Below are positions 1 to 64,000 of a DNA stretch of 64,000 nucleotides, one piece after another. A model generated the notes under the pieces. It was not told the DNA's origin, did not search any database, and was given only the letters and a program-made list of their open reading frames with translations. Numbering within the stretch: position 1 is the stretch's first letter; the number at the start of each line of letters is the position of its first letter. Position numbers and translations under genes: made by a program. The DNA is from Thiomicrorhabdus chilensis DSM 12352. GTDB lineage: Bacteria; Pseudomonadota; Gammaproteobacteria; Thiomicrospirales; Thiomicrospiraceae. The DNA lies in assembly GCF_000483485.1 (NCBI RefSeq), contig NZ_KI519609.1, positions 479,026 through 543,025 of the forward strand, read 5' to 3'.

Positions 1-902
1 TCATCCAATTGTCCGATGGGTATCAGTTGCGGTGAAATGACCCGCTCAATCACCTCCGCTTCAAACAACAGGTGTTCCAACGATTTGTTGCTTCCCAAGG
101 TGTGTTTGATGTATTCCACCAGTTCACGTTTATGTTGTAGCGCGTACTGCCAGCCGCGAATGCTGGCGCGGCGGAAGCGTTCAACCCGATCGGGGTGCTC
201 AGTCGCTTCGGTTTGGTTGGTGAAAAGCATGTCGCCGTAGAAATCGATACCGTAGTTCATCGGGCGGATAATGTTGATGTCGATGCCCTGTTGTTGCAGC
301 AGAAAAGGTTCATTGGAGAGATAGGCGGGATAGGCTCCCACTTCCCCGCGTGCCAGCATGTCAAGGTCCGAACCGATTTTAACCCGGTTGAATTTTGGTT
401 TGACGCCGATCTGTTCGAGCATGGCTAAGAGCGAAAAGCCGTCGGTGTCTTTTTGGTAAAAGGCCACATCCTTGTCCTGCAGGTCGTAAGGGCTGTTGAT
501 TCCGCTGGATTCCAGCGTGATGAAGACCTGAGGGGAATGCTGAAAAATCGGGGCGACAATCACCGCCGGTTCATTACGAGCCTGGTAAAGCAGCAGGATG
601 CTGTCGGCAATGCCGTATTGCGCCTCACCGTCGAGTACCTGACGGATATTGTTTTTAAAGGTGTCTCGGGGTTTGATGGTGACATCCAGCCCTTCATCGG
701 CATAATAACCTTTCATCTTGGCGGCGTAGTAACCGGCAAACTGAAACTGGTGCAGCCATTTGAGTTGAAGGGTCACGTGTTCGAGAGAAGGGGATTCTGT
801 TGAGGGCTTTTCAGAAGCGCTGGCAGAGGGGGCGATTGCCATGGCGGTCTGTATGAAAAGCAGCGTCACCATTAAGAATTTGAGCAGTGCGGAATTGGCC
901 AT
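1..902 (-). CDS. NMT1/THI5-like substrate-binding domain protein (C-terminus off the window)
   Basis: Reading leftwards from an ATG at 902, the frame stays open to the window edge (about 300 residues). A hydrophobic signal sequence (LLKFLMVTLLFIQTAMA) is followed by LKWLHQFQFAGYYAAKMKGY, the hallmark start of NMT1/THI5-type periplasmic binding domains, with the usual YADEGLDVTI next. The visible part therefore binds a small ligand outside the inner membrane. Proteins with this exact opening are often fused to PAS, GGDEF/EAL or histidine-kinase modules rather than serving ABC importers. The cut end prevents deciding between a sensor and a transporter component. Confidence 0.75.
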   Translation of the reverse strand, partial: MANSALLKFLMVTLLFIQTAMAIAPSASASEKPSTESPSLEHVTLQLKWLHQFQFAGYYAAKMKGYYADEGLDVTIKPRDTFKNNIRQVLDGEAQYGIADSILLLYQARNEPAVIVAPIFQHSPQVFITLESSGINSPYDLQDKDVAFYQKDTDGFSLLAMLEQIGVKPKFNRVKIGSDLDMLARGEVGAYPAYLSNEPFLLQQQGIDINIIRPMNYGIDFYGDMLFTNQTEATEHPDRVERFRRASIRGWQYALQHKRELVEYIKHTLGSNKSLEHLLFEAEVIERVISPQLIPIGQLD

Positions 903-1017
903 TGATTAAGGTCAGTGCAAGCAGTTAATTATTTAAGGTGAATTATAGCCATTTTTAATGGTTACGGGTGGGTTATTTTGGTATAACCGATTGATTTTTG
1001 AGGGTAAGCAGGAATGC

Positions 1018-1755
1018 TTACCAGTCTCCCCAGAGGATTTGCAGGCCTGCGAGTATGGCAGGGCCGGCGGTTTCGGTGCGCAGGATACGCGGGCCTAGCT
1101 TGATCGGAGTCAGTCCCTGGTTGACCGCTTGTTCGACTTCCGCTGTGCTGAGCCCGCCTTCAGGACCAATCAGTAAATGAACAGGCCTGTCCGTTTTGGG
1201 TGGTTGAAGTGTTTGCAACGTATCGCTGGCGTAGGGGTCAAGCACCAGCCCGAAAACGGGTTGCGGCAGACTGCTCAACCAGTCTGAATAGGTTTGGATA
1301 GGCAGGATTTCGGGCACTGTGCAACGTCCGCTTTGTTCGCAGGCACTGATGACCATGGCTTGCCATTGGGCACGACGTTTTTCAAGTTTGTCGCCACTGA
1401 GTTTGACTTCGCAGCGTTCCGAAAAGATGGGTTGAATTTGAGTGACACCGAGTTCCACCGCTTTTTGCAGCGTATAGTCCATGCGATCTCCGCGTGAGAT
1501 GCTTTGCACCAGCACGCTGTGCAGAGGCGATTCGTTTTGCGGTTGACTGAGATTTTCAATGCACAGATCGGCACTGCGGCGGCCAGTCACTATCAGGGTG
1601 GCAGAGGCTTGCAGACCTTGACCGTTGAAAACCTCGACCGGGTGCTGGTTTTTCAAACGCAAAACATTCAAGGCGTAATGCACCTGTTCTTTGTGCAGAG
1701 TCATAACCTGTTGAGGTTGGTATTCACCCGGCAGATAGAAACGTGGAATGCGCAT
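1018..1755 (-). CDS. rsmE: 16S rRNA (uracil1498-N3)-methyltransferase RsmE
   Basis: 245 residues, the usual RsmE length. RsmE methylates N3 of U1498 of 16S rRNA in the assembled 30S subunit, using SAM. The N-terminal PUA-like region (RIPRFYLPG, HYALNVLRL) is followed by the SPOUT trefoil-knot part with LLIGPEGGLS near residue 190 and LGPRILRTETA near 220, which form the SAM pocket. The start ATG at 1755 has an AGGAG ribosome-binding site. It contains two CAGGCCTG octamers (1042, 1182). It is followed about 115 bp later by the start of the NMT1-like gene. Confidence 0.95.
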   Translation of the reverse strand: MRIPRFYLPGEYQPQQVMTLHKEQVHYALNVLRLKNQHPVEVFNGQGLQASATLIVTGRRSADLCIENLSQPQNESPLHSVLVQSISRGDRMDYTLQKAVELGVTQIQPIFSERCEVKLSGDKLEKRRAQWQAMVISACEQSGRCTVPEILPIQTYSDWLSSLPQPVFGLVLDPYASDTLQTLQPPKTDRPVHLLIGPEGGLSTAEVEQAVNQGLTPIKLGPRILRTETAGPAILAGLQILWGDW

Positions 1756-1820
1756 GAAAACTCCTTCTAATTTAAACGCTTGCTTAGGGAGTCTCTGATT
1801 GAATCAGAGGTTCCTTAGCA

Positions 1821-2675
1821 TCACCCTTTAAAGGTCAAAGCCTTAGCGATGCTGATGGTCGGTTCAAGCTGGTTCATGCTGTAGAAATGGATACCAGGCG
1901 CGCCGGCGTCGAGCAGGCGTTGTGAAAGCTCGGTGACCACATCTTGCCCAAACGCAACCAAGCTGGCTTTGTCGTCCTCAAAACTTTCCAGGCGGCATTT
2001 CAACCAGCGGGGGACTTCCGCCCCGCAGCCTTCTGAAAAACGGATCAGGTTTTCGTAATTGGTGATGGGCATGATGCCCGGCACAATCGGTAAGTCGATG
2101 CCGTTGCGCTCGCAGTTGTCGATAAAGTAGAGATAGCTGTCGACATTGTAAAAATACTGGGTTATGGCCGAATCGGCACCCTGTTCAACCTTGTGTTTGA
2201 ACCACTTGATGCCGATGTCACAATTGCGCGCTTGCGGGTGGGTTTCCGGGTAGGCCGCAACTTCCAGATGAAAGGTGTCGCCTTTTTCTTGTTTGATGAA
2301 GGCGACCAGATCGCTGGCGTATTTGAATTCGCCCGGATCCATCATGCCGGAAGGCAAGTCACCGCGTAGCGCGACAATGCGTTTGATGCCCATTTTCTCA
2401 TAGGTATCGAGTAATTCCATTAGGCCTTCGCGGGTCGTGCCCACGCAGGTTAAATGGGGAGCCGCATCGTGTTCGGTCTGTTCCTGAATGTAACGCACGG
2501 TTTCCAGGGTGCGTTCCTGAGTGGTGCCGCCGGCCCCGTAGGTAACGGACATGTATTCGGGTTGAATGTCGCCATAGCCGGAAATTACGGTTTTGAGTTT
2601 CTCCATGCCTTGTTCGGTTCTAGGAGGGAAAAACTCCAGACTTAATTTTTGCGCATATTTTTGTTGAGACTTCAT
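1821..2675 (-). CDS. metF: 5,10-methylenetetrahydrofolate reductase MetF
   Basis: 284 residues, matching the bacterial FAD-dependent MetF family. It reduces methylene-THF to methyl-THF, the methyl donor for methionine synthesis. LSLEFFPPRTEQG near residue 11 carries the catalytic Glu of the TIM barrel. VTYGAGGTT, VALRGDLP and the terminal PGIHFYSMNQ are family signatures. An AAGG ribosome-binding site precedes the ATG. It lies downstream of metK on the same strand, so the two genes supply linked steps of the SAM cycle, but a palindromic terminator-like element at 2702 separates them. Confidence 0.97.
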   Translation of the reverse strand: MKSQQKYAQKLSLEFFPPRTEQGMEKLKTVISGYGDIQPEYMSVTYGAGGTTQERTLETVRYIQEQTEHDAAPHLTCVGTTREGLMELLDTYEKMGIKRIVALRGDLPSGMMDPGEFKYASDLVAFIKQEKGDTFHLEVAAYPETHPQARNCDIGIKWFKHKVEQGADSAITQYFYNVDSYLYFIDNCERNGIDLPIVPGIMPITNYENLIRFSEGCGAEVPRWLKCRLESFEDDKASLVAFGQDVVTELSQRLLDAGAPGIHFYSMNQLEPTISIAKALTFKG

Positions 2676-2701
2676 GGTATAACCTTGGTTTTCAGCGATT
2701 T

Positions 2702-2725
2702 AAAACCACCAGGCCTGGTGGTTTT
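2702..2725. terminator. CAGGCCTG-centred 24-bp palindrome, likely terminator of metK
   Basis: A perfect inverted repeat: AAAACCACC, the AGGCCT core, then GGTGGTTTT. The stem is GC-rich with A/T ends, so transcripts in either direction end in a U-tract. It lies between the metK stop and the metF start (both leftward). It is one of a family of such palindromes at operon ends. Confidence 0.7.
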
Positions 2726-2782
2726 GATTTAAATTTGATTGATGAATTCGGCTTTTGCCAGTGATTTTCCCTGCGATCAGGC

Positions 2783-3943
2783 TTAAAGCCCGGCATCCGC
2801 TCTGAGTGCGTCCGCCTTATCGGTTCTCTCCCAGCTGAACTCCGGAAGTTCACGCCCGAAGTGACCGTAAGAGGCGGTTTTTTGATAGATTGGACGATAC
2901 AGGTCGAGCATGCTGATCAGGCCTTTAGGGCGCAGGTCAAAGTGGGTTTTGACGAGGTCTTCAATCAATTCGATGGCGACCTTTTCTGTGCCGAAGGTTT
3001 CAATGCTGATCGAGGTCGGCTCGGCCACGCCGATTGCGTAAGAAACCTGGATCTCACATTTGTCCGCCAAGCCGGCCGCAACAATGTTTTTGGCGACATA
3101 ACGCCCGGCGTAGGCCGCCGAACGGTCCACTTTGGATGGGTCTTTTCCTGAAAAGGCTCCGCCGCCGTGACGTGCCATGCCGCCGTAGGTGTCGACAATG
3201 ATTTTACGGCCGGTCAAGCCCGCATCGCCTACCGGACCGCCGATGACAAAACGTCCAGTCGGGTTGATGTGGAACAAGGTGTCCTTGTGCAGCCATTCTT
3301 CAGGCAGAATCGGCTTGATGATTTCGTCCATGACCGCTTCACGCAAGGTGTCGGTATCAATTTCCGGGTTGTGCTGGGTGGAGAGCACGACAGCATCAAT
3401 CGCAACCGGCTGGCCGTTTTCGTAGCGCAGCGTGACTTGGCTTTTGGCGTCCGGTCTCAGCCAGGAAAGCAGGCCGGATTTCCTGACATGCGCCTGGCGC
3501 TCCATTAGGCGGTGAGCATAGTAGATTGGAGCAGGCATCAGCACTTCGGTTTCGTTTGAGGCGTAACCGAACATCAATCCCTGGTCTCCAGCTCCTTGTT
3601 CGTGGTCGGCGTATTCATCGACGCCCATGGCGATTTCTGGAGACTGCTTACCAATTGACGACAGTACCGCACAGGTTTCGCCGTCAAAGCCCAGGTCGCC
3701 ATGATCGTAACCGATCTCCTTGACGACTTTGCGCACAAGCTCTTCCTGGTCAACCCAGGCTTCGGTGGTGATTTCGCCACCAATCAGAACCATGCCGGTT
3801 TTAACGAAAGTCTCACAGGCAACGCGTGCTTTGGGGTCTTGTTGCAAAATGGCGTCCAGCATCGCATCGGAGATTTGATCGGCGATTTTATCTGGGTGGC
3901 CTTCGGATACGGATTCGGAAGTGAATACTGTGGTTTTAGTCAT
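2783..3943 (-). CDS. metK: S-adenosylmethionine synthetase MetK
   Basis: 386 residues, full length. It makes SAM from methionine and ATP as a cytosolic tetramer. [19 protein letters not shown] at the N-terminus holds the methionine/ATP-binding His. [12 protein letters not shown] near residue 115 and [19 protein letters not shown] near 260 are the two PROSITE-type signatures. The SD (CGAGG, 3951-3955 on this strand) sits 7 nt before the ATG and is part of a possible switchable leader structure. A sigma70-like promoter lies at 4074-4101. It is divergent from the EAL-CBS-GGDEF gene. Confidence 0.98.
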
Positions 3944-3950
3944 GTCTGTT

Positions 3951-4027
3951 CCTCGAAAGAAGGTTTAAGTTATTACGAGGTACGGAAAAATCGGCGGGAA
4001 TAAAGTGTTTCCTCGCTTTAGCCGTAC
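3951..4027 (-). promoter_or_regulatory. structured metK 5' leader with an SD-pairing element
   Basis: Read on the minus strand, GTACGG (4022-4027) pairs with CCGTAC (3980-3985). Inside it, GCGAGGAA (4009-4016) pairs with TTCCCGC (3994-4000). The CCTCG overlapping the 3' side of the stem (3976-3980) is complementary to the SD CGAGG (3951-3955). The upstream GCGAGGAAACA resembles the SD region CGAGGAACAGA, so CCTCG could pair with either. I do not recognise a SAM-I, SAM-II or SAH riboswitch core. The pairing is seen; control of translation is inferred. Confidence 0.4.
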
Positions 4028-4073
4028 TTTTAATGCGCCCGCAAGCTGAAATTCAAATCGGCGCTAACTTTCA

Positions 4074-4101
4074 ATTATCTCATTTTTTTTCATCTAGTCA
4101 A
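4074..4101 (-). promoter_or_regulatory. metK: sigma70-like promoter of metK
   Basis: On the minus strand, TTGACT (4096-4101), 16 nt, then GATAAT (4074-4079); both hexamers match 5 of 6 consensus positions. This would give a leader of roughly 120 nt before the metK ATG. Confidence 0.5.
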
Positions 4102-4246
4102 ATTCGATTTGAAGGTTTGCCAGAATCCAAACTGATTCAATCAGAGCTTCCTTAATAAAACTGTCATCTGGATGTCAGCTATTTGAAACTTGGTGTGGAT
4201 AGAATTTCGACTCTATTTAAAAAGCCTAATCGACAGGAATAATTAT

Positions 4247-6058
4247 ATGGTGGAGTGCAGTCAATTAGAGGTGTTAACGGTTCATGACCGTTTGAAAACG
4301 CAGTTGTCTGACAGCTCTTTGGGGCGAGAGCTCTTGTCGATTCTGAGCCTCAAAAACCTGACTCCGGTGTATCAGCCGATTGTTGACCTGAAGAAACGTC
4401 GTATTTTTGGTTTTGAAGCTTTGACCCGCGGTCCGGAAAACTCCCCTCTGCATCGCCCGCTGCACCTGTTTCATGTTGCCGAAGAACACGGCTGTCTATT
4501 CGAGATGGATCTGTTGGCGCGGCAGGTGGCGATTGAGCATTACCATCAGTGCGGCAATAGCGAATACCTGTTTGTGAATGTCACCGTCAATGCGTTGATG
4601 CAGAGCAGCCATCGTCGCAGTCAGACACTGGAATGCCTTGAGAATTTGGGCATTGATGTCTCCCAAGTGGTGATTGAAATCACCGAGCTGCAACCGGTCG
4701 AAGATTTTGAGGTTTTTATCCAGTCGATCAACCATTATCGCAAGATGGGCTTTAAAGTGGCGATCGATGATTTGGGTGGCGGTTACAACGGTTTGCGCAT
4801 CTGGTCGGAAGTGAAACCCGATTTTGTCAAAATCGACAAACATTTTGTATTTGATTTACCCAAAAACAAGGATAAACAGCGTTTTATCGAGACCATCTGT
4901 GCTTTGGCAAAAGGTTTGAATACCCAGGTGATTGCCGAAGGTGTTGAAGATAAAGAGACCTTACACGCCCTTGAAAAAATCGGGGTGGATTATGTGCAGG
5001 GTTTTCTTTTTAAAAAACCTCAACCGCACCCTTCTTTGCAGATGGATTTTGAATGGTCGCAGAGTGAGGTAAGCGAACTTCAGCAAAATGAGACTGCAGC
5101 CTGTCTGGTGCGACAGATATTAAGTATCAGTTCCGATATGCCGGTGCCAGAAGTGTCCGAACTGTTATTGCGGGAAACGGAACTGGATTGTTTGCCTGTT
5201 GTGGACAAGGGCCGCGTTGTGGGCATGGTTTGGCGTCGCGAGTTGATGAATTTATATGCAAAACCCTATGGACGGGATCTGCATCATCGCAAACCCATCA
5301 GAAAAATCATGGATAAGTCTCCCATTGTGATTGATGTGAAAACGCCTTTGGTGGATTTGAGTCGTATGATCACCGAGTATGACGGCAGTCACCGGGGCGA
5401 CATGTTTGTCATAACCAAAGACGGCGATTATCAAGGCTGTGGTTGTTTTATCGACCTGTTGAGGGCGATGACCGACTTGAAAGTGCAAAGTGCGCAATAT
5501 GCCAATCCTTTGTCAGGCTTGCCGGGCAATGTGCCGATTCAGAACATGATCTGCTCATTTTTGGATCGCAAAGTTGATTTTATGGTGATTTACATTGATA
5601 TGGATCACTTCAAACCCTTTAACGATTTTTACAGTTTTGAAAAGGGCGATGAGATTATCCGTTGCATGTCGACCATCTTGCACCACCATACCAAAGAGAG
5701 TACCGATTTTATCGGCCATATTGGCGGGGATGATTTTATCGTGATCTCTCCAAGGGTCAAAAAATACCGAACCATTTGCGAGGGGATTCTCAAAGAGTTC
5801 AGAGAATTGGTTCCCGGGCATTACAGCCCCGAAGACCAGCAGAGAGGTGGGATTTTAGCTGTGGATCGCGAAGGTCAGGAGCGTCTGTTTCCGATGATCA
5901 GCCTGTCATTGGGGGTGCTGCTGGTGTCGCCGGAAGTCTTCACCCATCAGCAAATGTTGACGTCCTACGCCACCCAGGCAAAAAAGAAAGCGAAATCACT
6001 TGGTGGCGACAATTATGCGGTGATTGATTCGGCTAAACTTGACAAAAAATGTTTATAA
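4247..6058 (+). CDS. EAL-CBS-CBS-GGDEF cyclic-di-GMP protein
   Basis: 603 residues from the ATG at 4247, which has an AGGA site 7 nt upstream; an in-frame TTG at 4190 lacks one. The EAL phosphodiesterase domain (about 35-285) keeps FEALTRG (57-59), VIEITEL, IDDLGGGYNG, VKIDK, AEGVED and VQGFLF, so metal and substrate ligands look intact. Two CBS-like segments follow (about 295-420). The C-terminal cyclase domain has GGDDF near 493, a permitted variant of GGDEF. No signal peptide or membrane segment is visible. It probably both makes and breaks c-di-GMP, with the CBS pair as a possible nucleotide sensor; that role is inferred. Confidence 0.88.
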   Translation: MVECSQLEVLTVHDRLKTQLSDSSLGRELLSILSLKNLTPVYQPIVDLKKRRIFGFEALTRGPENSPLHRPLHLFHVAEEHGCLFEMDLLARQVAIEHYHQCGNSEYLFVNVTVNALMQSSHRRSQTLECLENLGIDVSQVVIEITELQPVEDFEVFIQSINHYRKMGFKVAIDDLGGGYNGLRIWSEVKPDFVKIDKHFVFDLPKNKDKQRFIETICALAKGLNTQVIAEGVEDKETLHALEKIGVDYVQGFLFKKPQPHPSLQMDFEWSQSEVSELQQNETAACLVRQILSISSDMPVPEVSELLLRETELDCLPVVDKGRVVGMVWRRELMNLYAKPYGRDLHHRKPIRKIMDKSPIVIDVKTPLVDLSRMITEYDGSHRGDMFVITKDGDYQGCGCFIDLLRAMTDLKVQSAQYANPLSGLPGNVPIQNMICSFLDRKVDFMVIYIDMDHFKPFNDFYSFEKGDEIIRCMSTILHHHTKESTDFIGHIGGDDFIVISPRVKKYRTICEGILKEFRELVPGHYSPEDQQRGGILAVDREGQERLFPMISLSLGVLLVSPEVFTHQQMLTSYATQAKKKAKSLGGDNYAVIDSAKLDKKCL

Positions 6059-6101
6059 AACCACTTTGTTTTTAACGGCGGTGGATTCATTTAACTGGGC
6101 T

Positions 6102-8507
6102 TCAGAGGACTGATTCCAGTGCACAGGGTTTATGGAAATGATAACCTTGTGCGTAGTCGATTCCGACCTCTTTGAGCCAGTCCGCCACTTCCTGCGTTTC
6201 AACAAATTCTGCAATCGATTGAATGTTCATTTCCTGGCTGATTGTGTGAATGGCCTTGACCATAGCGGCATCTACCGGGTCACTCAATACGTCGAGTATG
6301 AAGCTACCGTCAATTTTCACATAATCCACCGGCAGGGTTTTTAGCCAGCTGAAAGAAGAAAAGCCGGAACCGAAATCGTCGAGCGCCAACTGACAGCCGT
6401 GGTTTTTGATGCTGTGTAAAAATGAGATGCTGGCCGACATGTGGGTGATGGCGGCTGTTTCGGTGATTTCAAAGCAGATTTTGGAGTTTAGATCTTCATT
6501 TTCTTCCAGGATCTGGAGCAAGCTATTGTTGAACTGGGTATTGTCCAGGGATTGTCCGGAAACATTGATGTTAAGTATTTCGATCTGATCGTGTTTTTCT
6601 CTGATCCACGCAAATGCATGCTGAATGATGTAGATATCCAGTTTGCTCATCAGGTTGAAGCGTTCGGCTGCCGGTAGAAACTGGTCTGGGCCAATCAGTT
6701 TGCCGTCTTCCGTCTGCAGACGAACCAGGATTTCATAGGCGCTTTGGCGGCGTGTGTTCTGTAGGTTTTCGATTTTTTGGGCAAATAAGACAAAATTTTT
6801 GTTTTCAATGGCTTGGTTGATTTTTGTGACCCAGTCCAGTTGTGAAAACTCTTTGGCGAGGGTTTGGTCGTCTTCGCGATAAATGTGAATGCGATTGCGG
6901 CCATGGTCTTTGGCTAAGTAGCAGGCCATGTCGGCTTGGCTCATGATGCTGGCTTTGCTGGTGATGCCTGTAATGTTGGTGATGCCGATACTTGCGCCGA
7001 TTTCAAAAATTCGATTTTCCCAGGTAAAGCGGTAGTCGGAGACCTGTTTACGGATTTTCTCTGCAATGGTTTCGGCGTTTTCAGTCGAGCAATTATCAAG
7101 TAGTACCGCAAATTCGTCGCCGCCCAATCTGGCGAGTAGGTCGGAATCGCGAATTTGCTGTTCGAGAATGGTGGCGACCTGTTTGAGCAGCTGATCCCCC
7201 GCGGAATGGCCGACGGTATCATTGACGATTTTGAACTGATCCAGATCGATGTAGATCAGGCTGTGTTGTCGGCCCTGTTCTTGACCGGCGTTGTCGATTA
7301 GTTCATCAAGGCGGTTTTCAAAGGCTTGGCGGTTTTTGAGTCCAGTCAGGCTGTCATGGGTCGCCTGCCAGGTAAGACGTTCTTGCAGTTTGCGAGCTTC
7401 GGTGGCGTCATGAAAGACCAGAACCGAGCCGATGACTTCATTTTGATTGTCGATAATCGGTGCCCCGGAGTCTTCGATTGAGATCTGTTCTCCATTACGG
7501 CTGATGAGCACGGTGTGATTGGCCAGGCCAATGATTTTTCGGGTTTTCATGCTGTGCAAGGCCGGGTTGACCGCCGGCTCCATGGTGCGTTCATGAAAAA
7601 TTCGGAACACCTCTTCGATAGGCTGGCCTTTTGCGGCGCAATTACTCCATCCAGTGAGCCGTTCTGAAACCGGGTTTAAATAGGTGACTTTTCCTTGGTT
7701 GTCGGTGGTGATGACGCCGTCGCCAATCGATTTCAAAGTGATTTCCGCACGTTCTTTTTCGGCGTAAAGCGCCTTCTCATTGGCCTCCAGATCCAAGAGC
7801 ATGGATTGAAAGTTGAGTGCCAATTTTTCAAGTTCATCATGGCGGTTCAATTCGATTTTAACGCCGCGTTCTCCGGCTCTAACCCGCTGAGTGGCGTTAA
7901 TCAGCAGGTAAATGCCTTTGGTGAGGTTGTTGCCCATGATCCATGCAAACAGGGTGCCGATGAGAATGGCGAACAGGGTATAGATCAGGCCTTCATGGGT
8001 GATGAATTGAATGCTGTTGGAGATGTTTTTACGGCTCATTTGCACTCTGGCCCAGCCGATCAAGGTGTCGTTGACCAGAATCGGGGCGGCCACATCGATG
8101 ACCTGATCGTTATCGAAGAAGGTGATCAGTTCTTTTGGATTTGAAAGCCTGCGCTCTATATCAGTGAACTGTGCGGATTTTTTGTCGTTGGGGGCATCGA
8201 CATTGAAATAGGCGAGAATTTTTCCTCTCGGGTCGAGCACCATGGCAAATTTCACGTTGGATTGCTGCGATTGAGAGGTGATGATTTCTTCAAGTCCGGC
8301 CACGTCATTGGACAGTACCCAAGGGATGCTGTTGGCGGCCAGAGTCTTGGCGATGCCGGTGGTGGCGGCTTGCGATTCGGCAATCAGAAAACTCTGCTGG
8401 CGCGAAACCAGGTCGTAGATGAAAATGCTCATGAGCACGGCGTGAACCGCGGCAATGCCATAGATCAGTTTGCGTTTGATCGAGTTATGGTAAAAAAGCT
8501 TCAGCAT
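6102..8507 (-). CDS. membrane sensor with HAMP-PAS-GGDEF-EAL domains
   Basis: 801 residues. A transmembrane segment at about 12-33, a periplasmic region of roughly 130 residues and a second TM near 175-195 are followed by a HAMP-like linker (about 195-245). A PAS domain (about 255-370) contains GDGVITTDNQGKVTYLNP. The cyclase domain has LGGDEF at 462. The C-terminal phosphodiesterase domain has EIL in place of EAL at 592-594 but keeps CFEITET, LALDDFGSG, VKIDGSF and AQGYHF. It starts 70 bp after the PhnD-like lipoprotein gene on the same strand, suggesting that the lipoprotein feeds a ligand signal to it. Confidence 0.9.
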   Translation of the reverse strand: MLKLFYHNSIKRKLIYGIAAVHAVLMSIFIYDLVSRQQSFLIAESQAATTGIAKTLAANSIPWVLSNDVAGLEEIITSQSQQSNVKFAMVLDPRGKILAYFNVDAPNDKKSAQFTDIERRLSNPKELITFFDNDQVIDVAAPILVNDTLIGWARVQMSRKNISNSIQFITHEGLIYTLFAILIGTLFAWIMGNNLTKGIYLLINATQRVRAGERGVKIELNRHDELEKLALNFQSMLLDLEANEKALYAEKERAEITLKSIGDGVITTDNQGKVTYLNPVSERLTGWSNCAAKGQPIEEVFRIFHERTMEPAVNPALHSMKTRKIIGLANHTVLISRNGEQISIEDSGAPIIDNQNEVIGSVLVFHDATEARKLQERLTWQATHDSLTGLKNRQAFENRLDELIDNAGQEQGRQHSLIYIDLDQFKIVNDTVGHSAGDQLLKQVATILEQQIRDSDLLARLGGDEFAVLLDNCSTENAETIAEKIRKQVSDYRFTWENRIFEIGASIGITNITGITSKASIMSQADMACYLAKDHGRNRIHIYREDDQTLAKEFSQLDWVTKINQAIENKNFVLFAQKIENLQNTRRQSAYEILVRLQTEDGKLIGPDQFLPAAERFNLMSKLDIYIIQHAFAWIREKHDQIEILNINVSGQSLDNTQFNNSLLQILEENEDLNSKICFEITETAAITHMSASISFLHSIKNHGCQLALDDFGSGFSSFSWLKTLPVDYVKIDGSFILDVLSDPVDAAMVKAIHTISQEMNIQSIAEFVETQEVADWLKEVGIDYAQGYHFHKPCALESVL

Positions 8508-8577
8508 CGGTTGTCCTGTAGTTCAAATAGTCTGCGGGTGACAAGGGCGCTCATCACCGCCTGGTTTTTGTCTAAAA

Positions 8578-9474
8578 TCATAGTGGGCGTACGGTTTGAC
8601 CGAATTGTTCGATGAAGTCTTTAACCGTTTGATAACTCTGGTTGTCGGCCAGTTCGTAACGTGAAAGGTGCATTTTTGCGAGGATTTCTCGCCCTTCCTG
8701 GGTGGTGTGCAGGTTGGCCAGCAACTCGCGTACTTGCTGAGTCAAAGCTTCAGGCACATCTTTTCGTGCCACTATGCTGTTATTGACCAGGTGTTGGGTT
8801 TGCCAAATCACCTTCAGCTCGTTTTTCAATTGCGGGCGTTCTTCGGAAAGGGCTTTCCAAGGTGGTGGCCAGGTTGCGCCTGCGGCGGTATTGCCTCGAT
8901 AGACGTTCATGATTGAGGATTCTTGCGAGCCCACGTATCGGTTGTCGACGTCTTTTTGGATGTTCACACCGTGTTTATGTAAAAAATCCTGAGGCAGCAT
9001 GGTTGCCGCTAAAGCCGTGGGGGCGGGGTAGCTGATGGCGCGGCCTTTTAGGTCGCTGGGTTGTTTGATAAAACTGTCTTTACGAACCAGAATAATGCCT
9101 TTGAATTGTTCATCATCCGCCATTTTGGCGATGACCCGGTAGTTATGTTCGATGGCAATCAGGGTTTGGTAGGGGTTGGGTAAAGCGAACTCGACCGCTT
9201 CATGTTTGAGTTTGTTGTCAAAGGCCTGGTAATTACGAGAGGCTTCGATTTTGAAATGTGCGTCTGCAATGTGTTGATTCAAATATTGCATCAAAGGATT
9301 GAAGACTTCAAACAAGCGTACCGGATTGTGCAGAGGGTGAACGGCAAACGTGTATTCGTGAACCGTCTCCGTGGGTTCGATGAACACCGGTGAGTGGTCG
9401 GCCTCCGATTTTGAGCTACAGCCTGTCAATAATGATTGAATGCCGATAAAAAGCACCAAAAGTAGACGTTGCAT
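8578..9474 (-). CDS. PhnD-like phosphate/phosphonate-type binding lipoprotein
   Basis: The start is placed at the ATG at 9474 (298 residues), which begins a lipoprotein signal MQRLLLVLFIGIQSLLTGCS with lipobox LTGC; a longer frame reaches 9552 but spoils the signal. The body resembles the PhnD family: YTFAVHPLHNPVRLFEVFNPL, FALPNPYQTLIAI, LKGRAISYPAPTALAATMLPQ. No ABC permease or ATPase is adjacent. The next gene is a membrane PAS-GGDEF-EAL protein, so it is more likely a sensory partner than a transporter component. The ligand is unknown. Confidence 0.8.
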   Translation of the reverse strand: MQRLLLVLFIGIQSLLTGCSSKSEADHSPVFIEPTETVHEYTFAVHPLHNPVRLFEVFNPLMQYLNQHIADAHFKIEASRNYQAFDNKLKHEAVEFALPNPYQTLIAIEHNYRVIAKMADDEQFKGIILVRKDSFIKQPSDLKGRAISYPAPTALAATMLPQDFLHKHGVNIQKDVDNRYVGSQESSIMNVYRGNTAAGATWPPPWKALSEERPQLKNELKVIWQTQHLVNNSIVARKDVPEALTQQVRELLANLHTTQEGREILAKMHLSRYELADNQSYQTVKDFIEQFGQTVRPL

Positions 9475-9628
9475 AGATGTAAATGCTTCCTTAAGCTGTA
9501 TATTTTGCCAATGAACTTGAGTACGTATAATGAATAAACGATAAAAAAGCATTCTATCAGAGTGGTTTTCTATGTGTGAACTAAAATTAGTGTTTGTATT
9601 CTAGGGTCTGTTTAAATTATTTTATCTT

Positions 9629-9645
9629 AAGTTATTGAATAACTT
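9629..9645. promoter_or_regulatory. 17-bp palindrome upstream of purE
   Basis: AAGTTATT, a central G, then AATAACTT: perfect half-sites 50 bp before the purE ATG. It could be an operator or a small RNA hairpin. It does not resemble the E. coli PurR box. Confidence 0.3.
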
Positions 9646-9694
9646 GATTATTGAGTGTAATATCACCAGCTTTTCTAAAATTCAGAGTACGAAT

Positions 9695-10207
9695 ATGACG
9701 CAAGCAATTCAGCCCGGTCAGTGTCTGGTGGGCGTAATTATGGGTTCCAAGTCAGATTGGCCGACCATGCAACACGCGGTTGAGATGTTGGAGCAGTTCA
9801 AGGTGCCTTATGAAGTTAAGGTGGTTTCCGCGCACCGCACTCCGGATCTGATGTTTGACTATGCCGAACAGGCAGAAGGACGAGGTCTTGAAGTGATTAT
9901 TGCCGGCGCAGGCGGTGCGGCGCATCTTCCGGGCATGGTGGCGGCAAAAACCGTGGTGCCGGTTCTGGGTGTGCCAGTTAAATCCAAGGCGTTAAGCGGT
10001 CAGGATTCCTTGCTGTCGATCGTGCAGATGCCGGGCGGGGTGCCGGTCGGAACTTTGGCGATTGGCGAAGCCGGGGCGAAGAATGCCGGCATTATGGCGG
10101 CGCAGATTGTCGGCAATCATAACCCTGAGATTCGCGAAGCGGTCAATGCCTTCCGTCGTGCGCAAACGCAAACGGTATTGGAAAACCCGGATCCGCGCGC
10201 CGAATAA
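9695..10207 (+). CDS. purE: N5-carboxyaminoimidazole ribonucleotide mutase PurE
   Basis: 170 residues from the ATG at 9695; an upstream TTG at 9635 would add 20 non-conserved residues. Class I PurE converts N5-CAIR to CAIR in purine synthesis. [40 protein letters not shown] and [17 protein letters not shown] are the active-site segments. Only weak SD character precedes the ATG. purK follows 90 bp downstream, with a long-loop inverted repeat between them. Confidence 0.95.
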
Positions 10208-10230
10208 ACGCATAGACATAAATCGATTTC

Positions 10231-10281
10231 AAAACCGTAGTCGGGCTGTTTTTTGTTAGAATAGTCCGCTACGGTTTTTTT
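10231..10281 (+). terminator. inverted repeat between purE and purK (possible attenuator)
   Basis: AAAACCGTAG (10231-10240) and CTACGGTTTT (10269-10278), with further T residues after, form a 10-bp stem around a 28-nt loop. A leaky terminator or processing site within purEK would fit. The long loop makes this tentative. Confidence 0.35.
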
Positions 10282-10297
10282 GTTTGGAGAGAGTGGG

Positions 10298-11404
10298 ATG
10301 ACCCCGTTTACAAAACGCATTGGTGTATTGGGAGCCGGCCAGTTGGGCCGCATGTTGGCGATTGCCGGCTACCCTTTAGGACAGAAGTTTGGGTTTTATG
10401 GAAGCAGTGACGACGAGCCGTCGGCTCTGCTTGGGCACATGTATAAGCAAGCGGATGATGTCGACAGCTTGCAGACGCTGGTGGCGTTTGCCGATGTGAT
10501 CACCTATGAAAGCGAAAATACCGATGTGGACAGGGTGCGCGAAATCGCCAAAACCACCCCGGTGTTCCCGGCAGAAAAGTCACTGTTTGTCTCCCAGCAC
10601 CGAGGGCGCGAAAAAGGCATGTTCGATCAGTTGAACATCCCTTGCGCCCCTTATCAGGTGGTGGATTCTTTAGACAGTTTGAAGGTGGCGGTGACGGAAA
10701 TCGGTTTGCCGGCGGTATTGAAAACCACCACGGAAGGTTATGACGGCAAAGGCCAGTTCGTGCTGAAAAGCGAAGAGCAAATTGAGCAGGCCTGGTCGGA
10801 AATCGGCAATCGGGAATTGATTCTGGAAGGCTTTGTCGATTTCAAACGCGAGCTGTCGATTGTGGCGGTGCGTAACGCCGACAACGAGCACGTCTATTAT
10901 CCGCTGGTGCAGAATGTGCATCATGACGGAATACTGCGTTACACCATTGCCCCCGCCCGCGATATTTCGGATGACATACAGCAACAGGCCGAGTCTTATA
11001 TGCACAGCCTGTTGGATGAATTGGACCATGTTGGTGTTCTGACGCTGGAGCTGTTTGAAACCGAAGAGGGCCTGGTGGCCAATGAAATGGCACCTCGCGT
11101 GCATAATTCCGGACACTGGACGATTGAAGGCGCTTTGACCAGCCAATTTGAAAATCACATTCGCGCGATTACCGGACTGCCCTTGGGAGCGACCACACCG
11201 CGTCAACCGATGGCGGCGATGATTAATATCATCGGTGAAACCGGCCCGGTGGAAACGGTGTTGAAAACGCCGAACGCCTTTTTGCATTTGTATGACAAAG
11301 CGGAACGCAGCGGACGTAAATTAGGGCACATCAATGTGATTGCCGAAAATGAAGAGCAGTTGTTTGAGATGTTCAAGAAATTCGAAGCTTTTCTTCCCAA
11401 GTAG
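10298..11404 (+). CDS. purK: N5-carboxyaminoimidazole ribonucleotide synthase PurK
   Basis: 368 residues. The ATG at 10298 is preceded by GGAGAGAG; a TTG at 10280 is less likely. It is an ATP-grasp enzyme that carboxylates AIR to N5-CAIR with ATP and bicarbonate, the substrate for PurE. RIGVLGAGQLGRMLAIAG opens the pre-ATP-grasp fold. LKTTTEGYDGKGQFVL and LELFETEEGLVANEMAPRVH mark the ATP-grasp and catalytic region, and MAAMINIIG lies in the C-terminal domain. It is the second gene of purEK. Confidence 0.95.
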   Translation: MTPFTKRIGVLGAGQLGRMLAIAGYPLGQKFGFYGSSDDEPSALLGHMYKQADDVDSLQTLVAFADVITYESENTDVDRVREIAKTTPVFPAEKSLFVSQHRGREKGMFDQLNIPCAPYQVVDSLDSLKVAVTEIGLPAVLKTTTEGYDGKGQFVLKSEEQIEQAWSEIGNRELILEGFVDFKRELSIVAVRNADNEHVYYPLVQNVHHDGILRYTIAPARDISDDIQQQAESYMHSLLDELDHVGVLTLELFETEEGLVANEMAPRVHNSGHWTIEGALTSQFENHIRAITGLPLGATTPRQPMAAMINIIGETGPVETVLKTPNAFLHLYDKAERSGRKLGHINVIAENEEQLFEMFKKFEAFLPK

Positions 11405-11477
11405 GTCAGCGGCGGGCGATAATTTTCGCCAGGCCTGTGGAACGCCTTGTTTGGCAGAAGTGAACGGGTTTAAGTTT

Positions 11478-12962
11478 TTAACTTCTAGAATCCGCATAAG
11501 TCAGCAGTTGACTTAAAATCGAGGCCAGCTCAGTCGGCAATAGACTGAGTTGGCCTTTTTGTTGGGCGAGAATGTCACCGGCGTGGGCGTGCAGGGAAAC
11601 GCCTAGACATGCGGCACTGAATAGCGGCAAACCTTGAGCGATCAATCCGCCGATCGTGCCGGTGAGAATGTCGCCCATTCCTCCCACTGCCATGCCCGGA
11701 TTTCCGGCCAGACACAGTTCCATGTTTTTGCCGTCATACACCAGGGTGCCATTGCCTTTCAATACCACCACGCCGCCGTATTTTTGCTGCAAGGTTTTGA
11801 TGGCTGAAAAGCGGTCCTGCTGAACCTCCTGGGTGGTGCAGTCCAGTAAAGTCGCCGCTTCTCCCGGATGCGGGGTCAGTACCCAGTTGTCTTGTTTTTG
11901 TGGAAACTGCGCCAACCATTTCAGCGCATCGGCATCCATGACTTTGGCTTTTGAATGGAACTCTGGCGATTCCACTGTCTGTGTGAAAAGTTGCCGTCCC
12001 CAGTCGTTCAGCCCCAATCCGGGGCCGATAGCGATAACTCGGGTGTTCAATGCGACGTCGTCCAGAGCCTCCGGCGGATAGCACATCAATTCGGGCAGGG
12101 CTTGAGTCAAGGCGATGCCATGCTCTGGATGGGTAATCACTTTGACCAGTCCGGTTCCAACTTTGAGGCTGGCCAGTCCGGCCATTTGGATTGCGCCCAT
12201 CATGTGTCGGTCGCCGCCGATCAGGCAAAGGCTTCCAGCGGAACCTTTGTGGCTGTTTTTACGGCGTAAAGGCAGTTCTTTAAGCCACTCTTTCAGGCTG
12301 TGGTTATGGGCGATGGCCGGTTGCGTGTTGAGAATGTCTCGATCCAGAAAAAGGGTGCTGAAATGGACTTTTCCGGCAAAATCACTGCCCTCGAATTGGT
12401 ATAAACCGGGTTTCCGGGTGAGGAAGGTGCAGGTGTGTGTGGCCTGAACGGCAACGCCTAAAACACGGCCGGTATCGGCGTGCAGCCCGCTAGGCAGGTC
12501 GATGGAGATGACCGGTTTGCCGCTGGCGTTGACCTGTTTGATCCAGTCGGCTGTGATGCCGGTGATTTCACGGTCCAGGCCGATGCCGAAGAGGGCGTCG
12601 ATAATCAGATCGCACTCCTCACATAACTTTGTATCGAAGGCGCTGGGCTCAATGCCCAGTTGAACCAGTTCCTGATAAGCGAGCAGGGCCTCGTTTTTTA
12701 GGTTTTTTGGCAGGCCTGTCATGACGAGTTTGACTTCCAAGCCGGCCAAAAGGGCAAACTGCGCCACAATCAATCCGTCTCCGCCATTATTGCCGCTGCC
12801 GCACAAGACCAGCAATCGTTTGGCTTTGGGAAAGTGGTTTTGCAGGGTCTGGAAAGTGAACAGGCCTGCTCTTTTCATCAGTAGCAGACCGGGAATGCCG
12901 GCGGTTTCGATGGCAAAACGGTCAATGGCTTGGCTTTGTTGAGCTGTGTGAAAGTCAATCAT
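11478..12962 (-). CDS. nnr: bifunctional NAD(P)HX epimerase / ADP-dependent NAD(P)HX dehydratase
   Basis: 494 residues, the YjeF-type fusion. It repairs hydrated NAD(P)H. The N-terminal epimerase domain (1-215) has LLVLCGSGNNGGDGLIVAQF, IIDALFGIGLDREITG and VISIDLPSGLHADTGRVLG. The C-terminal ribokinase-like dehydratase domain (about 225-485) has KGSAGSLCLIGGDRHMMGA, VLTPHPGEAATLL, GGVVVLKGNGTLV and AGNPGMAVGGMGDILTGTIG. Convergent with purK across a CAGGCCTG element at 11430; two more octamers lie inside (12711, 12861). Confidence 0.95.
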   Translation of the reverse strand: MIDFHTAQQSQAIDRFAIETAGIPGLLLMKRAGLFTFQTLQNHFPKAKRLLVLCGSGNNGGDGLIVAQFALLAGLEVKLVMTGLPKNLKNEALLAYQELVQLGIEPSAFDTKLCEECDLIIDALFGIGLDREITGITADWIKQVNASGKPVISIDLPSGLHADTGRVLGVAVQATHTCTFLTRKPGLYQFEGSDFAGKVHFSTLFLDRDILNTQPAIAHNHSLKEWLKELPLRRKNSHKGSAGSLCLIGGDRHMMGAIQMAGLASLKVGTGLVKVITHPEHGIALTQALPELMCYPPEALDDVALNTRVIAIGPGLGLNDWGRQLFTQTVESPEFHSKAKVMDADALKWLAQFPQKQDNWVLTPHPGEAATLLDCTTQEVQQDRFSAIKTLQQKYGGVVVLKGNGTLVYDGKNMELCLAGNPGMAVGGMGDILTGTIGGLIAQGLPLFSAACLGVSLHAHAGDILAQQKGQLSLLPTELASILSQLLTYADSRS

Positions 12963-13023
12963 CTGGGGGTTCCGTCCGTTTTAAGTTTTGAAATGGATCA
13001 AAAAAACGTCTTTGCAAAATGAG

Positions 13024-13031
13024 CAGGCCTG
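13024..13031. repeat. CAGGCCTG octamer between nnr and uppP
   Basis: The octamer sits in AAAATGAG-CAGGCCTG, the left half of the extended palindrome seen elsewhere; the right half is degenerate (GTCTCGCC). The 162-bp gap holds no other feature that I can support. Confidence 0.6.
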
Positions 13032-13124
13032 GTCTCGCCGATGCGCTGCCGTGCATTTAACAATTATTGTGAACCTAGCCGTCGTGATTCACAAGCCGTT
13101 ATGCAGTGGTGCTCGATGTCGTGG

Positions 13125-13934
13125 TTAGATGAACAGGTAAATCAGCAACGCACCCAACGCAAAACGGTACCAGGCAAACGGGGCCATGCCGATGCGGTTG
13201 ATCCATTTAAGGAAGACCGAAATCACGATATAGGCACTGACCGCCGAGATCACTGTGCCGCCGATCATCGCCTCCCATTGTACCGTGTGCGTGCTTTCAA
13301 TCAGATCCTTGGTTTTAAGCAGACCTGCTCCGAGGATGATGGGGATGGAGAGCAGAAACGAGAAACGTGCGGCGGCCTCTCGGGTCAGTCCCAGCATCAG
13401 TGCGGCGGTAATGGTGATGCCGGAGCGCGATGTGCCCGGAATCAAAGCCAGCGCCTGGGCAATCCCGATAATCATGATGTCTTTGAAACTCAGGCTGTAT
13501 TCATCCCTGATTTGCTGGCCCTTGATGTCCGACCACCACAGCAGAACCCCAAAACCGATGGTGGTGGCCGCGATGATCAATGGATTGCGCAAGGCTTCTT
13601 CCAGACCGTTGTTGAGGAACAGGCCGAACAGCACCGCCGGAATCGTCGCGAAAATGACCCACCAAGCCAGTCGGCTGTTGGATGTGGGTTGGCGGGTGGT
13701 CAGAGAGCCTGACCAGTCGCGCGCCATCAACCAGATGTCGCGGCGAAAATAGAGCATGACCGCAGACAGGGTGCCGATGTGCACCGCCACGTCAAACGCC
13801 AAGCCCTGATCCGGCCAACCGAAGAGGTTAGGCATTAGGATCAGATGTCCGGAGCTGGAAATCGGCAAGAATTCGGTCAGCCCCTGAATCAGGGCCAATA
13901 AGGTGATTTGCAGCCAGTCTAACATCGGTTCCAT
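13125..13934 (-). CDS. uppP: undecaprenyl-diphosphatase UppP (BacA)
   Basis: 269 residues and about eight hydrophobic segments, typical for the family. This inner-membrane phosphatase recycles undecaprenyl-PP for wall and surface-polysaccharide synthesis. LIQGLTEFLPISSSGHLIL near residue 15 and ALIPGTSRSGITITAALMLG near 165 are the two conserved catalytic motifs (E/QxxxE and PGxSRSxxT). The start could be the ATG at 13934 or 13925; neither has a good SD. It is probably co-transcribed with the upstream MidA-like gene (26-bp gap). Confidence 0.95.
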   Translation of the reverse strand: MEPMLDWLQITLLALIQGLTEFLPISSSGHLILMPNLFGWPDQGLAFDVAVHIGTLSAVMLYFRRDIWLMARDWSGSLTTRQPTSNSRLAWWVIFATIPAVLFGLFLNNGLEEALRNPLIIAATTIGFGVLLWWSDIKGQQIRDEYSLSFKDIMIIGIAQALALIPGTSRSGITITAALMLGLTREAAARFSFLLSIPIILGAGLLKTKDLIESTHTVQWEAMIGGTVISAVSAYIVISVFLKWINRIGMAPFAWYRFALGALLIYLFI

Positions 13935-13960
13935 TTTTTCTGTCTATTCCGTTTGTTGCG

Positions 13961-15148
13961 TTAAAGTTGATGGCGTAAATCGCGCATCTTGAAGCCCATC
14001 AGTTTAACATCCAATTGTTTGCTCAATGCCATCACCTTGAAGGTTTCTCCCATCTCGTTCGGCAGGGTCAGGGTTTTGAGTTGTTGGGCGATGCGGATCT
14101 GTTCGGTTATCGGTGCATCCGCATCAGACGACATTTCCAGCAGGCCTGTGGCCATCAGGAAATGCGCTTGGGTGGTGAAGCCGGCTACCTTCAACCCGCT
14201 GTCGTAGGCGGCTTCCGCCACGGCGGTAAAGTCGACATGGGCGGTGATGTCCTGCAGTCCCGGGTAGAAGAACGGGTTGCTGTGCGCGCGGTGCTGATAG
14301 TGGCAGCGCAAGGTGCCCATGACGCGTGCCGGCTGGTAGTATTCGTGGCGGGTGTAACCGTAATCGATCAGCAGAATCGCACCTTGTGTGAGCGAATCGC
14401 TGACCGATTGTAACCAGGGCTGGATGTTGAGGTTGATTTCGGTTTCGTAGCCCAGGTCGGAAACCTCTCCGATGTGTTCGATCAGTTGGTTGGCAAACTT
14501 CTGCAGGGGTTTGTCGGTGATTTTTTGGTAGTCCCATTCGAACTGCTGGGTGCTTTCATTGAAGGTGACATAGCCGCGCAAAGCTTGTTCCGGTTCGATG
14601 CGAAGGCGTTCAAACGGCATGGCGTCAAGCACTTCATTGGCCACCACCATAGCCGAAATCGGCTGTTCCGGCAGGCGATCCAACCATACGACTTTTGCAA
14701 ACCATTCCGGTGGCAGGGCTTGCTCCAAGTTGGCCTGTTGGCGTGCGCGCAAATCGGCGCTGAGTTCGATGATGAAATAGTGCTCCACTGGCTGTTGCAG
14801 AGTTTGCAGTTCCAGCAGTATGTCTTTGGCCATGGTACCTTGCCCTGCGCCAAACTCGAGGATATTGGGGGTGTCGAGTTGTTGCAGCACCTGTTGCACT
14901 TGATGGGCGATGCAGCGCGAGAAAATCGGGGAGATTTCCGGGGCGGTAATAAAGTCACCCTGGTCGCCGATTTTGGGCAGCCCGCTGGCGTAGTAACCCA
15001 GGCCGGGCGTGTAGAGCGCCATCTCCATGAATTGCGGAAACGTCATGTGTGGGTGACGACGCAGGCTGCGTTGAATTTTGTGGCTGAGCTGGGTGCTGTG
15101 CTGTTTGGCCTCGTCAGAGGGTTCCGGCAAAGAGTGCTTGGCTTTCAT
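13961..15148 (-). CDS. MidA/NDUFAF7-family SAM-dependent methyltransferase
   Basis: 395 residues, COG1565-like. Family features: MTFPQFMEMALYTPGLGYYA, DQGDFITAPEISPIFSRCIA, ILEFGAGQGTMAKDIL (SAM-binding GxG), VVANEVLDAMPFERL, ILLIDYGYTRHEYY. The mitochondrial homologue methylates an arginine of the NDUFS2 subunit of complex I; the bacterial substrate is not established. An octamer lies at 14141. No complex I gene is nearby. It heads a likely two-gene unit with uppP. Confidence 0.85.
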   Translation of the reverse strand: MKAKHSLPEPSDEAKQHSTQLSHKIQRSLRRHPHMTFPQFMEMALYTPGLGYYASGLPKIGDQGDFITAPEISPIFSRCIAHQVQQVLQQLDTPNILEFGAGQGTMAKDILLELQTLQQPVEHYFIIELSADLRARQQANLEQALPPEWFAKVVWLDRLPEQPISAMVVANEVLDAMPFERLRIEPEQALRGYVTFNESTQQFEWDYQKITDKPLQKFANQLIEHIGEVSDLGYETEINLNIQPWLQSVSDSLTQGAILLIDYGYTRHEYYQPARVMGTLRCHYQHRAHSNPFFYPGLQDITAHVDFTAVAEAAYDSGLKVAGFTTQAHFLMATGLLEMSSDADAPITEQIRIAQQLKTLTLPNEMGETFKVMALSKQLDVKLMGFKMRDLRHQL

Positions 15149-15344
15149 AGGATTACTTCGTAAGGTCGCAGAATGTTCGGTTGAATGTGTGTGGTATTAT
15201 GCTACAAAGCCACTTAAACGACTAGTGAAGCTTATTTGAATTCGTGCGTTGTGATAAAGGCTTGCTTTGAAAAAAGGGTGGTTTGGCTAAAAAGTTGCTA
15301 GAATCTTTTGATCCATGCAAAGGGTCTAAACACAGAAGAGAATT

Positions 15345-15809
15345 ATGAAAGTCGGAATTAAAAAACTGCATGAAAATGAATGGCAAGTTCATATCGGCTG
15401 CGCCTCGGTGAAGATGGACAGATTTTCCCTGGCGCTGCTTCACATTACGCTGGAACATTTGCTGGCGCTGGAGAGCGGTCAGAGCCATTCAACCCTGAAA
15501 AGTTATGTGAAACTTGGTCTGAAACTGGATGAGTTGGACGACTTGGCTCTGCAAAAGGTGTTGAGCGAGGTGGATAATAAGGCGATTCTCGACCTGTTGA
15601 TTTTGGCTAATTTGCCAAAATTCAATGAGCGCGTACTGAATAATATGGGCGGGATCTTGTCGAAACAGATTCAGGCGGATCTTCAATCGGCCATCATGCC
15701 ACCTGAGGACGAGGCGAAAGCCGCCATTAAGCATCTGATTGAAAAAATGTTTGAGCTTGAGGCGAGCGGTAAAATCGAATTCATTCGCGAAGATACGCAA
15801 TACATTTAA
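15345..15809 (+). CDS. small stand-alone FliG C-domain-like protein (first of a tandem pair)
   Basis: 154 residues with no signal or TM segment. The first 45 residues form a short predicted strand module (MKVGIKKLHENEWQVHIG). From about residue 60 the sequence follows FliG_C closely: LDDLALQKVLSEVDNKAIL matches FliG LDDRAIQRVLREVDSESLL, and the end GKIEFIREDTQYI matches GEMVIGSGEDTYV. Of the torque-helix charges, one Asp (QADL versus RDDL) is kept; the Lys of LKGA and both Arg positions are lost. No flagellar gene is in the window. Function is unknown; an adaptor fold reused outside the motor is inferred. Confidence 0.7.
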   Translation: MKVGIKKLHENEWQVHIGCASVKMDRFSLALLHITLEHLLALESGQSHSTLKSYVKLGLKLDELDDLALQKVLSEVDNKAILDLLILANLPKFNERVLNNMGGILSKQIQADLQSAIMPPEDEAKAAIKHLIEKMFELEASGKIEFIREDTQYI

Positions 15810-15840
15810 GTTTTTGGCAAACTCATAAAGGCACAGCAAG

Positions 15841-16302
15841 ATGGAAGTGAAAGCGAAACGGGATGGGCAAGGTGAATATTATCTGGACATCGGGCCGGTC
15901 ACCTTGTCTCTGTCTGCACAGGTAATCAAGGCCTTGCATACGGTGATCGACCAGCGTCTCAATCAGTTCAGTGAGCAGGAAGCGGCGGCGCTGGATAAGA
16001 AGTATCAGGCTTATAAGGTTTTGGCCACCAAAATGTGCGGTGTGGATGACCGTATTATCCAGAAGTTTGCGCCCCAGGTGTCACCGGAGCAGTTGGTGAC
16101 CATTGTCAGGCTGGCGGAAGGGGATGTTTTGTTGCAGAAGGTGTTGAAGAACCTTTCCCGTCAGAATCGCCGACAGTTTGAAGACGATTATGCGGCGATG
16201 GACAAGATTACGGTTCAGCACGCCTGTCTGTATATGGAGCAGTTGGTGCCGATGATCAAGAAAGCCGCTCAGGAGCAGCGGGAGTTGCAACAAAACGTCT
16301 AG
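15841..16302 (+). CDS. second small FliG C-domain-like protein, paralogue of its neighbour
   Basis: 153 residues, 31 bp after the previous gene and built the same way: an N-terminal strand module (MEVKAKRDGQGEYYLDIG, compare MKVGIKKLHENEWQVHIG) and a helical C-terminal part. IIQKFAPQVSPEQLVTIVRL followed by VLKNLSRQNRRQFEDDYAAM lines up with FliG AIQRVLREVDSESLLIALKG and FLRNMSQRAADILRDDL, keeping the DD pair. The match is weaker than in the first protein. The shared plan suggests tandem duplication and perhaps a heteromer. An AAGG site precedes the ATG. Function is unknown. Confidence 0.6.
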   Translation: MEVKAKRDGQGEYYLDIGPVTLSLSAQVIKALHTVIDQRLNQFSEQEAAALDKKYQAYKVLATKMCGVDDRIIQKFAPQVSPEQLVTIVRLAEGDVLLQKVLKNLSRQNRRQFEDDYAAMDKITVQHACLYMEQLVPMIKKAAQEQRELQQNV

Positions 16303-16327
16303 GCGTTTGCGTTTTGATGGCGCTGAA

Positions 16328-16684
16328 TCAGGCGGAGTGGCGTTCAATGATGAGACCGACCGTGTCGGTTTCACTGACGGCCTGGGGTTTGCTGACCTTG
16401 AGGCGAACGCTGGTGACGGCACGATGTTGCTTCAGAATATGTTCGCAAATCGCTTCGGCCAGACTCTCAAGCAGTTCGAAGCGGCTGGCTTCTACCAGCT
16501 GTATGATTTCATCGGAAACCTGTTTATAGTCCACAGTGTCTTTTATGGCGTCGCTTTTGGCGGCGTCTCCAATCGGCAGTCTCATGTCGATGTCAAAGAT
16601 CAGCGGTTGACGCTTTTCACGTTCCCAGTCGTAAATGCCGATGATGGCTTGCGTTTTTAATCCTTGTATAAAAATGATGTCCAT
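16328..16684 (-). CDS. folB: dihydroneopterin aldolase FolB
   Basis: 118 residues. The ATG at 16684 has AGGA 6 nt upstream and gives MDIIFIQGLKTQAIIGIYDW, matching the family start; a GTG at 16699 is less likely. It cleaves 7,8-dihydroneopterin to 6-hydroxymethyl-dihydropterin in folate synthesis. The catalytic Glu/Tyr/Lys pattern is visible in IIGIYDWE and VRLKVSKPQAV. The neighbour order folB, plsY, tsaD, rpsU is common in gammaproteobacteria; folB is divergent from plsY. Confidence 0.95.
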   Translation of the reverse strand: MDIIFIQGLKTQAIIGIYDWEREKRQPLIFDIDMRLPIGDAAKSDAIKDTVDYKQVSDEIIQLVEASRFELLESLAEAICEHILKQHRAVTSVRLKVSKPQAVSETDTVGLIIERHSA

Positions 16685-16831
16685 GCATTTTCCTGGCACT
16701 TTGCCTTTATGGGGTGGGCGACTCGACAGTCATCAAGCCATTTATCTGAACCCCTATTATCTACTTCTAGTAAAATCATTCAATCTTAACCATAACCGGT
16801 TCGATTCAAAAAGGAGTAAGGTGAGTCATTT

Positions 16832-17449
16832 ATGGAATTCACAGCGATCATGTTCATTTTCGGTGCCTATGTGTTAGGTTCGCTTTCATCCGCCATCATC
16901 GTTTGCAAATTGATGGGTTTTGAAGACCCCCGTCAAGGCGGTTCGGGCAATCCGGGAGCCACCAATGTGAAGCGCCTCTACGGCAACAAGCCGGCCGCCA
17001 TTACCTTGGTGGGGGATACCTTAAAAGGCCTGTTGCCGGTGTTGGCGGCACACTGGTTGGGATTCACGCCGGAGCAGATCATGGCGGTCGGTTTTGCGGC
17101 GTTTGTCGGCCATTTGTATCCGTTGTTTTTTGGGTTTAAGGGTGGCAAGGGCGTGGCCACCATGTTGGGTGTGATGTTTGGTTTGTCCGGCTGGATCGGT
17201 CTGGCGGTGGCGGCAACCTGGCTGTTTGTCGCCAAGGTGCTCAAGATTTCTTCCGCTTCCGCTCTGGTGGCGACCGCTTTGGCACCGGTTTACATCTATT
17301 TTATTTCGGGTGAGCTCAGCTGGGTGGTGGGTACGGCGGTGATGACCGTCATTCTGTTTGTGCGCCATAAAGACAATATTCAGCGTCTATTAAAAGGCGA
17401 AGAAGGTCAGATAAAGAAGCAGGCGAAAAACGGAAACCCAAGCGAATAA
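16832..17449 (+). CDS. plsY: glycerol-3-phosphate acyltransferase PlsY
   Basis: 205 residues, a multi-pass inner-membrane enzyme. It transfers acyl from acyl-phosphate to glycerol-3-phosphate, the first step of phospholipid synthesis. Signatures: LGSLSSAIIVCKLMGFEDPR, GSGNPGATNVKRLYG (residues about 36-50) and FVGHLYPLFFGFKGGKGVAT (about 90-110), the three conserved loops. The last 20 residues are lysine-rich and cytosolic. It converges on tsaD, with a CAGGCCTG palindrome between the two ends. Confidence 0.96.
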   Translation: MEFTAIMFIFGAYVLGSLSSAIIVCKLMGFEDPRQGGSGNPGATNVKRLYGNKPAAITLVGDTLKGLLPVLAAHWLGFTPEQIMAVGFAAFVGHLYPLFFGFKGGKGVATMLGVMFGLSGWIGLAVAATWLFVAKVLKISSASALVATALAPVYIYFISGELSWVVGTAVMTVILFVRHKDNIQRLLKGEEGQIKKQAKNGNPSE

Positions 17450-17462
17450 AACCCGCTTGATG

Positions 17463-17486
17463 AAAATGAGCAGGCCTGTCCATTTT
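17463..17486. terminator. CAGGCCTG-centred palindrome between convergent plsY and tsaD
   Basis: AAAATGAG-CAGGCCTG-TCCATTTT: near-perfect inverted repeat (one mismatch, one G-T pair) with an A-run on one side and a T-run on the other, suited to end transcripts from both directions. Confidence 0.65.
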
Positions 17487-17538
17487 CTTGATTGAATTCA
17501 ATGTAACTGTGAGTCTCGCCCGTTTTCGTTTATTGACG

Positions 17539-18576
17539 TTAAATGGCCGGCAAGTCTTCCAGAGACCACCTCGGGGTGGTGGCGAAGTTGAGGTCGGTTT
17601 GCTGCCCGGCGAGCAAACGTTGTGCGCCCGCATAAGCAATCATGGCTCCATTGTCGGTACAGAACTCTAAACGCGGGTAAAAGGCTTTACCGTGGCGTTT
17701 AGCCATTAAGGCATCGAGTTTTGCACGGATTTCACGGTTGGCGCTGACCCCGCCCGACACCACCAAACGATTCAAGCCCTCCTGCTCCAACGCACGTTTG
17801 CATTTGATGCTCAAAGTATCGGCCACCGCCAGTTCGAAAGCCCGGCAGATATCGGCTTTGGTCTGTTCGCTCGCCTCGTTGTTTTGCACCGCCGCCTGCC
17901 AAGTATTTAAGGTATAGGTCTTAAGGCCGCTGAAGCTCATGTCCAAACCGGGGCGGTCAACCATGGGGCGTGGGAATTTGTAGCGGCTGGCGTCACCTTG
18001 CAGAGCCAAGTTGGAAACGTTTGGGCCGCCGGGATAACCCAGGTCGAGCAGTTTGGCGGTTTTATCGAAAGCCTCTCCTGCGGCGTCGTCCAGAGTGTCG
18101 CCCAGGACTTTGTATTGACCGATGCCGTCAACCCGAATGATCATGCTGTGCCCGCCGGATATTAATAGACAGATGAATGGGAATTGCGGACGTTTGTCCT
18201 CCAGCATGGGGGCGAGCAGATGACCTTCCATATGGTGTACGCCAATGGCTGGAATCTGCCAGGCGTAGGCTAGACTTCGTGCGACTGAAGCACCGGCCAG
18301 TAGAGCCCCCATTAATCCTGGGCCGGCTGTGTAAGCAATGCCCTGAATCTGTTGCGCAGAGACGTTAGCTTCTTTCATAAGTTGTAAAATCAACGGGGTC
18401 AGCTTTTGGATGTGGTCTCTGGAGGCCAGCTCGGGAACCACGCCACCATACTGGGCATGCAGTTCGATTTGGGTGTATAAGGTGTGGGCGATTAAGCCTT
18501 TTTGGGTGTCGTAAAGCGCGACGCCGGTCTCATCACACGAGCTTTCTATGCCTAAAACTAAAAGGGAATCTGTCAT
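17539..18576 (-). CDS. tsaD: tRNA N6-threonylcarbamoyladenosine transferase TsaD
   Basis: 345 residues. With TsaB/TsaE it transfers threonylcarbamoyl to A37 of ANN-decoding tRNAs. [17 protein letters not shown] opens the ASKHA fold; the metal-binding pair HMEGHLLAP (near 115) and [13 protein letters not shown] (near 135) are present, as is [16 protein letters not shown] near 275. Divergent from rpsU. Confidence 0.97.
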
Positions 18577-18644
18577 CGCTATTACTCAAATCGGTCAAAG
18601 TGGCTGAATTCTAACAAAATAATTGTGATTTATCGTAAAAAGGT

Positions 18645-18673
18645 TTGCAAAAAACCGATAGGAAAATTATAAT
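18645..18673 (+). promoter_or_regulatory. rpsU: sigma70 promoter of the rpsU-dnaG-rpoD operon
   Basis: TTGCAA (18645-18650), 17 nt, then a perfect TATAAT (18668-18673), about 75 bp before the rpsU ATG. Confidence 0.7.
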
Positions 18674-18748
18674 TCCACGTTTTCCGCTGTCTCCCTTTTC
18701 TTGCTGAGGAAGATATGAACCGAATTCTAAAATTTAATAGGTAGAACT

Positions 18749-18964
18749 ATGCCAAGCGTAAAAATCAGAGATACAGAACCATTTGACGTTGCATTACGTC
18801 GTTTCAAACGTGCTTGTGAAAAAGCCGGTGTTTTAACCGAATCTCGTAAGCGTGAGTTTTATGAGAAGCCAACTTGGGCGCGTAAGCGCATGAAAGCGGC
18901 TGCGGTTAAGCGTTTAGCCAAGCGTTTGTCGCGTGAGAACCGTCGCACGACTCGTATGTACTAA
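18749..18964 (+). CDS. rpsU: 30S ribosomal protein S21
   Basis: 71 residues, the usual length. Conserved [19 protein letters not shown] and the basic C-terminal tail ([19 protein letters not shown]). S21 helps mRNA-rRNA pairing at initiation. First gene of the macromolecular-synthesis operon rpsU-yqeY-dnaG-rpoD. Confidence 0.98.
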
Positions 18965-18978
18965 GAGCGGAGTGATTC

Positions 18979-19428
18979 GTGTCTAGTGAGTTGAAAGCAC
19001 AACTGACGGCGGCAATGAAAGCCGCTATGAAAGCAAAAGAGAAAGAACGTCTGGTTGTCATTCGTTCTTTGCTTGCCGCAATCAAACAAGTTGAAATCGA
19101 TGAGAAGATTGAGCTGGATGATGCCGCCGTGCTTGCCGTATTGGATAAAGCCATGAAGCAGCGCCGTGATGCCCAGCAGCAATACATTGATGCCGATCGC
19201 GCCGATCTTGCCGAGCAAGAAGCGTATGAGATGACGGTGATTCAGGACTTCATGCCTCAGGCTTTGACGGAAGATGAAATTAATAGCCTGATTGAGCAAG
19301 CCGTGACCGAAACTGCTGCCAGCTCCATGCAGGACATGGGCAAGGTCATGGGGTTGCTGAAGCCGAAGATGCAAGGCCGTGCCGATATGGGACAGGTGAG
19401 CAAGCTGATCAAAGCAAAGTTGAGCTAA
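18979..19428 (+). CDS. yqeY: GatB/YqeY domain protein
   Basis: 149 residues, full length for stand-alone YqeY. LKAQLTAAMKAAMKAKEKER, VIRSLLAAIKQVEID and the C-terminal GKVMGLLKPKMQGRADMGQV match the tRNA-binding tail domain of amidotransferase subunit GatB. Stand-alone members commonly lie between rpsU and dnaG; their role is not settled. It starts 14 bp after rpsU and is followed by a strong hairpin terminator. Confidence 0.93.
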   Translation: MSSELKAQLTAAMKAAMKAKEKERLVVIRSLLAAIKQVEIDEKIELDDAAVLAVLDKAMKQRRDAQQQYIDADRADLAEQEAYEMTVIQDFMPQALTEDEINSLIEQAVTETAASSMQDMGKVMGLLKPKMQGRADMGQVSKLIKAKLS

Positions 19429-19465
19429 GTTATCCATCACTGGACTCATTGAGTCAATTCTGTGT

Positions 19466-19498
19466 AAACCTGTCAGTTGAAAAATTGGCGGGTTTTTT
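19466..19498 (+). terminator. intrinsic terminator/attenuator between yqeY and dnaG
   Basis: AAACCTGTCA pairs fully (with G-T pairs) to TGGCGGGTTT across a 10-nt loop, then TT. It resembles the terminator that lies between rpsU and dnaG in E. coli and lowers primase output. Confidence 0.75.
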
Positions 19499-19523
19499 GC
19501 GTTTTAAGGGGTGTGTATTTTTC

Positions 19524-19532
19524 TGTGGATAA
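19524..19532 (-). promoter_or_regulatory. DnaA box upstream of dnaG
   Basis: TGTGGATAA, the exact complement of TTATCCACA, 11 bp before the dnaG GTG. A single 9-mer can occur by chance; its position between the attenuator and the primase start is suggestive. Confidence 0.35.
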
Positions 19533-19542
19533 GGTGTGAGTC

Positions 19543-21315
19543 GTGGTAAGTCAAACGGGTTCTATTCCGCGTTCCTTTATCGAGAATTTATTGGCTCGAG
19601 CCGACCTCGTGCAGGTCATAAATCAGCGTGTCCCTCTAAAAAAAGCCGGTGCCACCTATAAAGCCTGTTGTCCTTTTCATGATGAGAAAACCCCCTCTTT
19701 CAATGTGAATCCCAGTAAACAGTTTTACCACTGTTTCGGTTGCGGGGCGAGCGGTGATGCCATCAAGTTTTTGATGGAATATGACGGCCTATCCTTTGTG
19801 GAAGCGGTTGAAGCGCTGGCTGCCCAATATGGCATGGAGGTTCCCAGGGAAAAACTCTCAGCTAAGCAGCAACAACAGCAACAGATAAAGCAGCAACAGC
19901 AACGGGATTTGTATGATGTGATGCATTTGGCGGCGAAGTTTTATCGCCATCAGCTTCGAGATCACCCGGCCGCCGAAGAAGCCAAACAGTATTTAAAAAA
20001 CCGTGGTTTAAGTCCCGAAATTGCCAAGACTTATGTGATTGGCTTTGCGCCTCCCGGTTGGGACAGTTTGATGAAAGGTCTGCAGGCGGATGCCAAACTC
20101 AAGCAGCAGCTGATTGAAGTGGGCATGCTGGTCGAAAAAGAGGGTGGCAAACTTTATGACCGTTTCCGGCATCGCATCATGTTTCCGATCCGCGATGGAC
20201 GCGGACGTGTTGTGGCTTTTGGTGGCCGGGTATTGGGAGATGATCAGCCCAAATACCTGAATTCACCCGAAACGCCCATTTTTCATAAAAGCTATGCGCT
20301 GTACGGCTTATACGAAATGCGGCAGACACGCGAGAAGTTTGATCATATCCTGGTGGTGGAAGGCTATATGGATGTGGTCGCTTTAGCGCAATTTGGTTTG
20401 CGAAATGCGGTGGCCACTTTGGGCACGGCCACGACCGTCGACCACTTGGCGATGCTCTTTAGGCAGGTCAATGAGGTGGTGTTCTGCTTTGATGGAGATC
20501 AGGCAGGTTTGAAAGCGGCCTGGAAAGCCATGGAGCTGTCGCTTCCCTTAATGGAAAATGAGCGTTCGGTTAAATTCCTGTTTTTACCCGAAGGAGAAGA
20601 CCCGGATTCAATGGTGCGCAAAGAGGGCTTGCAAGCATTTCAGGCCCGCATTCGCAATGCTTTAAGTCTGTCGGAATTCTTGTTGCAAGGGCTGCAAAGC
20701 CGCTTGAATTTTCCGGTGCATTCAATTGAGGGGCGTCAGCAGCTGGTTTCTTTGGCACAGCCGTTTATTCAGCTGGCAAAAGGGTTGTACCAGTTTTTGT
20801 TGGTGGAAGGTCTGGCAAAGCTGGTGGAGTTGCCGACCTGGCGACTCGAAAAACAGATGAACGTCTATTCTGGGTTTGCCGGCGCTAAGCGGGATGTTAA
20901 ACCGGCTAAACAAGGTGTTTCCGGGGTCAGAAAAATAGTCACCTTGCCGTTAAAGTTAGTGCGTATATTGTTGAAAAGACCGGTTTGGGCAGAATTTTTT
21001 CCGGAAAAATTCGCCGAAGACCTTTTAAAAACCACTCAGCGTGACTATCAAGTATTAGGCGGCGCAATAAAAAGCATTATGGAGCACTCCTTTGTTGCGG
21101 ATGCGGCGCTTTATTGGTTGACTCAAAACGGCTTCCAGGCGGAGCTGGAGTTGATCCAGCAGTCGGAATTGCCCGACGATGACGCCTTTCTGAAGGCGGA
21201 ATTTGATGTTGCGATTGTGGCGCTTGCCGTGGCGATTGATGAAGACAGGTTGGGGCGTTCCGGCTGGGATTTGACCGAAATGATCAAGTTGCAGAGCTTA
21301 GCCAGTGAAAAGTGA
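19543..21315 (+). CDS. dnaG: DNA primase DnaG
   Basis: 590 residues from a GTG with AAGGTG upstream. The zinc-binding domain (CCPFHDEKTPSFNVNPSKQF, CFGCGASGDA, near 42-70) and the TOPRIM core (ILVVEGYMDVVAL near 270, FCFDGDQAGLKAA near 310) are intact. A glutamine-rich linker (KQQQQQQIKQQQQ) lies near 105-120. The C-terminal part would bind DnaB. The GTG start and preceding attenuator suggest low expression. Confidence 0.97.
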   Translation: MVSQTGSIPRSFIENLLARADLVQVINQRVPLKKAGATYKACCPFHDEKTPSFNVNPSKQFYHCFGCGASGDAIKFLMEYDGLSFVEAVEALAAQYGMEVPREKLSAKQQQQQQIKQQQQRDLYDVMHLAAKFYRHQLRDHPAAEEAKQYLKNRGLSPEIAKTYVIGFAPPGWDSLMKGLQADAKLKQQLIEVGMLVEKEGGKLYDRFRHRIMFPIRDGRGRVVAFGGRVLGDDQPKYLNSPETPIFHKSYALYGLYEMRQTREKFDHILVVEGYMDVVALAQFGLRNAVATLGTATTVDHLAMLFRQVNEVVFCFDGDQAGLKAAWKAMELSLPLMENERSVKFLFLPEGEDPDSMVRKEGLQAFQARIRNALSLSEFLLQGLQSRLNFPVHSIEGRQQLVSLAQPFIQLAKGLYQFLLVEGLAKLVELPTWRLEKQMNVYSGFAGAKRDVKPAKQGVSGVRKIVTLPLKLVRILLKRPVWAEFFPEKFAEDLLKTTQRDYQVLGGAIKSIMEHSFVADAALYWLTQNGFQAELELIQQSELPDDDAFLKAEFDVAIVALAVAIDEDRLGRSGWDLTEMIKLQSLASEK

Positions 21316-21475
21316 GTGGACGACGGCGTTTTCACCAGGGAAAAGCACTAAGGCAATCTTTTTTAAAGATTTTTAAGTTTTTTGTAAGAAAATTCAGTAT
21401 AATTTACGGTTCCGTTTTTTATGCGCATATCGCGCGCGGGCGAAGAGTGGACTCCAAATAGGTATCGAGGCAAAC

Positions 21476-23260
21476 ATGACAAAAGTTGAAAGAAAGCAGC
21501 AGTTAATTGATCTGATTGAGCGCGCTAAAGAGTTAGGTTTCCTAACGTATGCTGATGTGAACGATGTTTTGCCCGATGATATTGAAGAGGATCAACTAGG
21601 TCAGGTTCTGACCATTTTGAAGGATTTTGGAATCCAGTTGTTTGATTCCGCTCCGGACGAAGACGAATTGCTGACCAAAGATGGCGAGTTGTTTGACGAT
21701 GCCGCCGCCGAAGCCGCCATTGCTGCTTTGGCTGAAGTGGATTCCGAGTTTGGTCGTACCACCGATCCGGTGCGTATGTATATGCGTGAAATGGGCTCGG
21801 TTGAACTATTGACTCGTCATGGCGAGATTGACATTGCTAAGCGTATTGAGTCCGGTATCCGTGAAATGTTGGACGCTTTGGCGACCTATCCGATTTTTGC
21901 CGAGCACGTTCTGGCGACCTTTGCCAAGATGGAAGAGGGTGAGGGTAAGGTAGCCGACGTGGTGCAAGGCTTTGTACGACCTGGAGATTTGGTTGATGTG
22001 CCTGTCGAGGAGCTTTCTCCCGACAGTGACAATCAGGAGCCTAAGGAAGATGGCGTTGACCCTGAAGAATTGGCCGAATTCCTGAAAGGGCTAGAGAAGT
22101 TTAATAAAGCGGCTCGTGATGCCGAAGCGAAACTCGGGTTTGAAGACCCTAAGGCGCTTAAGAAAAGACAGGCGGTGGTTGAGCAGCTGCAAAAGGTAAA
22201 AATCACTCCAGCGTTTTCAAATAGATTGATTAAGCAGATCAAAATGAAAATCGCCGGCATTCGTGAGCAGGAACGCGTGATTGTCGACAAGGTCATGCGT
22301 CAAGTCAGAGTGCCCCGCCCGGTGTTCTTAGAGGTATTTATCGGTTCTGAAACCGATTATGAGATGTTGGATCGCTTAATTGAAAAAAATCCATCTTTGG
22401 CGGAACAGCTGGAGATGGTGCGTGCTGATGTGAAACGTGCTCAGAAACGTTTGGCGATGATTTCCAAAGCTGAAAAAATGCCGATTTCAATCTTCAAGTC
22501 CACCTACAAAGATTTAAGCCGCGCCGAAACCAAGGCACGTTTGGCAAAACGTGAAATGATCGAAGCCAACTTGCGTTTGGTTATCTCCATTGCCAAAAAA
22601 TACACCAACCGTGGTTTACAGTTCCTGGACTTGATTCAGGAAGGGAATATCGGTCTGATGAAAGCGGTCGATAAGTTTGAGTATCGTCGTGGTTACAAAT
22701 TCTCGACCTATGCCACTTGGTGGATCCGTCAGGCGATCACCCGTTCGATTGCTGACCAGGCTCGTACCATCCGTATTCCGGTGCATATGATCGAAACCAT
22801 CAATAAACTCAATCGCATTCAGCGCCAGCTTCTACAGAAAATGGGGCGCGAGCCAACGCCTGAAGAGTTAGCCGAAGAGATGGAAATGCCGGAAGACAAG
22901 ATCCGCAAGGTCATGAAGATCGCCAAAGAGCCGATCTCCATGGAGACGCCGATCGGTGATGATGAAGATTCGTCATTGGGTGATTTCATAGAAGATTCAA
23001 ATATCCTGTCACCTCAGGATGCCGCCGATGCGGAAGGCATGAGCGAGACCGTGCGTGAAATGTTGAGTACTTTGACGCCAAGAGAAGCTAAGGTTTTGCG
23101 TATGCGTTTCGGTTTGAGCATGAACACCGATCATACTTTGGAAGAGGTTGGTAAGCAGTTTGATGTGACGCGTGAGCGTATTCGTCAGATAGAAGCTAAA
23201 GCATTGCGTAAGTTGCGTCACCCAAGCCGCGCAGAGCGCTTGAAAAGTTTCTTAGACTAA
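21476..23260 (+). CDS. rpoD: primary sigma factor RpoD (sigma70)
   Basis: 594 residues. Region 1.1 ([20 protein letters not shown]), the non-conserved acidic insert (about 100-330), region 2 ([40 protein letters not shown]), region 3 ([16 protein letters not shown]) and region 4.2 ([20 protein letters not shown]) are all present. An isolated TATAAT at 21398-21403 with no clear -35 may be an internal promoter. tRNA-Ile follows 122 bp downstream. Confidence 0.98.
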
Positions 23261-23318
23261 TCCGCTTGACCTAATCCCGGCAATCTGAGGGTTAGGCGAT
23301 AAAATCATTTCATAATAA

Positions 23319-23343
23319 GGTGCTTGTCGCTATAATAAGCACC
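23319..23343 (+). promoter_or_regulatory. hairpin overlapping a -10 element, between rpoD and tRNA-Ile
   Basis: GGTGCTT (23319-23325) and AAGCACC (23337-23343) form a perfect 7-bp stem whose loop contains TATAAT (23331-23336). The -35 region (TTTCAT) is weak. It could be the tRNA promoter, the rpoD terminator stem, or both. Confidence 0.4.
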
Positions 23344-23345
23344 GC

Positions 23346-23369
23346 AAAATGAGCAGGCCTGTTCATTTT
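23346..23369. terminator. CAGGCCTG-centred palindrome before tRNA-Ile
   Basis: AAAATGAG-CAGGCCTG-TTCATTTT, fully paired with one G-T. It ends 13 bp before the tRNA, so it would terminate rpoD read-through or lie in the tRNA leader if the upstream TATAAT is used. Confidence 0.55.
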
Positions 23370-23382
23370 CACTTCCCATTCG

Positions 23383-23459
23383 GGGCCCTTAGCTCAGTTG
23401 GTTAGAGCACTCGACTCATAATCGATAGGTCCACGGTTCAAGTCCGTGAGGGCCCACCA
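23383..23459 (+). tRNA. ileX: tRNA-Ile2 (anticodon CAU, lysidine type)
   Basis: 77 nt with encoded CCA. The acceptor GGGCCCT pairs with AGGGCCC; D-arm GCTC/GAGC; T-arm CACGG-TTCAAGT-CCGTG. The anticodon loop CTCATAA gives CAU. GGGCCC ends and GACTCATAATCG match the AUA-reading Ile tRNA, whose C34 is modified by TilS, rather than tRNA-Met. The first anticodon-stem pair is C-U. Confidence 0.9.
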
Positions 23460-23476
23460 TTAGTTTGCACAATCAC

Positions 23477-24178
23477 TCACATCTCCCGTCCTAAAGCGGC
23501 ACGACTCATGGCTTCTTTTACTTTTGTGATGATGGCAGCTTTGGCTTCTTCGGGTACACTTAAACCATCGTTGAATGTTGAGCTGTTTTTCATTTTTTGG
23601 TAATTTTCTTTGGCCTTTTGGGGAACCTGGAACAGGGTGTCGCTGTAGCCAGAATCGTCCATGTCGATGGGCAGGGATTTTTTATCGGAAAACATGCGTT
23701 CAATGTCTTTAACAAAAGCATCTGTATTGTGGATGATACGGCTTTTGGTGGAGATGGCGATGGAGATGTATTCTTTGGGTGAAAAGTCGATTTCGGTGGC
23801 GATACGGTGGGATATGGCTTTTTGGTCACTTGGAACAAACGGTTCCAGGTTTTTCATGAATTGTTTCTGTTCCAGTTTCATTATCTGTTTGAGGGCTTCA
23901 GACTTGGCGCTTTTGCGGAATTGTTGCACGGTCACGAAGTAGACTGTGCCGAGAACGGTCGTCAGCAAAACCATGGAGCCTATGATATAGATCACAGGAA
24001 AACCGGTGAGTAAACTCAAGGCCAGGGTGATGATTGCGACAAGCAGTATGAATAAGCCGGATAAGATCCGTATTCCACGGGTTTGAATATACCAGGGATA
24101 ATACAATTCTTCTTTGAAGATGGCAGTGTCCATCTGTAGAAGGTGTTCCAAGGCGGTTAGGTGGTTGAAGCGGCGCAT
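23477..24178 (-). CDS. two-TM protein of unknown function, coupled to an HDOD gene
   Basis: 233 residues. Not recognised. Two adjacent hydrophobic segments (about 35-58 and 62-86) form a hairpin in the membrane, followed by a cytosolic charged region of about 145 residues (QQFRKSAKSEALKQIMKLEQ). The ATG at 24178 lies one base beyond the HDOD gene's stop codon, so translation is almost certainly coupled. The pair may be a membrane-anchored signalling unit; this is inferred from position only. Confidence 0.75.
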   Translation of the reverse strand: MRRFNHLTALEHLLQMDTAIFKEELYYPWYIQTRGIRILSGLFILLVAIITLALSLLTGFPVIYIIGSMVLLTTVLGTVYFVTVQQFRKSAKSEALKQIMKLEQKQFMKNLEPFVPSDQKAISHRIATEIDFSPKEYISIAISTKSRIIHNTDAFVKDIERMFSDKKSLPIDMDDSGYSDTLFQVPQKAKENYQKMKNSSTFNDGLSVPEEAKAAIITKVKEAMSRAALGREM

Positions 24179-24179
24179 G

Positions 24180-25040
24180 TTAATGTCCTCCAGGGGCGAT
24201 GCCCTTTGAATTACCCCATTTGGTTACAGCCGCTATTGCTGCCTTCATGGCGTTTTCCGGTAAATTTAAAGCCTTTAAACCCAGATCACGGTAATTTTTG
24301 AGTTCCTGAGTCAGATATTGGCTATCGTTCGCAATCGCGACCGCATAGTTTGACGCCATGATCAAGGCGGTCAGATGGCTCACTTTGGAATCATTGGCGG
24401 TTTTATGGATGAAATCAGGATCATGGTGCATCAAAATGGCTTTGTAGAGCTCAGGGGCAATATTCCATTTCTTAGCAATCAGTATGCTTAAGTACATGTG
24501 AGTGGTTTGAAACTCGGCTTCTTCCTGATCTAAACTGCTAAGCGGTGCGGAAAGGTGTGTTTTGAAAAACGGGGCATAGTCTTCTGGGTTTAGACGAGAC
24601 AGGAAAATGCTGCCGGTGTTTTGCATGAGTGCCGCCATATAAGCTTCGGAGCGGCTCACGTCGTAGACCCAGTAAGAGAGCTCCGCCGCTGCCAAACCAG
24701 CTTGTGCTCCATGCAGCATGATCTCTTTTTCCAGTGTATTCTGCGCGATGGTCTGGGTCAGGCTGCTGGCCATGAACAGATTGTAGATTTCATTCAGTCC
24801 CAGCGCATTGACGGCGGCTTTAGCGTCCCTGATTTCGGTTTTTTCGTTGGTGACATTGGTGTTGACCAAAGAAAGGAAGTCGCCGAGCAATTCGGGGTTG
24901 CGAGCGATCAGGTTGGCAATGGTAACGGTATTTGGGTATTTTTTATTGAGTTCATCTTGCAGGAGAACGAGTTCTTCGGGAACGCTAGGAATGCCAGTCA
25001 TTTCGATGATCTGTGATGCCCTGCTCAGTTTTGCTTGCAT
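24180..25040 (-). CDS. HDOD-domain protein
   Basis: 286 residues from the ATG at 25040, preceded closely by AGGA; an alternative ATG at 25061 has no SD. The HDOD core (about 15-215) shows IPSVPEELVLLQDELNKKYP, TIANLIARNPELLGDFLSLV, HGAQAGLAAAELSYW and ILMHHDPDF. HDOD proteins lack the HD catalytic pair and act as signalling scaffolds, often with c-di-GMP or chemotaxis systems. A second HDOD gene is at 51688. Confidence 0.85.
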   Translation of the reverse strand: MQAKLSRASQIIEMTGIPSVPEELVLLQDELNKKYPNTVTIANLIARNPELLGDFLSLVNTNVTNEKTEIRDAKAAVNALGLNEIYNLFMASSLTQTIAQNTLEKEIMLHGAQAGLAAAELSYWVYDVSRSEAYMAALMQNTGSIFLSRLNPEDYAPFFKTHLSAPLSSLDQEEAEFQTTHMYLSILIAKKWNIAPELYKAILMHHDPDFIHKTANDSKVSHLTALIMASNYAVAIANDSQYLTQELKNYRDLGLKALNLPENAMKAAIAAVTKWGNSKGIAPGGH

Positions 25041-25273
25041 GAATCCTGCCCAAAGTAACATTGCTTTTTTGCAATATACCTAGTTTATACGCAAGCTTGG
25101 CAAAATTCAGTTAGTATTTCTTCTTATTCAGTTGCTTTTTTTAGTGCATGAGTTGATTGTAGGCTTTCGGTAAGCTATGTGTTACTCCTTAGCGGGTTGA
25201 TTTATAAGCTTTTTTGAAGTTTTTTTGCGAATTTGTTAATATTGTCTCATGGTTGGAATTTGAGTAAATCAAC

Positions 25274-26032
25274 ATGATCAGCGCCAATATTAATGACTCT
25301 GCTGCTTTTTCTGGTGTTGCGTTCAAAACGCAGGCTTCAGTGTTTGCGAAGAACCAAAGCTTACCAACACAACCCGCTGTTGCCGTTGTAGATCCAACTC
25401 GTACTCAAGTCAGTCCTTCTTCAGATTCGAGAGCCTCTTCCTCTGAGACGAATAATTCCCGAATCGAGCCAAGCAACTCTTCGTTGAATTCTACCCAGGA
25501 TCCTGCGGAAGCGGTTCAGCAAGTCATTAATCAACTGAAATCAAGGGATGCCCAAGTACGAGCGCACGAGAGGGCGCATTTAAGTGTTGCGGGCGCTTAT
25601 GCTACCGGTGGCGCTTCTTATGTCTATCAGGTTGGTCCCGATGGCCAGCGTTATGCCATAGGCGGTGAGGTAGGTATCGATACTTCTCCTGTTGCCGGGG
25701 ATCCGCAGGCGACATTGCAAAAAGCGATGGTGGTTCAGCGTGCGGCCTTGGCACCTGCCGAGCCCTCCAGTCAGGATATGAGGGTAGCGAGTTTGGCGGT
25801 GCAGATGGCGATGCAGGCAAGAATGGAATTGAGTGCCCAAACAACTGAACAAGAGAATCAAAGCGGTACGGACAATCTCCAGCAATCTAAACCAGTAAAG
25901 GAACAAGGGGACGAAATGAACGGTAGCATTTCAGAACCCTTGTCTTTAATGCCTTTGGCCGCAGAGAATCGAGTTTTACAGGGGCAACGCCAGGAATTTA
26001 ACCTGAGGCTCTCTTTGCAGTATCAGACTTAA
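25274..26032 (+). CDS. putative metalloprotease of the CJM1_0395 / SprA-related family
   Basis: 252 residues. A Ser/Asn-rich N-terminal half (about 1-85) leads to AEAVQQVINQLKSRDAQVRA and the HExxH-like AHERAHLSVAGAYATGG (about 97-113), then YQVGPDGQRYAIGGEVGIDT and VAGDPQATLQKAMVVQRAAL. This pattern is typical of the family annotated as putative metalloproteases. No signal peptide is obvious. The substrate is unknown. The preceding 200 bp is AT-rich with no clear promoter. Confidence 0.8.
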   Translation: MISANINDSAAFSGVAFKTQASVFAKNQSLPTQPAVAVVDPTRTQVSPSSDSRASSSETNNSRIEPSNSSLNSTQDPAEAVQQVINQLKSRDAQVRAHERAHLSVAGAYATGGASYVYQVGPDGQRYAIGGEVGIDTSPVAGDPQATLQKAMVVQRAALAPAEPSSQDMRVASLAVQMAMQARMELSAQTTEQENQSGTDNLQQSKPVKEQGDEMNGSISEPLSLMPLAAENRVLQGQRQEFNLRLSLQYQT

Positions 26033-26056
26033 TGTATGCAATGCTTTTGCTGTACC

Positions 26057-26383
26057 TTAGTTGACCGGACAGAAAGTCTCTTGCATCGCGCCCATCAGTT
26101 TGAGGATATTTCTATCCCGCACCTTGCAAAGAATTTTACTGCCTTCGCGACGGGAGGTGATGATCTCTTTTTCACGCAGGATGTCTATGTGTTGGGAGAT
26201 GTTGCTTTGGGTCGTGCCTACCTTGGCAACGATGTCCATGACCGGCAGTTCCTGTTCGCCGATAACGCATAGAATTTTAAGTCGAAGCGGATGCCCCATG
26301 GCTTTGAGTGCTTTAGACGCCTTGTTGATGTTGTCTTCTTTCATCTCAAATGGTACGTTTTCCTGCATATTAGATTTCACCAT
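26057..26383 (-). CDS. ArsR/SmtB-family transcriptional regulator
   Basis: 108 residues with one winged helix: KALKAMGHPLRLKILCVIGE, then the recognition segment VGTTQSNISQHIDILREKEI and the wing RREGSKILCKV. Three cysteines (about 40, 90 and 105) could sense thiols, sulfide or metal, but their positions do not fix a ligand. The start may be 26383 or 26368. It is divergent from the ctp protease, with an AT-rich inverted repeat in between that may be its operator. Confidence 0.85.
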   Translation of the reverse strand: MVKSNMQENVPFEMKEDNINKASKALKAMGHPLRLKILCVIGEQELPVMDIVAKVGTTQSNISQHIDILREKEIITSRREGSKILCKVRDRNILKLMGAMQETFCPVN

Positions 26384-26397
26384 TTCACTGTATAAAG

Positions 26398-26418
26398 ATA
26401 TTATTAAGTATTTAATAT
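26398..26418. promoter_or_regulatory. AT-rich inverted repeat, possible ArsR operator
   Basis: ATATTA, 9 nt, TAATAT, 15 bp beyond the arsR start codon in the divergent gap. Position fits autoregulation; the sequence is AT-rich enough to arise by chance. Confidence 0.3.
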
Positions 26419-26549
26419 TATGGATTTTAATGAAAACCGGACTCTATGTCACGAAAAGTTAATTTATAATGAACTAAATATTTTTGGTCTAGAGTAAGTT
26501 TTAGGAATCAGCAAGAAGGGTTCCGGCTTTCAAAAAATTGGAGACGCAA

Positions 26550-27914
26550 GTGAGAATAGCGGCATATAAAAAAGCAACCTGGATGGGAATTGGTGCCTTG
26601 TTGGGGGCGTTTATTGTTGTGACATCCAGTGTTATGGCGGATAAAGCACAAGATGACACCCAAAGTGAAGTGGCCAGTCAACAGGAGAAGTTGGTATTGC
26701 CGCTGCAGGAGTTGCGTGCGTTTGCGGAAGTGTTTGAACGCGTTTCCAGCGATTACGTTGATGAAGTCAATGAAAAGGACCTGCTTGAGGGGGCGATCAG
26801 CGGTATGTTATCGAGTCTGGATCCCCACTCCTCTTATTTGCCACCCAAAAACTTCAAGGAAATGGAAGAACACACTAAGGGTGAGTTTGGTGGTTTGGGC
26901 ATGGAAGTCGGCATGGAAGACGGATTTGTTAAGGTCATTTCACCGATTGACGATACCCCGGCAGAAAAGGCGGGCGTCAAGGCTGGGGATTTGATCGTTA
27001 AACTCGGGGATGAGCCAGTTAAGGGTAAAACCTTAAGTGAAGCTGTGGATATCATGCGCGGCAAGCCAGGAACCAAGTTGAAACTGACCATTGTCAGAAA
27101 AGGCGAAGATGCTCCGCTGACCCTGACGATTACACGTGCGGTCATCAAAGTGAAAAGCATCAAACAGAAAATGCTTAAGGACGGCATCGGTTATGTGCGC
27201 ATCAGCCAGTTCCAAATCCGTACCGGGCAAGATCTGGTGAAGGCCATTAACAAGCTGGATGAGCAGAACAAGGAACCCATCAATGGCCTGATTTTGGATT
27301 TACGTAACAATCCGGGGGGCGTTTTAACAGCCGCAGTTCAGGTGTCCGATGCATTTTTGGAAGAGGGTTTGATTGTCTATACCGAAGGTCGAATCAAAAA
27401 CTCGAAAATGCGTTTTGAGGCTGAAAAAGGTGATGTGCTCAATGGTAAGCCGATCGTGGTTCTGATTAACGAAGGATCCGCTTCAGCCTCCGAAATCGTC
27501 GCCGGTGCTTTGCAAGACCAGTTGCGAGCCATCGTGGTCGGTCGAACCAGTTTTGGTAAGGGTTCAGTGCAAACGTTGTTGCCGTTGAACAATGGTGCGG
27601 CTATTAAAGTCACCACGGCTCGATACTTTACCCCTCTTGGGCGTTCGATTCAGGCGGAAGGCATTAAGCCGGATATTGAAGTTGATTTGGTCAAGGTTGA
27701 AAAACTTCAGGCTTCTGAGCTGAGCAATGTCAAAGAAAAAGACCTCTCCGGCCATCTTGAGAATGGCAATGGTGCCAGCGAAACCGATGACTCAACGGAA
27801 TCTGAAGAGCAAAAGGACAGTGAAGAAATTGATCGTTTGCTCGAAAAAGATTATGAGTTGAATGAAGCCGTGAGGGTGCTCAAAACCATGAGCCTGGCTC
27901 AGAAAATGAAATAA
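26550..27914 (+). CDS. ctpA: S41-family C-terminal processing protease
   Basis: 454 residues from the GTG at 26550, which has GGAG 6 nt upstream; a TTG at 26538 is unlikely. An N-terminal membrane anchor (GIGALLGAFIVVTSSVMA) is followed by a PDZ domain (about 95-175, GLGMEVGMEDGFVKVISP) and the protease core with NEGSASASEIVAGAL (catalytic Ser) and GRTSFGKGSVQT (catalytic Lys). It acts in the periplasm. The C-terminus is rich in Glu/Ser. A perfect terminator follows. Confidence 0.93.
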   Translation: MRIAAYKKATWMGIGALLGAFIVVTSSVMADKAQDDTQSEVASQQEKLVLPLQELRAFAEVFERVSSDYVDEVNEKDLLEGAISGMLSSLDPHSSYLPPKNFKEMEEHTKGEFGGLGMEVGMEDGFVKVISPIDDTPAEKAGVKAGDLIVKLGDEPVKGKTLSEAVDIMRGKPGTKLKLTIVRKGEDAPLTLTITRAVIKVKSIKQKMLKDGIGYVRISQFQIRTGQDLVKAINKLDEQNKEPINGLILDLRNNPGGVLTAAVQVSDAFLEEGLIVYTEGRIKNSKMRFEAEKGDVLNGKPIVVLINEGSASASEIVAGALQDQLRAIVVGRTSFGKGSVQTLLPLNNGAAIKVTTARYFTPLGRSIQAEGIKPDIEVDLVKVEKLQASELSNVKEKDLSGHLENGNGASETDDSTESEEQKDSEEIDRLLEKDYELNEAVRVLKTMSLAQKMK

Positions 27915-27929
27915 CTCAAATTAAAATGG

Positions 27930-27955
27930 AGCCACTGTTTGCAGTGGCTTTTTTG
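27930..27955 (+). terminator. intrinsic terminator after ctpA
   Basis: AGCCACTG, loop TTTG, CAGTGGCT, then six T: a perfect 8-bp stem. Confidence 0.85.
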
Positions 27956-27972
27956 TTTAGGGAGGTAAAACC

Positions 27973-28527
27973 ATGTCAAAAGTATTGGTGCCTTTGGCAC
28001 AAGGCTGTGAGGAGTTGGAGGCGGTCACCATCATCGACTTGCTGGTGCGTGCGGGAATCGAGGTCACAACGGCCAGTTTGGACGCTGAAAGAGTGATTAC
28101 CGCTAGCCGAGGCGTACAGCTGGTTGCCCAGACCACTTTGGATGCCGTTAAGGATCAGACGTTCGACCTAATCGCTTTGCCCGGCGGATTGCCGGGTGCG
28201 GACTATCTTCAACAAGACGACAGAATCCTTAAGTTACTAAAAAGTACCGCAGAACAAGGAGGGTATGTGGCCGCGATTTGTGCTGCGCCAAAAGTCTTGG
28301 TGAAGGCCGGATTGTTGGACAATAAACAGGTCACCAGCTTTCCTGGCGCTTTAGGGCAAAATCCAGCTCCAGGAATGGAGTATCTGGATCAAGCAGTTGT
28401 CGAGGACGGGCGCATCATCACCTCCAAGGGGCCGGGCACGGCAATGGACTTTGCCTTGACCTTGATTGAAAGGTTGGAAGGTCAAGCTAAACGCAATGAG
28501 GTTGAACAAGGCCTGCAAAGAATTTAA
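27973..28527 (+). CDS. yajL: DJ-1/YajL-family protein
   Basis: 184 residues, a single DJ-1/PfpI domain. The nucleophile Cys is in YVAAICAAPKVL (about residue 105), with the elbow Glu in LAQGCEELEAVT and LPGGLPGADYL ahead. Homologues act on thiol/carbonyl damage (deglycase or chaperone claims remain debated). GGGAGG provides a strong SD. It may be transcribed from read-through or its own promoter downstream of the ctpA terminator. Confidence 0.92.
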   Translation: MSKVLVPLAQGCEELEAVTIIDLLVRAGIEVTTASLDAERVITASRGVQLVAQTTLDAVKDQTFDLIALPGGLPGADYLQQDDRILKLLKSTAEQGGYVAAICAAPKVLVKAGLLDNKQVTSFPGALGQNPAPGMEYLDQAVVEDGRIITSKGPGTAMDFALTLIERLEGQAKRNEVEQGLQRI

Positions 28528-28759
28528 AAGTCAGGAAAACGCTTTGCGGTGGTTTGTCCAAATTGGCTCGGGTAATAAACTCCATGTATTGATGCTCAAA
28601 ATTAATTGTCTAACCGATTGATTCATCATGAATTAAACTGGAAGTCGCAACCTGTCTTGACGGCTTGGATAAATTCATGGATTCGCTTAATGAAATGTCC
28701 CGCTCGTTTGGGCGGTTTGCAAAAAAACGCCATAAAATGAAATAAAAACTCAGGCGATA

Positions 28760-28774
28760 GGTCTTGTAATTGAG
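28760..28774 (+). promoter_or_regulatory. candidate ECF-sigma promoter element of hvfABC
   Basis: GGTCTTGTAATTGAG, 38 bp before the hvfA ATG. The same 15-mer with one change (GGTCTTGTAAATGAG) lies at 33714 upstream of the ECF sigma gene. I take TTGTAAW as the -35 part. No convincing shared -10 is seen. In Caulobacter, related operons are driven by an ECF factor (SigF). Confidence 0.55.
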
Positions 28775-28811
28775 GACTTAATTTTGTGTGGATACTATTT
28801 GGAGAATAATG

Positions 28812-29120
28812 ATGAAAAAACAAACACGTCGTGATTTTTTGAAACTCGCGGGTGCTTCAGCGGTGGCCGCCACTGGAGTGGCTTCTGCCGCCGAAAACCC
28901 TTTTTCTTTTGCAAAGATGGAATCTGGCTATACGCAATTGGCCGATAACCACATGGAAGGTAAGAATGGTGAAGGTAAATGCGGCGGCGATAAGGCTAAA
29001 GAAAAACTGAAAGAGAAAGCCAAAGAGGGTAAATGCGGTGAAGGCAAGTGCGGCGGCGACAAGGCCAAAGAAAAACTGAAAGAGAAAGCCAAGGAAGGCA
29101 AGTGTGGTGGCAACAGCTAG
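28812..29120 (+). CDS. hvfA: HvfA-type RiPP metallophore precursor with a Tat signal
   Basis: 102 residues from the ATG at 28812 (GGAG 7 nt upstream; an ATG at 28809 adds one Met). The leader TRRDFLKLAGASAVAATGVA is a twin-arginine signal, cleaved probably after ASA (26). AENPFSFAKMESGY matches the NPF...GY start of mature HvfA. Four EGKCG motifs follow (Cys 57, 75, 80, 98), separated by lysine-rich helices in two near-identical 69-bp repeats. HvfB/HvfC homologues turn EGKCG cysteines into copper-binding oxazolone/thioamide groups. The Tat rather than Sec signal is the unusual point. Confidence 0.9.
   Translation: MKKQTRRDFLKLAGASAVAATGVASAAENPFSFAKMESGYTQLADNHMEGKNGEGKCGGDKAKEKLKEKAKEGKCGEGKCGGDKAKEKLKEKAKEGKCGGNS
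28980..29106 (+). repeat. 69-bp tandem repeat inside hvfA
   Basis: Unit 1 begins at 28980 and unit 2 at 29049, each opening TGCGGCGGCGA and encoding GDKAKEKLKEKAKEGKCG. The copies differ mainly at third codon positions, so the peptide repeat is under selection. Confidence 0.85.
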
Positions 29121-29164
29121 TTCCATATTCGATACGGGCGCTTGAATTTTGCCTTTAAGTGAGC

Positions 29165-29193
29165 AAAAGCCACCGCTTATCGGTGGCTTTTTT
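29165..29193 (+). terminator. terminator/attenuator between hvfA and hvfB
   Basis: GCCACCG, loop CTTAT, CGGTGGC, then six T. It lies after hvfA and before hvfB on the same strand, so precursor mRNA would exceed enzyme mRNA. A CAGGCCTG (29218-29225) half-element follows it. Confidence 0.8.
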
Positions 29194-29250
29194 ATTTGTA
29201 TTTTTTAGTCACCTAACCAGGCCTGCTCATTTTAAAAAAGAAGAAACACT

Positions 29251-30105
29251 ATGCATCACAGACACTATCCTGTCGAAGGGGTCGGGCTCGGATTAAGGCG
29301 CGACTTTTTCGATGAGATTCTTAATACACCGGATTTGGCCATCGATTTTATGGAAATCGCTCCCGAGAATTGGCTGCATTTTGGTGGAAGACAGGGCAAG
29401 CAGCTGAGGACTTTGACTGAACGCTGGCCGTTTTTGTGCCACGGTTTGTCTCTTGACTTGGGCGGTCCGCATCCACTGGATGAAGACTATGTCCGTGAAT
29501 TGAAAACGTTTTTCGATCAGCATCAGATTCGTGCCTATACCGAGCATTTGAGTTATTGCGGTGACAGTGGGCACCTGTATGATTTGATGCCGATTCCTTT
29601 CACGGAAGAGGCGGTACACTATGTAGCCTCGCGTATCCGTCGGGTTCAGGACATTCTGGAACGTAAAATAGGCATCGAAAACGTCTCGTTCTATGCCATG
29701 CCTTCCCAGGAGATGACCGAGCAGCAATTTGTGACCGCCGTGCTTGAAGAGGCGGATTGTGATTTGCTGTTTGACGTTAACAACACCTATGTCAATTCCA
29801 TCAACCACGGTTATTCGGCCTACAACTACATGGATTCCATGCCAAGCGATCGCATCGTTTACCTGCACATGGCTGGCCATTTCGATGAGGCGGAAGACCT
29901 CAAGATTGATACGCATGGTCAGCCCGTCAAGCAGGAGGTATGGGAGCTGCTTGAACAGACCTACCAGCGGCACGGTGTGATTCCGACCTTATTGGAGCGG
30001 GATTTTAATATTCCCCCCATGGACGAACTGATGCGCGAGGTCGAACAGATCCGTCACTGCCAGGAACGTGTACTTAATAAAAAGAGGGCGGAAGGTGTCG
30101 GATAA
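29251..30105 (+). CDS. hvfB: HvfB-type MNIO enzyme (DUF692), RiPP maturase
   Basis: 284 residues, full length for DUF692. This multinuclear iron oxygenase (MbnB-like TIM barrel) oxidises precursor cysteines. Metal ligands lie in CHGLSLDLGGPHPLD, YTEHLSYCGDSGHLYDL, IENVSFYA, LLFDVNNTYVNSINHGY, YLHMAGHFDEAEDLKIDTHG and LLERDFNIP, all intact. It overlaps hvfC by 11 nt, so the two partner proteins are translated together. Expected to act in the cytoplasm on the precursor before Tat export. Confidence 0.93.
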   Translation: MHHRHYPVEGVGLGLRRDFFDEILNTPDLAIDFMEIAPENWLHFGGRQGKQLRTLTERWPFLCHGLSLDLGGPHPLDEDYVRELKTFFDQHQIRAYTEHLSYCGDSGHLYDLMPIPFTEEAVHYVASRIRRVQDILERKIGIENVSFYAMPSQEMTEQQFVTAVLEEADCDLLFDVNNTYVNSINHGYSAYNYMDSMPSDRIVYLHMAGHFDEAEDLKIDTHGQPVKQEVWELLEQTYQRHGVIPTLLERDFNIPPMDELMREVEQIRHCQERVLNKKRAEGVG

Positions 30106-30883
30106 GACTCTATCTCAAACGCAACCGCACTTTCAGAAGCTGCAGATGGAGTTTGCGCAACACATCCGCAATCCCCAAAAGGCTTATGCTCCTGCAGGAG
30201 AACCAGCCATCGAAGCTCGACGATTGAAGGTCTATGAGTCGTTGTTCTTCAACAATATCGACAGTTTTTTCAGCCACTTGTTTCCGGTTTGCCAGCAGGT
30301 TATGGGAGAGATGCGTTGGCAGCAATTGCTTCGTGAATACATGCTCAAACATCGCGCCAGAACCCCCTTGTTCCATCGATTGGGTGAGGAGTTTTTGGCG
30401 TTTCTGAATTCGGATTATGAAGCCCGGGCGGGGGATCCGGCATTTTTGCTGGAGCTGGCGCATTATGAATGGGTTGAACTGGCACTGGAAATTGCAGAGG
30501 CCGAAAGCGTGGAGAATGCGCCGAACACTCGGGCTGATTTAAAACAGGCTTATGGGCTTTCAGCGCTTGCCTGGCCTTTGGCTTACCAATGGCCGGTGGC
30601 TCAGATTTCCGTTGATTATCAGCCCGCGCAGCCACTTGAACAACCGGCTACGCTGTTGGTCTTCAGAAATGCCGATTATGAGGTCGAATTCATGGAAATC
30701 TCGCCTTTGTTATATCAATGGCTGACTCGGTTGGAAGACAGTACGAGTGCCGAGCAGGCATTGATGTCTGTTGTGGATGAGCTGGAGGCCGATCTGGAAA
30801 CTTTGTTGAGTTTTGCTGAGCAAACCCTGCAACAATTCATCGATATGGACATTGTTTATCCGCTTCATTCTGTTCAGCCTTAA
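30095..30883 (+). CDS. hvfC: HvfC-type RiPP maturation partner (DUF2063)
   Basis: 262 residues from a GTG at 30095 preceded by AGAGGG; a GTG at 30068 is less likely. The N-terminal DUF2063 domain shows FAQHIRNPQKAYAPAG, RLKVYESLFFNNIDSFFSHL and ELAHYEWVELALE. Such proteins hold the precursor for the MNIO enzyme, as MbnC does for MbnB. Its start overlaps the hvfB end. A terminator begins at the stop codon, closing the operon. Confidence 0.9.
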   Translation: MSDKTLSQTQPHFQKLQMEFAQHIRNPQKAYAPAGEPAIEARRLKVYESLFFNNIDSFFSHLFPVCQQVMGEMRWQQLLREYMLKHRARTPLFHRLGEEFLAFLNSDYEARAGDPAFLLELAHYEWVELALEIAEAESVENAPNTRADLKQAYGLSALAWPLAYQWPVAQISVDYQPAQPLEQPATLLVFRNADYEVEFMEISPLLYQWLTRLEDSTSAEQALMSVVDELEADLETLLSFAEQTLQQFIDMDIVYPLHSVQP

Positions 30884-30916
30884 AAAGGATGCGGTATCAT
30901 AAACACCGATCCTTTT
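30883..30916 (+). terminator. terminator of hvfABC
   Basis: AAAAGGAT, one bulged G, CGGT; loop; ACCGATCCTTTT: a 12-bp stem immediately after the hvfC stop codon. Confidence 0.7.
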
Positions 30917-30989
30917 AAATAACCCGAGAGTCTGTTGCAAGCGCCCAAGGTCGCCTTGCCCCCACTCTCTTTTGGCAAAATTCTAAATC

Positions 30990-31868
30990 ATGACGACAAG
31001 CACCCAACATAATATGGAAGACGCGATTTGGCACTGGATGTTCTGGAAACGCGTGGTCATTCATTTTATTAAACGCAAAGGCACGGATGCGGCGGGCATC
31101 TTGGCTTATACCTCGTTATTGGGCATTGTGCCGATGTTGGCGGTGATGTTGAGTCTGTTTTCGGTCTCTTCTTATTTTGCGGATTTTGAATCCCTGGTGA
31201 TGGAGCAGGTGGTGCACAATTTGATGCCTTCTTCCCAGCCGGTAATTGAATCTTATTTGGTGACGTTTTCCCAGCAGGCGGTGAATCTGAAGGGGCCAGG
31301 TTTGATTGTGATGTTCATTACCACCATTATGCTGTTGTGGAAAGTGGACGACAAACTTAATGGCCTTTGGCCCAATGCACGCAGAAGACGTTGGTGGGTG
31401 AGTTTGCTGCACTATTTGGGTATTAGCCTACTGGGACCGATTCTGCTTGGTCTCAGTCTGCTGACCAGCTCTTACCTGTTGGCGGTTCCTTTGCTTGAAG
31501 AAACCTATCCGCTGCTGCAAAAACTCACCTTCGGCATCAGCCTGTTGCCTTTTGTGTTTGCTTTTTTAGGCTTCACGGCTTTGTACAAATTTGTGCCGCA
31601 TTACCCTGTCAGCACTAAAGCGGCAATGATAGGGGGGCTGTTGGCCACTTTGCAGTTGGAGCTGTTGAAAGAGGGCTTTGCGCTCTATGTGCAATGGTTT
31701 CCCTCTTATAATCTCATTTATGGTGCCTTTGCCGCAGTGCCTCTGTTTCTGTTGTGGCTTTATCTGATGTGGGTGATTGTTATCTGGAACGGAGCCGTGG
31801 TGGCGGTATTGAACCAACGTTATCATCCTGCCAGGTTGTTGAAAAAAACGCCGGAGCAAACGGAATGA
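30990..31868 (+). CDS. yihY: YihY/BrkB-family inner-membrane protein
   Basis: 292 residues, six or so TM segments. DAAGILAYTSLLGIVPMLAV, LLWKVDDKLNGLW, ALYKFVPHYPVSTKAAMIGG and LIYGAFAAVPLFLLWLYLMW are family landmarks. It was once called RNase BN, but that activity belongs to another protein; function is unknown. Its TGA overlaps the ATG of the following permease (ATGA), so it is translationally linked to the ABC genes, which is unusual. Confidence 0.92.
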   Translation: MTTSTQHNMEDAIWHWMFWKRVVIHFIKRKGTDAAGILAYTSLLGIVPMLAVMLSLFSVSSYFADFESLVMEQVVHNLMPSSQPVIESYLVTFSQQAVNLKGPGLIVMFITTIMLLWKVDDKLNGLWPNARRRRWWVSLLHYLGISLLGPILLGLSLLTSSYLLAVPLLEETYPLLQKLTFGISLLPFVFAFLGFTALYKFVPHYPVSTKAAMIGGLLATLQLELLKEGFALYVQWFPSYNLIYGAFAAVPLFLLWLYLMWVIVIWNGAVVAVLNQRYHPARLLKKTPEQTE

Positions 31869-32854
31869 CAGCTGCGCTGAGAATGAGTCTGCTCTCGATT
31901 ATTTTAGTGTCGGTTATGGTTTTGAGCCTGCAGTCCGGCAGTGTGAATTTGTCCTTGATCGACTTTTGGACAGGCCTGTCGGAACAGCAGTCTTTGGTAT
32001 TTTGGGAGATTCGCATGCCGCGCATTGTCATGGCTGCTCTGGTGGGAGCCGGTTTGGCAGTTTCCGGTGTGGCTTTGCAGGCCCTGTTTCGTAATCCGTT
32101 GGCCGAGCCCGGGCTGATTGGCGTGTCCAGCGGAGCCGCGCTGGGTGCGGTGATGGTGATTGTGTTGGGCGGAGCCTTGTGGGGCGAGGTGCTGAGTTGG
32201 CAAATGAGCCTGTCGGCTTTTGCGTTGGCCGCCGGCGTGACGCTGTTGATTTACCTGATCGCCACCTCAAAAGGGCATACCGATGTGGCCTTGATGTTGT
32301 TGGCGGGGGTGGCCATCAATGCGGTGGCCGGGGCTTTGACCGGACTGCTGATCAGCGTGTCCAGCGATGTGCAATTGCGTTCGGTGATTTTCTGGATGAT
32401 GGGCTCCTTATCCGGGGTTTCGTGGGACGGCATCGCTTTGCTTGGAAGCGTAACTTTGCTGGCTTTGGCCGTGTTGTACCGCTTGCGCCACCCACTGAAT
32501 GCCTTATTGTTGGGCGAGCAAAGCTGCCTGCATATGGGCTATGCGGTGCAGTCTCTAAAATGGCAGGTTATGACGGCTAGCGCAGTGTTGGTGGGCGTGT
32601 CGGTGGCACTGGTGGGAATCATCGGCTTTGTCGGTTTGATGGTGCCGCATATGGTGCGCCTATGGGTCGGGCCGGATCACCGTCAGTTGATCCCGTTAAG
32701 TGCTTTGGGAGGCGCGCTTTTATTGGTATCGGCCGACTGGTTGGCGCGTTCGGTTGTGCAACCAGCCGAATTGCCGATCGGATTGTTGATGGCGTTGCTT
32801 GGCGGCCCCTTCTTTTTGCTGATGCTGTTGAAGCGTCGTGAGGTGGGGGTATGA
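31865..32854 (+). CDS. FecCD/BtuC-family ABC permease (siderophore, heme or cobalamin type)
   Basis: 329 residues from the ATG at 31865, the usual length for FecCD permeases (about ten TM helices). FWEIRMPRIVMAALVGAGLA, ALFRNPLAEPGLIGVSSGAA, FWMMGSLSGVSWDG and GIIGFVGLMVPHMVRLWVG are characteristic. It overlaps yihY and the ATPase by 4 bp each. No binding protein or TonB receptor gene accompanies it here, so the substrate (heme, siderophore or B12) cannot be set. Confidence 0.92.
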   Translation: MTAALRMSLLSIILVSVMVLSLQSGSVNLSLIDFWTGLSEQQSLVFWEIRMPRIVMAALVGAGLAVSGVALQALFRNPLAEPGLIGVSSGAALGAVMVIVLGGALWGEVLSWQMSLSAFALAAGVTLLIYLIATSKGHTDVALMLLAGVAINAVAGALTGLLISVSSDVQLRSVIFWMMGSLSGVSWDGIALLGSVTLLALAVLYRLRHPLNALLLGEQSCLHMGYAVQSLKWQVMTASAVLVGVSVALVGIIGFVGLMVPHMVRLWVGPDHRQLIPLSALGGALLLVSADWLARSVVQPAELPIGLLMALLGGPFFLLMLLKRREVGV

Positions 32855-33684
32855 GCTCAGAAATGACGCCAACTCAGCAGACGGATAACGCACTGGTGTT
32901 TGAGGAACTGCATTACCGCGTAGAGGGAGCAACCCTGTTAAGCGAGGCCAGTGGCCGTTTTGAGGCCGGGAGGATACATGCCATCTTAGGCCAGAACGGT
33001 GCCGGAAAATCGACCCTGTTGCGTTGTTTGACCAAAGAGCGGCCGGCCAGTTCGGGCAGGGTGGTGTTGGCGGGTCATGATTTGCAATCTTTGAGTTACC
33101 GTGAATTAGCGCTTCGCCGAGCCGTCTTACCGCAGAATCCATCATTGGTGTTTGCGTTTCAGGTGGAGCAGCTGGTCGGTTTGGGCTTTGATGTTCAGCA
33201 TTGGTCGTCTGACAGTCGCGCTATCGCCATGCAGGCCATTCTCCAGGCCTGTGATTTGGTGCACTTGGCCAAGCGGGATTACTTGAGCCTGTCAGGTGGC
33301 GAGCAGCAGCGGGCGCATTTGGCGAGAGTGCTGGCACAGATCTGGCCCAAAAATCCCGACACCAGTCAGGCCTTTGCCGGTAAATGGCTTTTTTTAGATG
33401 AATGGTCGGACGGGTTGGATCTGAAACATCAGGTGAGATTGAGTGCTTTGTTGCGTCAATGGGTCAAGCAAGGGTTGAGTGTGGTCATGATTTTGCATGA
33501 CCTGAATCAGATTATGCAGTGGGCCGATGACTGTATGATGCTTAAACAGGGGCGGGTGTTCACCTATGGCTCGGTGCCAGAGGTGATGACGCCCGAGAAT
33601 ATCGAATCGGTTTTGGGTGTCTCAGTCAGGGTTCTGCAAAGTGAAGATAGCGTTTCTACGATGATTTTTCCGCAGCTTAGCTAA
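32851..33684 (+). CDS. HmuV/FhuC-type ABC ATP-binding protein
   Basis: 277 residues. Walker A GQNGAGKSTLL (about 49-59), Q-loop LPQNPSLVF, signature LSLSGGEQQRAHLARV, Walker B WLFLDEWSDGLD and switch HDLNQIMQWADD. The Walker B Glu is kept, but the usual DEPT is DEWS, an uncommon change. The overall pattern is closest to heme-importer HmuV. Last gene of the yihY-permease-ATPase set; the ECF sigma gene starts 100 bp later. Confidence 0.9.
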   Translation: MSSEMTPTQQTDNALVFEELHYRVEGATLLSEASGRFEAGRIHAILGQNGAGKSTLLRCLTKERPASSGRVVLAGHDLQSLSYRELALRRAVLPQNPSLVFAFQVEQLVGLGFDVQHWSSDSRAIAMQAILQACDLVHLAKRDYLSLSGGEQQRAHLARVLAQIWPKNPDTSQAFAGKWLFLDEWSDGLDLKHQVRLSALLRQWVKQGLSVVMILHDLNQIMQWADDCMMLKQGRVFTYGSVPEVMTPENIESVLGVSVRVLQSEDSVSTMIFPQLS

Positions 33685-33713
33685 ATTTCTCTGGAATTTT
33701 TTGGCGGACTTCC

Positions 33714-33728
33714 GGTCTTGTAAATGAG
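33714..33728 (+). promoter_or_regulatory. candidate autoregulatory promoter element of the ECF sigma gene
   Basis: GGTCTTGTAAATGAG, 14 of 15 bases identical to the element at 28760 upstream of hvfA. It lies 56 bp before the sigma-factor ATG. ECF genes usually transcribe themselves from the same promoter type they recognise elsewhere. Confidence 0.55.
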
Positions 33729-33784
33729 TGCCGTTGGTTTTGGTTTGGATCAGCGTTTGAGTCAGATAGGGTGAATCGGTCTAT

Positions 33785-34315
33785 ATGAAAAATAAACAGC
33801 GTTTTTTTGAACAGCTGGTCAACGCATACAGTAGCGATTTGTATCGTTATGCCTATTGGTTATGCAAACAGCCTTCCGTGGCCGAGGACTTGGTGCAGGA
33901 AACCTTTTCCCGAGCTTGGAAAGCTCTGGATAAACTCCATGATGACAAAGCGGCCAAGGCGTGGCTGATCACCATTCTGCGTAATGAAAATGCGCGGATG
34001 TACGAGAAGTTTCAGCCCAAATGGGTCGAGATAGAAGAGAGTCTGGCTTCGGATGAGGGACGGCATGACCCGTCATTAAGCCTCGAACAACGTGAGTTAA
34101 GGCAAGCCATTATGGCCTTGCCCGACGATTACCGCGAGCCGATGGTGTTGCAGATTCTTTGGGGGTTCAGCGGTGAGGAAATCGCCACCCAGCTCAACTT
34201 GAAGTTGGCCACCGTCAATACCCGTCTATTCCGTGCACGTCAGCAACTTAAACAAATTATGAACCTTGAAAGCGAGACGCCTTCTGCGGCGGATACAGGG
34301 ACAATGAAAAAATGA
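33785..34315 (+). CDS. ECF-family RNA polymerase sigma factor
   Basis: 176 residues. Region 2 (YSSDLYRYAYWLCKQPSVAE, DLVQETFSRAWKAL) and region 4 (LPDDYREPMVLQILWGFSGE, EIATQLNLKLATVNTRLFRA) with a short linker, as in ECF factors. Its ATGA overlap with the next gene indicates a sigma/anti-sigma pair. The shared upstream 15-mer makes hvfABC a likely target; metal or oxidative stress as signal is an inference. Confidence 0.92.
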   Translation: MKNKQRFFEQLVNAYSSDLYRYAYWLCKQPSVAEDLVQETFSRAWKALDKLHDDKAAKAWLITILRNENARMYEKFQPKWVEIEESLASDEGRHDPSLSLEQRELRQAIMALPDDYREPMVLQILWGFSGEEIATQLNLKLATVNTRLFRARQQLKQIMNLESETPSAADTGTMKK

Positions 34316-35103
34316 ATGAATTTGATTTTCGCAAACGACTGTTAGAAAACCCAACGGATTTGGATGAGGAGATGTTGGCTTTTTTAAAGGATAACCCCGA
34401 TCAGGAACAGATTCTTAAACATTTCCGTTTGGTGGATCAGCGCATTCAAGAGGCTTTGCATATTGAGGCACCGGAAGGCTTGCAGGCAAGAATTCTGCTG
34501 AACCAGAGTTACCAGAATTTGCATGAAAATAACGAGTCGACGGCAAAACCCTTGGGCCGAGATTCCGAACCTAAGCAGCCTTCTGAGGTGGCATCTGCCT
34601 GGTTGCCGTGGTCTTATTTTGGAACCGGTTTGGCCGCAAGCCTGTTGGTTGCGTTGCTGGTTCTCGGGCCGTGGAAACCGCTCCCTTTTGGCGAAAGACC
34701 TATTTCCGGTGATGCGATGGTGGTGCATATTCTGGAGCATATCGAAGCCGATCCCAGTCTAATGCTCGCGCAAACCCCGCCACATAGCCCGGAGCAACTG
34801 CAAAGTTTGTTCGCTTCGGTGGGGGCGAGCCTGAAAGAACCGATCGATTCGATGAGTTACGCCGGGGAGTGTGAGATCGAAGGTCGTCTCGGCCTGCATA
34901 TTGTCATGCAGGAGGAAACCGGTCCGGTGACGGTGATTGTGATGCCCGGCCAGAAACTGGCCGCGATTGAGGCCTTCCGTGCCGGAGGCTACAGCGGGGA
35001 GTTGATTCCGGTGAAAGGCGGCATGGTGGCGATTATCGGCAACAGCATGGAGCAGCTTGCTTTGGCTCAAGCCCGTTTTTTCAAGGCGGTTCGTTTCGGT
35101 TAA
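34312..35103 (+). CDS. membrane anti-sigma factor, DUF3379-like
   Basis: 263 residues. The N-terminal cytosolic part (MNEFDFRKRLLENPTDLDEE, FLKDNPDQEQILKHF) resembles DUF3379. One TM segment (about 97-120, WSYFGTGLAASLLVALLVLG) leads to a periplasmic domain ending GGMVAIIGNSMEQLALAQAR. It overlaps the sigma gene by 4 bp. Expected to hold the ECF factor at the inner membrane until a periplasmic signal. It lacks the NrsF-like multi-TM form found with Caulobacter SigF. Confidence 0.82.
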   Translation: MNEFDFRKRLLENPTDLDEEMLAFLKDNPDQEQILKHFRLVDQRIQEALHIEAPEGLQARILLNQSYQNLHENNESTAKPLGRDSEPKQPSEVASAWLPWSYFGTGLAASLLVALLVLGPWKPLPFGERPISGDAMVVHILEHIEADPSLMLAQTPPHSPEQLQSLFASVGASLKEPIDSMSYAGECEIEGRLGLHIVMQEETGPVTVIVMPGQKLAAIEAFRAGGYSGELIPVKGGMVAIIGNSMEQLALAQARFFKAVRFG

Positions 35104-35140
35104 TGCTTTTCTGAAAATTCTGATTTTTTGAGTAAACACA

Positions 35141-35166
35141 CAAAACCAACAGGCCTGTTGGTTTTG
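35141..35166. terminator. CAGGCCTG-centred 26-bp perfect palindrome
   Basis: CAAAACCAA-CAGGCCTG-TTGGTTTTG, no mismatch. Placed between two convergent genes (anti-sigma and the 35220 membrane protein), so it can end both transcripts. Confidence 0.75.
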
Positions 35167-35219
35167 TCTTGCTTAAAGGTTGTTTGCTAGTTTTACCGGG
35201 CTTTAGGTTTTATGTTTTT

Positions 35220-35687
35220 TTAGCCATCATTGGTTTTACTCTCGGTATTGACACTCAGTTTCTGATAAAGCCCCAGTGCGATTAGGGCGAAGGTGGCCGA
35301 GATAAACAGCAATGCCGGATAGATAAGCTGACTCAGATCCGTCATGCCCGCTTTGAAAATATAGACCAGGCCTTCCAGACCGATGGCGATGATCAGGATG
35401 GTGATGATTTTGGTCAGGGTTTTTCGGGCTTCCTCGGGCGAGCGCAATTCACGTTTGCGGAACAATTCTTCCTCCACCAGGTATTTGGCGACATCAATCA
35501 AAGCGATGGCGACGATGGTTGCGCCAATGGCCTGCAACATGTTCTGGATAAACAGTTCGGTGGACGAAAAGTCGATAATGATCTGCCAGACCGAATGCAA
35601 CATCAGAATCAGGGCGATGGAGAACAACAGCAGGATGGCAACTAAATAGAGCAGGTTGCCGATGCCGGAGAACAGTTTTTTAAGCAT
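35220..35687 (-). CDS. four-TM membrane protein of unknown function
   Basis: 155 residues from the ATG at 35687, with AGGAAAGG just upstream; the frame extends to 35732. Four hydrophobic helices (about 9-32, 46-67, 95-113, 123-144 by eye) and a cytosolic loop between TM2 and TM3 with EEELFRKRELRSPEEARKTL. The layout recalls PsiE-like small membrane proteins, but I do not recognise a family with certainty. Confidence 0.7.
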   Translation of the reverse strand: MLKKLFSGIGNLLYLVAILLLFSIALILMLHSVWQIIIDFSSTELFIQNMLQAIGATIVAIALIDVAKYLVEEELFRKRELRSPEEARKTLTKIITILIIAIGLEGLVYIFKAGMTDLSQLIYPALLFISATFALIALGLYQKLSVNTESKTNDG

Positions 35688-35781
35688 AGCCTTTCCTAAG
35701 GAAATGGGTGTGCCATTCATTATGAAGCCCATAATGGAATTTGCAACCTATGCAACTTTTGCAATCTCTACAGCCATGAGA

Positions 35782-35805
35782 AAAACGGACAGGCCTGTCT
35801 GTTTT
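35782..35805. terminator. CAGGCCTG-centred palindrome after the Pat gene
   Basis: AAAACGGA-CAGGCCTG-TCTGTTTT, fully paired with one G-T. It lies 87 bp after the stop codon of the leftward Pat-type gene. Confidence 0.65.
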
Positions 35806-35891
35806 ACAGAACCCAACCTGCACTTACTCTCATTGAACAAGCGGGGGAATGAAAAGTTTCGCTAAGGGTCGTTCGCCACCTTTAAGTGTTG

Positions 35892-38585
35892 TTAAGCACT
35901 CGTCAAATCCAGGCATATGGCGGTGACTTGCGGATCGTCACTTAAAACCTTGTGTCTGAAGCCAAACTGTTTCGCCAGTTCGAGCATGCCGCGGTTTTCC
36001 GTCAGCACTTCTCCTTCCATCTGTCTCAGACCTTTGGATTTGGCTTGACGTATCAGACTTTGCAATAACAAAGCGCCGACCCCCTGATGCTGGAAGTCGT
36101 CACGCACCACAATCGCCATTTCGCAGGAGTGGCCGTCAGGATTGGTGGTATAGCGCGCCACTGCGATCTCAATGGTTTCGTCCTGTGCATTCTGAGTGGT
36201 GGCGATAAAGGCCATCTCACGGTCATAATCGATCTGCGTGAAGCGTGACAGCATCTCCGGGGTCAGCGTTTGCAGGTTATTCATAAAACGCAGATAACGA
36301 CTGCGTTTCGAGAGATTTTTAACAAAGTCGATTTCCATTTTGGCATCTTCCGGACGTATCGGACGAATTGTCAGCTCCAGCCCGGTTTGCGTCTGTGTTT
36401 TATGACTCAGTTCCGCCGGATAAGGATGGATGGCCATATGCTGGTAAGGCGTGTGCTGTCCCTCTCTGGAGTGCACTCGAATGCGTGCATCCACCGCCAT
36501 CACGCCATTCTCGTCGGCAAACAGCGGGTTGATGTCCAGCTCCATGATTTCCGGTAATTGCGAAACCATGTCGGAGATGCGCAGTAACACATCCACAATG
36601 GAATCGAGATCGACCGCCGGCAGCCCTCTGAAATGGTCGAGCATTTTGGAGACTTTGGTGCGGAGGATCATTTTCTTGGCGATGTAGGCGTTCAGTGGCG
36701 GTAGGGAGATACTGCGGTCTTGCAGGACTTCCACGGCGGTTCCGCCACTTCCGAAAGTAATGGCGGGGCCAAAGACAGGATCGCGCATCACCCCGATCAA
36801 CAACTCTCGGGCGTGGGAGGTGGGGTGCATGGGTTCAACGGTCACACCAAGGATATTGGCATCGGGTTGCGCTTGCTGGATGCGTTCCACCATCTTGGTG
36901 AATTCATGGCGCACTTCCTGCACTGAGTGGAGGTTGAGTTTGACTCCGCCGACATCTGACTTGTGGGTCAGGTTGGGGGAATTGACCTTGATGCTGACCG
37001 GGAAGCCCAGCGATTCAGCCGCCACCATGGCTTGATTGGCATTGCTCACTTCGACCGCTGCGGTGATCGGGATGCCGAAAGCGTGCATGACGGCGCGGGT
37101 TTCGGTACTGCTTAAAAAGGTTTTCTGTTCGCCGAGAGCGGCTTCTATGATGAGGCGCGCGCCATTGACGTCGGCCGGTTCGCAGTATTGGTTGGCGGTG
37201 GCCGGAGCCTGCATCAGCAGACGTTGGTTTTGATGGTAGGCTGACAAAAAAGCAAATGCTTCAACCGCCGCTTCCGGGGTGCGGAAGCTTGGAATCTGGT
37301 GGCGGCTGAAATGATTGCGCGCATCGCTCACCAGGCGTTCTCCAAGCCAGGCGGTGAAAATCGGTTTGCAATGGGGCGTATTGTGATAAAAATCGGTGAC
37401 GGCTTCGGCGATTTCAGTCGGTTCGGTCATCGCCTGAGGGGTCAGCAACACTAGAATGCCGTCGACTTGAGGATCGTCCTGGCAGACTTGTAGGGCTTTG
37501 CGGTAACGCTCGCCGGTGGCGTCTCCAAGAATGTCGATCGGGTTGCCGTGTGACCAGTGTTGGGGTAAAAAGGCATCAAAGGCTTTGATTTGTGTTTCTT
37601 CAGGTTGCGGAATCTGAATGCCCAGTTCTGCCGCACGGTCGGTGGCCATTACACCCGGACCGCCGCCATTGGTGAGGATCGCCAGGCGGTTGTTTTTAAG
37701 GGTAATGTGGTCGGACAGGGTTTTGGCGGCGGCAAACAGTTGCGAGATGGTCTGCACTCGAATCGCACCGGCGCGTTCAATGGCCGAGTCGAAAACGTCA
37801 TCGGCCCCGACCAATGCGCCGGTATGCGAGAGTGCCGCTCGGGTGCCTTCCGGCATTCTTCCGGATTTGAGTAAGATCACCGGTTTCATGCGTGCCGCCG
37901 CCTTGAGGCCGCTGATGAAACGACGTGCATCGGCGATGCCTTCAATGTAGAGCAGAATGCTGTGGGTTTTTGAATCGGCGGCCAGAAAGTCCAGAATCTC
38001 ACCAAAATCGATGTCGGCGGCATCCCCGGTGGAAATCACTTGTGAAAACCCGACATCATTGGCTTCCGCCCAATCCAGAACCGCCGTACATAAAGCCCCC
38101 GATTGCGAAACCAAAGCCAGGTTGCCCGCTTGCGCCTGATTTTTACTGAAGGTGGCATTCAAGCCGATTTCGGGTCGCAAGATACCCAGACAGTTGGGGC
38201 CTAATAAGCGCATGCCGTAGGCGTGTGCGGTCGCGGCAATCTGCTGTTGGAGACGTTTGCCCGCTTCGTTTTCAAAGCCGGCAGAGAGAATCACCAGGTT
38301 GGCCACGCCTTTTTCGCCACAGGCCTGGACAATGGAGGCGATGCTGTGTGCCGGGGTGGCGATCACGGCCAGTTCGGGAATGTCGGGCAATTGTTCGATA
38401 TTCGGATAACACGCTTGATTTTGAACCGTGTCGTGTTTAGGATTGATGGGGTAAATCGGGCCTTTGAAGCCGGCAGTAAGCAGGTTGTGCAAAGCATTGC
38501 CGCCGACTGATTCCGGGCGGTCGCTGGCTCCGAATACGGCCACGCTTTGAGGTTTGAAAAGCTTCGATAGATAATGCGGTCCCAT
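35892..38585 (-). CDS. Pat-type acyl-CoA ligase (ADP-forming) / GNAT acetyltransferase fusion
   Basis: 897 residues from the ATG at 38585 (AGAGGG upstream); the open frame reaches 38714 but that part is unlike the family. Domains: CoA-binding (1-135, FKPQSVAVFGASDRPESVGG), ligase CoA domain (about 150-460, LSHTGALVGADDVFDSAI), ATP-grasp (about 490-700, GFPVSIKVNSPNLTHKSDVG) and GNAT (about 735-890, VVRDDFQHQGVGALLLQSL). E. coli PatZ/YfiQ is similar in length and order and acetylates lysines using acetyl-CoA. It lies 33 bp from a divergent deacetylase gene. Confidence 0.92.
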   Translation of the reverse strand: MGPHYLSKLFKPQSVAVFGASDRPESVGGNALHNLLTAGFKGPIYPINPKHDTVQNQACYPNIEQLPDIPELAVIATPAHSIASIVQACGEKGVANLVILSAGFENEAGKRLQQQIAATAHAYGMRLLGPNCLGILRPEIGLNATFSKNQAQAGNLALVSQSGALCTAVLDWAEANDVGFSQVISTGDAADIDFGEILDFLAADSKTHSILLYIEGIADARRFISGLKAAARMKPVILLKSGRMPEGTRAALSHTGALVGADDVFDSAIERAGAIRVQTISQLFAAAKTLSDHITLKNNRLAILTNGGGPGVMATDRAAELGIQIPQPEETQIKAFDAFLPQHWSHGNPIDILGDATGERYRKALQVCQDDPQVDGILVLLTPQAMTEPTEIAEAVTDFYHNTPHCKPIFTAWLGERLVSDARNHFSRHQIPSFRTPEAAVEAFAFLSAYHQNQRLLMQAPATANQYCEPADVNGARLIIEAALGEQKTFLSSTETRAVMHAFGIPITAAVEVSNANQAMVAAESLGFPVSIKVNSPNLTHKSDVGGVKLNLHSVQEVRHEFTKMVERIQQAQPDANILGVTVEPMHPTSHARELLIGVMRDPVFGPAITFGSGGTAVEVLQDRSISLPPLNAYIAKKMILRTKVSKMLDHFRGLPAVDLDSIVDVLLRISDMVSQLPEIMELDINPLFADENGVMAVDARIRVHSREGQHTPYQHMAIHPYPAELSHKTQTQTGLELTIRPIRPEDAKMEIDFVKNLSKRSRYLRFMNNLQTLTPEMLSRFTQIDYDREMAFIATTQNAQDETIEIAVARYTTNPDGHSCEMAIVVRDDFQHQGVGALLLQSLIRQAKSKGLRQMEGEVLTENRGMLELAKQFGFRHKVLSDDPQVTAICLDLTSA

Positions 38586-38618
38586 TTTTACCCTCTTGCC
38601 TTTTAGGAGAACGGTTGC

Positions 38619-39545
38619 ATGAACCTCTATATTACTCATTCTCTGTGTCGTTTGCATGACAATGGGTTGGGACATCCGGAAATGCCCGAGCGGATTGCGC
38701 GGATTCAGGATCAACTCATCAGCACGCAGTTGTTTGACTGGTTTTTACATGCTGAATCACGCGCCGCCAGCGATGACGAGTTGAGTTTGGCACATCATCC
38801 TGACCTGGTGAAACAGATTGCTGAGGCTCTGCCGGAAAAAGGCGTCAGGGAAATCGGTGAGGACATTAGCTTAAGCCCCGGTTCTTTGCAGGCCGCCCGC
38901 CATGCGGCCGGTGCCGTATTGGATGCGGTGGACGCGGTTGAAAGCGGGCGTGCCAAAAGGGTTTTCTGCAATGTCCGTCCCCCTGGGCATCACGCCGAAT
39001 ACAACGAACCCAAGGGATTTTGCCTGTTCAACAATGTCGCCATAGGCGCGGCTTATGCGTTGCAAAAATACGGCTATGAGCGCATTGCGATTGTCGATTT
39101 CGATGTGCACCACGGCAACGGCACCGAATCCTATATTCGCCGTGAGCCTCGAGTCTGGTTGGGTTCCAGTTTCGAGTCTCCGTTGTATCCTTTCAGCGAC
39201 CCGTTTTCCGATGTGCAGAATATGGTGAAGATGCCACTTGAAAAGTACAGTGACAGCGCCGTTTTTCAGGAAGCCTGGCTGAACCAGGGATTGCCGGCTT
39301 TACGTGCTTTTGATCCGCAATTGATTGTGGTGTCAGCCGGTTTCGACGGCCATTTTCTGGACCCGATGGCCAATCTGCGCCTGCACGAAAAGGATTACCT
39401 GTGGATTACCCGTGAGATTGTGCGCATTGCCGATGAGTGTGCCGACGGCAAGGTGATTTCGGTATTGGAAGGCGGTTACGACCTGGCGGCCTTGAGCATG
39501 AGTGCCGCCGAACATATCAAGGAATTGTTTGGTTTGAACGCCTAG
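38619..39545 (+). CDS. histone-deacetylase-family (AcuC/HDAC) hydrolase
   Basis: 308 residues. The zinc amidohydrolase motifs are intact: RPPGHHAEYNEPKGFCLFNN (tandem His), IVDFDVHHGNGTES (Asp-X-His zinc ligands), VSAGFDGHFLDPM (third zinc Asp) and VLEGGYDLAAL. Bacterial members deacetylate proteins, polyamines or small amides. The divergent neighbour is a Pat-type acetyltransferase, so opposing control of lysine acetylation is likely. AGGAG precedes the ATG by 9 nt. Confidence 0.92.
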   Translation: MNLYITHSLCRLHDNGLGHPEMPERIARIQDQLISTQLFDWFLHAESRAASDDELSLAHHPDLVKQIAEALPEKGVREIGEDISLSPGSLQAARHAAGAVLDAVDAVESGRAKRVFCNVRPPGHHAEYNEPKGFCLFNNVAIGAAYALQKYGYERIAIVDFDVHHGNGTESYIRREPRVWLGSSFESPLYPFSDPFSDVQNMVKMPLEKYSDSAVFQEAWLNQGLPALRAFDPQLIVVSAGFDGHFLDPMANLRLHEKDYLWITREIVRIADECADGKVISVLEGGYDLAALSMSAAEHIKELFGLNA

Positions 39546-39600
39546 CTCCAGCCATTAAGCTAGGGTGTGATTGTATTGACTCTTTTCTTCAAGACGCCTG

Positions 39601-39624
39601 AAAATGGACAAGCCTGCTCATTTT
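39601..39624. terminator. variant palindrome between convergent HDAC and GAK operon ends
   Basis: AAAATGGA-CAAGCCTG-CTCATTTT: the same design as the CAGGCCTG elements with the core changed by one base (CAAGCCTG). Probably a decayed member. Confidence 0.55.
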
Positions 39625-39669
39625 ATTTGGTTTTGTTTCTGCCATAAACGGTTTTCACGGCAGAGCCAA

Positions 39670-40824
39670 TCAAAAATTTTTCAGAAGTGCCTGTATCTGC
39701 CGCTTGGCGCTTTCGAAATCGATCTTTCCGGTGATCTCATAGACCTTGCAGTGTTGTAACAGGGTTTGGTAGTCCTGTGGTTCGGGTTCGAAGCCATTGG
39801 CCAAAAAGCCGTTTTCATTTGGGGCGTAGAAAGGCCCCGGGGTTTTCATAATGGCGGGAAGCAGCTCTTTTCTATCATTGATGTCGACTTCCGTCACTTG
39901 GGTTCGGAGCGGACTTAGCGCCTGCCAATTCAGAATGAAGAGTGCGTCGAGTTGCGCTTCGCTTTGATAACAATCTTCATGATAGAGTTGGTTTACCGGC
40001 GCGTCATACTTTTGTTCCAGAGCCCGTAAGGACTCGCTGGGCATGGCAAGGAAGCGCTCACGTTCGGTTTGGCTGATCAAATTTTGTAATCGCGGATTAT
40101 GCACGATGGTGCCCGGATTGATGCGTGGTTGCTTGGGAATGCCGCGCATGCTCAAAAAACCGTCGTCTTGTTGTTTCATCAGTAAACGGTCATTGCTGAT
40201 GAAATGTTGGCCCTCTTCCAACAGGTGCAGCATCAAGGTGGATTTCCCGCCTCCGGAAAGTCCGGCAATCGCCAGGCCGTGGTTGTGTATCTGCAAGGCC
40301 GAGGCATGCCCCAGCAGCCATTGATGGCGCAGGTGGTGGTTCAGATATTGGGTGAGGACAAAGTTGATGATCTGGCTGCTATGGGTTTCCGCCGGTCCGA
40401 AAGCCATGGGGGACACCGCCTCCGTAAACGGAGCAGGTTGCATAAACAGCATGCCGGTTTTGACCTTATGAAGCAGGCGTACTGGATGCTCATCCAGTCG
40501 AACGTCGGCCACGGCATCCTTGCGGCCGGTTTTTCCGGGCTCTCTTTGCCAGTCCTGCCACTCGGTTTGTTGAATGGCGTTTTCCAGGACGTCGCTCTGA
40601 TAGACGACAATGGTTTGCTCCGAACTCAAGTTTGAGGTCGAACTCCATTCGCTTAGTCCGGCAAAATAGTACCGCAGAGTCTCAAGCAAGGCTTGTGAAT
40701 TACTGCGCACCTCTAAAGGGAATCCCTTTAAGTCAAGGGAAAGCCCTTTGGGTTGAAGCCGGGCCTCTTTAGAGGTGTTCAGCAGGTAGTCGAGTAGGTT
40801 TTGCGCGTTAGGATTAGTACTCAT
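39670..40824 (-). CDS. GAK system HprK-related kinase B
   Basis: 384 residues. The P-loop LAIAGLSGGGKSTLMLHLLE (about 208-227) and FISNDRLLM resemble HPr kinase/phosphorylase and its coupled loop. Substrate-side features include QINFVLTQYLNHH-like helices and GIPKQPRINPGT. This combination matches the uncharacterised family named HprK-related kinase B, which travels with an ATP-grasp enzyme and an amphi-Trp protein. Last gene of a four-gene operon; its ATG overlaps the ATP-grasp stop (ATGA). The target is unknown. Confidence 0.85.
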   Translation of the reverse strand: MSTNPNAQNLLDYLLNTSKEARLQPKGLSLDLKGFPLEVRSNSQALLETLRYYFAGLSEWSSTSNLSSEQTIVVYQSDVLENAIQQTEWQDWQREPGKTGRKDAVADVRLDEHPVRLLHKVKTGMLFMQPAPFTEAVSPMAFGPAETHSSQIINFVLTQYLNHHLRHQWLLGHASALQIHNHGLAIAGLSGGGKSTLMLHLLEEGQHFISNDRLLMKQQDDGFLSMRGIPKQPRINPGTIVHNPRLQNLISQTERERFLAMPSESLRALEQKYDAPVNQLYHEDCYQSEAQLDALFILNWQALSPLRTQVTEVDINDRKELLPAIMKTPGPFYAPNENGFLANGFEPEPQDYQTLLQHCKVYEITGKIDFESAKRQIQALLKNF

Positions 40825-41732
40825 GTCGGATTATTCAACAGCTTGTCTATGACGTAATCGGCATACTGTGCCGCCATATTCAGTCCCAAACCGTCCTGGG
40901 CACCTTTGAATCCACCGAATGCGGAGACCTCAAAGCAGACCGGTCCGGTTTCAGTTTCGGCGATGTCAACGGTGGTGTAGCTTAGGTTGAACTGCGCTTG
41001 TGCCTTATGCGCCATGGCGATTATCTCATCACTGGGTTCGACTTGGGCATATTTTCCGCCTGAATGGATGGTGGTGTTCCAGCTGTTGCCATTGCAGACC
41101 CTGGCGTAAGCACCTTTGTATTCACCGCCCAGGAAAATCAGACCCATATCATGGCCGGGGAGGTCGAGTTTTTTCTGCACATAAAAGAAGCCATGTACGT
41201 TAAAGTAGTCGAGCAGTTGTTTTTTGAGCTGCTTTTCCGGTGTTTTGCTCGACAGCACTTCCATGCCGCGCGCTTTGGTCGAAAACAGCGGTTTAAGCAC
41301 CACTTTTCCGAACTTGTGTACTGCCTGAAAGGCCGCTTCCAGATCTTCGGTGATGAGGGTTTCCGGCATCGGAATCTTGGCTTTGGCGAGCGATACGGTG
41401 CAACTCATTCGGTCGACCAGACGGATGATTTCGGCAGGATCGGAGTATATCTGCACGCCGCAGCACTCCACAAAACGCAGGATTTCAAGGCGGTCGAGTA
41501 CTTTAGGTGAGTAGGTCTGGGAGATTTTCTTGATGATGATGCCGTCGAGCTCGCACAAGCATTGATCCTTGTAGAGTACTTCGGGTTTGGAGAGGTCGGC
41601 GACCACTTTTTCAATATCGATCACACAGCGGAAGCCGGTACGGGCTTCGATTTCATCGGCCAATACTTCGGTCGACCATTTGCCGGGAATGCCGACTACG
41701 CCAATTTTGAGTTCGGACGGAGTTTTATTCAC
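40821..41732 (-). CDS. GAK system ATP-grasp enzyme
   Basis: 303 residues. An N-terminal Rossmann-like part (LKIGVVGIPGKWSTEVLADE) leads to an ATP-grasp fold: VVLKPLFSTKARGMEVLSS (ATP lysine region), LDLPGHDMGLIFLGGEYKGA, YARVCNGNSWNTTIHSGGKY and VDIAETETGPVCFEVSAFGG (metal ligands). RimK/glutathione-synthase-like ligases share this, so it probably joins a carboxylate to an amine, but the substrates are unknown. It overlaps both neighbours (4 and 8 bp). Confidence 0.88.
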   Translation of the reverse strand: MNKTPSELKIGVVGIPGKWSTEVLADEIEARTGFRCVIDIEKVVADLSKPEVLYKDQCLCELDGIIIKKISQTYSPKVLDRLEILRFVECCGVQIYSDPAEIIRLVDRMSCTVSLAKAKIPMPETLITEDLEAAFQAVHKFGKVVLKPLFSTKARGMEVLSSKTPEKQLKKQLLDYFNVHGFFYVQKKLDLPGHDMGLIFLGGEYKGAYARVCNGNSWNTTIHSGGKYAQVEPSDEIIAMAHKAQAQFNLSYTTVDIAETETGPVCFEVSAFGGFKGAQDGLGLNMAAQYADYVIDKLLNNPT

Positions 41733-43371
41733 GGAAAATTTCCTTTGGAATGCGGTAAGTTGTATGTTGTTTGGTGTTGAGTTTGATTAACTGTTCAAGC
41801 AGATACCGACCACGGTAGTGCATGGCTTTGGCATGCTCTTCATCGAGTACGAAACGTGTGGAGCTCAGGAACGAGCGCGCCAACCCCAACGCCATTCTCA
41901 GATGATAACTCTGGTCATTGATCTGTTCTGCATAACGTTCACCGAACTCATAAACCCCCTGCATGGTGAGCGCAATCAATTTGCGCACATTGGGGTCGAA
42001 ATTGAGCATGCGGTAATTGGAAACCATGAACACCGACAGGTCTTGTACATAATCGGAATATTCGGAGCGATGCAGGTCGATGAAACTGATCTGCTTTTCA
42101 AGCGGATCGTAAATGATGTTGTCCACATTGAAGTCGCCGTGAATGTAGACGCTTTTGGGCGGGCGGAATTTCTTTTCCAGACGTGCCGCTTTGCTCAGCA
42201 AAGACTCCAGAGAGATGCGTTCGACGTCTCCGATTTTGAATCCGCGCACGTCAAAATCCGGATGCACCCGATAAACGTCCTTGAGGCGTTTCTTAAGTTG
42301 CCCCATGTAGTTGGCCGAATGGCGCTCCTTGATTTGAGTCTCTTCCCAGATTTCCAGCAGCAGTGAAAACAGTTGGTTCAGTCCGGCTTCCAGGTTTTTA
42401 CGGTCCAGGTTGACGATCAACTTGTCAAAGGTCTCTCCGGTCAGATATTCATAGAGCAAGGCTGCTTTGTTACCGCTTTTATGGTAGGAATAAACCTTGG
42501 GCGCAATGCCGGGAAATTTCTTATTCCAGCTTTCAATGCCTTTTTTCTCGTCCAGCAATTTCTGTTTTTGACCTTCCTTGAAGATCGCCAGCAACTCATC
42601 ATCGGTCGGGTCGTTGCTTGAGACACCGGAGATGGTGCAGCCGGATTTGGTCTCGGCCATGCTGGTGATGGAGAACTGCGGGGCATTTGGATCAAGGTCA
42701 AGCGCACTCAAGGTCTCTTCCAGAGAGTGGTAACGTTCCAGCTTGATGCTTTGCCCGAGGTTGGCGGAAAGGATGGCTTCGCCGATACGCAAAAGCCCGT
42801 CACCAAGTTGGTTGATGTCCTTGATGATGAAGCTGGCGTTTAACAGGGCTTGTGTCTGCTGGCCTTTTTTGAGGCGCTCCTGATAATTTTCCAGTTGCTG
42901 TTGACACAGTTTGCTGATGCGTAATTGCAGACGACAGATGTCGACCGCGGTCTGTGAAGTCTCGGAAAGCATCGCCGTCTCAATCAGCTCCAATCCGGTG
43001 CGTAAAGTATCTAAGGCTTTTGCCAGAGCGGGCTTCTGAAGCAGTTTGAAACCGCTCATATTGAGCGCTTGGTAAGCGATCCGTTCCAACTGTCTGGAGA
43101 GCTCTTTCAGGCTGTGGGTCAGGTGCTGATAACTTTGAGTCAGAATCTGAATGTCGTCATCGGATGCCTTCCGACACTCCACCAGCAGATACTCCGCAGT
43201 ACGGTTGAGCAAGGTGATTTGGAAATTGTCGATGTAGTCGACCCGAGCCAGGCTTTTTTCGGCCAGTTCCTTATCCGCAGTTTCCAAAAAGGCTTCCAGT
43301 GATTGGAGCTGTTTGTGGATTTCAATGATCAGGAAACGCAGTGGGTCAAAGAGTTCAGCAGGTGTTTTCAT
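41725..43371 (-). CDS. GAK operon protein: PhoU-like helical domain plus APH-type kinase domain
   Basis: 548 residues. The first 230 are all-helical with leucine heptads and PhoU-like spacing (FDPLRFLIIEIHKQLQSLEA). The C-terminal 300 form an aminoglycoside-phosphotransferase/choline-kinase fold: ALLYEYLTGETFDKLI, then VYIHGDFNVDNIIYD (catalytic Asp and Asn) and ISFIDLHRSEYSDYVQDLSV (DFG-like Asp). It sits 11 bp after the amphi-Trp gene. A second kinase in this operon besides HprK-B. Target unknown. Confidence 0.8.
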   Translation of the reverse strand: MKTPAELFDPLRFLIIEIHKQLQSLEAFLETADKELAEKSLARVDYIDNFQITLLNRTAEYLLVECRKASDDDIQILTQSYQHLTHSLKELSRQLERIAYQALNMSGFKLLQKPALAKALDTLRTGLELIETAMLSETSQTAVDICRLQLRISKLCQQQLENYQERLKKGQQTQALLNASFIIKDINQLGDGLLRIGEAILSANLGQSIKLERYHSLEETLSALDLDPNAPQFSITSMAETKSGCTISGVSSNDPTDDELLAIFKEGQKQKLLDEKKGIESWNKKFPGIAPKVYSYHKSGNKAALLYEYLTGETFDKLIVNLDRKNLEAGLNQLFSLLLEIWEETQIKERHSANYMGQLKKRLKDVYRVHPDFDVRGFKIGDVERISLESLLSKAARLEKKFRPPKSVYIHGDFNVDNIIYDPLEKQISFIDLHRSEYSDYVQDLSVFMVSNYRMLNFDPNVRKLIALTMQGVYEFGERYAEQINDQSYHLRMALGLARSFLSSTRFVLDEEHAKAMHYRGRYLLEQLIKLNTKQHTTYRIPKEIFRE

Positions 43372-43382
43372 GACGCCATCAA

Positions 43383-43667
43383 TTATTTCGTTTTATTGGC
43401 ATCGATAAACAAAGGGGTATCGTCAATGGAGGATTCGGTGTCCGAGGACCAACTGATTTTGATGCTGAGGCTTTGTGATTTTTTGCTCTGTTCTGCTTTG
43501 ATTTTCAATTTGGCGAGGGTTTCCGGAGTCAGGGTCAGTTCGTCTTCGTCATCGGACAATACAATTTCACCTTTCTTGAAGCCTTTCATCACCGCTTTCA
43601 GATAGTTGGCGATGGCTTCTTTGTCCTGCAGGGATTCGTGTGAGAAATCTTTAATTTTTTTAGCCAT
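43383..43667 (-). CDS. amphi-Trp domain protein, first gene of the GAK operon
   Basis: 94 residues. The helix DKEAIANYLKAVMKGFKKGE is followed by strands IVLSDDEDELTLTPETLAKL and the end strand SLSIKISWSS, whose alternating hydrophobics and Trp fit the amphi-Trp domain. It could be the carrier or substrate acted on by the operon's ligase and kinases; that is inference. No signal peptide. It begins the operon amphi-Trp, PhoU/APH kinase, ATP-grasp, HprK-B. CofD-like and XXXCH partners of other GAK loci are absent here. Confidence 0.75.
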   Translation of the reverse strand: MAKKIKDFSHESLQDKEAIANYLKAVMKGFKKGEIVLSDDEDELTLTPETLAKLKIKAEQSKKSQSLSIKISWSSDTESSIDDTPLFIDANKTK

Positions 43668-43793
43668 GGTTGCTTAACCCGTCTACCTCAAACAAGGCAA
43701 TTAGTATAACGCGAAAAAGGGTGGAAGCGCGATCAATAATCGGTGATGCTTATGAAAGTTTTATGACAGGATAAGTGTTGTAAATCTTATTGG

Positions 43794-43850
43794 AAGCCTT
43801 GTTGGTAAGGCTTTAAGCCTCACAGAAATGAGACTGTGAGGCGATTTTTT
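43794..43850. terminator. two adjacent hairpins between nrdB and the GAK operon
   Basis: AAGCCTT-GTTGGT-AAGGCTT (43794-43813) and GCCTCACAG-8 nt-CTGTGAGGC (43817-43842), both perfect. The T-run (43845-43850) follows the second on the plus strand; for leftward nrdB mRNA the run is only weakly U-rich, so it may protect the 3' end or be a partial terminator. Confidence 0.5.
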
Positions 43851-43878
43851 GGAGGCTAAATGCCTGAAACGATAGCGA

Positions 43879-45012
43879 TTAGAGGGCGAAGTCGGTGAAG
43901 TCGTCCTTGTCCACTTTGGAGTCCACTTGACCCACCAGATAGGAGCTGATTTCCGACTCCTGCGGTGCCACCTGCACATTGTCGCTGACCAACCAGTTGT
44001 TCATCCATGGCAGCGGATTGCTTTTGTTTTCAAAAATCGGTTCCAGTTTAATGGCTTTAAGGCGCACATTGGTGATGTACTCCACATAGTCCTTGAGGAT
44101 GCTGGCGTTAAGGCCGATCATGGAACCGTTTTTGAACAAATACTCGGCCCACTGTTTTTCCTGCTCGGCGGCCTGACGGAAAATGTCGTAGGTGGCTTGC
44201 AGTTGCTCTTTGGCGATGACCGCCATTTCCGGATCGTCCTTGCCTTCGGCCATCAATGTGATCATGTTCTGGGTTCCGGAAAGGTGCAGTGCCTCATCGC
44301 GGGCGATCAGTTTGATGACCTTGGCGTTGCCTTCCATCAACGAGCGTTCCGCAAACGAGAAACTGCACGCAAAAGAGACATAGAAACGGATCGCCTCCAG
44401 CACGTTTACCGACACGATGGTCAGATACATCGCGGTTTTGATTTTTTTACGGAACTCGTCGTCCTTCTCCAAATCAATGCGGTTGGCATACATGTGATTG
44501 GTCAGGGCGATCAGCTGGTCATAATATTCGGTGACGCTGACGGCACGTTTGACAATTTCATCATTGGTGACGATGTCGTCGAACACCAACGAAGGGTCGG
44601 ACACGATATTACGAATAATATGGGTGTACGAACGGCTATGGATGGTCTCCGAAAACGCCCAGGTTTCAATCCAGGTTTCCAGTTCAGGAATGGAAACCAA
44701 AGGCAGCAGCGCCACGTTTGGCGAGCGCCCCTGAACCGAATCCAGAAGGGTTTGATATTTGAGGTTGCTGATGAAAATGTGCTGTTCATTCTCGGGCAGA
44801 TTGGCATATTCGGTACGGTCGCTGGAAAGATCGACCTCTTCAGGACGCCAGAAAAAACTCAGCTGCTTTTCGATGAGTTTTTCAAAAAACGGATACTTCT
44901 GTTGATCGTAACGCGCTACGTTGACATTTTGTCCAAAAAACATGGGTTCTTTCAGTGCGTTATTCTGCTCGCGACAAAAGGTGGAGTAGGTGTGTTGGTC
45001 TTTACAGCTCAT
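43879..45012 (-). CDS. nrdB: class Ia ribonucleotide reductase beta subunit NrdB
   Basis: 377 residues. [20 protein letters not shown] and [18 protein letters not shown] match E. coli NrdB. The diiron ligands lie in the [12 protein letters not shown] and [12 protein letters not shown] helices, and the C-terminal tail that binds NrdA is present (DDFTDFAL). It supplies the tyrosyl radical. nrdA is 7.7 kb away at 52700, so the two are not one operon, unlike in E. coli. A TATAAA-type -10 lies about 55 bp upstream. Confidence 0.97.
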
Positions 45013-45130
45013 ATCTATGCGTATCCCGGATTAAACAACAAGTCGGACTATTTTATACATAATTGCCGCCAACTAAAAACTATTTAAATAAAACAATTTA
45101 ATGATTGCGACAAATTCTCATTTGGGCCGT

Positions 45131-45210
45131 TTACAAGACCCTTAGGTGGCGGATTCCCGATTGAGGATACTGCTTTTCTCAAAGGCAGAAAAGCGCTGCC
45201 TGAAAAGCAG
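45131..45210 (-). promoter_or_regulatory. nrdB upstream: nested hairpin and a GGTCTTGTAA match
   Basis: CTGCTTTTC (45170-45178) pairs with GAAAAGCAG (45202-45210), and inside it AGGCAG (45083+100, i.e. 45183-45188) pairs with CTGCCT (45196-45201): a 15-bp stem with one 4-nt bulge. Just downstream on the minus strand, GGTCTTGTAA (45131-45140) equals the first ten bases of the hvfA/ECF element. The latter may be chance. Confidence 0.35.
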
Positions 45211-45264
45211 ATTTGACGCCGGGTGAGATTTTGAATGTGTGAGTCACCAAGCAAAAAAGCGGTG

Positions 45265-47208
45265 TTAGGTTTCACCCATGACTTGAGCCTCAAGAAGTTC
45301 CCAACGTTCAAATGCGTTTTCCAGTTCGGCTTCTTTGTCCGCCAATTGTTTCAGCGTCGCTTGCACCTTGACCTCGTCCTGCTGATAAAAATCGGGCTGG
45401 TTCATCTGTTCGCTCAAAGATTCCAGTGCCTGTTCCAATTCCTCAATCAAACCCGGTAAAGCATCGTATTCGCGCTGGTCTTTATAGCTGAGTTTCTTGG
45501 GTTTGCTGGTCGAGGTTTTAGCCGCCTGATTTTCAGCAGGCCTGTCGGTTTTGCTTTGGGTTTTTGATTGAGTCTGGTTTTTGCTTGGTTCCTGTTTAGC
45601 GGATTCCGAGAAATCCGGACGCTGGCGCAACCAGTCGTCGTATCCACCGACGTATTCGTTGACGATGCCTGGTGCGTCAAACACGATGGAGCTGGTGACC
45701 ACGTTGTTCAAGAAGGCGCGGTCGTGACTGACGATGAGCACGGTGCCTTTGTAATCCAACAGCAATTCTTCAAGCAGCTCCAGGGTTTCCACGTCCAAGT
45801 CGTTGGTGGGCTCATCGAGCACCAGTAGGTTGGACGGCTTGGCGAATACACGAGCCAGCAGCAGACGGTTGCGTTCGCCTCCGGAAAGCGCCTTCACCGG
45901 CTGACGGGCACGGTCGGGGGTGAACAGGAAATCGCCCAGATAACCGATGATGTGTTTGCGCACGCCGTTGATTTCAACGTAATCGCTTTCCGAAATCACG
46001 CTTTCGGCCACTGTTTTGTTTTCATCCAGCTGTGCGCGATGCTGGTCAAAGTAGGCGATGTCGATGTTGGTGCCGAGTTTGACCGTGCCGTGTGTCGGTT
46101 GCAGTTTGTCCAGAATCAATGCCAGCAGGGTGGATTTGCCGCAGCCGTTTTCACCAATGATGCCGACCTTGTCTCCACGCAGAATGGTGCTGGAAAAATC
46201 GGTGACGATGATACGGTTTTCAAAGTTGAAACTCAGGTCTTTGATTTCGATGACCTGTTTGCCGGAGGTGACCGCCGTATTCAACTGCAGGTTGGCTTTG
46301 CCTTGCTGGCTGCGACGCGCACTGTGTTCCGAACGCAACTTCTCCAAGGCGCGAACACGGCCTTCGTTGCGGGTTCGGCGTGCCTTGATGCCCTGGCGAA
46401 TCCAGGTCTCTTCCTGTGCCAGTTTCTTGTCGAATTCGGCGTTCTGTTTGGCTTCGGCTTCTAGCTGTTCGGCTTTGCGCTCCAGGTAGGTGTGGTAATC
46501 GCATTCCCAGTTGGAGAGTCTGCCGCGATCGAGTTCGACGATGCGCGTCGCCAGAGATTGCAAAAAGGCACGGTCGTGGGTGATGAACACCAGGCTGCAG
46601 CGGATGGTCTTGAGAAAGCCTTCAAGCCATTGAATCGACGGAATGTCCAAGTGGTTGGTCGGTTCGTCCAGCAGCAGAATGTCCGGTTCCTGAACCAAGG
46701 CCTGCGCTAAAAGTACGCGGCGTTTCATGCCCCCGGAGAGATTGGAGAATTCGGCTTCACCCGGCAGGCCGAGTTTGGAGATGATGGTTTCCACCCGCTG
46801 TTTGAGTTCCCAGCCGTTTTGATTGTCGATCTGCTGCTGTACTTGCGTGAACTCCTCCATCAAAGCTTCGGAATAGTCGTTTTCCATCTCCAGGCTAATC
46901 TGGTGAAAACGTTCGATCAGGGGGCCGGCGTTGCCCAGGCCGCTGGAAATCACATGGAAGACGCTGCCGGTGGTGTCGTGCGGCACTTCCTGTTGCAATT
47001 TGGCGATTTTAAGGCCGTCTTGCAGAATGCGGCTGCCGCCGTCGGGCTGAATTTGGCCTTCAATGACTTTGAGCAGGGTGGATTTTCCTTCGCCGTTACG
47101 GCCCACGATACAGACCCGTTCGTTGGGTTCAATCTGCAGGCTGGCTTTGTTCAGTAAGGGCGCGGAGCCGAAACTCAAGGTGATGTCGCGTAGAAACAGT
47201 AGGGCCAT
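45265..47208 (-). CDS. uup: ABC-F ATPase Uup
   Basis: 647 residues with two ABC domains, each with Walker A (GRNGEGKSTLL near 36; GENGCGKSTLL near 350) and LSGG signature (NLSGGMKRRVLLAQ; ALSGGERNRLLLAR), and a charged arm between them. The C-terminal Uup coiled coil (about 565-640, GLIEELEQALESLSEQMNQ) follows a low-complexity linker. It has no TM domain; ABC-F proteins bind ribosomes, and Uup also binds branched DNA. An AAGGA site precedes the ATG; the linker carries an octamer at 45537. Confidence 0.94.
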   Translation of the reverse strand: MALLFLRDITLSFGSAPLLNKASLQIEPNERVCIVGRNGEGKSTLLKVIEGQIQPDGGSRILQDGLKIAKLQQEVPHDTTGSVFHVISSGLGNAGPLIERFHQISLEMENDYSEALMEEFTQVQQQIDNQNGWELKQRVETIISKLGLPGEAEFSNLSGGMKRRVLLAQALVQEPDILLLDEPTNHLDIPSIQWLEGFLKTIRCSLVFITHDRAFLQSLATRIVELDRGRLSNWECDYHTYLERKAEQLEAEAKQNAEFDKKLAQEETWIRQGIKARRTRNEGRVRALEKLRSEHSARRSQQGKANLQLNTAVTSGKQVIEIKDLSFNFENRIIVTDFSSTILRGDKVGIIGENGCGKSTLLALILDKLQPTHGTVKLGTNIDIAYFDQHRAQLDENKTVAESVISESDYVEINGVRKHIIGYLGDFLFTPDRARQPVKALSGGERNRLLLARVFAKPSNLLVLDEPTNDLDVETLELLEELLLDYKGTVLIVSHDRAFLNNVVTSSIVFDAPGIVNEYVGGYDDWLRQRPDFSESAKQEPSKNQTQSKTQSKTDRPAENQAAKTSTSKPKKLSYKDQREYDALPGLIEELEQALESLSEQMNQPDFYQQDEVKVQATLKQLADKEAELENAFERWELLEAQVMGET

Positions 47209-47318
47209 TGAAATCCTTTAAGCACTCTCTAAGTCGGGTTGAAATGAATTGGGTAGATTATACCTTGTGTAACGTTCAGGTGGATTTGTTGTATTTGTCC
47301 GATGAGCTTTATTTTGCA

Positions 47319-47326
47319 CAGGCCTG
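47319..47326. repeat. CAGGCCTG between the spermidine-synthase-like gene and uup
   Basis: The octamer with TTTTGCA on the left and CTCAGTTTT on the right, immediately after the leftward gene's stop codon. The flanks only partly pair. Confidence 0.6.
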
Positions 47327-47327
47327 C

Positions 47328-48044
47328 TCAGTTTTGTTCGACCGCCAGCAGCAGATTGTCGCTGGATTCGATATTGTAGCGGGTTTGGCGCAGGTTTTTG
47401 TGGTTGGCGACCAGGTTTTGCCAGTGATTGAGAATCTGTCCGCTGGCTTTGGTGGGTTTCAGGGGGTCGCTTGCATGATGGCGCATCTGGTTCCATAAAT
47501 TGAAAATCAACAGGCCTGGTGTGTTGAGTTGGCTCAGCAGATTTAACTGAAAGTTTTCGGCGCTGAAATCGGCGGGGATGCCGTGGCTATCGAACAGGTC
47601 CACAATCACCGCATCGTAGGCAAAATCGTTGTCGGTGACAAATTCCAAGGCGTCTTCCTGCAGGGTCTCAATTTCCGCCACATCGGGCAGCTGAAAAAAC
47701 CGGTAGGCGCAGTCGATGACGGTTTGACGCAGTTCCACCACGGTCATCTGCAAATTGGGCAGGGTGTGGTAGAGATGGTGCGCCATGCTGCCGCCACCAA
47801 GTCCAAGCATGAGCACGCGAAAGTCGGGGTGCGAATCCTTGGAGGAACAACGTTCGGAAAATTTGAGCAGCAGGTCGATGATTTTTTGCTGGTATTCAAA
47901 GTTCAGGGTCATCGGAGCCTTGAGGTAAAAGCAGCTTTGTTCCACCGGCGAATCGAAATAGAGTTTGCGGGTGGTGCGGTTTTCCACGACTTTGATGGGG
48001 CCGAATTCGTCCTCGGCGCTGAAAATGGTAAATCCGTTGTACAT
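47328..48044 (-). CDS. spermidine-synthase-like (fused-fold) methyltransferase-type protein
   Basis: 238 residues from the ATG at 48044 (GGAG upstream); the frame extends to 48077. VLMLGLGGGSMAHHLYHTLP (SAM/dcSAM motif I), MTVVELRQTVIDCAYRFFQL and EDALEFV...YDAVIVDLFDS match the SpeE-fold. The short N-terminal beta region and loss of the full SpeE gatekeeper set leave it open whether it transfers aminopropyl groups. It overlaps no gene but is 14 bp from the thioredoxin-like gene. Confidence 0.8.
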   Translation of the reverse strand: MYNGFTIFSAEDEFGPIKVVENRTTRKLYFDSPVEQSCFYLKAPMTLNFEYQQKIIDLLLKFSERCSSKDSHPDFRVLMLGLGGGSMAHHLYHTLPNLQMTVVELRQTVIDCAYRFFQLPDVAEIETLQEDALEFVTDNDFAYDAVIVDLFDSHGIPADFSAENFQLNLLSQLNTPGLLIFNLWNQMRHHASDPLKPTKASGQILNHWQNLVANHKNLRQTRYNIESSDNLLLAVEQN

Positions 48045-48058
48045 AAAACTCCGTGTGT

Positions 48059-48592
48059 TTACAGTCCCGCCCACCATAGGCGCAGGCGCAGGCCGATTTC
48101 ACTGGTGAAGCCGACTTCGACAAATTCGATTTGACCGTTTGGGCCGACAATGAAGTCGGCCGGCACCGCTTTGGCTCCGAACTGCTGCATCAAGCTGCCG
48201 TCAAAATCGTTGACGATGAGTTGCGGGTTGAGCTCATTTTGCAGGGCGTAGGCCAGCAATAGATCGTCGTCACCGGATTGGGTGGCGATGTTGATGACAC
48301 GGTAATCTTCGGCGACCGATTCGACACTGCCTTTGGTGATGTCGCAGATCGGACACCAGGTGGCCCAGATGTGAATCAGGTACGGCTCTTGCAAATCGTG
48401 CAGGGAGACGGTTTCTCCGCTGATGCTTTCTAGCTGGATGTCGGGCACTTGTCCTTGTATTACGTCACCTTGCATGAAAGGGCGTAAACTCAGATAGGCG
48501 ATGACAAAGACCAGCACGGTCAGGCTGTTTTTGACCCAGCTTTTTTGCCAAAACGTAGGGGAGGACTGCTGGTTTTCGGGTGATTCCTTCAT
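48059..48592 (-). CDS. membrane-anchored thioredoxin-like protein (TlpA/ScsD type)
   Basis: 177 residues. One N-terminal TM helix (about 23-40, SLTVLVFVIAYLSLRPFM) places a thioredoxin fold in the periplasm. Active site WATWCPICDITKGSVE (CPIC, near residue 82-85) and cis-Pro AVPADFIVG. Similar to ScsD-like disulfide oxidoreductases linked to copper tolerance in some bacteria; its partner here is unknown. Confidence 0.88.
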   Translation of the reverse strand: MKESPENQQSSPTFWQKSWVKNSLTVLVFVIAYLSLRPFMQGDVIQGQVPDIQLESISGETVSLHDLQEPYLIHIWATWCPICDITKGSVESVAEDYRVINIATQSGDDDLLLAYALQNELNPQLIVNDFDGSLMQQFGAKAVPADFIVGPNGQIEFVEVGFTSEIGLRLRLWWAGL

Positions 48593-48799
48593 ACTCTGAA
48601 CTCGCTTTCGGGTTTTGATTTAAGGCCAAAGGTGCGCTATTCTGCTCGGTTGGTTGCGGAGTCCGGCGCAGCTGACATCGGATGCAAGACATTATAGAGG
48701 GTTTGAGGCTCTGATGTGGTGATGAAATGGATTGGAATGAAAAGCGTCAGGCTTTTGTTCATGAACCAGGTTGATTAAGACGTTCAAAGAGGAAAGGGT

Positions 48800-49429
48800 A
48801 TGCAGGCAGAGTTTTGGCACAAAATGTGGGACAGCGGCGTGGTCGGGTTTCATCAGACGGAAATCAATGCCTTTTTACAGCAGCACTGGAGCCGTCTCGA
48901 TTTGAAAGGCGATGAGACGGTACTGGTGCCGCTTTGCGGCAAATCTTTGGATATGCTTTGGTTAAAAGAGCAAGGGCATGAAGTCTTGGGGGTGGAGCTC
49001 AGTCAAAAGGCGTTGGATGAATTTTTGAGCGAAAACCATATTGAGGCGCAGCCGGTTCAGCATGAGCGTTTTTGCGGGTATGAACTGGGTGCGATGACTT
49101 TATTGTGTGGTGATTTCTTTGACCTCAGTCGGGCGGATTGCACCTCCGTCAAGGCAGTGTATGATCGCGCTGCGATTGTGGCTTTGCCGAAGACCATGCG
49201 CCGCGCCTATGCCGACCATCTTCAGGCGATCTTACCTGAGGGAACTGTGTGTTTGATGGTGACCATGGAGTATGACGAATCCGAACTTTCGGGACCGCCT
49301 TTTTCGGTTTCTGAAAACGAAATTCACGAGCTGTTTGCAGCCTGCTGTGAGGTGAGAAAAGTCTCCGAACAGGGCTTTAATCGAAAAGGCGTTGAGGCCA
49401 TTGAAAAAGTGTATGTGATTCGGTTTTGA
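48800..49429 (+). CDS. tpm: thiopurine S-methyltransferase family protein
   Basis: 209 residues. MQAEFWHKMWDSGVVGFHQT, VLVPLCGKSLDMLWLKEQGH, VLGVELSQKAL and VYDRAAIVALPKTMRRAYAD are TPMT signatures. Bacterial members methylate selenium, tellurium and thiol compounds with SAM. AGAGGAAAG serves as SD. It converges on yrfG across a CAGGCCTG element (49431). Confidence 0.95.
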   Translation: MQAEFWHKMWDSGVVGFHQTEINAFLQQHWSRLDLKGDETVLVPLCGKSLDMLWLKEQGHEVLGVELSQKALDEFLSENHIEAQPVQHERFCGYELGAMTLLCGDFFDLSRADCTSVKAVYDRAAIVALPKTMRRAYADHLQAILPEGTVCLMVTMEYDESELSGPPFSVSENEIHELFAACCEVRKVSEQGFNRKGVEAIEKVYVIRF

Positions 49430-49430
49430 A

Positions 49431-49438
49431 CAGGCCTG
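49431..49438. repeat. CAGGCCTG between convergent tpm and yrfG
   Basis: Located one base after the tpm stop codon, with TTTTGAA to the left and CCGGTTTTC to the right; a partial palindrome. Confidence 0.6.
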
Positions 49439-49504
49439 CCGGTTTTCGGCATCATTGAGTTGGCGAAAAACCGGGGATAAAGTAAGTGGCGCTTAAAACG
49501 TCAC

Positions 49505-50167
49505 TTAAAGCGGTGTAATCTCTTTGAAACTTTCAAAATGTTCGAAACCCTGAGGATCGACCTTGTCGAGTTTGGGGCTCACGTGGGTGGCGCACAACAG
49601 GAATTCGATGCCGTATTGCTGGGCGGTGTCGAGCGCGTGCAGGTTATCGTCGATCAGCAGGGTGTGTTTGGGGTCGTAGGGCTGTACGGTCTGGATTTCC
49701 GACCAGATACGGATGTCTTCTTTGGGAGTTCCGAAATCGTGGGCTGAAATCAGGTGGTCGAAATACTGGCCGATCTCGGTCATTTCCAGTTTGATCGCCA
49801 AGCTGTCGCGGTGGGCATTGGTGACCATGATGACGTGTTTGCCCATCTGTTTGAGTTTGGCCAAAAAGTCGATGACGTCCGGATGTGCCTGAATCAAATG
49901 TTTGAGTTCGCGTTTGAGTTCGGCAATCGGCAATTGCAGCGTATCGCTCCAGTAATCCAGACAGTACCAGTTAAGCGTGCCTTGTTGATCCTGGATTTTA
50001 CTATGGATGATTTCACTGGCCTGTTTTAACGTCAGTGCGTTTTTCTCGGCGTAGGCTTGCGGTAGGTATTCCATCCAGAAGTGCCAGTCAAAGTGCAAGT
50101 CCAGCAGGGTTCCATCCATGTCCAATAACACGGTATCAATTTTTGACCAGTCCAGTTTGGGATTCAT
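49505..50167 (-). CDS. yrfG: HAD-family GMP/IMP 5'-nucleotidase YrfG
   Basis: 220 residues from the ATG at 50167, which aligns with the E. coli start; an ATG at 50179 is possible. HAD motif I IDTVLLDMDGTLLDLHFDW, motif II MVTNAHRDSLAIKL and motif IV HTLLIDDNLHALDTA. It dephosphorylates purine nucleotides. Divergent from nudE with only a short gap, as in E. coli where yrfG and nudE are neighbours. Confidence 0.92.
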   Translation of the reverse strand: MNPKLDWSKIDTVLLDMDGTLLDLHFDWHFWMEYLPQAYAEKNALTLKQASEIIHSKIQDQQGTLNWYCLDYWSDTLQLPIAELKRELKHLIQAHPDVIDFLAKLKQMGKHVIMVTNAHRDSLAIKLEMTEIGQYFDHLISAHDFGTPKEDIRIWSEIQTVQPYDPKHTLLIDDNLHALDTAQQYGIEFLLCATHVSPKLDKVDPQGFEHFESFKEITPL

Positions 50168-50190
50168 TGGCAATCTCATTTCCTTGGCGT

Positions 50191-50793
50191 ATGATGCTGT
50201 TTATGAAAAAAATATCTGACAAAGACGAATCCGGTTCGTCCTCCCCTGCTGCTTCTCCCACAGTCCTGTCTCAAGACATCGTGGCTCAGTCTCGCATTTT
50301 TACCGTCGAGTCTCAAGCCCTGCAGTTTGCAAATGGCACCGAGGTGATTTATGAACGTCTATTGGGCAATCCGCACGGCGCAGTGTTGATTATACCCATG
50401 CTGGACAGTGAGACCATGTTACTGATTCGTGAATTCTGCATCGGAGTAGGTCGTTATGAACTGGGCTTTCCCAAAGGCAAGATCGATCCGGGTGAGACTT
50501 GGAAAGAAGCCGCCTTGCGTGAAAGTCAGGAAGAGGTTGGTCATTTGCCCAGTGACGTCCGTCTGTTGGATTCGGTGAGCCTGGCGGCGGGTTATATGAC
50601 GCATCAGACCCATATTGTGCTGGCGACTGGCTTAAACCATGAACCTGCTGAAGGGGATGAACCCGAACCTTTGGAAGTGGTGCCGTGGAAATTGCGCGAT
50701 TGGCCGGCTTTGTTGCAACACCCGGATTTCAGCGAGGGGCGCGCTTATGCGGCTTTGATGTTGGTATTGCAAGAGATGGGGCATATTGGATGA
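50191..50793 (+). CDS. nudE: ADP-compounds Nudix hydrolase NudE
   Basis: 200 residues if the ATG at 50191 is used; 50203 is also possible and neither has a clear SD. ARSRIFTVESQALQF-like start, RYELGFPKGKIDPGETWKEA then ALRESQEEVGHLP form the Nudix box (GX5EX7REUXEEXGU), and AEGDEPEPLEVVPWKL is NudE-specific. Cleaves ADP-ribose, NADH and Ap-compounds. Its stop overlaps cysQ (ATGA). Confidence 0.92.
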   Translation: MMLFMKKISDKDESGSSSPAASPTVLSQDIVAQSRIFTVESQALQFANGTEVIYERLLGNPHGAVLIIPMLDSETMLLIREFCIGVGRYELGFPKGKIDPGETWKEAALRESQEEVGHLPSDVRLLDSVSLAAGYMTHQTHIVLATGLNHEPAEGDEPEPLEVVPWKLRDWPALLQHPDFSEGRAYAALMLVLQEMGHIG

Positions 50794-51635
50794 ATGCCAA
50801 GAATGAGCAGGCCTGGTTGCAACAAGTGTGTCGCATTGCGGTGCAGGCCGGTGAGCGGATTTTAAGCGTTTATTTTGCGGCCGAACCCGCTAAGGTGGAG
50901 CAGAAGTCCGATGGTACGCCGGTCACGTTGGCGGATAAAGAGGCGGATGAATTGATTTCCGAAGCGTTGCGCATTATGACTCCGGACATTCCTTTGGTGA
51001 CCGAAGAGAGTATCGAAACGATCCCGTTTGAGAATCGGCAGGCCTGGTCGCGCTTCTGGTTGGTGGACCCGTTGGATGGCACCAAGGAGTTCATTGAACG
51101 CACCGGGGAGTTCAGTGTCAATATCGCATTGGTAGCCGAGGGCAAGCCGGTTCTGGGGGTGGTCTATGTGCCGGTCACGAGGATATTGTATTGCGCCATG
51201 GCAGGTCTGGGAGCCTATAAAAACCGGGTTCCGGAAAATCCAGATTTGCAATTCTGGCAGGCCTGTATGCGGCCCGAATCGCGCATTTTCTCTCAAAGAT
51301 TGGATTCACAACAGCCGATTCGGGTGGCGGTGAGTCGCCGACACGGAGGCTCGGTGAAACAGTTCATGCAGGCTTTGGGGTCGGTGGAAACGGTTAAAAT
51401 GGGATCGGCCATCAAAACCTGTCTGGTGGCCGAAGGGGCTGCCGATGTCTATCCGCGCTTTGGGCCGACTTCTTTGTGGGATACTGCCGCCGCTCAATGC
51501 GTGGTGGAAGAAGCGGGCGGAAAGCTGCTCGACAAGCAGGGACTTGCCTTGACTTATCAGCAGTCTGAATCGCTGCTCAATCCTCATTTCATGGTGATTG
51601 GCGATACCAATTATCCTTGGCCGGATTTTCCGTAG
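50790..51635 (+). CDS. cysQ: 3'(2'),5'-bisphosphate nucleotidase CysQ
   Basis: 281 residues. Overlaps nudE by 4 bp. Inositol-monophosphatase fold: SDGTPVTLADKEADELISEA, PLVTEESIETIPFENR, WLVDPLDGTKEFIERTGEFS (metal DPLDGT) and TSLWDTAAAQCVVEEAGGKL. It hydrolyses PAP formed by sulfate assimilation and sulfonation. Three CAGGCCTG octamers lie inside (50808, 51039, 51258), two of them encoding Gln-Ala-Trp and one Gln-Ala-Cys. Confidence 0.95.
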   Translation: MNAKNEQAWLQQVCRIAVQAGERILSVYFAAEPAKVEQKSDGTPVTLADKEADELISEALRIMTPDIPLVTEESIETIPFENRQAWSRFWLVDPLDGTKEFIERTGEFSVNIALVAEGKPVLGVVYVPVTRILYCAMAGLGAYKNRVPENPDLQFWQACMRPESRIFSQRLDSQQPIRVAVSRRHGGSVKQFMQALGSVETVKMGSAIKTCLVAEGAADVYPRFGPTSLWDTAAAQCVVEEAGGKLLDKQGLALTYQQSESLLNPHFMVIGDTNYPWPDFP

Positions 51636-51687
51636 TCAGGCCATTATCGGCATTATCCATGCGTCGCCATTTATCAGTTGGCAAACT

Positions 51688-52524
51688 TCAGAAGAGCAAT
51701 TCTTTGACATTGACTTGAATGTCGTGCAGCTGTTCGTCGCTCAATTCTAAAATCGCTTGGCATTCCTCATAAATTGAGTCGGCTTCTGCCGACGGCTGTT
51801 TGGCGTGTTTCTGTTTAATAGAGATGGCATGCGCCATTTCGATAATCGCGATGTAGTGTCTGAGTTTTTCATTTTTGATGGAGTGGAGATTGGGTTCGTG
51901 ATGCAGCAGAATGCTCTGGCTGATGAAGTTGGAAATCCGCCAAGATTTGGCGATGACGTATCCTAATGCGGAATGGGTGGTGCCGAATTCGGCATATTCC
52001 AGTTTATGTGAAGTGTAGTGGTCTACCAGTTTACCGACAAAAGTTTGTCCGTAGACGTTGTCCAGTTCACTCAAGGCAAATGAGCCGATGTCGTGCATCA
52101 ACCCCAGAAGATAAGCTTCATCGACACTCATAAAGCGGCTGAATCGGGCGATTTCAGCGCTGATGATGGCAATGTTTTGGCTGTGGTAACTGAGCCCTTT
52201 GATTTGGGGGTTATTCAGCAGTTTCTTAACATAGATCGATAAAATGAAGTTTTTGAGTTGTTTATTGCCCAATCGATAGATGGCGCTGTCGATGTCTTTG
52301 ATTTGGATGTGGCTACGGCTCGACAGAGTCGGCAAGTTTGCCAAGCAAATCAGTTCGCCCGCCAGAAAAGGATTGGAGGAGATCAGGCGTTTGACTTCCT
52401 GAGGGTCGGGCATATCACTCTTGTTAAAAAGGGTTTGCAGGTCGAGCACCTCTTTAGGCAGTAAAGGAATCTCAATTTTGTTTAGAAGCTGTTCGGCGAC
52501 GTCAATTTGATTTTTGAAACTCAT
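51688..52524 (-). CDS. HDOD-domain protein
   Basis: 278 residues. IEIPLLPKEVLDLQTLFNKS, EVKRLISSNPFLAGELICLA, LLGLMHDIGSFALSEL and SQSILLHHEPNLHS follow the HDOD fold. It retains an HD pair (LMHDIGS), unlike typical HDOD proteins, but no GYP motif. Paralogous in plan to the protein at 24180. Monocistronic between cysQ and nrdA; SD not evident. Confidence 0.85.
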   Translation of the reverse strand: MSFKNQIDVAEQLLNKIEIPLLPKEVLDLQTLFNKSDMPDPQEVKRLISSNPFLAGELICLANLPTLSSRSHIQIKDIDSAIYRLGNKQLKNFILSIYVKKLLNNPQIKGLSYHSQNIAIISAEIARFSRFMSVDEAYLLGLMHDIGSFALSELDNVYGQTFVGKLVDHYTSHKLEYAEFGTTHSALGYVIAKSWRISNFISQSILLHHEPNLHSIKNEKLRHYIAIIEMAHAISIKQKHAKQPSAEADSIYEECQAILELSDEQLHDIQVNVKELLF

Positions 52525-52640
52525 ATTTTTTTATTGGCTCTTGGTGCACACTGATTTTAGGTTCTGCAAACGGGTTATATAAGTTTTCATTATAGATTTT
52601 TTGACGTAAAAGAATGTATAGAAGTTGTCAGCTAGGGGGC

Positions 52641-52673
52641 AAAAAAAAGCCCCTGAAATTTAATGGGGCTTTT
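52641..52673 (-). terminator. terminator of nrdA
   Basis: On the minus strand AAAAGCCCC, 11-nt loop, GGGGCTTTTTTTT: a perfect stem and long U-tract 27 bp after the nrdA stop. Confidence 0.88.
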
Positions 52674-52699
52674 GAGGGTTTATCTGTATGGCTTTAGAC

Positions 52700-54967
52700 T
52701 TACAGCTTGCAAGCTCCGCCTGCGCAACCGTCGTCTTCCTGGTTGTCATCCGCGCCGTCTCGGGTGTTATGATAATACAGGGTTTTTAGCCCCATTTTGT
52801 AGGCGTACAACAAGTCTTGCAGAACCAGTTTGATTGGCACTCTGTCCTCATCAAAACGTGCCGGATCGTAGTTGGTGTTGGCGGAAATCGCCTGATCGAC
52901 AAATTTTTGCATGATGCCCACTAACTGCAGATAGCCACGGTTGTTCGGAATCTGCCACAACAGCTCGTAATCGTCGCGGTGCTCTTTAAAGCCGGGAACG
53001 ACTTGCTTCAAGATGCCGTCTTTTGAGGCTTTGACTGAGACGTAGCCCCGAGGTGGTTCGATTCCGTTGGTGGAGTTGGTGATTTGAGATGAGGTTTCGC
53101 AGGGCATCAGGGCCGTCAGGGTCGAGTTACGCAAACCGTGCTGCTTGATCTCTTCACGCAGGCTTTCCCAATCTTGATGCAGAGGTTCTTGGCAGACTTC
53201 ATCCAAATCTTTTTTATAGGTGTCAATCGGCAAGATGCCTTGCGCATAAGTGGTGTCATTAAAATATTCGCAGGCTCCCTGTTCCTTGGCCAGATTGTTG
53301 GATGCTTTCAGCAGGTTGTACTGAATCGCTTCAAAGGTGCGATGCATCAGACCGTTGGCGGAACCATCCGAATATTTGGTGTGGTTTTTGGCCAAATAAT
53401 AAGCCATGTTGGTGACACCGACACCTAAAGTGCGTCGTCCCATGCTGGCGCGACGAGCCGCTTCGACCGGATAATCCTGATAATCCAGCAGACAGTCCAA
53501 AGCACGTACGATCAGGTTAGACAGGTGTTCCAGCTCATCCAGGTTGTTCAGCGCCCCCAGGTTAAATGCGGATAAGGTACACAGGGCGATTTCACCGTCA
53601 GGGTCTTCGACCGAGTTGAGCGGTTTGGTCGGCAATGCGATTTCCAGACACAGGTTGGATTGGTGAACCGGCGCTTTGGCAGGATCGAACGGGCTGTGCG
53701 TATTGCAGTGATCGACGTTCTGCACATAGATACGGCCGGTTTGTGCACGTTCCTGAGCGATTTGAGTGAACAAATCCAGGGCTTTGACCGTCTTTTTGCG
53801 AATGCTTTCATCCGCTTCATAAATTTTATAGAGACGGTCGAACTCTTCTTGATCTTCAAAGAACGCATCGTACAGGCCGGGTACGTCGGATGGGCTGAAG
53901 AGGCTGATGTTTCCGCCTTCAATCATGCGTTGATACATCAGCTTGTTGATCTGTACGCCGTAGTCGAGATGACGGGCACGGTTTTCTTCCACCCCGCGGT
54001 TGTTTTTCAATACGACTAGCGATTCCACTTCCAAATGCCAGATCGGGAAGAACAAGGTGGCCGCTCCACCGCGAACCCCACCTTGTGAACAGGATTTAAC
54101 CGCTGTTTGAAAGTGTTTGATAAACGGAATCATACCGGTATGGTAAGCTTCGCCTCCGCGGATTTCACTTCCTAAGGCACGAATGCGGCCCACGTTGACC
54201 CCTATCCCGGCGCGTTGCGACACATATTTCACAATTGAAGAAGAGGTGGCGTTGATGGAGTCCAGAGAGTCCCCGCATTCAATCAATACGCATGAACTGA
54301 ACTGTCGGGTCGGGGTACGCACGCCTGACATGATCGGGGTGGGCAAAGAGAGCTTGAAGAGCGAAGAGGCGTCGTAAAAGTCTTTAACGAACTGCAAGCG
54401 GGTATCGCTTGGGTAATGCGCAAACAGGCACATCGGAATCAGCATGTAGATGAACTGCGGGCTTTCGTAGATTTTGCCGGTTACGCGGTTTTGAACCAGG
54501 TATTTGCCTTCCAGCTGTTTGACCGCGGCATAACTGAAATTCATGTCGCGATCGTGTTGAATGTAACCGTCCAGTTCGTCAATTTCTTGCTTGCTGTAGT
54601 CTTCTAAAATCTGTGAATCATACAGGCCGGTACGCACCATCTTGTTGAGGTGTTCAAACAAGGTCGGTGGCGTGAAACGGTCAAAGGCTTTTTTACGCAG
54701 GTGGAAAATGGCCAGACGTGCGGCAAGATGCTGGTAATCCGGGGCGTTTTCAGAAATCAGGTCGGCGGCCGATTTTACGATGGTTTCGTGAATGTCCGAG
54801 GTGGTGATGCCGTCGTAAAATTGAATGTGAGAACGTAACTCAACCTCGGAAACGGAAACGTTTTCGAGTCCTTCCGAGGCCCATGTAATGACGCGGTGGA
54901 TTTTTTCAAGATCAATGGGTTCTTTGGTTCCGTTACGTTTTGAGACCTGGATGTTCTGATTCGTCAT
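52700..54967 (-). CDS. nrdA: class Ia ribonucleotide reductase alpha subunit NrdA
   Basis: 755 residues. The N-terminal ATP-cone (VSKRNGTKEPIDLEKIHRVI) gives dATP inhibition. The barrel has FSSCVLIECGDSLDSI (redox Cys), NLCLEIALPTKPLN (catalytic Cys of the thiyl radical) and ALMPCETSSQITNSTNGIEP. The C-terminal DDGCAGGACKL carries the shuttle cysteine pair (CxxxxC). Upstream lie a NrdR box pair and DnaA boxes. nrdB is encoded separately at 43879. Confidence 0.98.
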   Translation of the reverse strand: MTNQNIQVSKRNGTKEPIDLEKIHRVITWASEGLENVSVSEVELRSHIQFYDGITTSDIHETIVKSAADLISENAPDYQHLAARLAIFHLRKKAFDRFTPPTLFEHLNKMVRTGLYDSQILEDYSKQEIDELDGYIQHDRDMNFSYAAVKQLEGKYLVQNRVTGKIYESPQFIYMLIPMCLFAHYPSDTRLQFVKDFYDASSLFKLSLPTPIMSGVRTPTRQFSSCVLIECGDSLDSINATSSSIVKYVSQRAGIGVNVGRIRALGSEIRGGEAYHTGMIPFIKHFQTAVKSCSQGGVRGGAATLFFPIWHLEVESLVVLKNNRGVEENRARHLDYGVQINKLMYQRMIEGGNISLFSPSDVPGLYDAFFEDQEEFDRLYKIYEADESIRKKTVKALDLFTQIAQERAQTGRIYVQNVDHCNTHSPFDPAKAPVHQSNLCLEIALPTKPLNSVEDPDGEIALCTLSAFNLGALNNLDELEHLSNLIVRALDCLLDYQDYPVEAARRASMGRRTLGVGVTNMAYYLAKNHTKYSDGSANGLMHRTFEAIQYNLLKASNNLAKEQGACEYFNDTTYAQGILPIDTYKKDLDEVCQEPLHQDWESLREEIKQHGLRNSTLTALMPCETSSQITNSTNGIEPPRGYVSVKASKDGILKQVVPGFKEHRDDYELLWQIPNNRGYLQLVGIMQKFVDQAISANTNYDPARFDEDRVPIKLVLQDLLYAYKMGLKTLYYHNTRDGADDNQEDDGCAGGACKL

Positions 54968-54982
54968 GAGCGTTGTTAAACC

Positions 54983-54991
54983 TGTGTATAA
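54983..54991 (-). promoter_or_regulatory. DnaA box near the nrdA start
   Basis: TGTGTATAA, complement TTATACACA, which fits TTATNCACA exactly; 15 bp upstream of the nrdA ATG. Confidence 0.45.
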
Positions 54992-55118
54992 AAAGTTGGC
55001 AAGAGTTTTTTATGGTTAAAATGGTTTTTTTAGCAAATTCAGAAGCTTAGAAAGGAAAGGCAAAAACATACTCTAGATTGCGCAGATAATACGTTGTGCC
55101 TATCGGATTGCTTTTCTA

Positions 55119-55160
55119 CAAGATGTAGTTGAGCAATGGATTTGCTAACGCAAAATATAG
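55119..55160. promoter_or_regulatory. NrdR box pair upstream of nrdA
   Basis: CAAGATGTAG (55119-55128) matches the core CWATATATWG at 8 of 10, and CAAAATATAG (55151-55160) at 9 of 10. Their starts are 32 bp apart, the three-turn spacing typical of NrdR operators. NrdR represses ribonucleotide reductase genes when (d)ATP is plentiful. Confidence 0.65.
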
Positions 55161-55226
55161 TAGATTTTTGTGTTTGACGCAACACGTTTGAAAACCGCTT
55201 TTTAAGTAAGTCGCACAACGATTTCC

Positions 55227-55280
55227 TGTGGAAAAGTCGATCAATCATGCAGTAAATCATGCCTATAGGGGTGTGGATAA
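55227..55280 (-). promoter_or_regulatory. two DnaA boxes upstream of nrdA
   Basis: TGTGGAAAA (55227-55235, 8 of 9) and TGTGGATAA (55272-55280, exact complement of TTATCCACA). E. coli nrdAB is also controlled through DnaA boxes. Confidence 0.5.
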
Positions 55281-55416
55281 CTATGTTGATGTTTTAAAAA
55301 ATAACTAAATAAAATTTTCTATCTAGGTGTAAAAAAAATTATCGCTGATTTTTAAAAGAGAATCTTGTCGGGACTTGACGATTTTGATTTTATGTTTGTA
55401 TCCAAAGATTCAGGAC

Positions 55417-56472
55417 TTAAGGTTGCCGAATGCAGTTTTTAAGTTCTTGTTCAAATGCTTCGAGGTTGAAAGCAGGCTCTTCTTTGATAAGCAATTCAAA
55501 ACGCGAGTCGCGCCGGTAGGCGATGTATTCTCGACTGACGTGATGCTGGCTCCACTGAAAAAGCATCCAGGGCTTTCCGACTTTAAAAAGTCCTTTGGCG
55601 CGTTGGATTTTGACCAGGCCTGTCAGTTTTGGCAGGGATTCAAATAATCGTTGCAGTGCTTGCCAGTCAAAGATGAGCTTTGCGTCAAACTCATAACCTA
55701 ACGACAGAACGCCCTGTTCCCGCTTATGCATGGTTTTAACTTGGACACCAAAATCGATGTGGCTGAATGTCACTTTGTCCTGTTGTGGTGAAGTTGTGTG
55801 TGAGTGACCACTACGATCGGTGTGATGCAGAATCGTCTTGAATCCAGGTTCTTGAATTACCGGTGTCGTGGTCGGCAGGTCAATCAATCTTTGATCGACC
55901 TCGGCATGATTGCAGAGGATTGGGTCTTTGGGCGGATAGAGGCTTCGGCAATGCGCCTGCAGTTTGGCGATTTGTTCAGGTTGTGCCAGGTCCTGCTTGT
56001 TGAGGAGAATAACATCTGCCATGTTGAGCAGGTTTTGCTGGATGGTGTAGGTGTTTAAGTCATCAATGCGCGTGGCGGCACTGTCAATGACCGCAAAGAA
56101 CGTTTGTAGGCGGATTCTGTTGGCCGCCTTCAAGGAGAGCAGGATGTCATAAATCACATCGGGTTCTCCCAGGCCTGTCGGTTCAATCAGGATTCTGTGC
56201 GGGTATTGCGTTGCATCGAGAATCTGTTGCAAGCTCTGTTTGAGTTCGTTTTGGGCGCTGCAGCAGATACAGCCTCCGGGCAGCTCCACTACCTGGACGT
56301 TGTGGTGTCCAGAGAGGATGCCGCCGTCAATGCCCATGACGCCGAATTCGTTTACCAGTAGCGTCCAACGTTCGTCACTTGGCTTTTGTGATAGCAGGTG
56401 ACGAATGAGGGTGGTTTTTCCGGAACCCAGGCTGCCACTGATGAGGTTAACGTGTGTGAGCTGTGGATGCAT
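55417..56472 (-). CDS. CobW/G3E-family GTPase (metal chaperone type)
   Basis: 351 residues from the ATG at 56472; the longer frame to 56613 adds non-family sequence. Walker A LISGSLGSGKTTLIRHLL (about 9-26), LVNEFGVMGIDGG (switch), the metal-binding GGCICCSAQNEL (CxCC near 66-70), LLNKQDLA (G4). A His-rich stretch HHTDRSGHSHTT lies before the C-terminal CobW domain. Likely moves zinc or another metal to a client protein; the client is not indicated. Octamers at 55615 and 56170. Confidence 0.9.
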   Translation of the reverse strand: MHPQLTHVNLISGSLGSGKTTLIRHLLSQKPSDERWTLLVNEFGVMGIDGGILSGHHNVQVVELPGGCICCSAQNELKQSLQQILDATQYPHRILIEPTGLGEPDVIYDILLSLKAANRIRLQTFFAVIDSAATRIDDLNTYTIQQNLLNMADVILLNKQDLAQPEQIAKLQAHCRSLYPPKDPILCNHAEVDQRLIDLPTTTPVIQEPGFKTILHHTDRSGHSHTTSPQQDKVTFSHIDFGVQVKTMHKREQGVLSLGYEFDAKLIFDWQALQRLFESLPKLTGLVKIQRAKGLFKVGKPWMLFQWSQHHVSREYIAYRRDSRFELLIKEEPAFNLEAFEQELKNCIRQP

Positions 56473-56515
56473 GTGCGTAATGTTAAAAGCTGGGTGTGGT
56501 CTGCATTTGCATGGC

Positions 56516-57562
56516 TTAGAGTTCGCTTTCGCCGCACACCCGGTTTCTGCCCGAGGTTTTGGCTTTATACAGACATTGGTCAACACGATGGAAGAGCTTG
56601 TCCAGATCCTCACCCATCTGATACATGGCCACCCCGGCGGAAATGGAAAGACTCAGGGTTTGCTGATTGGTTTTGATCTGCAATGGGCGAGCATTTATTT
56701 TAGTGCGAATGTTGTTGGCCACTTGAATGGCCGCATCGTATTGAGTGTTGGGCAAAAGGACAACAAATTCCTCTCCGCCAAAACGGGCGATGCTGTCTTG
56801 GCCTTTGGTTTCTTTGTGCAACAGTTTGGCAATGTATCGGAGTACGCTGTCACCAATCAGGTGGCCGAAGGTGTTATTGACTTGTTTGAAGTGATCCAAG
56901 TCCAAAAGAATAATGGCAAAACTGGCTTGTTGTTCCTGGGCGTTTTGGCTCAATTTCTTGATGATTTCGTTGAAGCCGCGACGGTTGGGGATATTCGTCA
57001 GTTCATCGGTTTTGGCGATGGTGGTGGTGCGTTCCAGTTCTTCTTTTAACAGTCGAACTTCTTCTGAGGTGCGAACCACTTCTTTTTCCAGGTGTTGCGT
57101 ATCTTTCACAATGCCGTTTACATTGGGAAGGACGTCATTGTGCAGCGTATCCGCTACAGCCTGAGGCAGGTCGTATTGGCTAAGACTGGCCAAGCCGGCG
57201 TCAAGTTTCTCTTGTCTTTGCTTTGAATCTTGAATCCAGTTTTCAAGCGTTGATAGAAGGTCGTTTAGAAGTTTGCAGGCCTTTTCAGCCGGTAACGCTT
57301 TGTAGAGTATCTGGGTAATCAGCGTAATATAAAGCTTTTCGGCGGTTTCGTTATCATAATTGTTTTCACGGATTAAGCGCTCCACTTCTTCACTGAAGTA
57401 AGGGTCTGATTGGCTCAGGAGTTCATACATGAGTGTAAAGTGAACGGGATTGCTGGGCACTTTAAGTGCCTGGATTTTATCCAGACTTTTTTGAGACCAT
57501 TCGTGACTTGTTTTTGAATCGGCTGAATAGCGTTGGATAACCGAATTTTCGTCTTTTTTCAT
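56516..57562 (-). CDS. cytosolic diguanylate cyclase (GGDEF)
   Basis: 348 residues with no TM. The N-terminal 165 residues are helical (WSQKSLDKIQALKVPSNPVH) with coiled-coil EKEVVRTSEEVRLLKEELER before the catalytic domain. TDELTNIPNRRGFNEIIKKL and FGGEEFVVLLP (GGEEF at 262) are intact, so active synthesis of c-di-GMP is likely. The I-site is KxxD rather than RxxD. It ends 43 bp before the CobW gene runs the same way. Confidence 0.9.
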   Translation of the reverse strand: MKKDENSVIQRYSADSKTSHEWSQKSLDKIQALKVPSNPVHFTLMYELLSQSDPYFSEEVERLIRENNYDNETAEKLYITLITQILYKALPAEKACKLLNDLLSTLENWIQDSKQRQEKLDAGLASLSQYDLPQAVADTLHNDVLPNVNGIVKDTQHLEKEVVRTSEEVRLLKEELERTTTIAKTDELTNIPNRRGFNEIIKKLSQNAQEQQASFAIILLDLDHFKQVNNTFGHLIGDSVLRYIAKLLHKETKGQDSIARFGGEEFVVLLPNTQYDAAIQVANNIRTKINARPLQIKTNQQTLSLSISAGVAMYQMGEDLDKLFHRVDQCLYKAKTSGRNRVCGESEL

Positions 57563-57719
57563 TGCCGAATCTCTTACAAAGCTTTCGTTGCGTTTAAAAA
57601 TACTAAAAAAATTAGCGTTACAATTCTACATCAAAAGCGTCTCTGGCTGAATTTCTAAATCATCTAAAGTGTTCGGAATAAGCAAAAATCATCATGATTC
57701 ATTCCCAAGCTTCATTTTT

Positions 57720-57748
57720 TTGTCATAAAGCGGTCATCAAATTGTTAT
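57720..57748 (+). promoter_or_regulatory. Pho box (PhoB-type operator)
   Basis: TGTCAT (57721), GGTCAT (57732) and TGTTAT (57743) repeat with an exact 11-bp period. The 18-mer TTGTCATAAAGCGGTCAT matches the enterobacterial Pho box consensus at 15 of 18. It is 50 bp before the lipoprotein ATG, suggesting induction by phosphate shortage. Confidence 0.6.
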
Positions 57749-57798
57749 GTTGGCTTCGTAAACTTAGAGCGTTTTTAATTTCACGAAGGAACGGTAAA

Positions 57799-58359
57799 AT
57801 GAAAAAGTTATTGGTTGCATTGTTGGCTTCAGGCGTTATGGCTGGATGTACGGCTACACAAGAAAAAGCGGTTGACACTAAAGCGCAGGAAGTTGCTCAA
57901 ACGTTGAACAATGATGATCTATATGTGGTTTACCACGATGGACGCATGAACGTATTTTATGATGCAGACCTTTATAAAGAGTTTATGCAGATTGGCGAGA
58001 CTTCTTATCGTAAAACGTTCATTGGAGCTGGCCCTAAAGGCGAAACCGTTGTTCATGGTTTGACCAAGGCAGACAAGAAGAAGTTGGTGGGTATCCCGTC
58101 CATTGAGATGATGGAAGAGCGCATGCCAGTGGCTGAAAACTTCTACGGTGAGATCATCGCTGATGGACGCATTAACGTGTTCAGTGATTGGGGTAACTTC
58201 AAAGCTTTCATGGCGCACGGCGAAGTTCCTTATCGTTTGACCGACATCGGTGCTGGGCCAAAAGGTGAGACGGTTGTTTACGCTTTGACCAAAGAGTCCA
58301 AAAAGAAGCGTCCTGAAGCTCTGATCGCCAAGTTTAAAGCGTTCCACGGAATGAAGTAA
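57799..58359 (+). CDS. lipoprotein with two tandem 65-residue repeats, Pho-box controlled
   Basis: 186 residues from the ATG at 57799 (AAGGA 8 nt upstream). Signal MKKLLVALLASGVMAGC, lipobox MAGC, so lipidated at Cys 17. Two copies of a module: DGRMNVFYDADLYKEFMQIG...IGAGPKGETVVHGLTK and DGRINVFSDWGNFKAFMAHG...IGAGPKGETVVYALTK. Family not recognised. Phosphate-linked regulation is inferred from the operator. A strong terminator follows. Confidence 0.8.
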   Translation: MKKLLVALLASGVMAGCTATQEKAVDTKAQEVAQTLNNDDLYVVYHDGRMNVFYDADLYKEFMQIGETSYRKTFIGAGPKGETVVHGLTKADKKKLVGIPSIEMMEERMPVAENFYGEIIADGRINVFSDWGNFKAFMAHGEVPYRLTDIGAGPKGETVVYALTKESKKKRPEALIAKFKAFHGMK

Positions 58360-58384
58360 GCGAAGCTTGCGATCAGCTTAAAAT

Positions 58385-58411
58385 AAAAGCCGGGCACTGC
58401 CCGGCTTTTTT
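58385..58411 (+). terminator. terminator after the repeat lipoprotein
   Basis: AAAAGCCGGGCA, loop CT, GCCCGGCTTTTTT: 8-bp GC stem with U-tract. Confidence 0.88.
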
Positions 58412-58450
58412 GTTTTCGCCATCTGTTGGTGTGGTGGGTTTGTGAAGGGG

Positions 58451-58654
58451 TTATTTTTTATATTTGATGCCTTCGTGAACCGGGCAGGTTTGAATGCCCA
58501 ATAAGGTATAAATCGGACACCAGCGCAATAGTCCTGTCAGTAGGGGGATGATACCGATGTATCCCCAAACGCCAATGTAATCTGTGGCAGCGGCGATAAT
58601 CAGAAAGAGCCCAATCACTATTCTTATGATTCGATCAAGTTGGCCAACATTCAT
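58451..58654 (-). CDS. DUF2892 (YgaP-type) small membrane protein
   Basis: 67 residues. NVGQLDRIIRIVIGLFLIIA, YIGVWGYIGIIPLLTGLLRW and CPIYTLLGIQTCPV are DUF2892 hallmarks: two TM helices and two conserved Cys. Many relatives are fused to or adjacent to rhodaneses, which fits sulfur metabolism. Upstream, AGTATA and TATACT (about 58707-58727) form an inverted repeat that could be an operator. Confidence 0.88.
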   Translation of the reverse strand: MNVGQLDRIIRIVIGLFLIIAAATDYIGVWGYIGIIPLLTGLLRWCPIYTLLGIQTCPVHEGIKYKK

Positions 58655-58811
58655 TTTTATACTCCTCGGTGGTGGGTTGAATATCTTCGTGCAGGATAGG
58701 CTTATAGTATAACTTGCAATATACTTATTTGAGAACTTGCTTGGTCAAATTTAGCAGGGGATTCGATGTTCTGCTGGTCTGGCAAAGGCTTTAATTTATA
58801 AGGAGTGTCCT

Positions 58812-59195
58812 GTGAGCCAAAAAAGAGTGGATGAGGTAAAGCTGCCGGGTGAGCAATATTCTAGCCGGATACGTGCGCGCTTTTGGATTACCGGGGAGCA
58901 GCAAGGCTATGTTGGGATTGGGCGGATCGAGCTGTTGGAGCATGTTGAGCGATATGGTTCGATAAACCGTGCTGCCAAAGAGATGGGTATGTCCTACAAG
59001 AAAGCCTGGAAGTTAATTGAGGAGATGAATCAGATGTCTGAGCGTCCTTTGGTTGTTAAGGCTCAGGGAGGGCGTTCTGGAGGAGGCACGTCTGTTACCC
59101 ACGAAGGGGAAAAGTTGATTGCACATTTTCGGGAGTTAGAGAAAGAATTGGCCCTGTTTTTGGAGCGAGCTTCGGAAAAGCTTAATAATGTATAA
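58812..59195 (+). CDS. ModE-like winged-helix regulator without a molybdate domain
   Basis: 127 residues from a GTG with AAGGAG upstream. RARFWITGEQQGYVGIGRIE, LLEHVERYGSINRAAKEMGM, SYKKAWKLIEEMNQ and GGRSGGGTSVTHEG match the N-terminal LysR-like DNA-binding domain of ModE. The C-terminal Mop/TOBE molybdate-binding repeats are missing; relatives of this length exist and their signal is unsettled. The porin gene follows 177 bp downstream, an AT-rich gap. Confidence 0.88.
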   Translation: MSQKRVDEVKLPGEQYSSRIRARFWITGEQQGYVGIGRIELLEHVERYGSINRAAKEMGMSYKKAWKLIEEMNQMSERPLVVKAQGGRSGGGTSVTHEGEKLIAHFRELEKELALFLERASEKLNNV

Positions 59196-59372
59196 AATGG
59201 TGCGGGTGCACCATTATTTTTAAATATAAAGTTTTAATTTGCTTCATGTCTGCGTGATTTACTCCGCTTAAAATCTTAATTATTTGAAATGTAAGAAAAA
59301 TTTAATTTTTGGCACTCTGTATGTTTTATGTCTAGCGAGCTTTTTGGATAAATATATTACTGGAGATAAAGC

Positions 59373-60047
59373 ATGAAAAAAGCATTTCAATTAAAGTCAC
59401 TTGTTCTTTCAATGGCGGTTGCGGGTGCAGCCTCAATGGCTATCGCGCCAGCCACGACACAAGCGGGTGTATCAGCCAATATTGGCGCAGTGTCTAACTA
59501 TGTTTTCCGTGGTATCGAGCAGACTGAAAGTGCTTCAGCTTCAGCTGGTTTGGATTACGAAAATGATTCAGGGTTCTATCTTGGTACTTGGGTAGCTGAT
59601 GTTGAAACCGGTCTTGAGTACGATATTTACGGTGGCTGGGCTGGTTCAATCGGCGATGTTTCTGTTGGTTTGGGTGCAACAACTTTCCGTTACACTGATA
59701 CGGCATTTGATTACCCTTACAATGAAGTGAACTTCTCCCTAGGGTATGGCATGTTTACTGTTGGTTACGATAAGGGTGTCTATGAAGATCCAGCGGGCGA
59801 TGTCGATTATGACAACAAGTATATTGGTGTAGAGTATGAAGGATTCTCAGCCACTTATGGTATGTTGGATTCGGACTTGGATGCGGATGATGATGCAAAC
59901 TCTTATTTAGAAGTTGGTTACTCTACTGAGTTGTCAGCAGGTTTGGATGGTTCTGTAACTTATGTTTTATCTACTCCTGAAGATTCTGATTTAGACTCAG
60001 AAACTTACCTTGTATTTGGTGTAAGTAAGTCTTTCGACATTATGTAA
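59373..60047 (+). CDS. TorF-family putative outer-membrane porin
   Basis: 224 residues. Signal peptide about 1-31 (ending TTQAG), then beta-rich repeats: VSANIGAVSNYVFRGIEQTE is the TorF/Gcw_chp start, and GLEYDIYGGWAG and EVNFSLGYGMFTVGYDKGVY are alternating strands. It ends in a Phe-containing SFDIM rather than a terminal aromatic. The solute is unknown. Strong SD-like GGAGAT before the ATG; terminator follows. Confidence 0.85.
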   Translation: MKKAFQLKSLVLSMAVAGAASMAIAPATTQAGVSANIGAVSNYVFRGIEQTESASASAGLDYENDSGFYLGTWVADVETGLEYDIYGGWAGSIGDVSVGLGATTFRYTDTAFDYPYNEVNFSLGYGMFTVGYDKGVYEDPAGDVDYDNKYIGVEYEGFSATYGMLDSDLDADDDANSYLEVGYSTELSAGLDGSVTYVLSTPEDSDLDSETYLVFGVSKSFDIM

Positions 60048-60070
60048 TTTCCTTAGTTAGTTAAAACCTT

Positions 60071-60097
60071 AAAAGACCCGCTTTGCGGGTCTTTTTT
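60071..60097 (+). terminator. terminator after the TorF-type porin
   Basis: AAAAGACCCGC, loop TTT, GCGGGTCTTTTTT: perfect. Confidence 0.9.
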
Positions 60098-60143
60098 GTT
60101 TTAAAGCGGTCTTTAAAAATATGATAAAAAACATTTGAAGATG

Positions 60144-60171
60144 TTGACAATGATGCATAAAAACTTATAAT
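60144..60171 (+). promoter_or_regulatory. consensus sigma70 promoter of tRNA-Met
   Basis: TTGACA, 16 nt, TATAAT: both hexamers exact. A GC-rich discriminator (ACGCGC) follows, typical of stringently controlled stable-RNA genes. Confidence 0.9.
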
Positions 60172-60185
60172 ACGCGCATTCTTTT

Positions 60186-60262
60186 GGCTACATAGCTCAG
60201 CTGGTTAGAGCACATCACTCATAATGATGGGGTCCCAGGTTCAAATCCCGGTGTAGCCACCA
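60186..60262 (+). tRNA. metT: elongator tRNA-Met (CAU)
   Basis: 77 nt with encoded CCA. Acceptor GGCTACA/TGTAGCC, D-arm AGCTCAGCTGGTTAGAGC, anticodon stem ATCA-CTCATAA-TGAT, T-arm CCAGG-TTCAAAT-CCCGG. The sequence is close to E. coli elongator tRNA-Met (GGCTACGTAG). Confidence 0.95.
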
Positions 60263-60270
60263 TATTCTTA

Positions 60271-60297
60271 AAAAGCCCGCCTTGTGCGGGTTTTTTT
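60271..60297 (+). terminator. terminator of tRNA-Met
   Basis: CCCGC, loop CTTGT, GCGGG, then seven T. Confidence 0.85.
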
Positions 60298-60595
60298 ATG
60301 TCTGTAAGAAAAGTTTTCTATTTGTTGCGCGGATGGCTTGTTTGCATTGACCTAGAAAGAGGCGTTTGTTGTTTATTGGTGCATGGGCTGCTTTTGGTTT
60401 GTTGTCTAGCTTTGTGTCTGTCTTATATGTCTGTTTTGAGGGAGGGCTGTAAGTTGTTGTTTTAGTATGTTTAAGTGACTTGATTCAGTAGGTGATAGGT
60501 GGGTTGCACCTGGTTTTTGTGGCAATTGTAGATAATTGTCAGTATTTGGAATGGTGTTTGCTGTAATTTTTGATTAAGTTTAATGGGGGAAGTCG
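60298..60595. other. 298-bp G/T-rich gap with no supported gene
   Basis: The plus strand is strongly rich in G and T and poor in C. Short inverted repeats AGGTG-5 nt-CACCT and CAATT-6 nt-AATTG occur near 60498-60540. No clear promoter for the following gene is visible. GGGGGAAG just before 60596 acts as its SD. Confidence 0.4.
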
Positions 60596-62611
60596 ATGCA
60601 GCATCAACAAGATTCAAGGTCTTATCGGGAGTTTATTCAGTATTTGCCTGAGGTGAAACGATATCTGTCTGAGTTAGAACATCAGGATTTATGGTGGACA
60701 ACGGTTGCGATGGTCGGAAAAATCAATAACGAGAATATCGACCCTCAGCTGTTGGAGTCTATTGTAGACACTCAAAAAGAGTTTCAGAACCTGCGCGATA
60801 TTATGATTGAAGGGTTGATTGGTCGTTACCTGAATCAGGCCAACAGTGAAATCATGTTAAAAGCACAAGCCGTCATTGATATTCTGATTCGAAACCTGTT
60901 TGAGCGCACGGCAGACGTTGGCTTTTTGGCAACGGATAATGATTTGGTTGATTTCATGGCATCGGATGATGTGAGTGAAGAAACGAAAGGGTTTATTCAT
61001 CGGCGCATTGAGGAGTATGTCGCTAAGTATACGGTTTATGATGATGTGTTGTTGGTCTCTCCTGAAGGAAAAGTCAGGGCTAAGTTGGACGAATCCAATC
61101 CAGTGGAAAAAAGCTTTGATCCTCTCATTCAGCAGGCGCTAACGACCGATGAGGAATATGTTGAGGTTTATCGGCATTCCGATCTTTTTCCGGGTAAGCC
61201 GGCCAGCTTGATCTATGCCAAGCGTATCGAGGCTGAAGTATCAGGGCAGCTTCGAGTGGTGGGGGTTCTGTGTCTGAGTTTTAATTTCGAGGATGAGGTT
61301 GAACGCTTGTTCAAGGTTTTGAACAATGAGCAGGATGGTTATGGTGTCATGCTTGTGGATGATTCCGGTAAGGTGTTGGTGGCCAATCATCCTGAGAAGT
61401 ACCCGGTTGGAAAGCAGCAGGCCTGTCAGTATGGCATGAAAGAGCCGGTTAGATCGGGTAACAATTTGTATTTTGCGACAAAAACAAACGGTTATCAGGG
61501 GTTTTATGGTCTGCCGTGGCTGGGTTATGTGGATGTGCCAAGTGAGGTGGCTTTTGATGACAAAAGCAGTAAAAAAGAGATTAATGTCACCATTCCTAAA
61601 GATTCTCCTCTTTATCTAAGGGATTTGGAGGAGACGAACCTAAAGGTAAGCACGCTTTTGTTGATCGTAATCCTGAACGGTAAGATTCTTTCGATCAAGC
61701 GTGATGTTAAGGCCTTTTTGCCTATTCTGGATAGCTTTCAGGATATCAGTGTCGACATTCAGGAAATTTTCAAAGGTTTTATCCACCATATTCATCAGGT
61801 CCTGGTCAAGACCATTCAGGGTAAGGTCGCGTTCAGTGCGGCTTTGGCGGTTGAGGTGATGGATCGAAACTTGTATGAGCGTGCGAACGACTGTCGTTGG
61901 TGGGCTCTTAATAGTACCTTTAGACAAATTTTGACCGAACACAAACAGACTCAGGCAATTTCAGCCGAGCAGGTGGAGCGGCTGACCGAGGTGTTGGCCT
62001 ATATTAATAAGCTCTATACGGTTTATACCAATATCATGCTTTACGATCATAAGGGCAAGGTTCTGGCTGTTTCCAATCCGGCTGAATCCGAGTTGGTCGG
62101 TACTTTATTACCACGGCCGAATGATACGGCGCGCTGTTTGTCTTTGTCGGATACCCAGGCTTATGTGGTTTCTGATTTTCATCAAACCGATTTGTATAGT
62201 GGAAGGCACACTTATATTTACCATGCGGCGGTCAAGGAGTGGGGTAACCTGCAGAAAAACGTGGGTGGGATCGCTTTGGTGTTTGATAGTGAGCCGGAAT
62301 TCGCGGCAATGCTTGAAGAGACACAGCCCAAGTATATTAATAATTTGATAAATGATACGACGTTCAGTGTGTTTGTGGACAGGAGCGGTTTGGTCATTTC
62401 CTCTACTTTGCCGGATTTATCGGTTGGCACTCAGTTTGAGGTTCCTGCGGAGGTGTTGGAAGCCGAATCAGGGCAAAATGATACTGTTTACTGGGAGTGG
62501 CGTAGTCAGCCCTATTTGGTGGGCTACCGTGTGAGTGAAGGGTATCGTGAGTACAAGAATGGCGACGGCTATGAAAACGACGTTATTGCTTTGGTGTTAA
62601 CCGGTATTTAA
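60596..62611 (+). CDS. soluble double-Cache-like sensory protein
   Basis: 671 residues with no signal peptide or TM segment that I can see. Two related halves: MLKAQAVIDILIRNLFERTA then DVGFLATDNDLVDFM (about 80-120), and SAALAVEVMDRNLYERANDC then RWWALNSTFRQIL (about 415-450). Each is followed by a Cache-like sheet (YTVYDDVLLVSPEGKVRA; YTVYTNIMLYDHKGKVLAVS). No output domain (HAMP, MCP, GGDEF, kinase) is recognised. It may bind a ligand in the cytosol and pass the signal to a partner. The next operon is an ABC transporter. Confidence 0.7.
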   Translation: MQHQQDSRSYREFIQYLPEVKRYLSELEHQDLWWTTVAMVGKINNENIDPQLLESIVDTQKEFQNLRDIMIEGLIGRYLNQANSEIMLKAQAVIDILIRNLFERTADVGFLATDNDLVDFMASDDVSEETKGFIHRRIEEYVAKYTVYDDVLLVSPEGKVRAKLDESNPVEKSFDPLIQQALTTDEEYVEVYRHSDLFPGKPASLIYAKRIEAEVSGQLRVVGVLCLSFNFEDEVERLFKVLNNEQDGYGVMLVDDSGKVLVANHPEKYPVGKQQACQYGMKEPVRSGNNLYFATKTNGYQGFYGLPWLGYVDVPSEVAFDDKSSKKEINVTIPKDSPLYLRDLEETNLKVSTLLLIVILNGKILSIKRDVKAFLPILDSFQDISVDIQEIFKGFIHHIHQVLVKTIQGKVAFSAALAVEVMDRNLYERANDCRWWALNSTFRQILTEHKQTQAISAEQVERLTEVLAYINKLYTVYTNIMLYDHKGKVLAVSNPAESELVGTLLPRPNDTARCLSLSDTQAYVVSDFHQTDLYSGRHTYIYHAAVKEWGNLQKNVGGIALVFDSEPEFAAMLEETQPKYINNLINDTTFSVFVDRSGLVISSTLPDLSVGTQFEVPAEVLEAESGQNDTVYWEWRSQPYLVGYRVSEGYREYKNGDGYENDVIALVLTGI

Positions 62612-62679
62612 AGCGAAGGTGCAAGGCCTTTCTGTTTTGGTGCGTTTGTTTATTTATTGGATCATTAATTGTTGTTAAG

Positions 62680-62701
62680 GACCCGTTTAAACGGGTCTTT
62701 T
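62680..62701 (+). terminator. terminator after the double-Cache gene
   Basis: GACCCG, TTTAAA, CGGGTC then TTTT: an 18-bp perfect palindrome and short U-tract. Confidence 0.75.
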
Positions 62702-62800
62702 CGTGATAACTATATGAATTATATTGATTAATAGTTTTTTGGACTGCATTAAGCTTATGTTTATTACGTTTTTATAAAATTGTAATAAATAGGCGGAAAG

Positions 62801-63766
62801 ATGCAGTTGCTACCTAAATCCTGGCTCACGCCGCGTGTGCCTTTAGACACACATTCAAACTACTCTTTGGTTATCGCAAGTTTTTTGCTCCCTTTGTTGC
62901 TTTGGTCTTTGATTAGTTATGTGCCGCAGATATGGCACCCTAAAATTGAAATCACCGATTCAGGCGATGCGGGTTACCTGCGTGTGGGCATGTTGGTCGA
63001 CAAAGAGATCTTCTATAAGGAAGTCGACAAAAAGCTCGCCGAAGAAAAATTGCCGCCACAAGGTACATCTTCCAACCCTGTTTATCTTCCCGCCCCTCAT
63101 GAAGTTGGCGTGGCTCTGTATACCGCCTTTACCACTCCGCCTAAACGTAGTAATGAACCTTGGCTGCACGAGAGCTTGCTGCACAGTATCCAAATCATCG
63201 CACTGGGCTTCTTTTGGGCGGTCATTATAGGTGTGCCGCTCGGTATTCTGGCCGGGTCTTACGAATCTATTTCCAAATTGGTAGAGCCTTTTACCGAATT
63301 CTTCCGATATTTACCCGCTCCGGCATTCGGAGCCTTGGCCGTTGCGATTCTGGGGATCTATGATGCGCCTAAGGTGGCCATCATCTTTATCGGAACGGTG
63401 TTTCAGATGATACTCATCGTCGCCAACACCACCCGAAAACTCAGTCCCGCTCTGATCGAAGCCGGTTTGACGTTGGGCTGTAATGGCTTGTCCATGTTGA
63501 AACGCATCATTGTGCCAGGGGTTTTGCCGGACCTATATCGGGATATGCGAATCCTGCTTGGATGGGCCTGGACCTATTTGATTGTGGCCGAGCTTATCGG
63601 TACCAGTTCGGGGATTACCTGGTTTATCACCCAGCAGGCGCGTTACAAGAATTTTGACAATGTGTTTGCCGCCATTTTAATTATCGGAATCATCGGTCTG
63701 CTGACCGACCTGATTCTGGCTTGGTTGGGCAGAAGGCTCTTTCCTTGGCACAGCAGTAATCAGTAA
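62801..63766 (+). CDS. ABC transporter permease (nitrate/taurine SsuC/NtrB type)
   Basis: 321 residues. An N-terminal TM (about 26-46, SLVIASFLLPLLLWSLISYV) precedes a periplasmic stretch of about 90 residues (GDAGYLRVGMLVDKEIFYKE), longer than usual. The BPD_transp_1 core has HSIQIIALGFFWAVIIGVPL, FFRYLPAPAFGALAVAILGI and EAGLTLGCNGLSMLKRIIVP (EAA motif). GGCGGAAAG precedes the ATG. The ATPase gene begins 17 bp later. Substrate unknown. Confidence 0.9.
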   Translation: MQLLPKSWLTPRVPLDTHSNYSLVIASFLLPLLLWSLISYVPQIWHPKIEITDSGDAGYLRVGMLVDKEIFYKEVDKKLAEEKLPPQGTSSNPVYLPAPHEVGVALYTAFTTPPKRSNEPWLHESLLHSIQIIALGFFWAVIIGVPLGILAGSYESISKLVEPFTEFFRYLPAPAFGALAVAILGIYDAPKVAIIFIGTVFQMILIVANTTRKLSPALIEAGLTLGCNGLSMLKRIIVPGVLPDLYRDMRILLGWAWTYLIVAELIGTSSGITWFITQQARYKNFDNVFAAILIIGIIGLLTDLILAWLGRRLFPWHSSNQ

Positions 63767-63783
63767 GGGGATCATGAAGACTT

Positions 63784-64000
63784 ATGGAACAGAAAACTTT
63801 AAATAATTCCGAGGCGCATCCTTTGGATGGTTTTTATACCCCTGAGATTCAAGAGCGTTTTGAAAGAATAGAGAAGCGCCCTTTGGCAATAGAGGTTCAG
63901 GATCTCCAAAAAAGTTTTGCCCATAAAGGACAGGTTAATCAGGTTCTGGGCGGCATTAATTTTGATGAGTATCAACGTGAATTTATGTGTGTGGTGGGGC
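63784..64000 (+). CDS. ABC transporter ATP-binding protein (3' end off the window)
   Basis: The visible 72 residues begin MEQKTLNNSEAHPLDGFYTP and reach LAIEVQDLQKSFAHKGQVNQ then FMCVVG, where the Walker A motif should follow. The long N-terminal extension before the ATPase core fits some nitrate/bicarbonate-type importers. Paired with the permease upstream. Confidence 0.85.
   Translation, partial: MEQKTLNNSEAHPLDGFYTPEIQERFERIEKRPLAIEVQDLQKSFAHKGQVNQVLGGINFDEYQREFMCVVG

Follow-up and report, generated by a model that had tools for sequence, protein, structure and literature searches.

A split GAK cassette in Thiomicrorhabdus chilensis: a compact four-gene operon and a phosphatase gene pair at a second locus

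A compact operon of four open reading frames lies on the minus strand of the genome of Thiomicrorhabdus chilensis DSM 12352, a member of a sulfur-oxidising genus, at positions 39670-43667 of the window (the whole 64,000-nucleotide stretch of DNA that was analysed). Its genes and the gap upstream of them are as follows.

43383..43667, minus strand: amphi-Trp protein, 94 aa; NCBIfam TIGR04354, 81.3 bits (cut-off 31)
41725..43371, minus strand: PhoU/APH protein, 548 aa; Pfam PhoU and APH above cut-offs
40821..41732, minus strand: GAK ATP-grasp protein, 303 aa, GTG start; NCBIfam TIGR04356, 451.6 bits (cut-off 300)
39670..40824, minus strand: HprK-related kinase B (HprK-B), 384 aa; NCBIfam TIGR04355, 297.7 bits (cut-off 200)
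43668..43878, minus strand: gap of 211 bp to the upstream RNR beta gene, from ORF coordinates

The PhoU/APH gene starts 11 bp past the amphi-Trp stop, while the ATP-grasp gene overlaps the PhoU/APH gene by 8 bp and the HprK-B gene overlaps the ATP-grasp gene by 4 bp. The first-pass annotation, which had described a compact operon of these four families without assigned function, is thus confirmed in its layout and, through the GAK-family models (TIGR04354, TIGR04355 and TIGR04356) and the two Pfam domains, in its family assignments. Its remark that no function is assigned also holds, 'hypoth_equivalog' being the grade of two of these three NCBIfam models. The 211-bp gap is the likely candidate site of the cassette promoter. 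No sigma-70-like match was present on its minus strand, promoter and terminator scans gave results no better than shuffles, and Rfam returned no RNA element at gathering score.

Three of the proteins, encoded in one operon, belong to the GAK system of NCBIfam (TIGR04354-TIGR04357, with the XXXCH family TIGR04358). This system is named in public annotation, and a paper describing it was not found in the literature searched. The T. chilensis set differs from it in that CofD_rel_GAK (TIGR04357) is unmatched and two core phosphatases, described below, are unlinked. The absence of the CofD-like member, reported earlier for the locus, extends to the whole genome, where TIGR04357 had no match at E <= 0.001 in a search that was positive in 7 of 14 control genomes. 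The XXXCH model gave no match in the genome either, but that search was silent in the control genomes too.

To compare gene sets, 81 loci were collected by their ATP-grasp gene, the T. chilensis locus included, many of them on short contigs. Clustering recovered PhoU/APH in 77 and HprK-B in 68 of them; for amphi-Trp the count was 51, which profiles raised to 58 copies. This co-occurrence is far beyond chance. Catalytic motifs are kept in most copies of the cassette members, and no fusions between core genes were detected (requiring more than 40 bits for each part and disregarding cross-hits between HP, SixA-Nudix and Nudix). Two alphaproteobacterial plasmids show the same gene order in their RefSeq annotation. 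Judging by record names, many GAK carriers are marine or halophilic, and the cassette is sometimes found on plasmids.

Loci with long flanks, also gathered by ATP-grasp, comprise 13 of the Thiomicrospiraceae type and 29 outside that group. In all 29 of the latter, PhoU/APH and HprK-B are accompanied by a histidine phosphatase (HP) and a metallophosphatase (MPP), and amphi-Trp is present in 28. Frequent additions in the same 29 loci are Nudix (21), a SixA-Nudix fusion (20) and a CofD-like gene (17). The CofD-like protein is therefore not a universal GAK feature, and it was found in none of the 13 long-flank Thiomicrospiraceae-type loci. Exact matching found the RHG motif in 57 of 63 HP copies, and 47 of the 57 MPP copies show each of the three MPP patterns; among 37 copies of the SixA-Nudix fusion, RHGK occurs in 28 and the strict Nudix-box pattern in none. 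A place for the fusion among the GAK components of the T. chilensis family is not supported: in relatives the SixA-like gene stands alone, whether GAK is present or absent, and in some a Nudix gene does so too, again irrespective of GAK.

The association of MPP with GAK was also found in a sample of 398 Pseudomonadota genomes, in which 13 carry both MPP and the GAK ATP-grasp, one the ATP-grasp alone and two MPP alone, that is, MPP in 13 of 14 ATP-grasp genomes versus 2 of 384 others. Among 60 relatives, PhoU/APH is present in exactly the 20 that have the GAK ATP-grasp (19 above cut-off, one fragmented), and HprK-B (17), HP (15) and MPP (14) all fall into subsets of these 20. Comparing gene sets across genomes therefore identifies HP and MPP as core members, with the qualification that 5 of the 20 GAK relatives lack both. 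Three of these five (G021, G035 and G037) are 99-100% complete, and G037 also lacks HprK-B.

In T. chilensis itself, intact HP and MPP genes lie side by side on the same contig, about 190 kb from the operon; neither protein matches a GAK-named NCBIfam model. The organism thus carries four of the six core GAK genes in one operon and the HP/MPP pair at a second locus, a split cassette. Because the two phosphatases occupy this second locus, the earlier suggestion that the operon represents a minimal form is rejected for the T. chilensis genome. A simple relocation of the pair out of the cassette is unsupported, as the MPP tree and the sequence identities disagree with those of PhoU/APH. Specifically, the PhoU/APH protein is sister to that of locus L033 (support 100/100) and 81% identical to it, whereas the T. 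chilensis MPP is not sister to the L033 copy (its fork has 89/87, and L033 groups with L042 at 94/86); identities to the L033 proteins are 60% for MPP and 51% for HP. Given these different placements, MPP and PhoU/APH did not stay one unit; re-acquisition of the pair is a possible origin, and so is an old second copy.

In the PhoU/APH protein, a PhoU-like helical domain (approximately residues 1-220) is joined to a kinase domain of APH type; the two are recognized by Pfam PhoU at 27.5 bits (cut-off 23.5) and APH at 41.7 bits (cut-off 23.2). Its profile matches structures of both PhoU and APH(3') kinases, from which it differs in joining the two domains in one chain. The kinase motifs are kept (HGDFNxDN, containing the HGDxxxxN catalytic loop, and IDLHRS), and D413, N418 and D432 are invariant among 21 aligned sequences. 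With 38.3 bits against the NCBIfam APH_3p cut-off of 205, the protein is far under resistance-enzyme cut-offs and therefore is not an aminoglycoside 3'-phosphotransferase resistance gene product. A role in anti-phage defence found no support either: PADLOC gave no match to its known and candidate models for six proteins.

HprK-B contains the P-loop GGGKST, found in 67 of 68 copies, and an NDR motif. Its predicted model (pLDDT 93.8) has a PEPCK/HprK-like fold and superposes along nearly its entire chain on ATP-dependent PEP carboxykinase, with which it shares the P-loop kinase core: residues 3-384 align with the inner part of 2pc9_B (residues 79-455 of 511; VIA-align Z 15.4, 307 residues, rmsd 4.5, 14% identity). 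It differs in matching that inner part only and in being 8-14% identical to the PEPCK chains listed; Foldseek TM-scores to PEPCK rows are only 0.40-0.50 by query length. The C-terminal part of the model also aligns to HPr kinase/phosphorylase, which has the same core, but HprK-B misses the HprK family cut-offs (30.3 versus 240 bits in NCBIfam, 25.2 versus 33.3 in Pfam).

The third enzyme contains a RimK-like ATP-grasp domain (Pfam RimK, 55.9 bits, cut-off 21), and its next NCBIfam matches after TIGR04356, MptN at 151.9 bits and the RimK family at 99.4 bits (cut-off 143.4), both stay sub-cut-off. Structures listed for its profile are mostly named RimK/LysX-type ligases, those of RimK and LysX aligning over most of the protein or its C-terminal two thirds, and an inositol kinase is absent among them. 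By sequence, the GAK ATP-grasp is thus RimK/LysX/MptN-like. It differs from characterized ligases of this fold family in a changed (T/S)N..RGG loop and in the metal motif, where E-V-S replaces E-x-N, placing Ser at the Asn position, in all 14 HMM-found GAK ATP-grasps and in 81 of 81 copies of a set partly selected by this motif. Owing to both changes, the enzyme may catalyse another reaction.

Our preferred reading, held tentatively and at somewhat less than even odds, is that the six core proteins run one reversible kinase/ligase/phosphatase cycle on a shared acidic, phosphorylated target. In this cycle, PhoU/APH and HprK-B would phosphorylate hydroxyl groups of an acidic metabolite, the ATP-grasp enzyme would couple the carboxylate of that metabolite, via an acyl phosphate, to an amino acid (probably glutamate), and HP and MPP would strip the phosphates off again. 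Through the PhoU-like domain, kinase activity might be adjusted to the status of phosphate or metal, and binding or carrying the product might fall to the amphi-Trp protein. In fuller cassettes, Nudix and CofD-like proteins would handle a nucleotide-activated form, with which the T. chilensis lineage would dispense. The retention of HP and MPP in T. chilensis, although unlinked, is a point in favour of such a cycle, as are the co-occurrence of the six genes, their mostly conserved catalytic motifs and the RimK/LysX-type relatives of the ATP-grasp. Points against it are the five GAK relatives that lack both phosphatases, the HP and MPP copies with deviating motifs, the altered metal motif and loop of the ATP-grasp, and the differing placements of MPP and PhoU/APH. 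A small molecule is the more likely target than the amphi-Trp protein: the modelled likeness of HprK-B to PEPCK, a small-molecule enzyme, would count for a metabolite, whereas the protein kinase activity of HprK proper and the modification of a protein by RimK count against it.

The amphi-Trp protein could itself be the substrate, phosphorylated by the kinases, extended with amino acids by the ATP-grasp enzyme and reset by the phosphatases; we consider this improbable, at roughly one chance in five. RimK adds amino acids to ribosomal protein S6, HprK proper acts on protein as well, and the amphi-Trp gene is present in 41 of the 42 long-flank loci. The protein (Pfam Amphi-Trp, 43.8 bits, cut-off 27) is predicted to form one helix and four strands (pLDDT 83), a model without a PDB match at E <= 0.001; its sequence matches are weak and look chance-like. 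F8, H10, S12 and W73 are strongly conserved in GAK-linked copies (n=58), with the candidate acceptors His10 in 58 and Ser12 in 57 of them. In the phylum sample, where 13 of 21 rows were readable and used, F-x-H-x-S occurs in six of seven GAK-type and none of six non-GAK copies. Nevertheless, both residues are replaced (by Tyr and Ala) in the GAK-positive genome L119, the C-terminus varies in length and sequence, one of the 29 loci shows no such gene, and the Nudix and CofD-like proteins that come on top in fuller cassettes are suited to small molecules. The earlier proposal of stepwise modification of the small protein is weakened by these observations and by the two phosphatases that accompany the two kinases in the conserved cassette.

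Signalling of phosphate status is about equally improbable; here the kinases would make a highly phosphorylated messenger cleared by HP, MPP and Nudix, comparable to eukaryotic inositol pyrophosphates. The PhoU-like domain within the kinase fits this idea, as does a phosphate or polyphosphate gene near 8 of 80 loci, although two of these (L070 and L102) are the sources of the Na/Pi and CHAD queries. A Pfam scan of the flanks lists PhoU, Na/Pi cotransporter, polyphosphate kinase, PstS-like and CHAD proteins, in tallies that leave out Thiomicrospiraceae-type loci (L032-L047, L049, L076 and L094), seven near-duplicate loci, genes of <110 or >=900 aa and then a further 22 of 191 near and 30 of 149 far genes. 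However, six E. coli Pho queries exceeded the control sets (1, 2 and 0 loci) at the loosest cut only, with 5 loci, and gave 1 locus at two stricter cuts against the same control values; no phosphate or polyphosphate gene was found in the window or in the Thiomicrospiraceae-type loci. The enrichment is weak and the link suggestive, and the ATP-grasp profile points to RimK/LysX-type ligases instead.

In the eukaryotic PPIP5K/DIPP inositol pyrophosphate cycle, an ATP-grasp kinase, a histidine phosphatase and Nudix enzymes act on one messenger. The GAK cassette has these enzyme kinds in common with the cycle (treated in PMC11836120 and PMC8024741), but its ATP-grasp is ligase-like, and sequence evidence for an inositol kinase is lacking. 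It is conceivable, if quite doubtful, that GAK is a bacterial counterpart of such cycles, in which two kinases of unrelated fold and the ATP-grasp enzyme would build a new polyphosphorylated or phospho-amino-acid messenger, up to four phosphohydrolase kinds (HP, MPP, Nudix and SixA-Nudix) would erase it and the PhoU-like domain would sense it. Just as doubtful is a cofactor pathway resembling the F420/tetrahydromethanopterin tail, with a CofD-like protein attaching a phospho-hydroxyacid and the ATP-grasp enzyme glutamylating it, which the MptN and RimK scores, the CofD-like gene in 17 of 29 loci and the modelled PEPCK-like fold would favour, but which the missing CofD-like member in T. chilensis and in the 13 long-flank Thiomicrospiraceae-type loci, together with two phosphatases and Nudix proteins beyond the needs of one-way synthesis, speaks against.

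Returning to the reversible cycle, the recognition of HP and MPP as core members shifts the question from what the ligase produces to what is phosphorylated and reset. The two phosphatases become deletion targets, since their loss should let the product accumulate. Gene-neighbour counts alone miss such partners: by that measure, HP and MPP of T. chilensis would be overlooked.

The four minus-strand genes at 39670-43667 encode an amphi-Trp protein, a PhoU/APH protein, a GAK ATP-grasp ligase and an HprK-related kinase B (HprK-B), and their adjacent stop/start pairs overlap or stand 11 bp apart. ORF calling bore out the coordinates and strand given in the first-pass annotation, and its family placement is sound, with NCBIfam and Pfam searches in agreement. 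The window proteins exceed the curated NCBIfam cut-offs for TIGR04354 (amphi-Trp), TIGR04356 (grasp_GAK) and TIGR04355 (HprK_rel_B), while the 548-aa protein carries PhoU and APH domains, both above the Pfam cut-offs. The window covers bases 479026-543025 of contig 1 in a genome of 2.44 Mb. A literature search, which took in few subscription journals and no preprints, found no paper on the GAK system. The neighboring genes are as follows.

Upstream of the cassette: class Ia RNR beta (NCBIfam)
38619-39545, downstream of and convergent to the cassette: histone-deacetylase-family protein (Pfam)
35892-38714, adjoining the cassette: CoA-ligase-like protein with a GNAT domain of acetyltransferase type (ORF call, Pfam)

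The last two genes are possibly an acetylation/deacetylation pair. Their ORF starts overlap as called, and the TTG start of the CoA-ligase-like ORF may have been placed too far upstream.

The four genes had been described as a complete set, but the core also takes in two specific phosphatases, a histidine phosphatase (HP) and a metallophosphatase (MPP). Loci were taken as the best 80 of 504 relatives in an ATP-grasp profile scan of named genome contigs; by record name they are mostly gammaproteobacterial, with some from Alphaproteobacteria, one from a planctomycete and one from a MAG with an archaeal label. The latter, named as a Halobacteria archaeon (L108), has a cassette resembling the gammaproteobacterial ones and is probably mis-binned. 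ORF calling, clustering and rebuilt profiles yielded five recurrent families besides those of the window: HP, MPP, a Nudix hydrolase, a SixA-like and Nudix fusion, and a GAK CofD-like protein. Long flanks (at least 6 kb before and at least 7 kb after the ATP-grasp start) were available at 42 of the 80 loci. Among the 29 of these outside the window's own Thiomicrospiraceae-type group, where ATP-grasp is present in 29 by construction, PhoU/APH, HprK-B, HP and MPP each occur in 29 and amphi-Trp in 28, with Nudix in 21, SixA-Nudix in 20 and CofD-like in 17. The 13 Thiomicrospiraceae-type loci have PhoU/APH (13), amphi-Trp (13), HprK-B (11), HP (9) and MPP (9); profile searches found Nudix, SixA-Nudix and CofD-like genes in none of them. 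GAK ATP-grasp was found in 5 of 72,556 plasmid records (E <= 1e-40). Two alphaproteobacterial plasmids carry, in RefSeq order, phosphotransferase, GAK ATP-grasp, HprK-related kinase B, histidine phosphatase, metallophosphoesterase and amphi-Trp genes, preceded in one by Nudix and GAK CofD-like genes.

Across 398 Pseudomonadota genomes, ATP-grasp was detected in 14 (E <= 1e-60; 13 above the cut-off), MPP in 15 (E <= 1e-20) and amphi-Trp in 21 (E <= 1e-6). ATP-grasp and MPP coincide in 13 genomes (p = 2e-21); one genome (G219) has ATP-grasp without MPP, as a partial match below the cut-off, and two (G324 and G368, 84-87% complete) have MPP without ATP-grasp. Amphi-Trp accompanies ATP-grasp in 12 of the 14 genomes, each time within 10 kb. 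It also exists outside GAK, since it was found in 9 of the 384 ATP-grasp-negative genomes; among these nine, G368 has an MPP neighbor that makes it GAK-like. In the 13 readable copies, F-x-H-x-S is present in 6 of 7 GAK-type proteins versus 0 of 6 others. In one GAK-positive genome (L119), the amphi-Trp protein reads FKYEALLD at this place.

Closer relatives show the same association. Among 60 genomes, ATP-grasp is present in 20 (19 above the cut-off, one fragmented), PhoU/APH in exactly the same 20, and HprK-B (17), HP (15) and MPP (14) only inside this set by profile search (one-sided Fisher p, uncorrected for kinship: 3e-12, 3e-10 and 2e-9, respectively). In one relative (G031, contig 5, about 180881-184545), PhoU/APH and ATP-grasp are each broken into two fragments, and a stop falls within the match of one PhoU/APH fragment; this cassette may be decaying. 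MPP lies within about 4 kb of ATP-grasp in 13 of the 14 MPP genomes, the exception being the window's genome, where both phosphatases stand at a second locus about 190 kb from the cassette.

C1:711966-712667, HP, full open frame
C1:712679-713920, adjoining HP on the same strand, MPP, full open frame

The stop counted in the MPP match fits the stretch ahead of the MPP start codon. The cassette of this genome is thus split, and the earlier suggestion of a minimal form does not hold for it. A reduced form does exist elsewhere, since three of the five ATP-grasp genomes that have neither HP nor MPP (G004, G021, G034, G035 and G037) are 99-100% complete (G021, G035 and G037). At two loci with flanking genes in common with the window (L032 and L033), HP and MPP separate RNR beta from amphi-Trp; neither gene stands there in L034, L035 or the window. 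In trees, the window's PhoU/APH stands beside that of L033 (100/100). Its MPP, unlike PhoU/APH, is placed elsewhere in the family, and the second-locus pair therefore has a separate history. Its retention at a separate locus suggests that HP and MPP are still needed in this genome.

The catalytic motifs are largely kept. In PhoU/APH, alignment shows the HGDFNxDN loop and IDLHRS segment of the kinase domain, both exact in 70 of 79 copies, the remainder being variants or truncated. HprK-B retains GGGKST and NDR in 67 of 68 copies. Its predicted model (pLDDT 93.8) matches ATP-dependent PEP carboxykinase (PEPCK) over residues 3-384 (Z 15.4, 307 residues, rmsd 4.5), and its C-terminal part matches HprK (Z 14.5, 135 residues, rmsd 2.6); Foldseek gives modest TM-scores against PEPCK (0.40-0.50, by query length). 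The name "HprK-related" hides this predicted PEPCK-like shape, which is taken to favor a small-molecule substrate, although similarity of fold is no proof of function. The ATP-grasp profile matches RimK and LysX structures, and the window protein ranks its own NCBIfam family first, then MptN. All 14 HMM-identified copies carry Ser at the Asn position of E-x-N, as do 81 of 81 loci, for which the motif was one of two search patterns; N-T-T mostly stands where (T/S)N is expected. HP has an exact RHG motif in 57 of 63 copies and an invariant later His, with weak likeness to phosphoglycerate mutase and CobC. The MPP metal ligands (D-x-H, GDxxD, GNHD, H, GH) are invariant in 17 aligned copies, and all three motif patterns occur in 47 of 57; its likeness to ApaH and other phosphatases is weak. 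The predicted amphi-Trp fold, one helix and four strands, had no PDB match at E <= 0.001.

The phosphate-gene neighborhood of the cassettes is a lead only. With eleven phmmer queries, phosphate/polyphosphate genes were found at 8 of 80 loci, two of which (L070 and L102) were themselves the source of a query, and none in the window. One of the eight (L059) has a PhoU gene inside the cassette, and a cluster of CHAD-type proteins, described as polyphosphate-binding (PMC6537752), occurs at four loci, three of them found by phmmer. In a matched control, with each set made up of six E. coli genes, the Pho set hit 5 loci at the loosest cut versus 1, 2 and 0 for three control sets, and 1 versus 1, 2 and 0 at stricter cuts. 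A Pfam tally of flank genes (169 near, 119 far) included PhoU, Na/Pi cotransporter (counts that may overlap), polyphosphate kinase, PstS-like and CHAD families; such families were about equally common in both groups. Other flank genes recur as well. CNNM/CorC-type membrane proteins with CBS domains (a cluster with one member scanned) lie near the cassette at eight loci (L056, L087, L090, L097, L100, L104, L105 and L108), some with two or three copies. Four MAG loci (L053, L062, L064 and L069) have in common Mur-ligase-like, glutamine amidotransferase-like and L,D-transpeptidase genes, and three of them, plus L072, a glycerate-kinase-like MOFRL gene, each family being named from one scanned member.

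The kinases and phosphatases of one cassette would work against each other on a single shared target, which the ATP-grasp ligase would conjugate. The first candidate, the amphi-Trp protein, is less favored because it has neither a conserved tail nor an acceptor conserved without exception. A small acidic metabolite is favored instead, because HprK-B resembles PEPCK and because Nudix and CofD-like proteins join the set in fuller cassettes.
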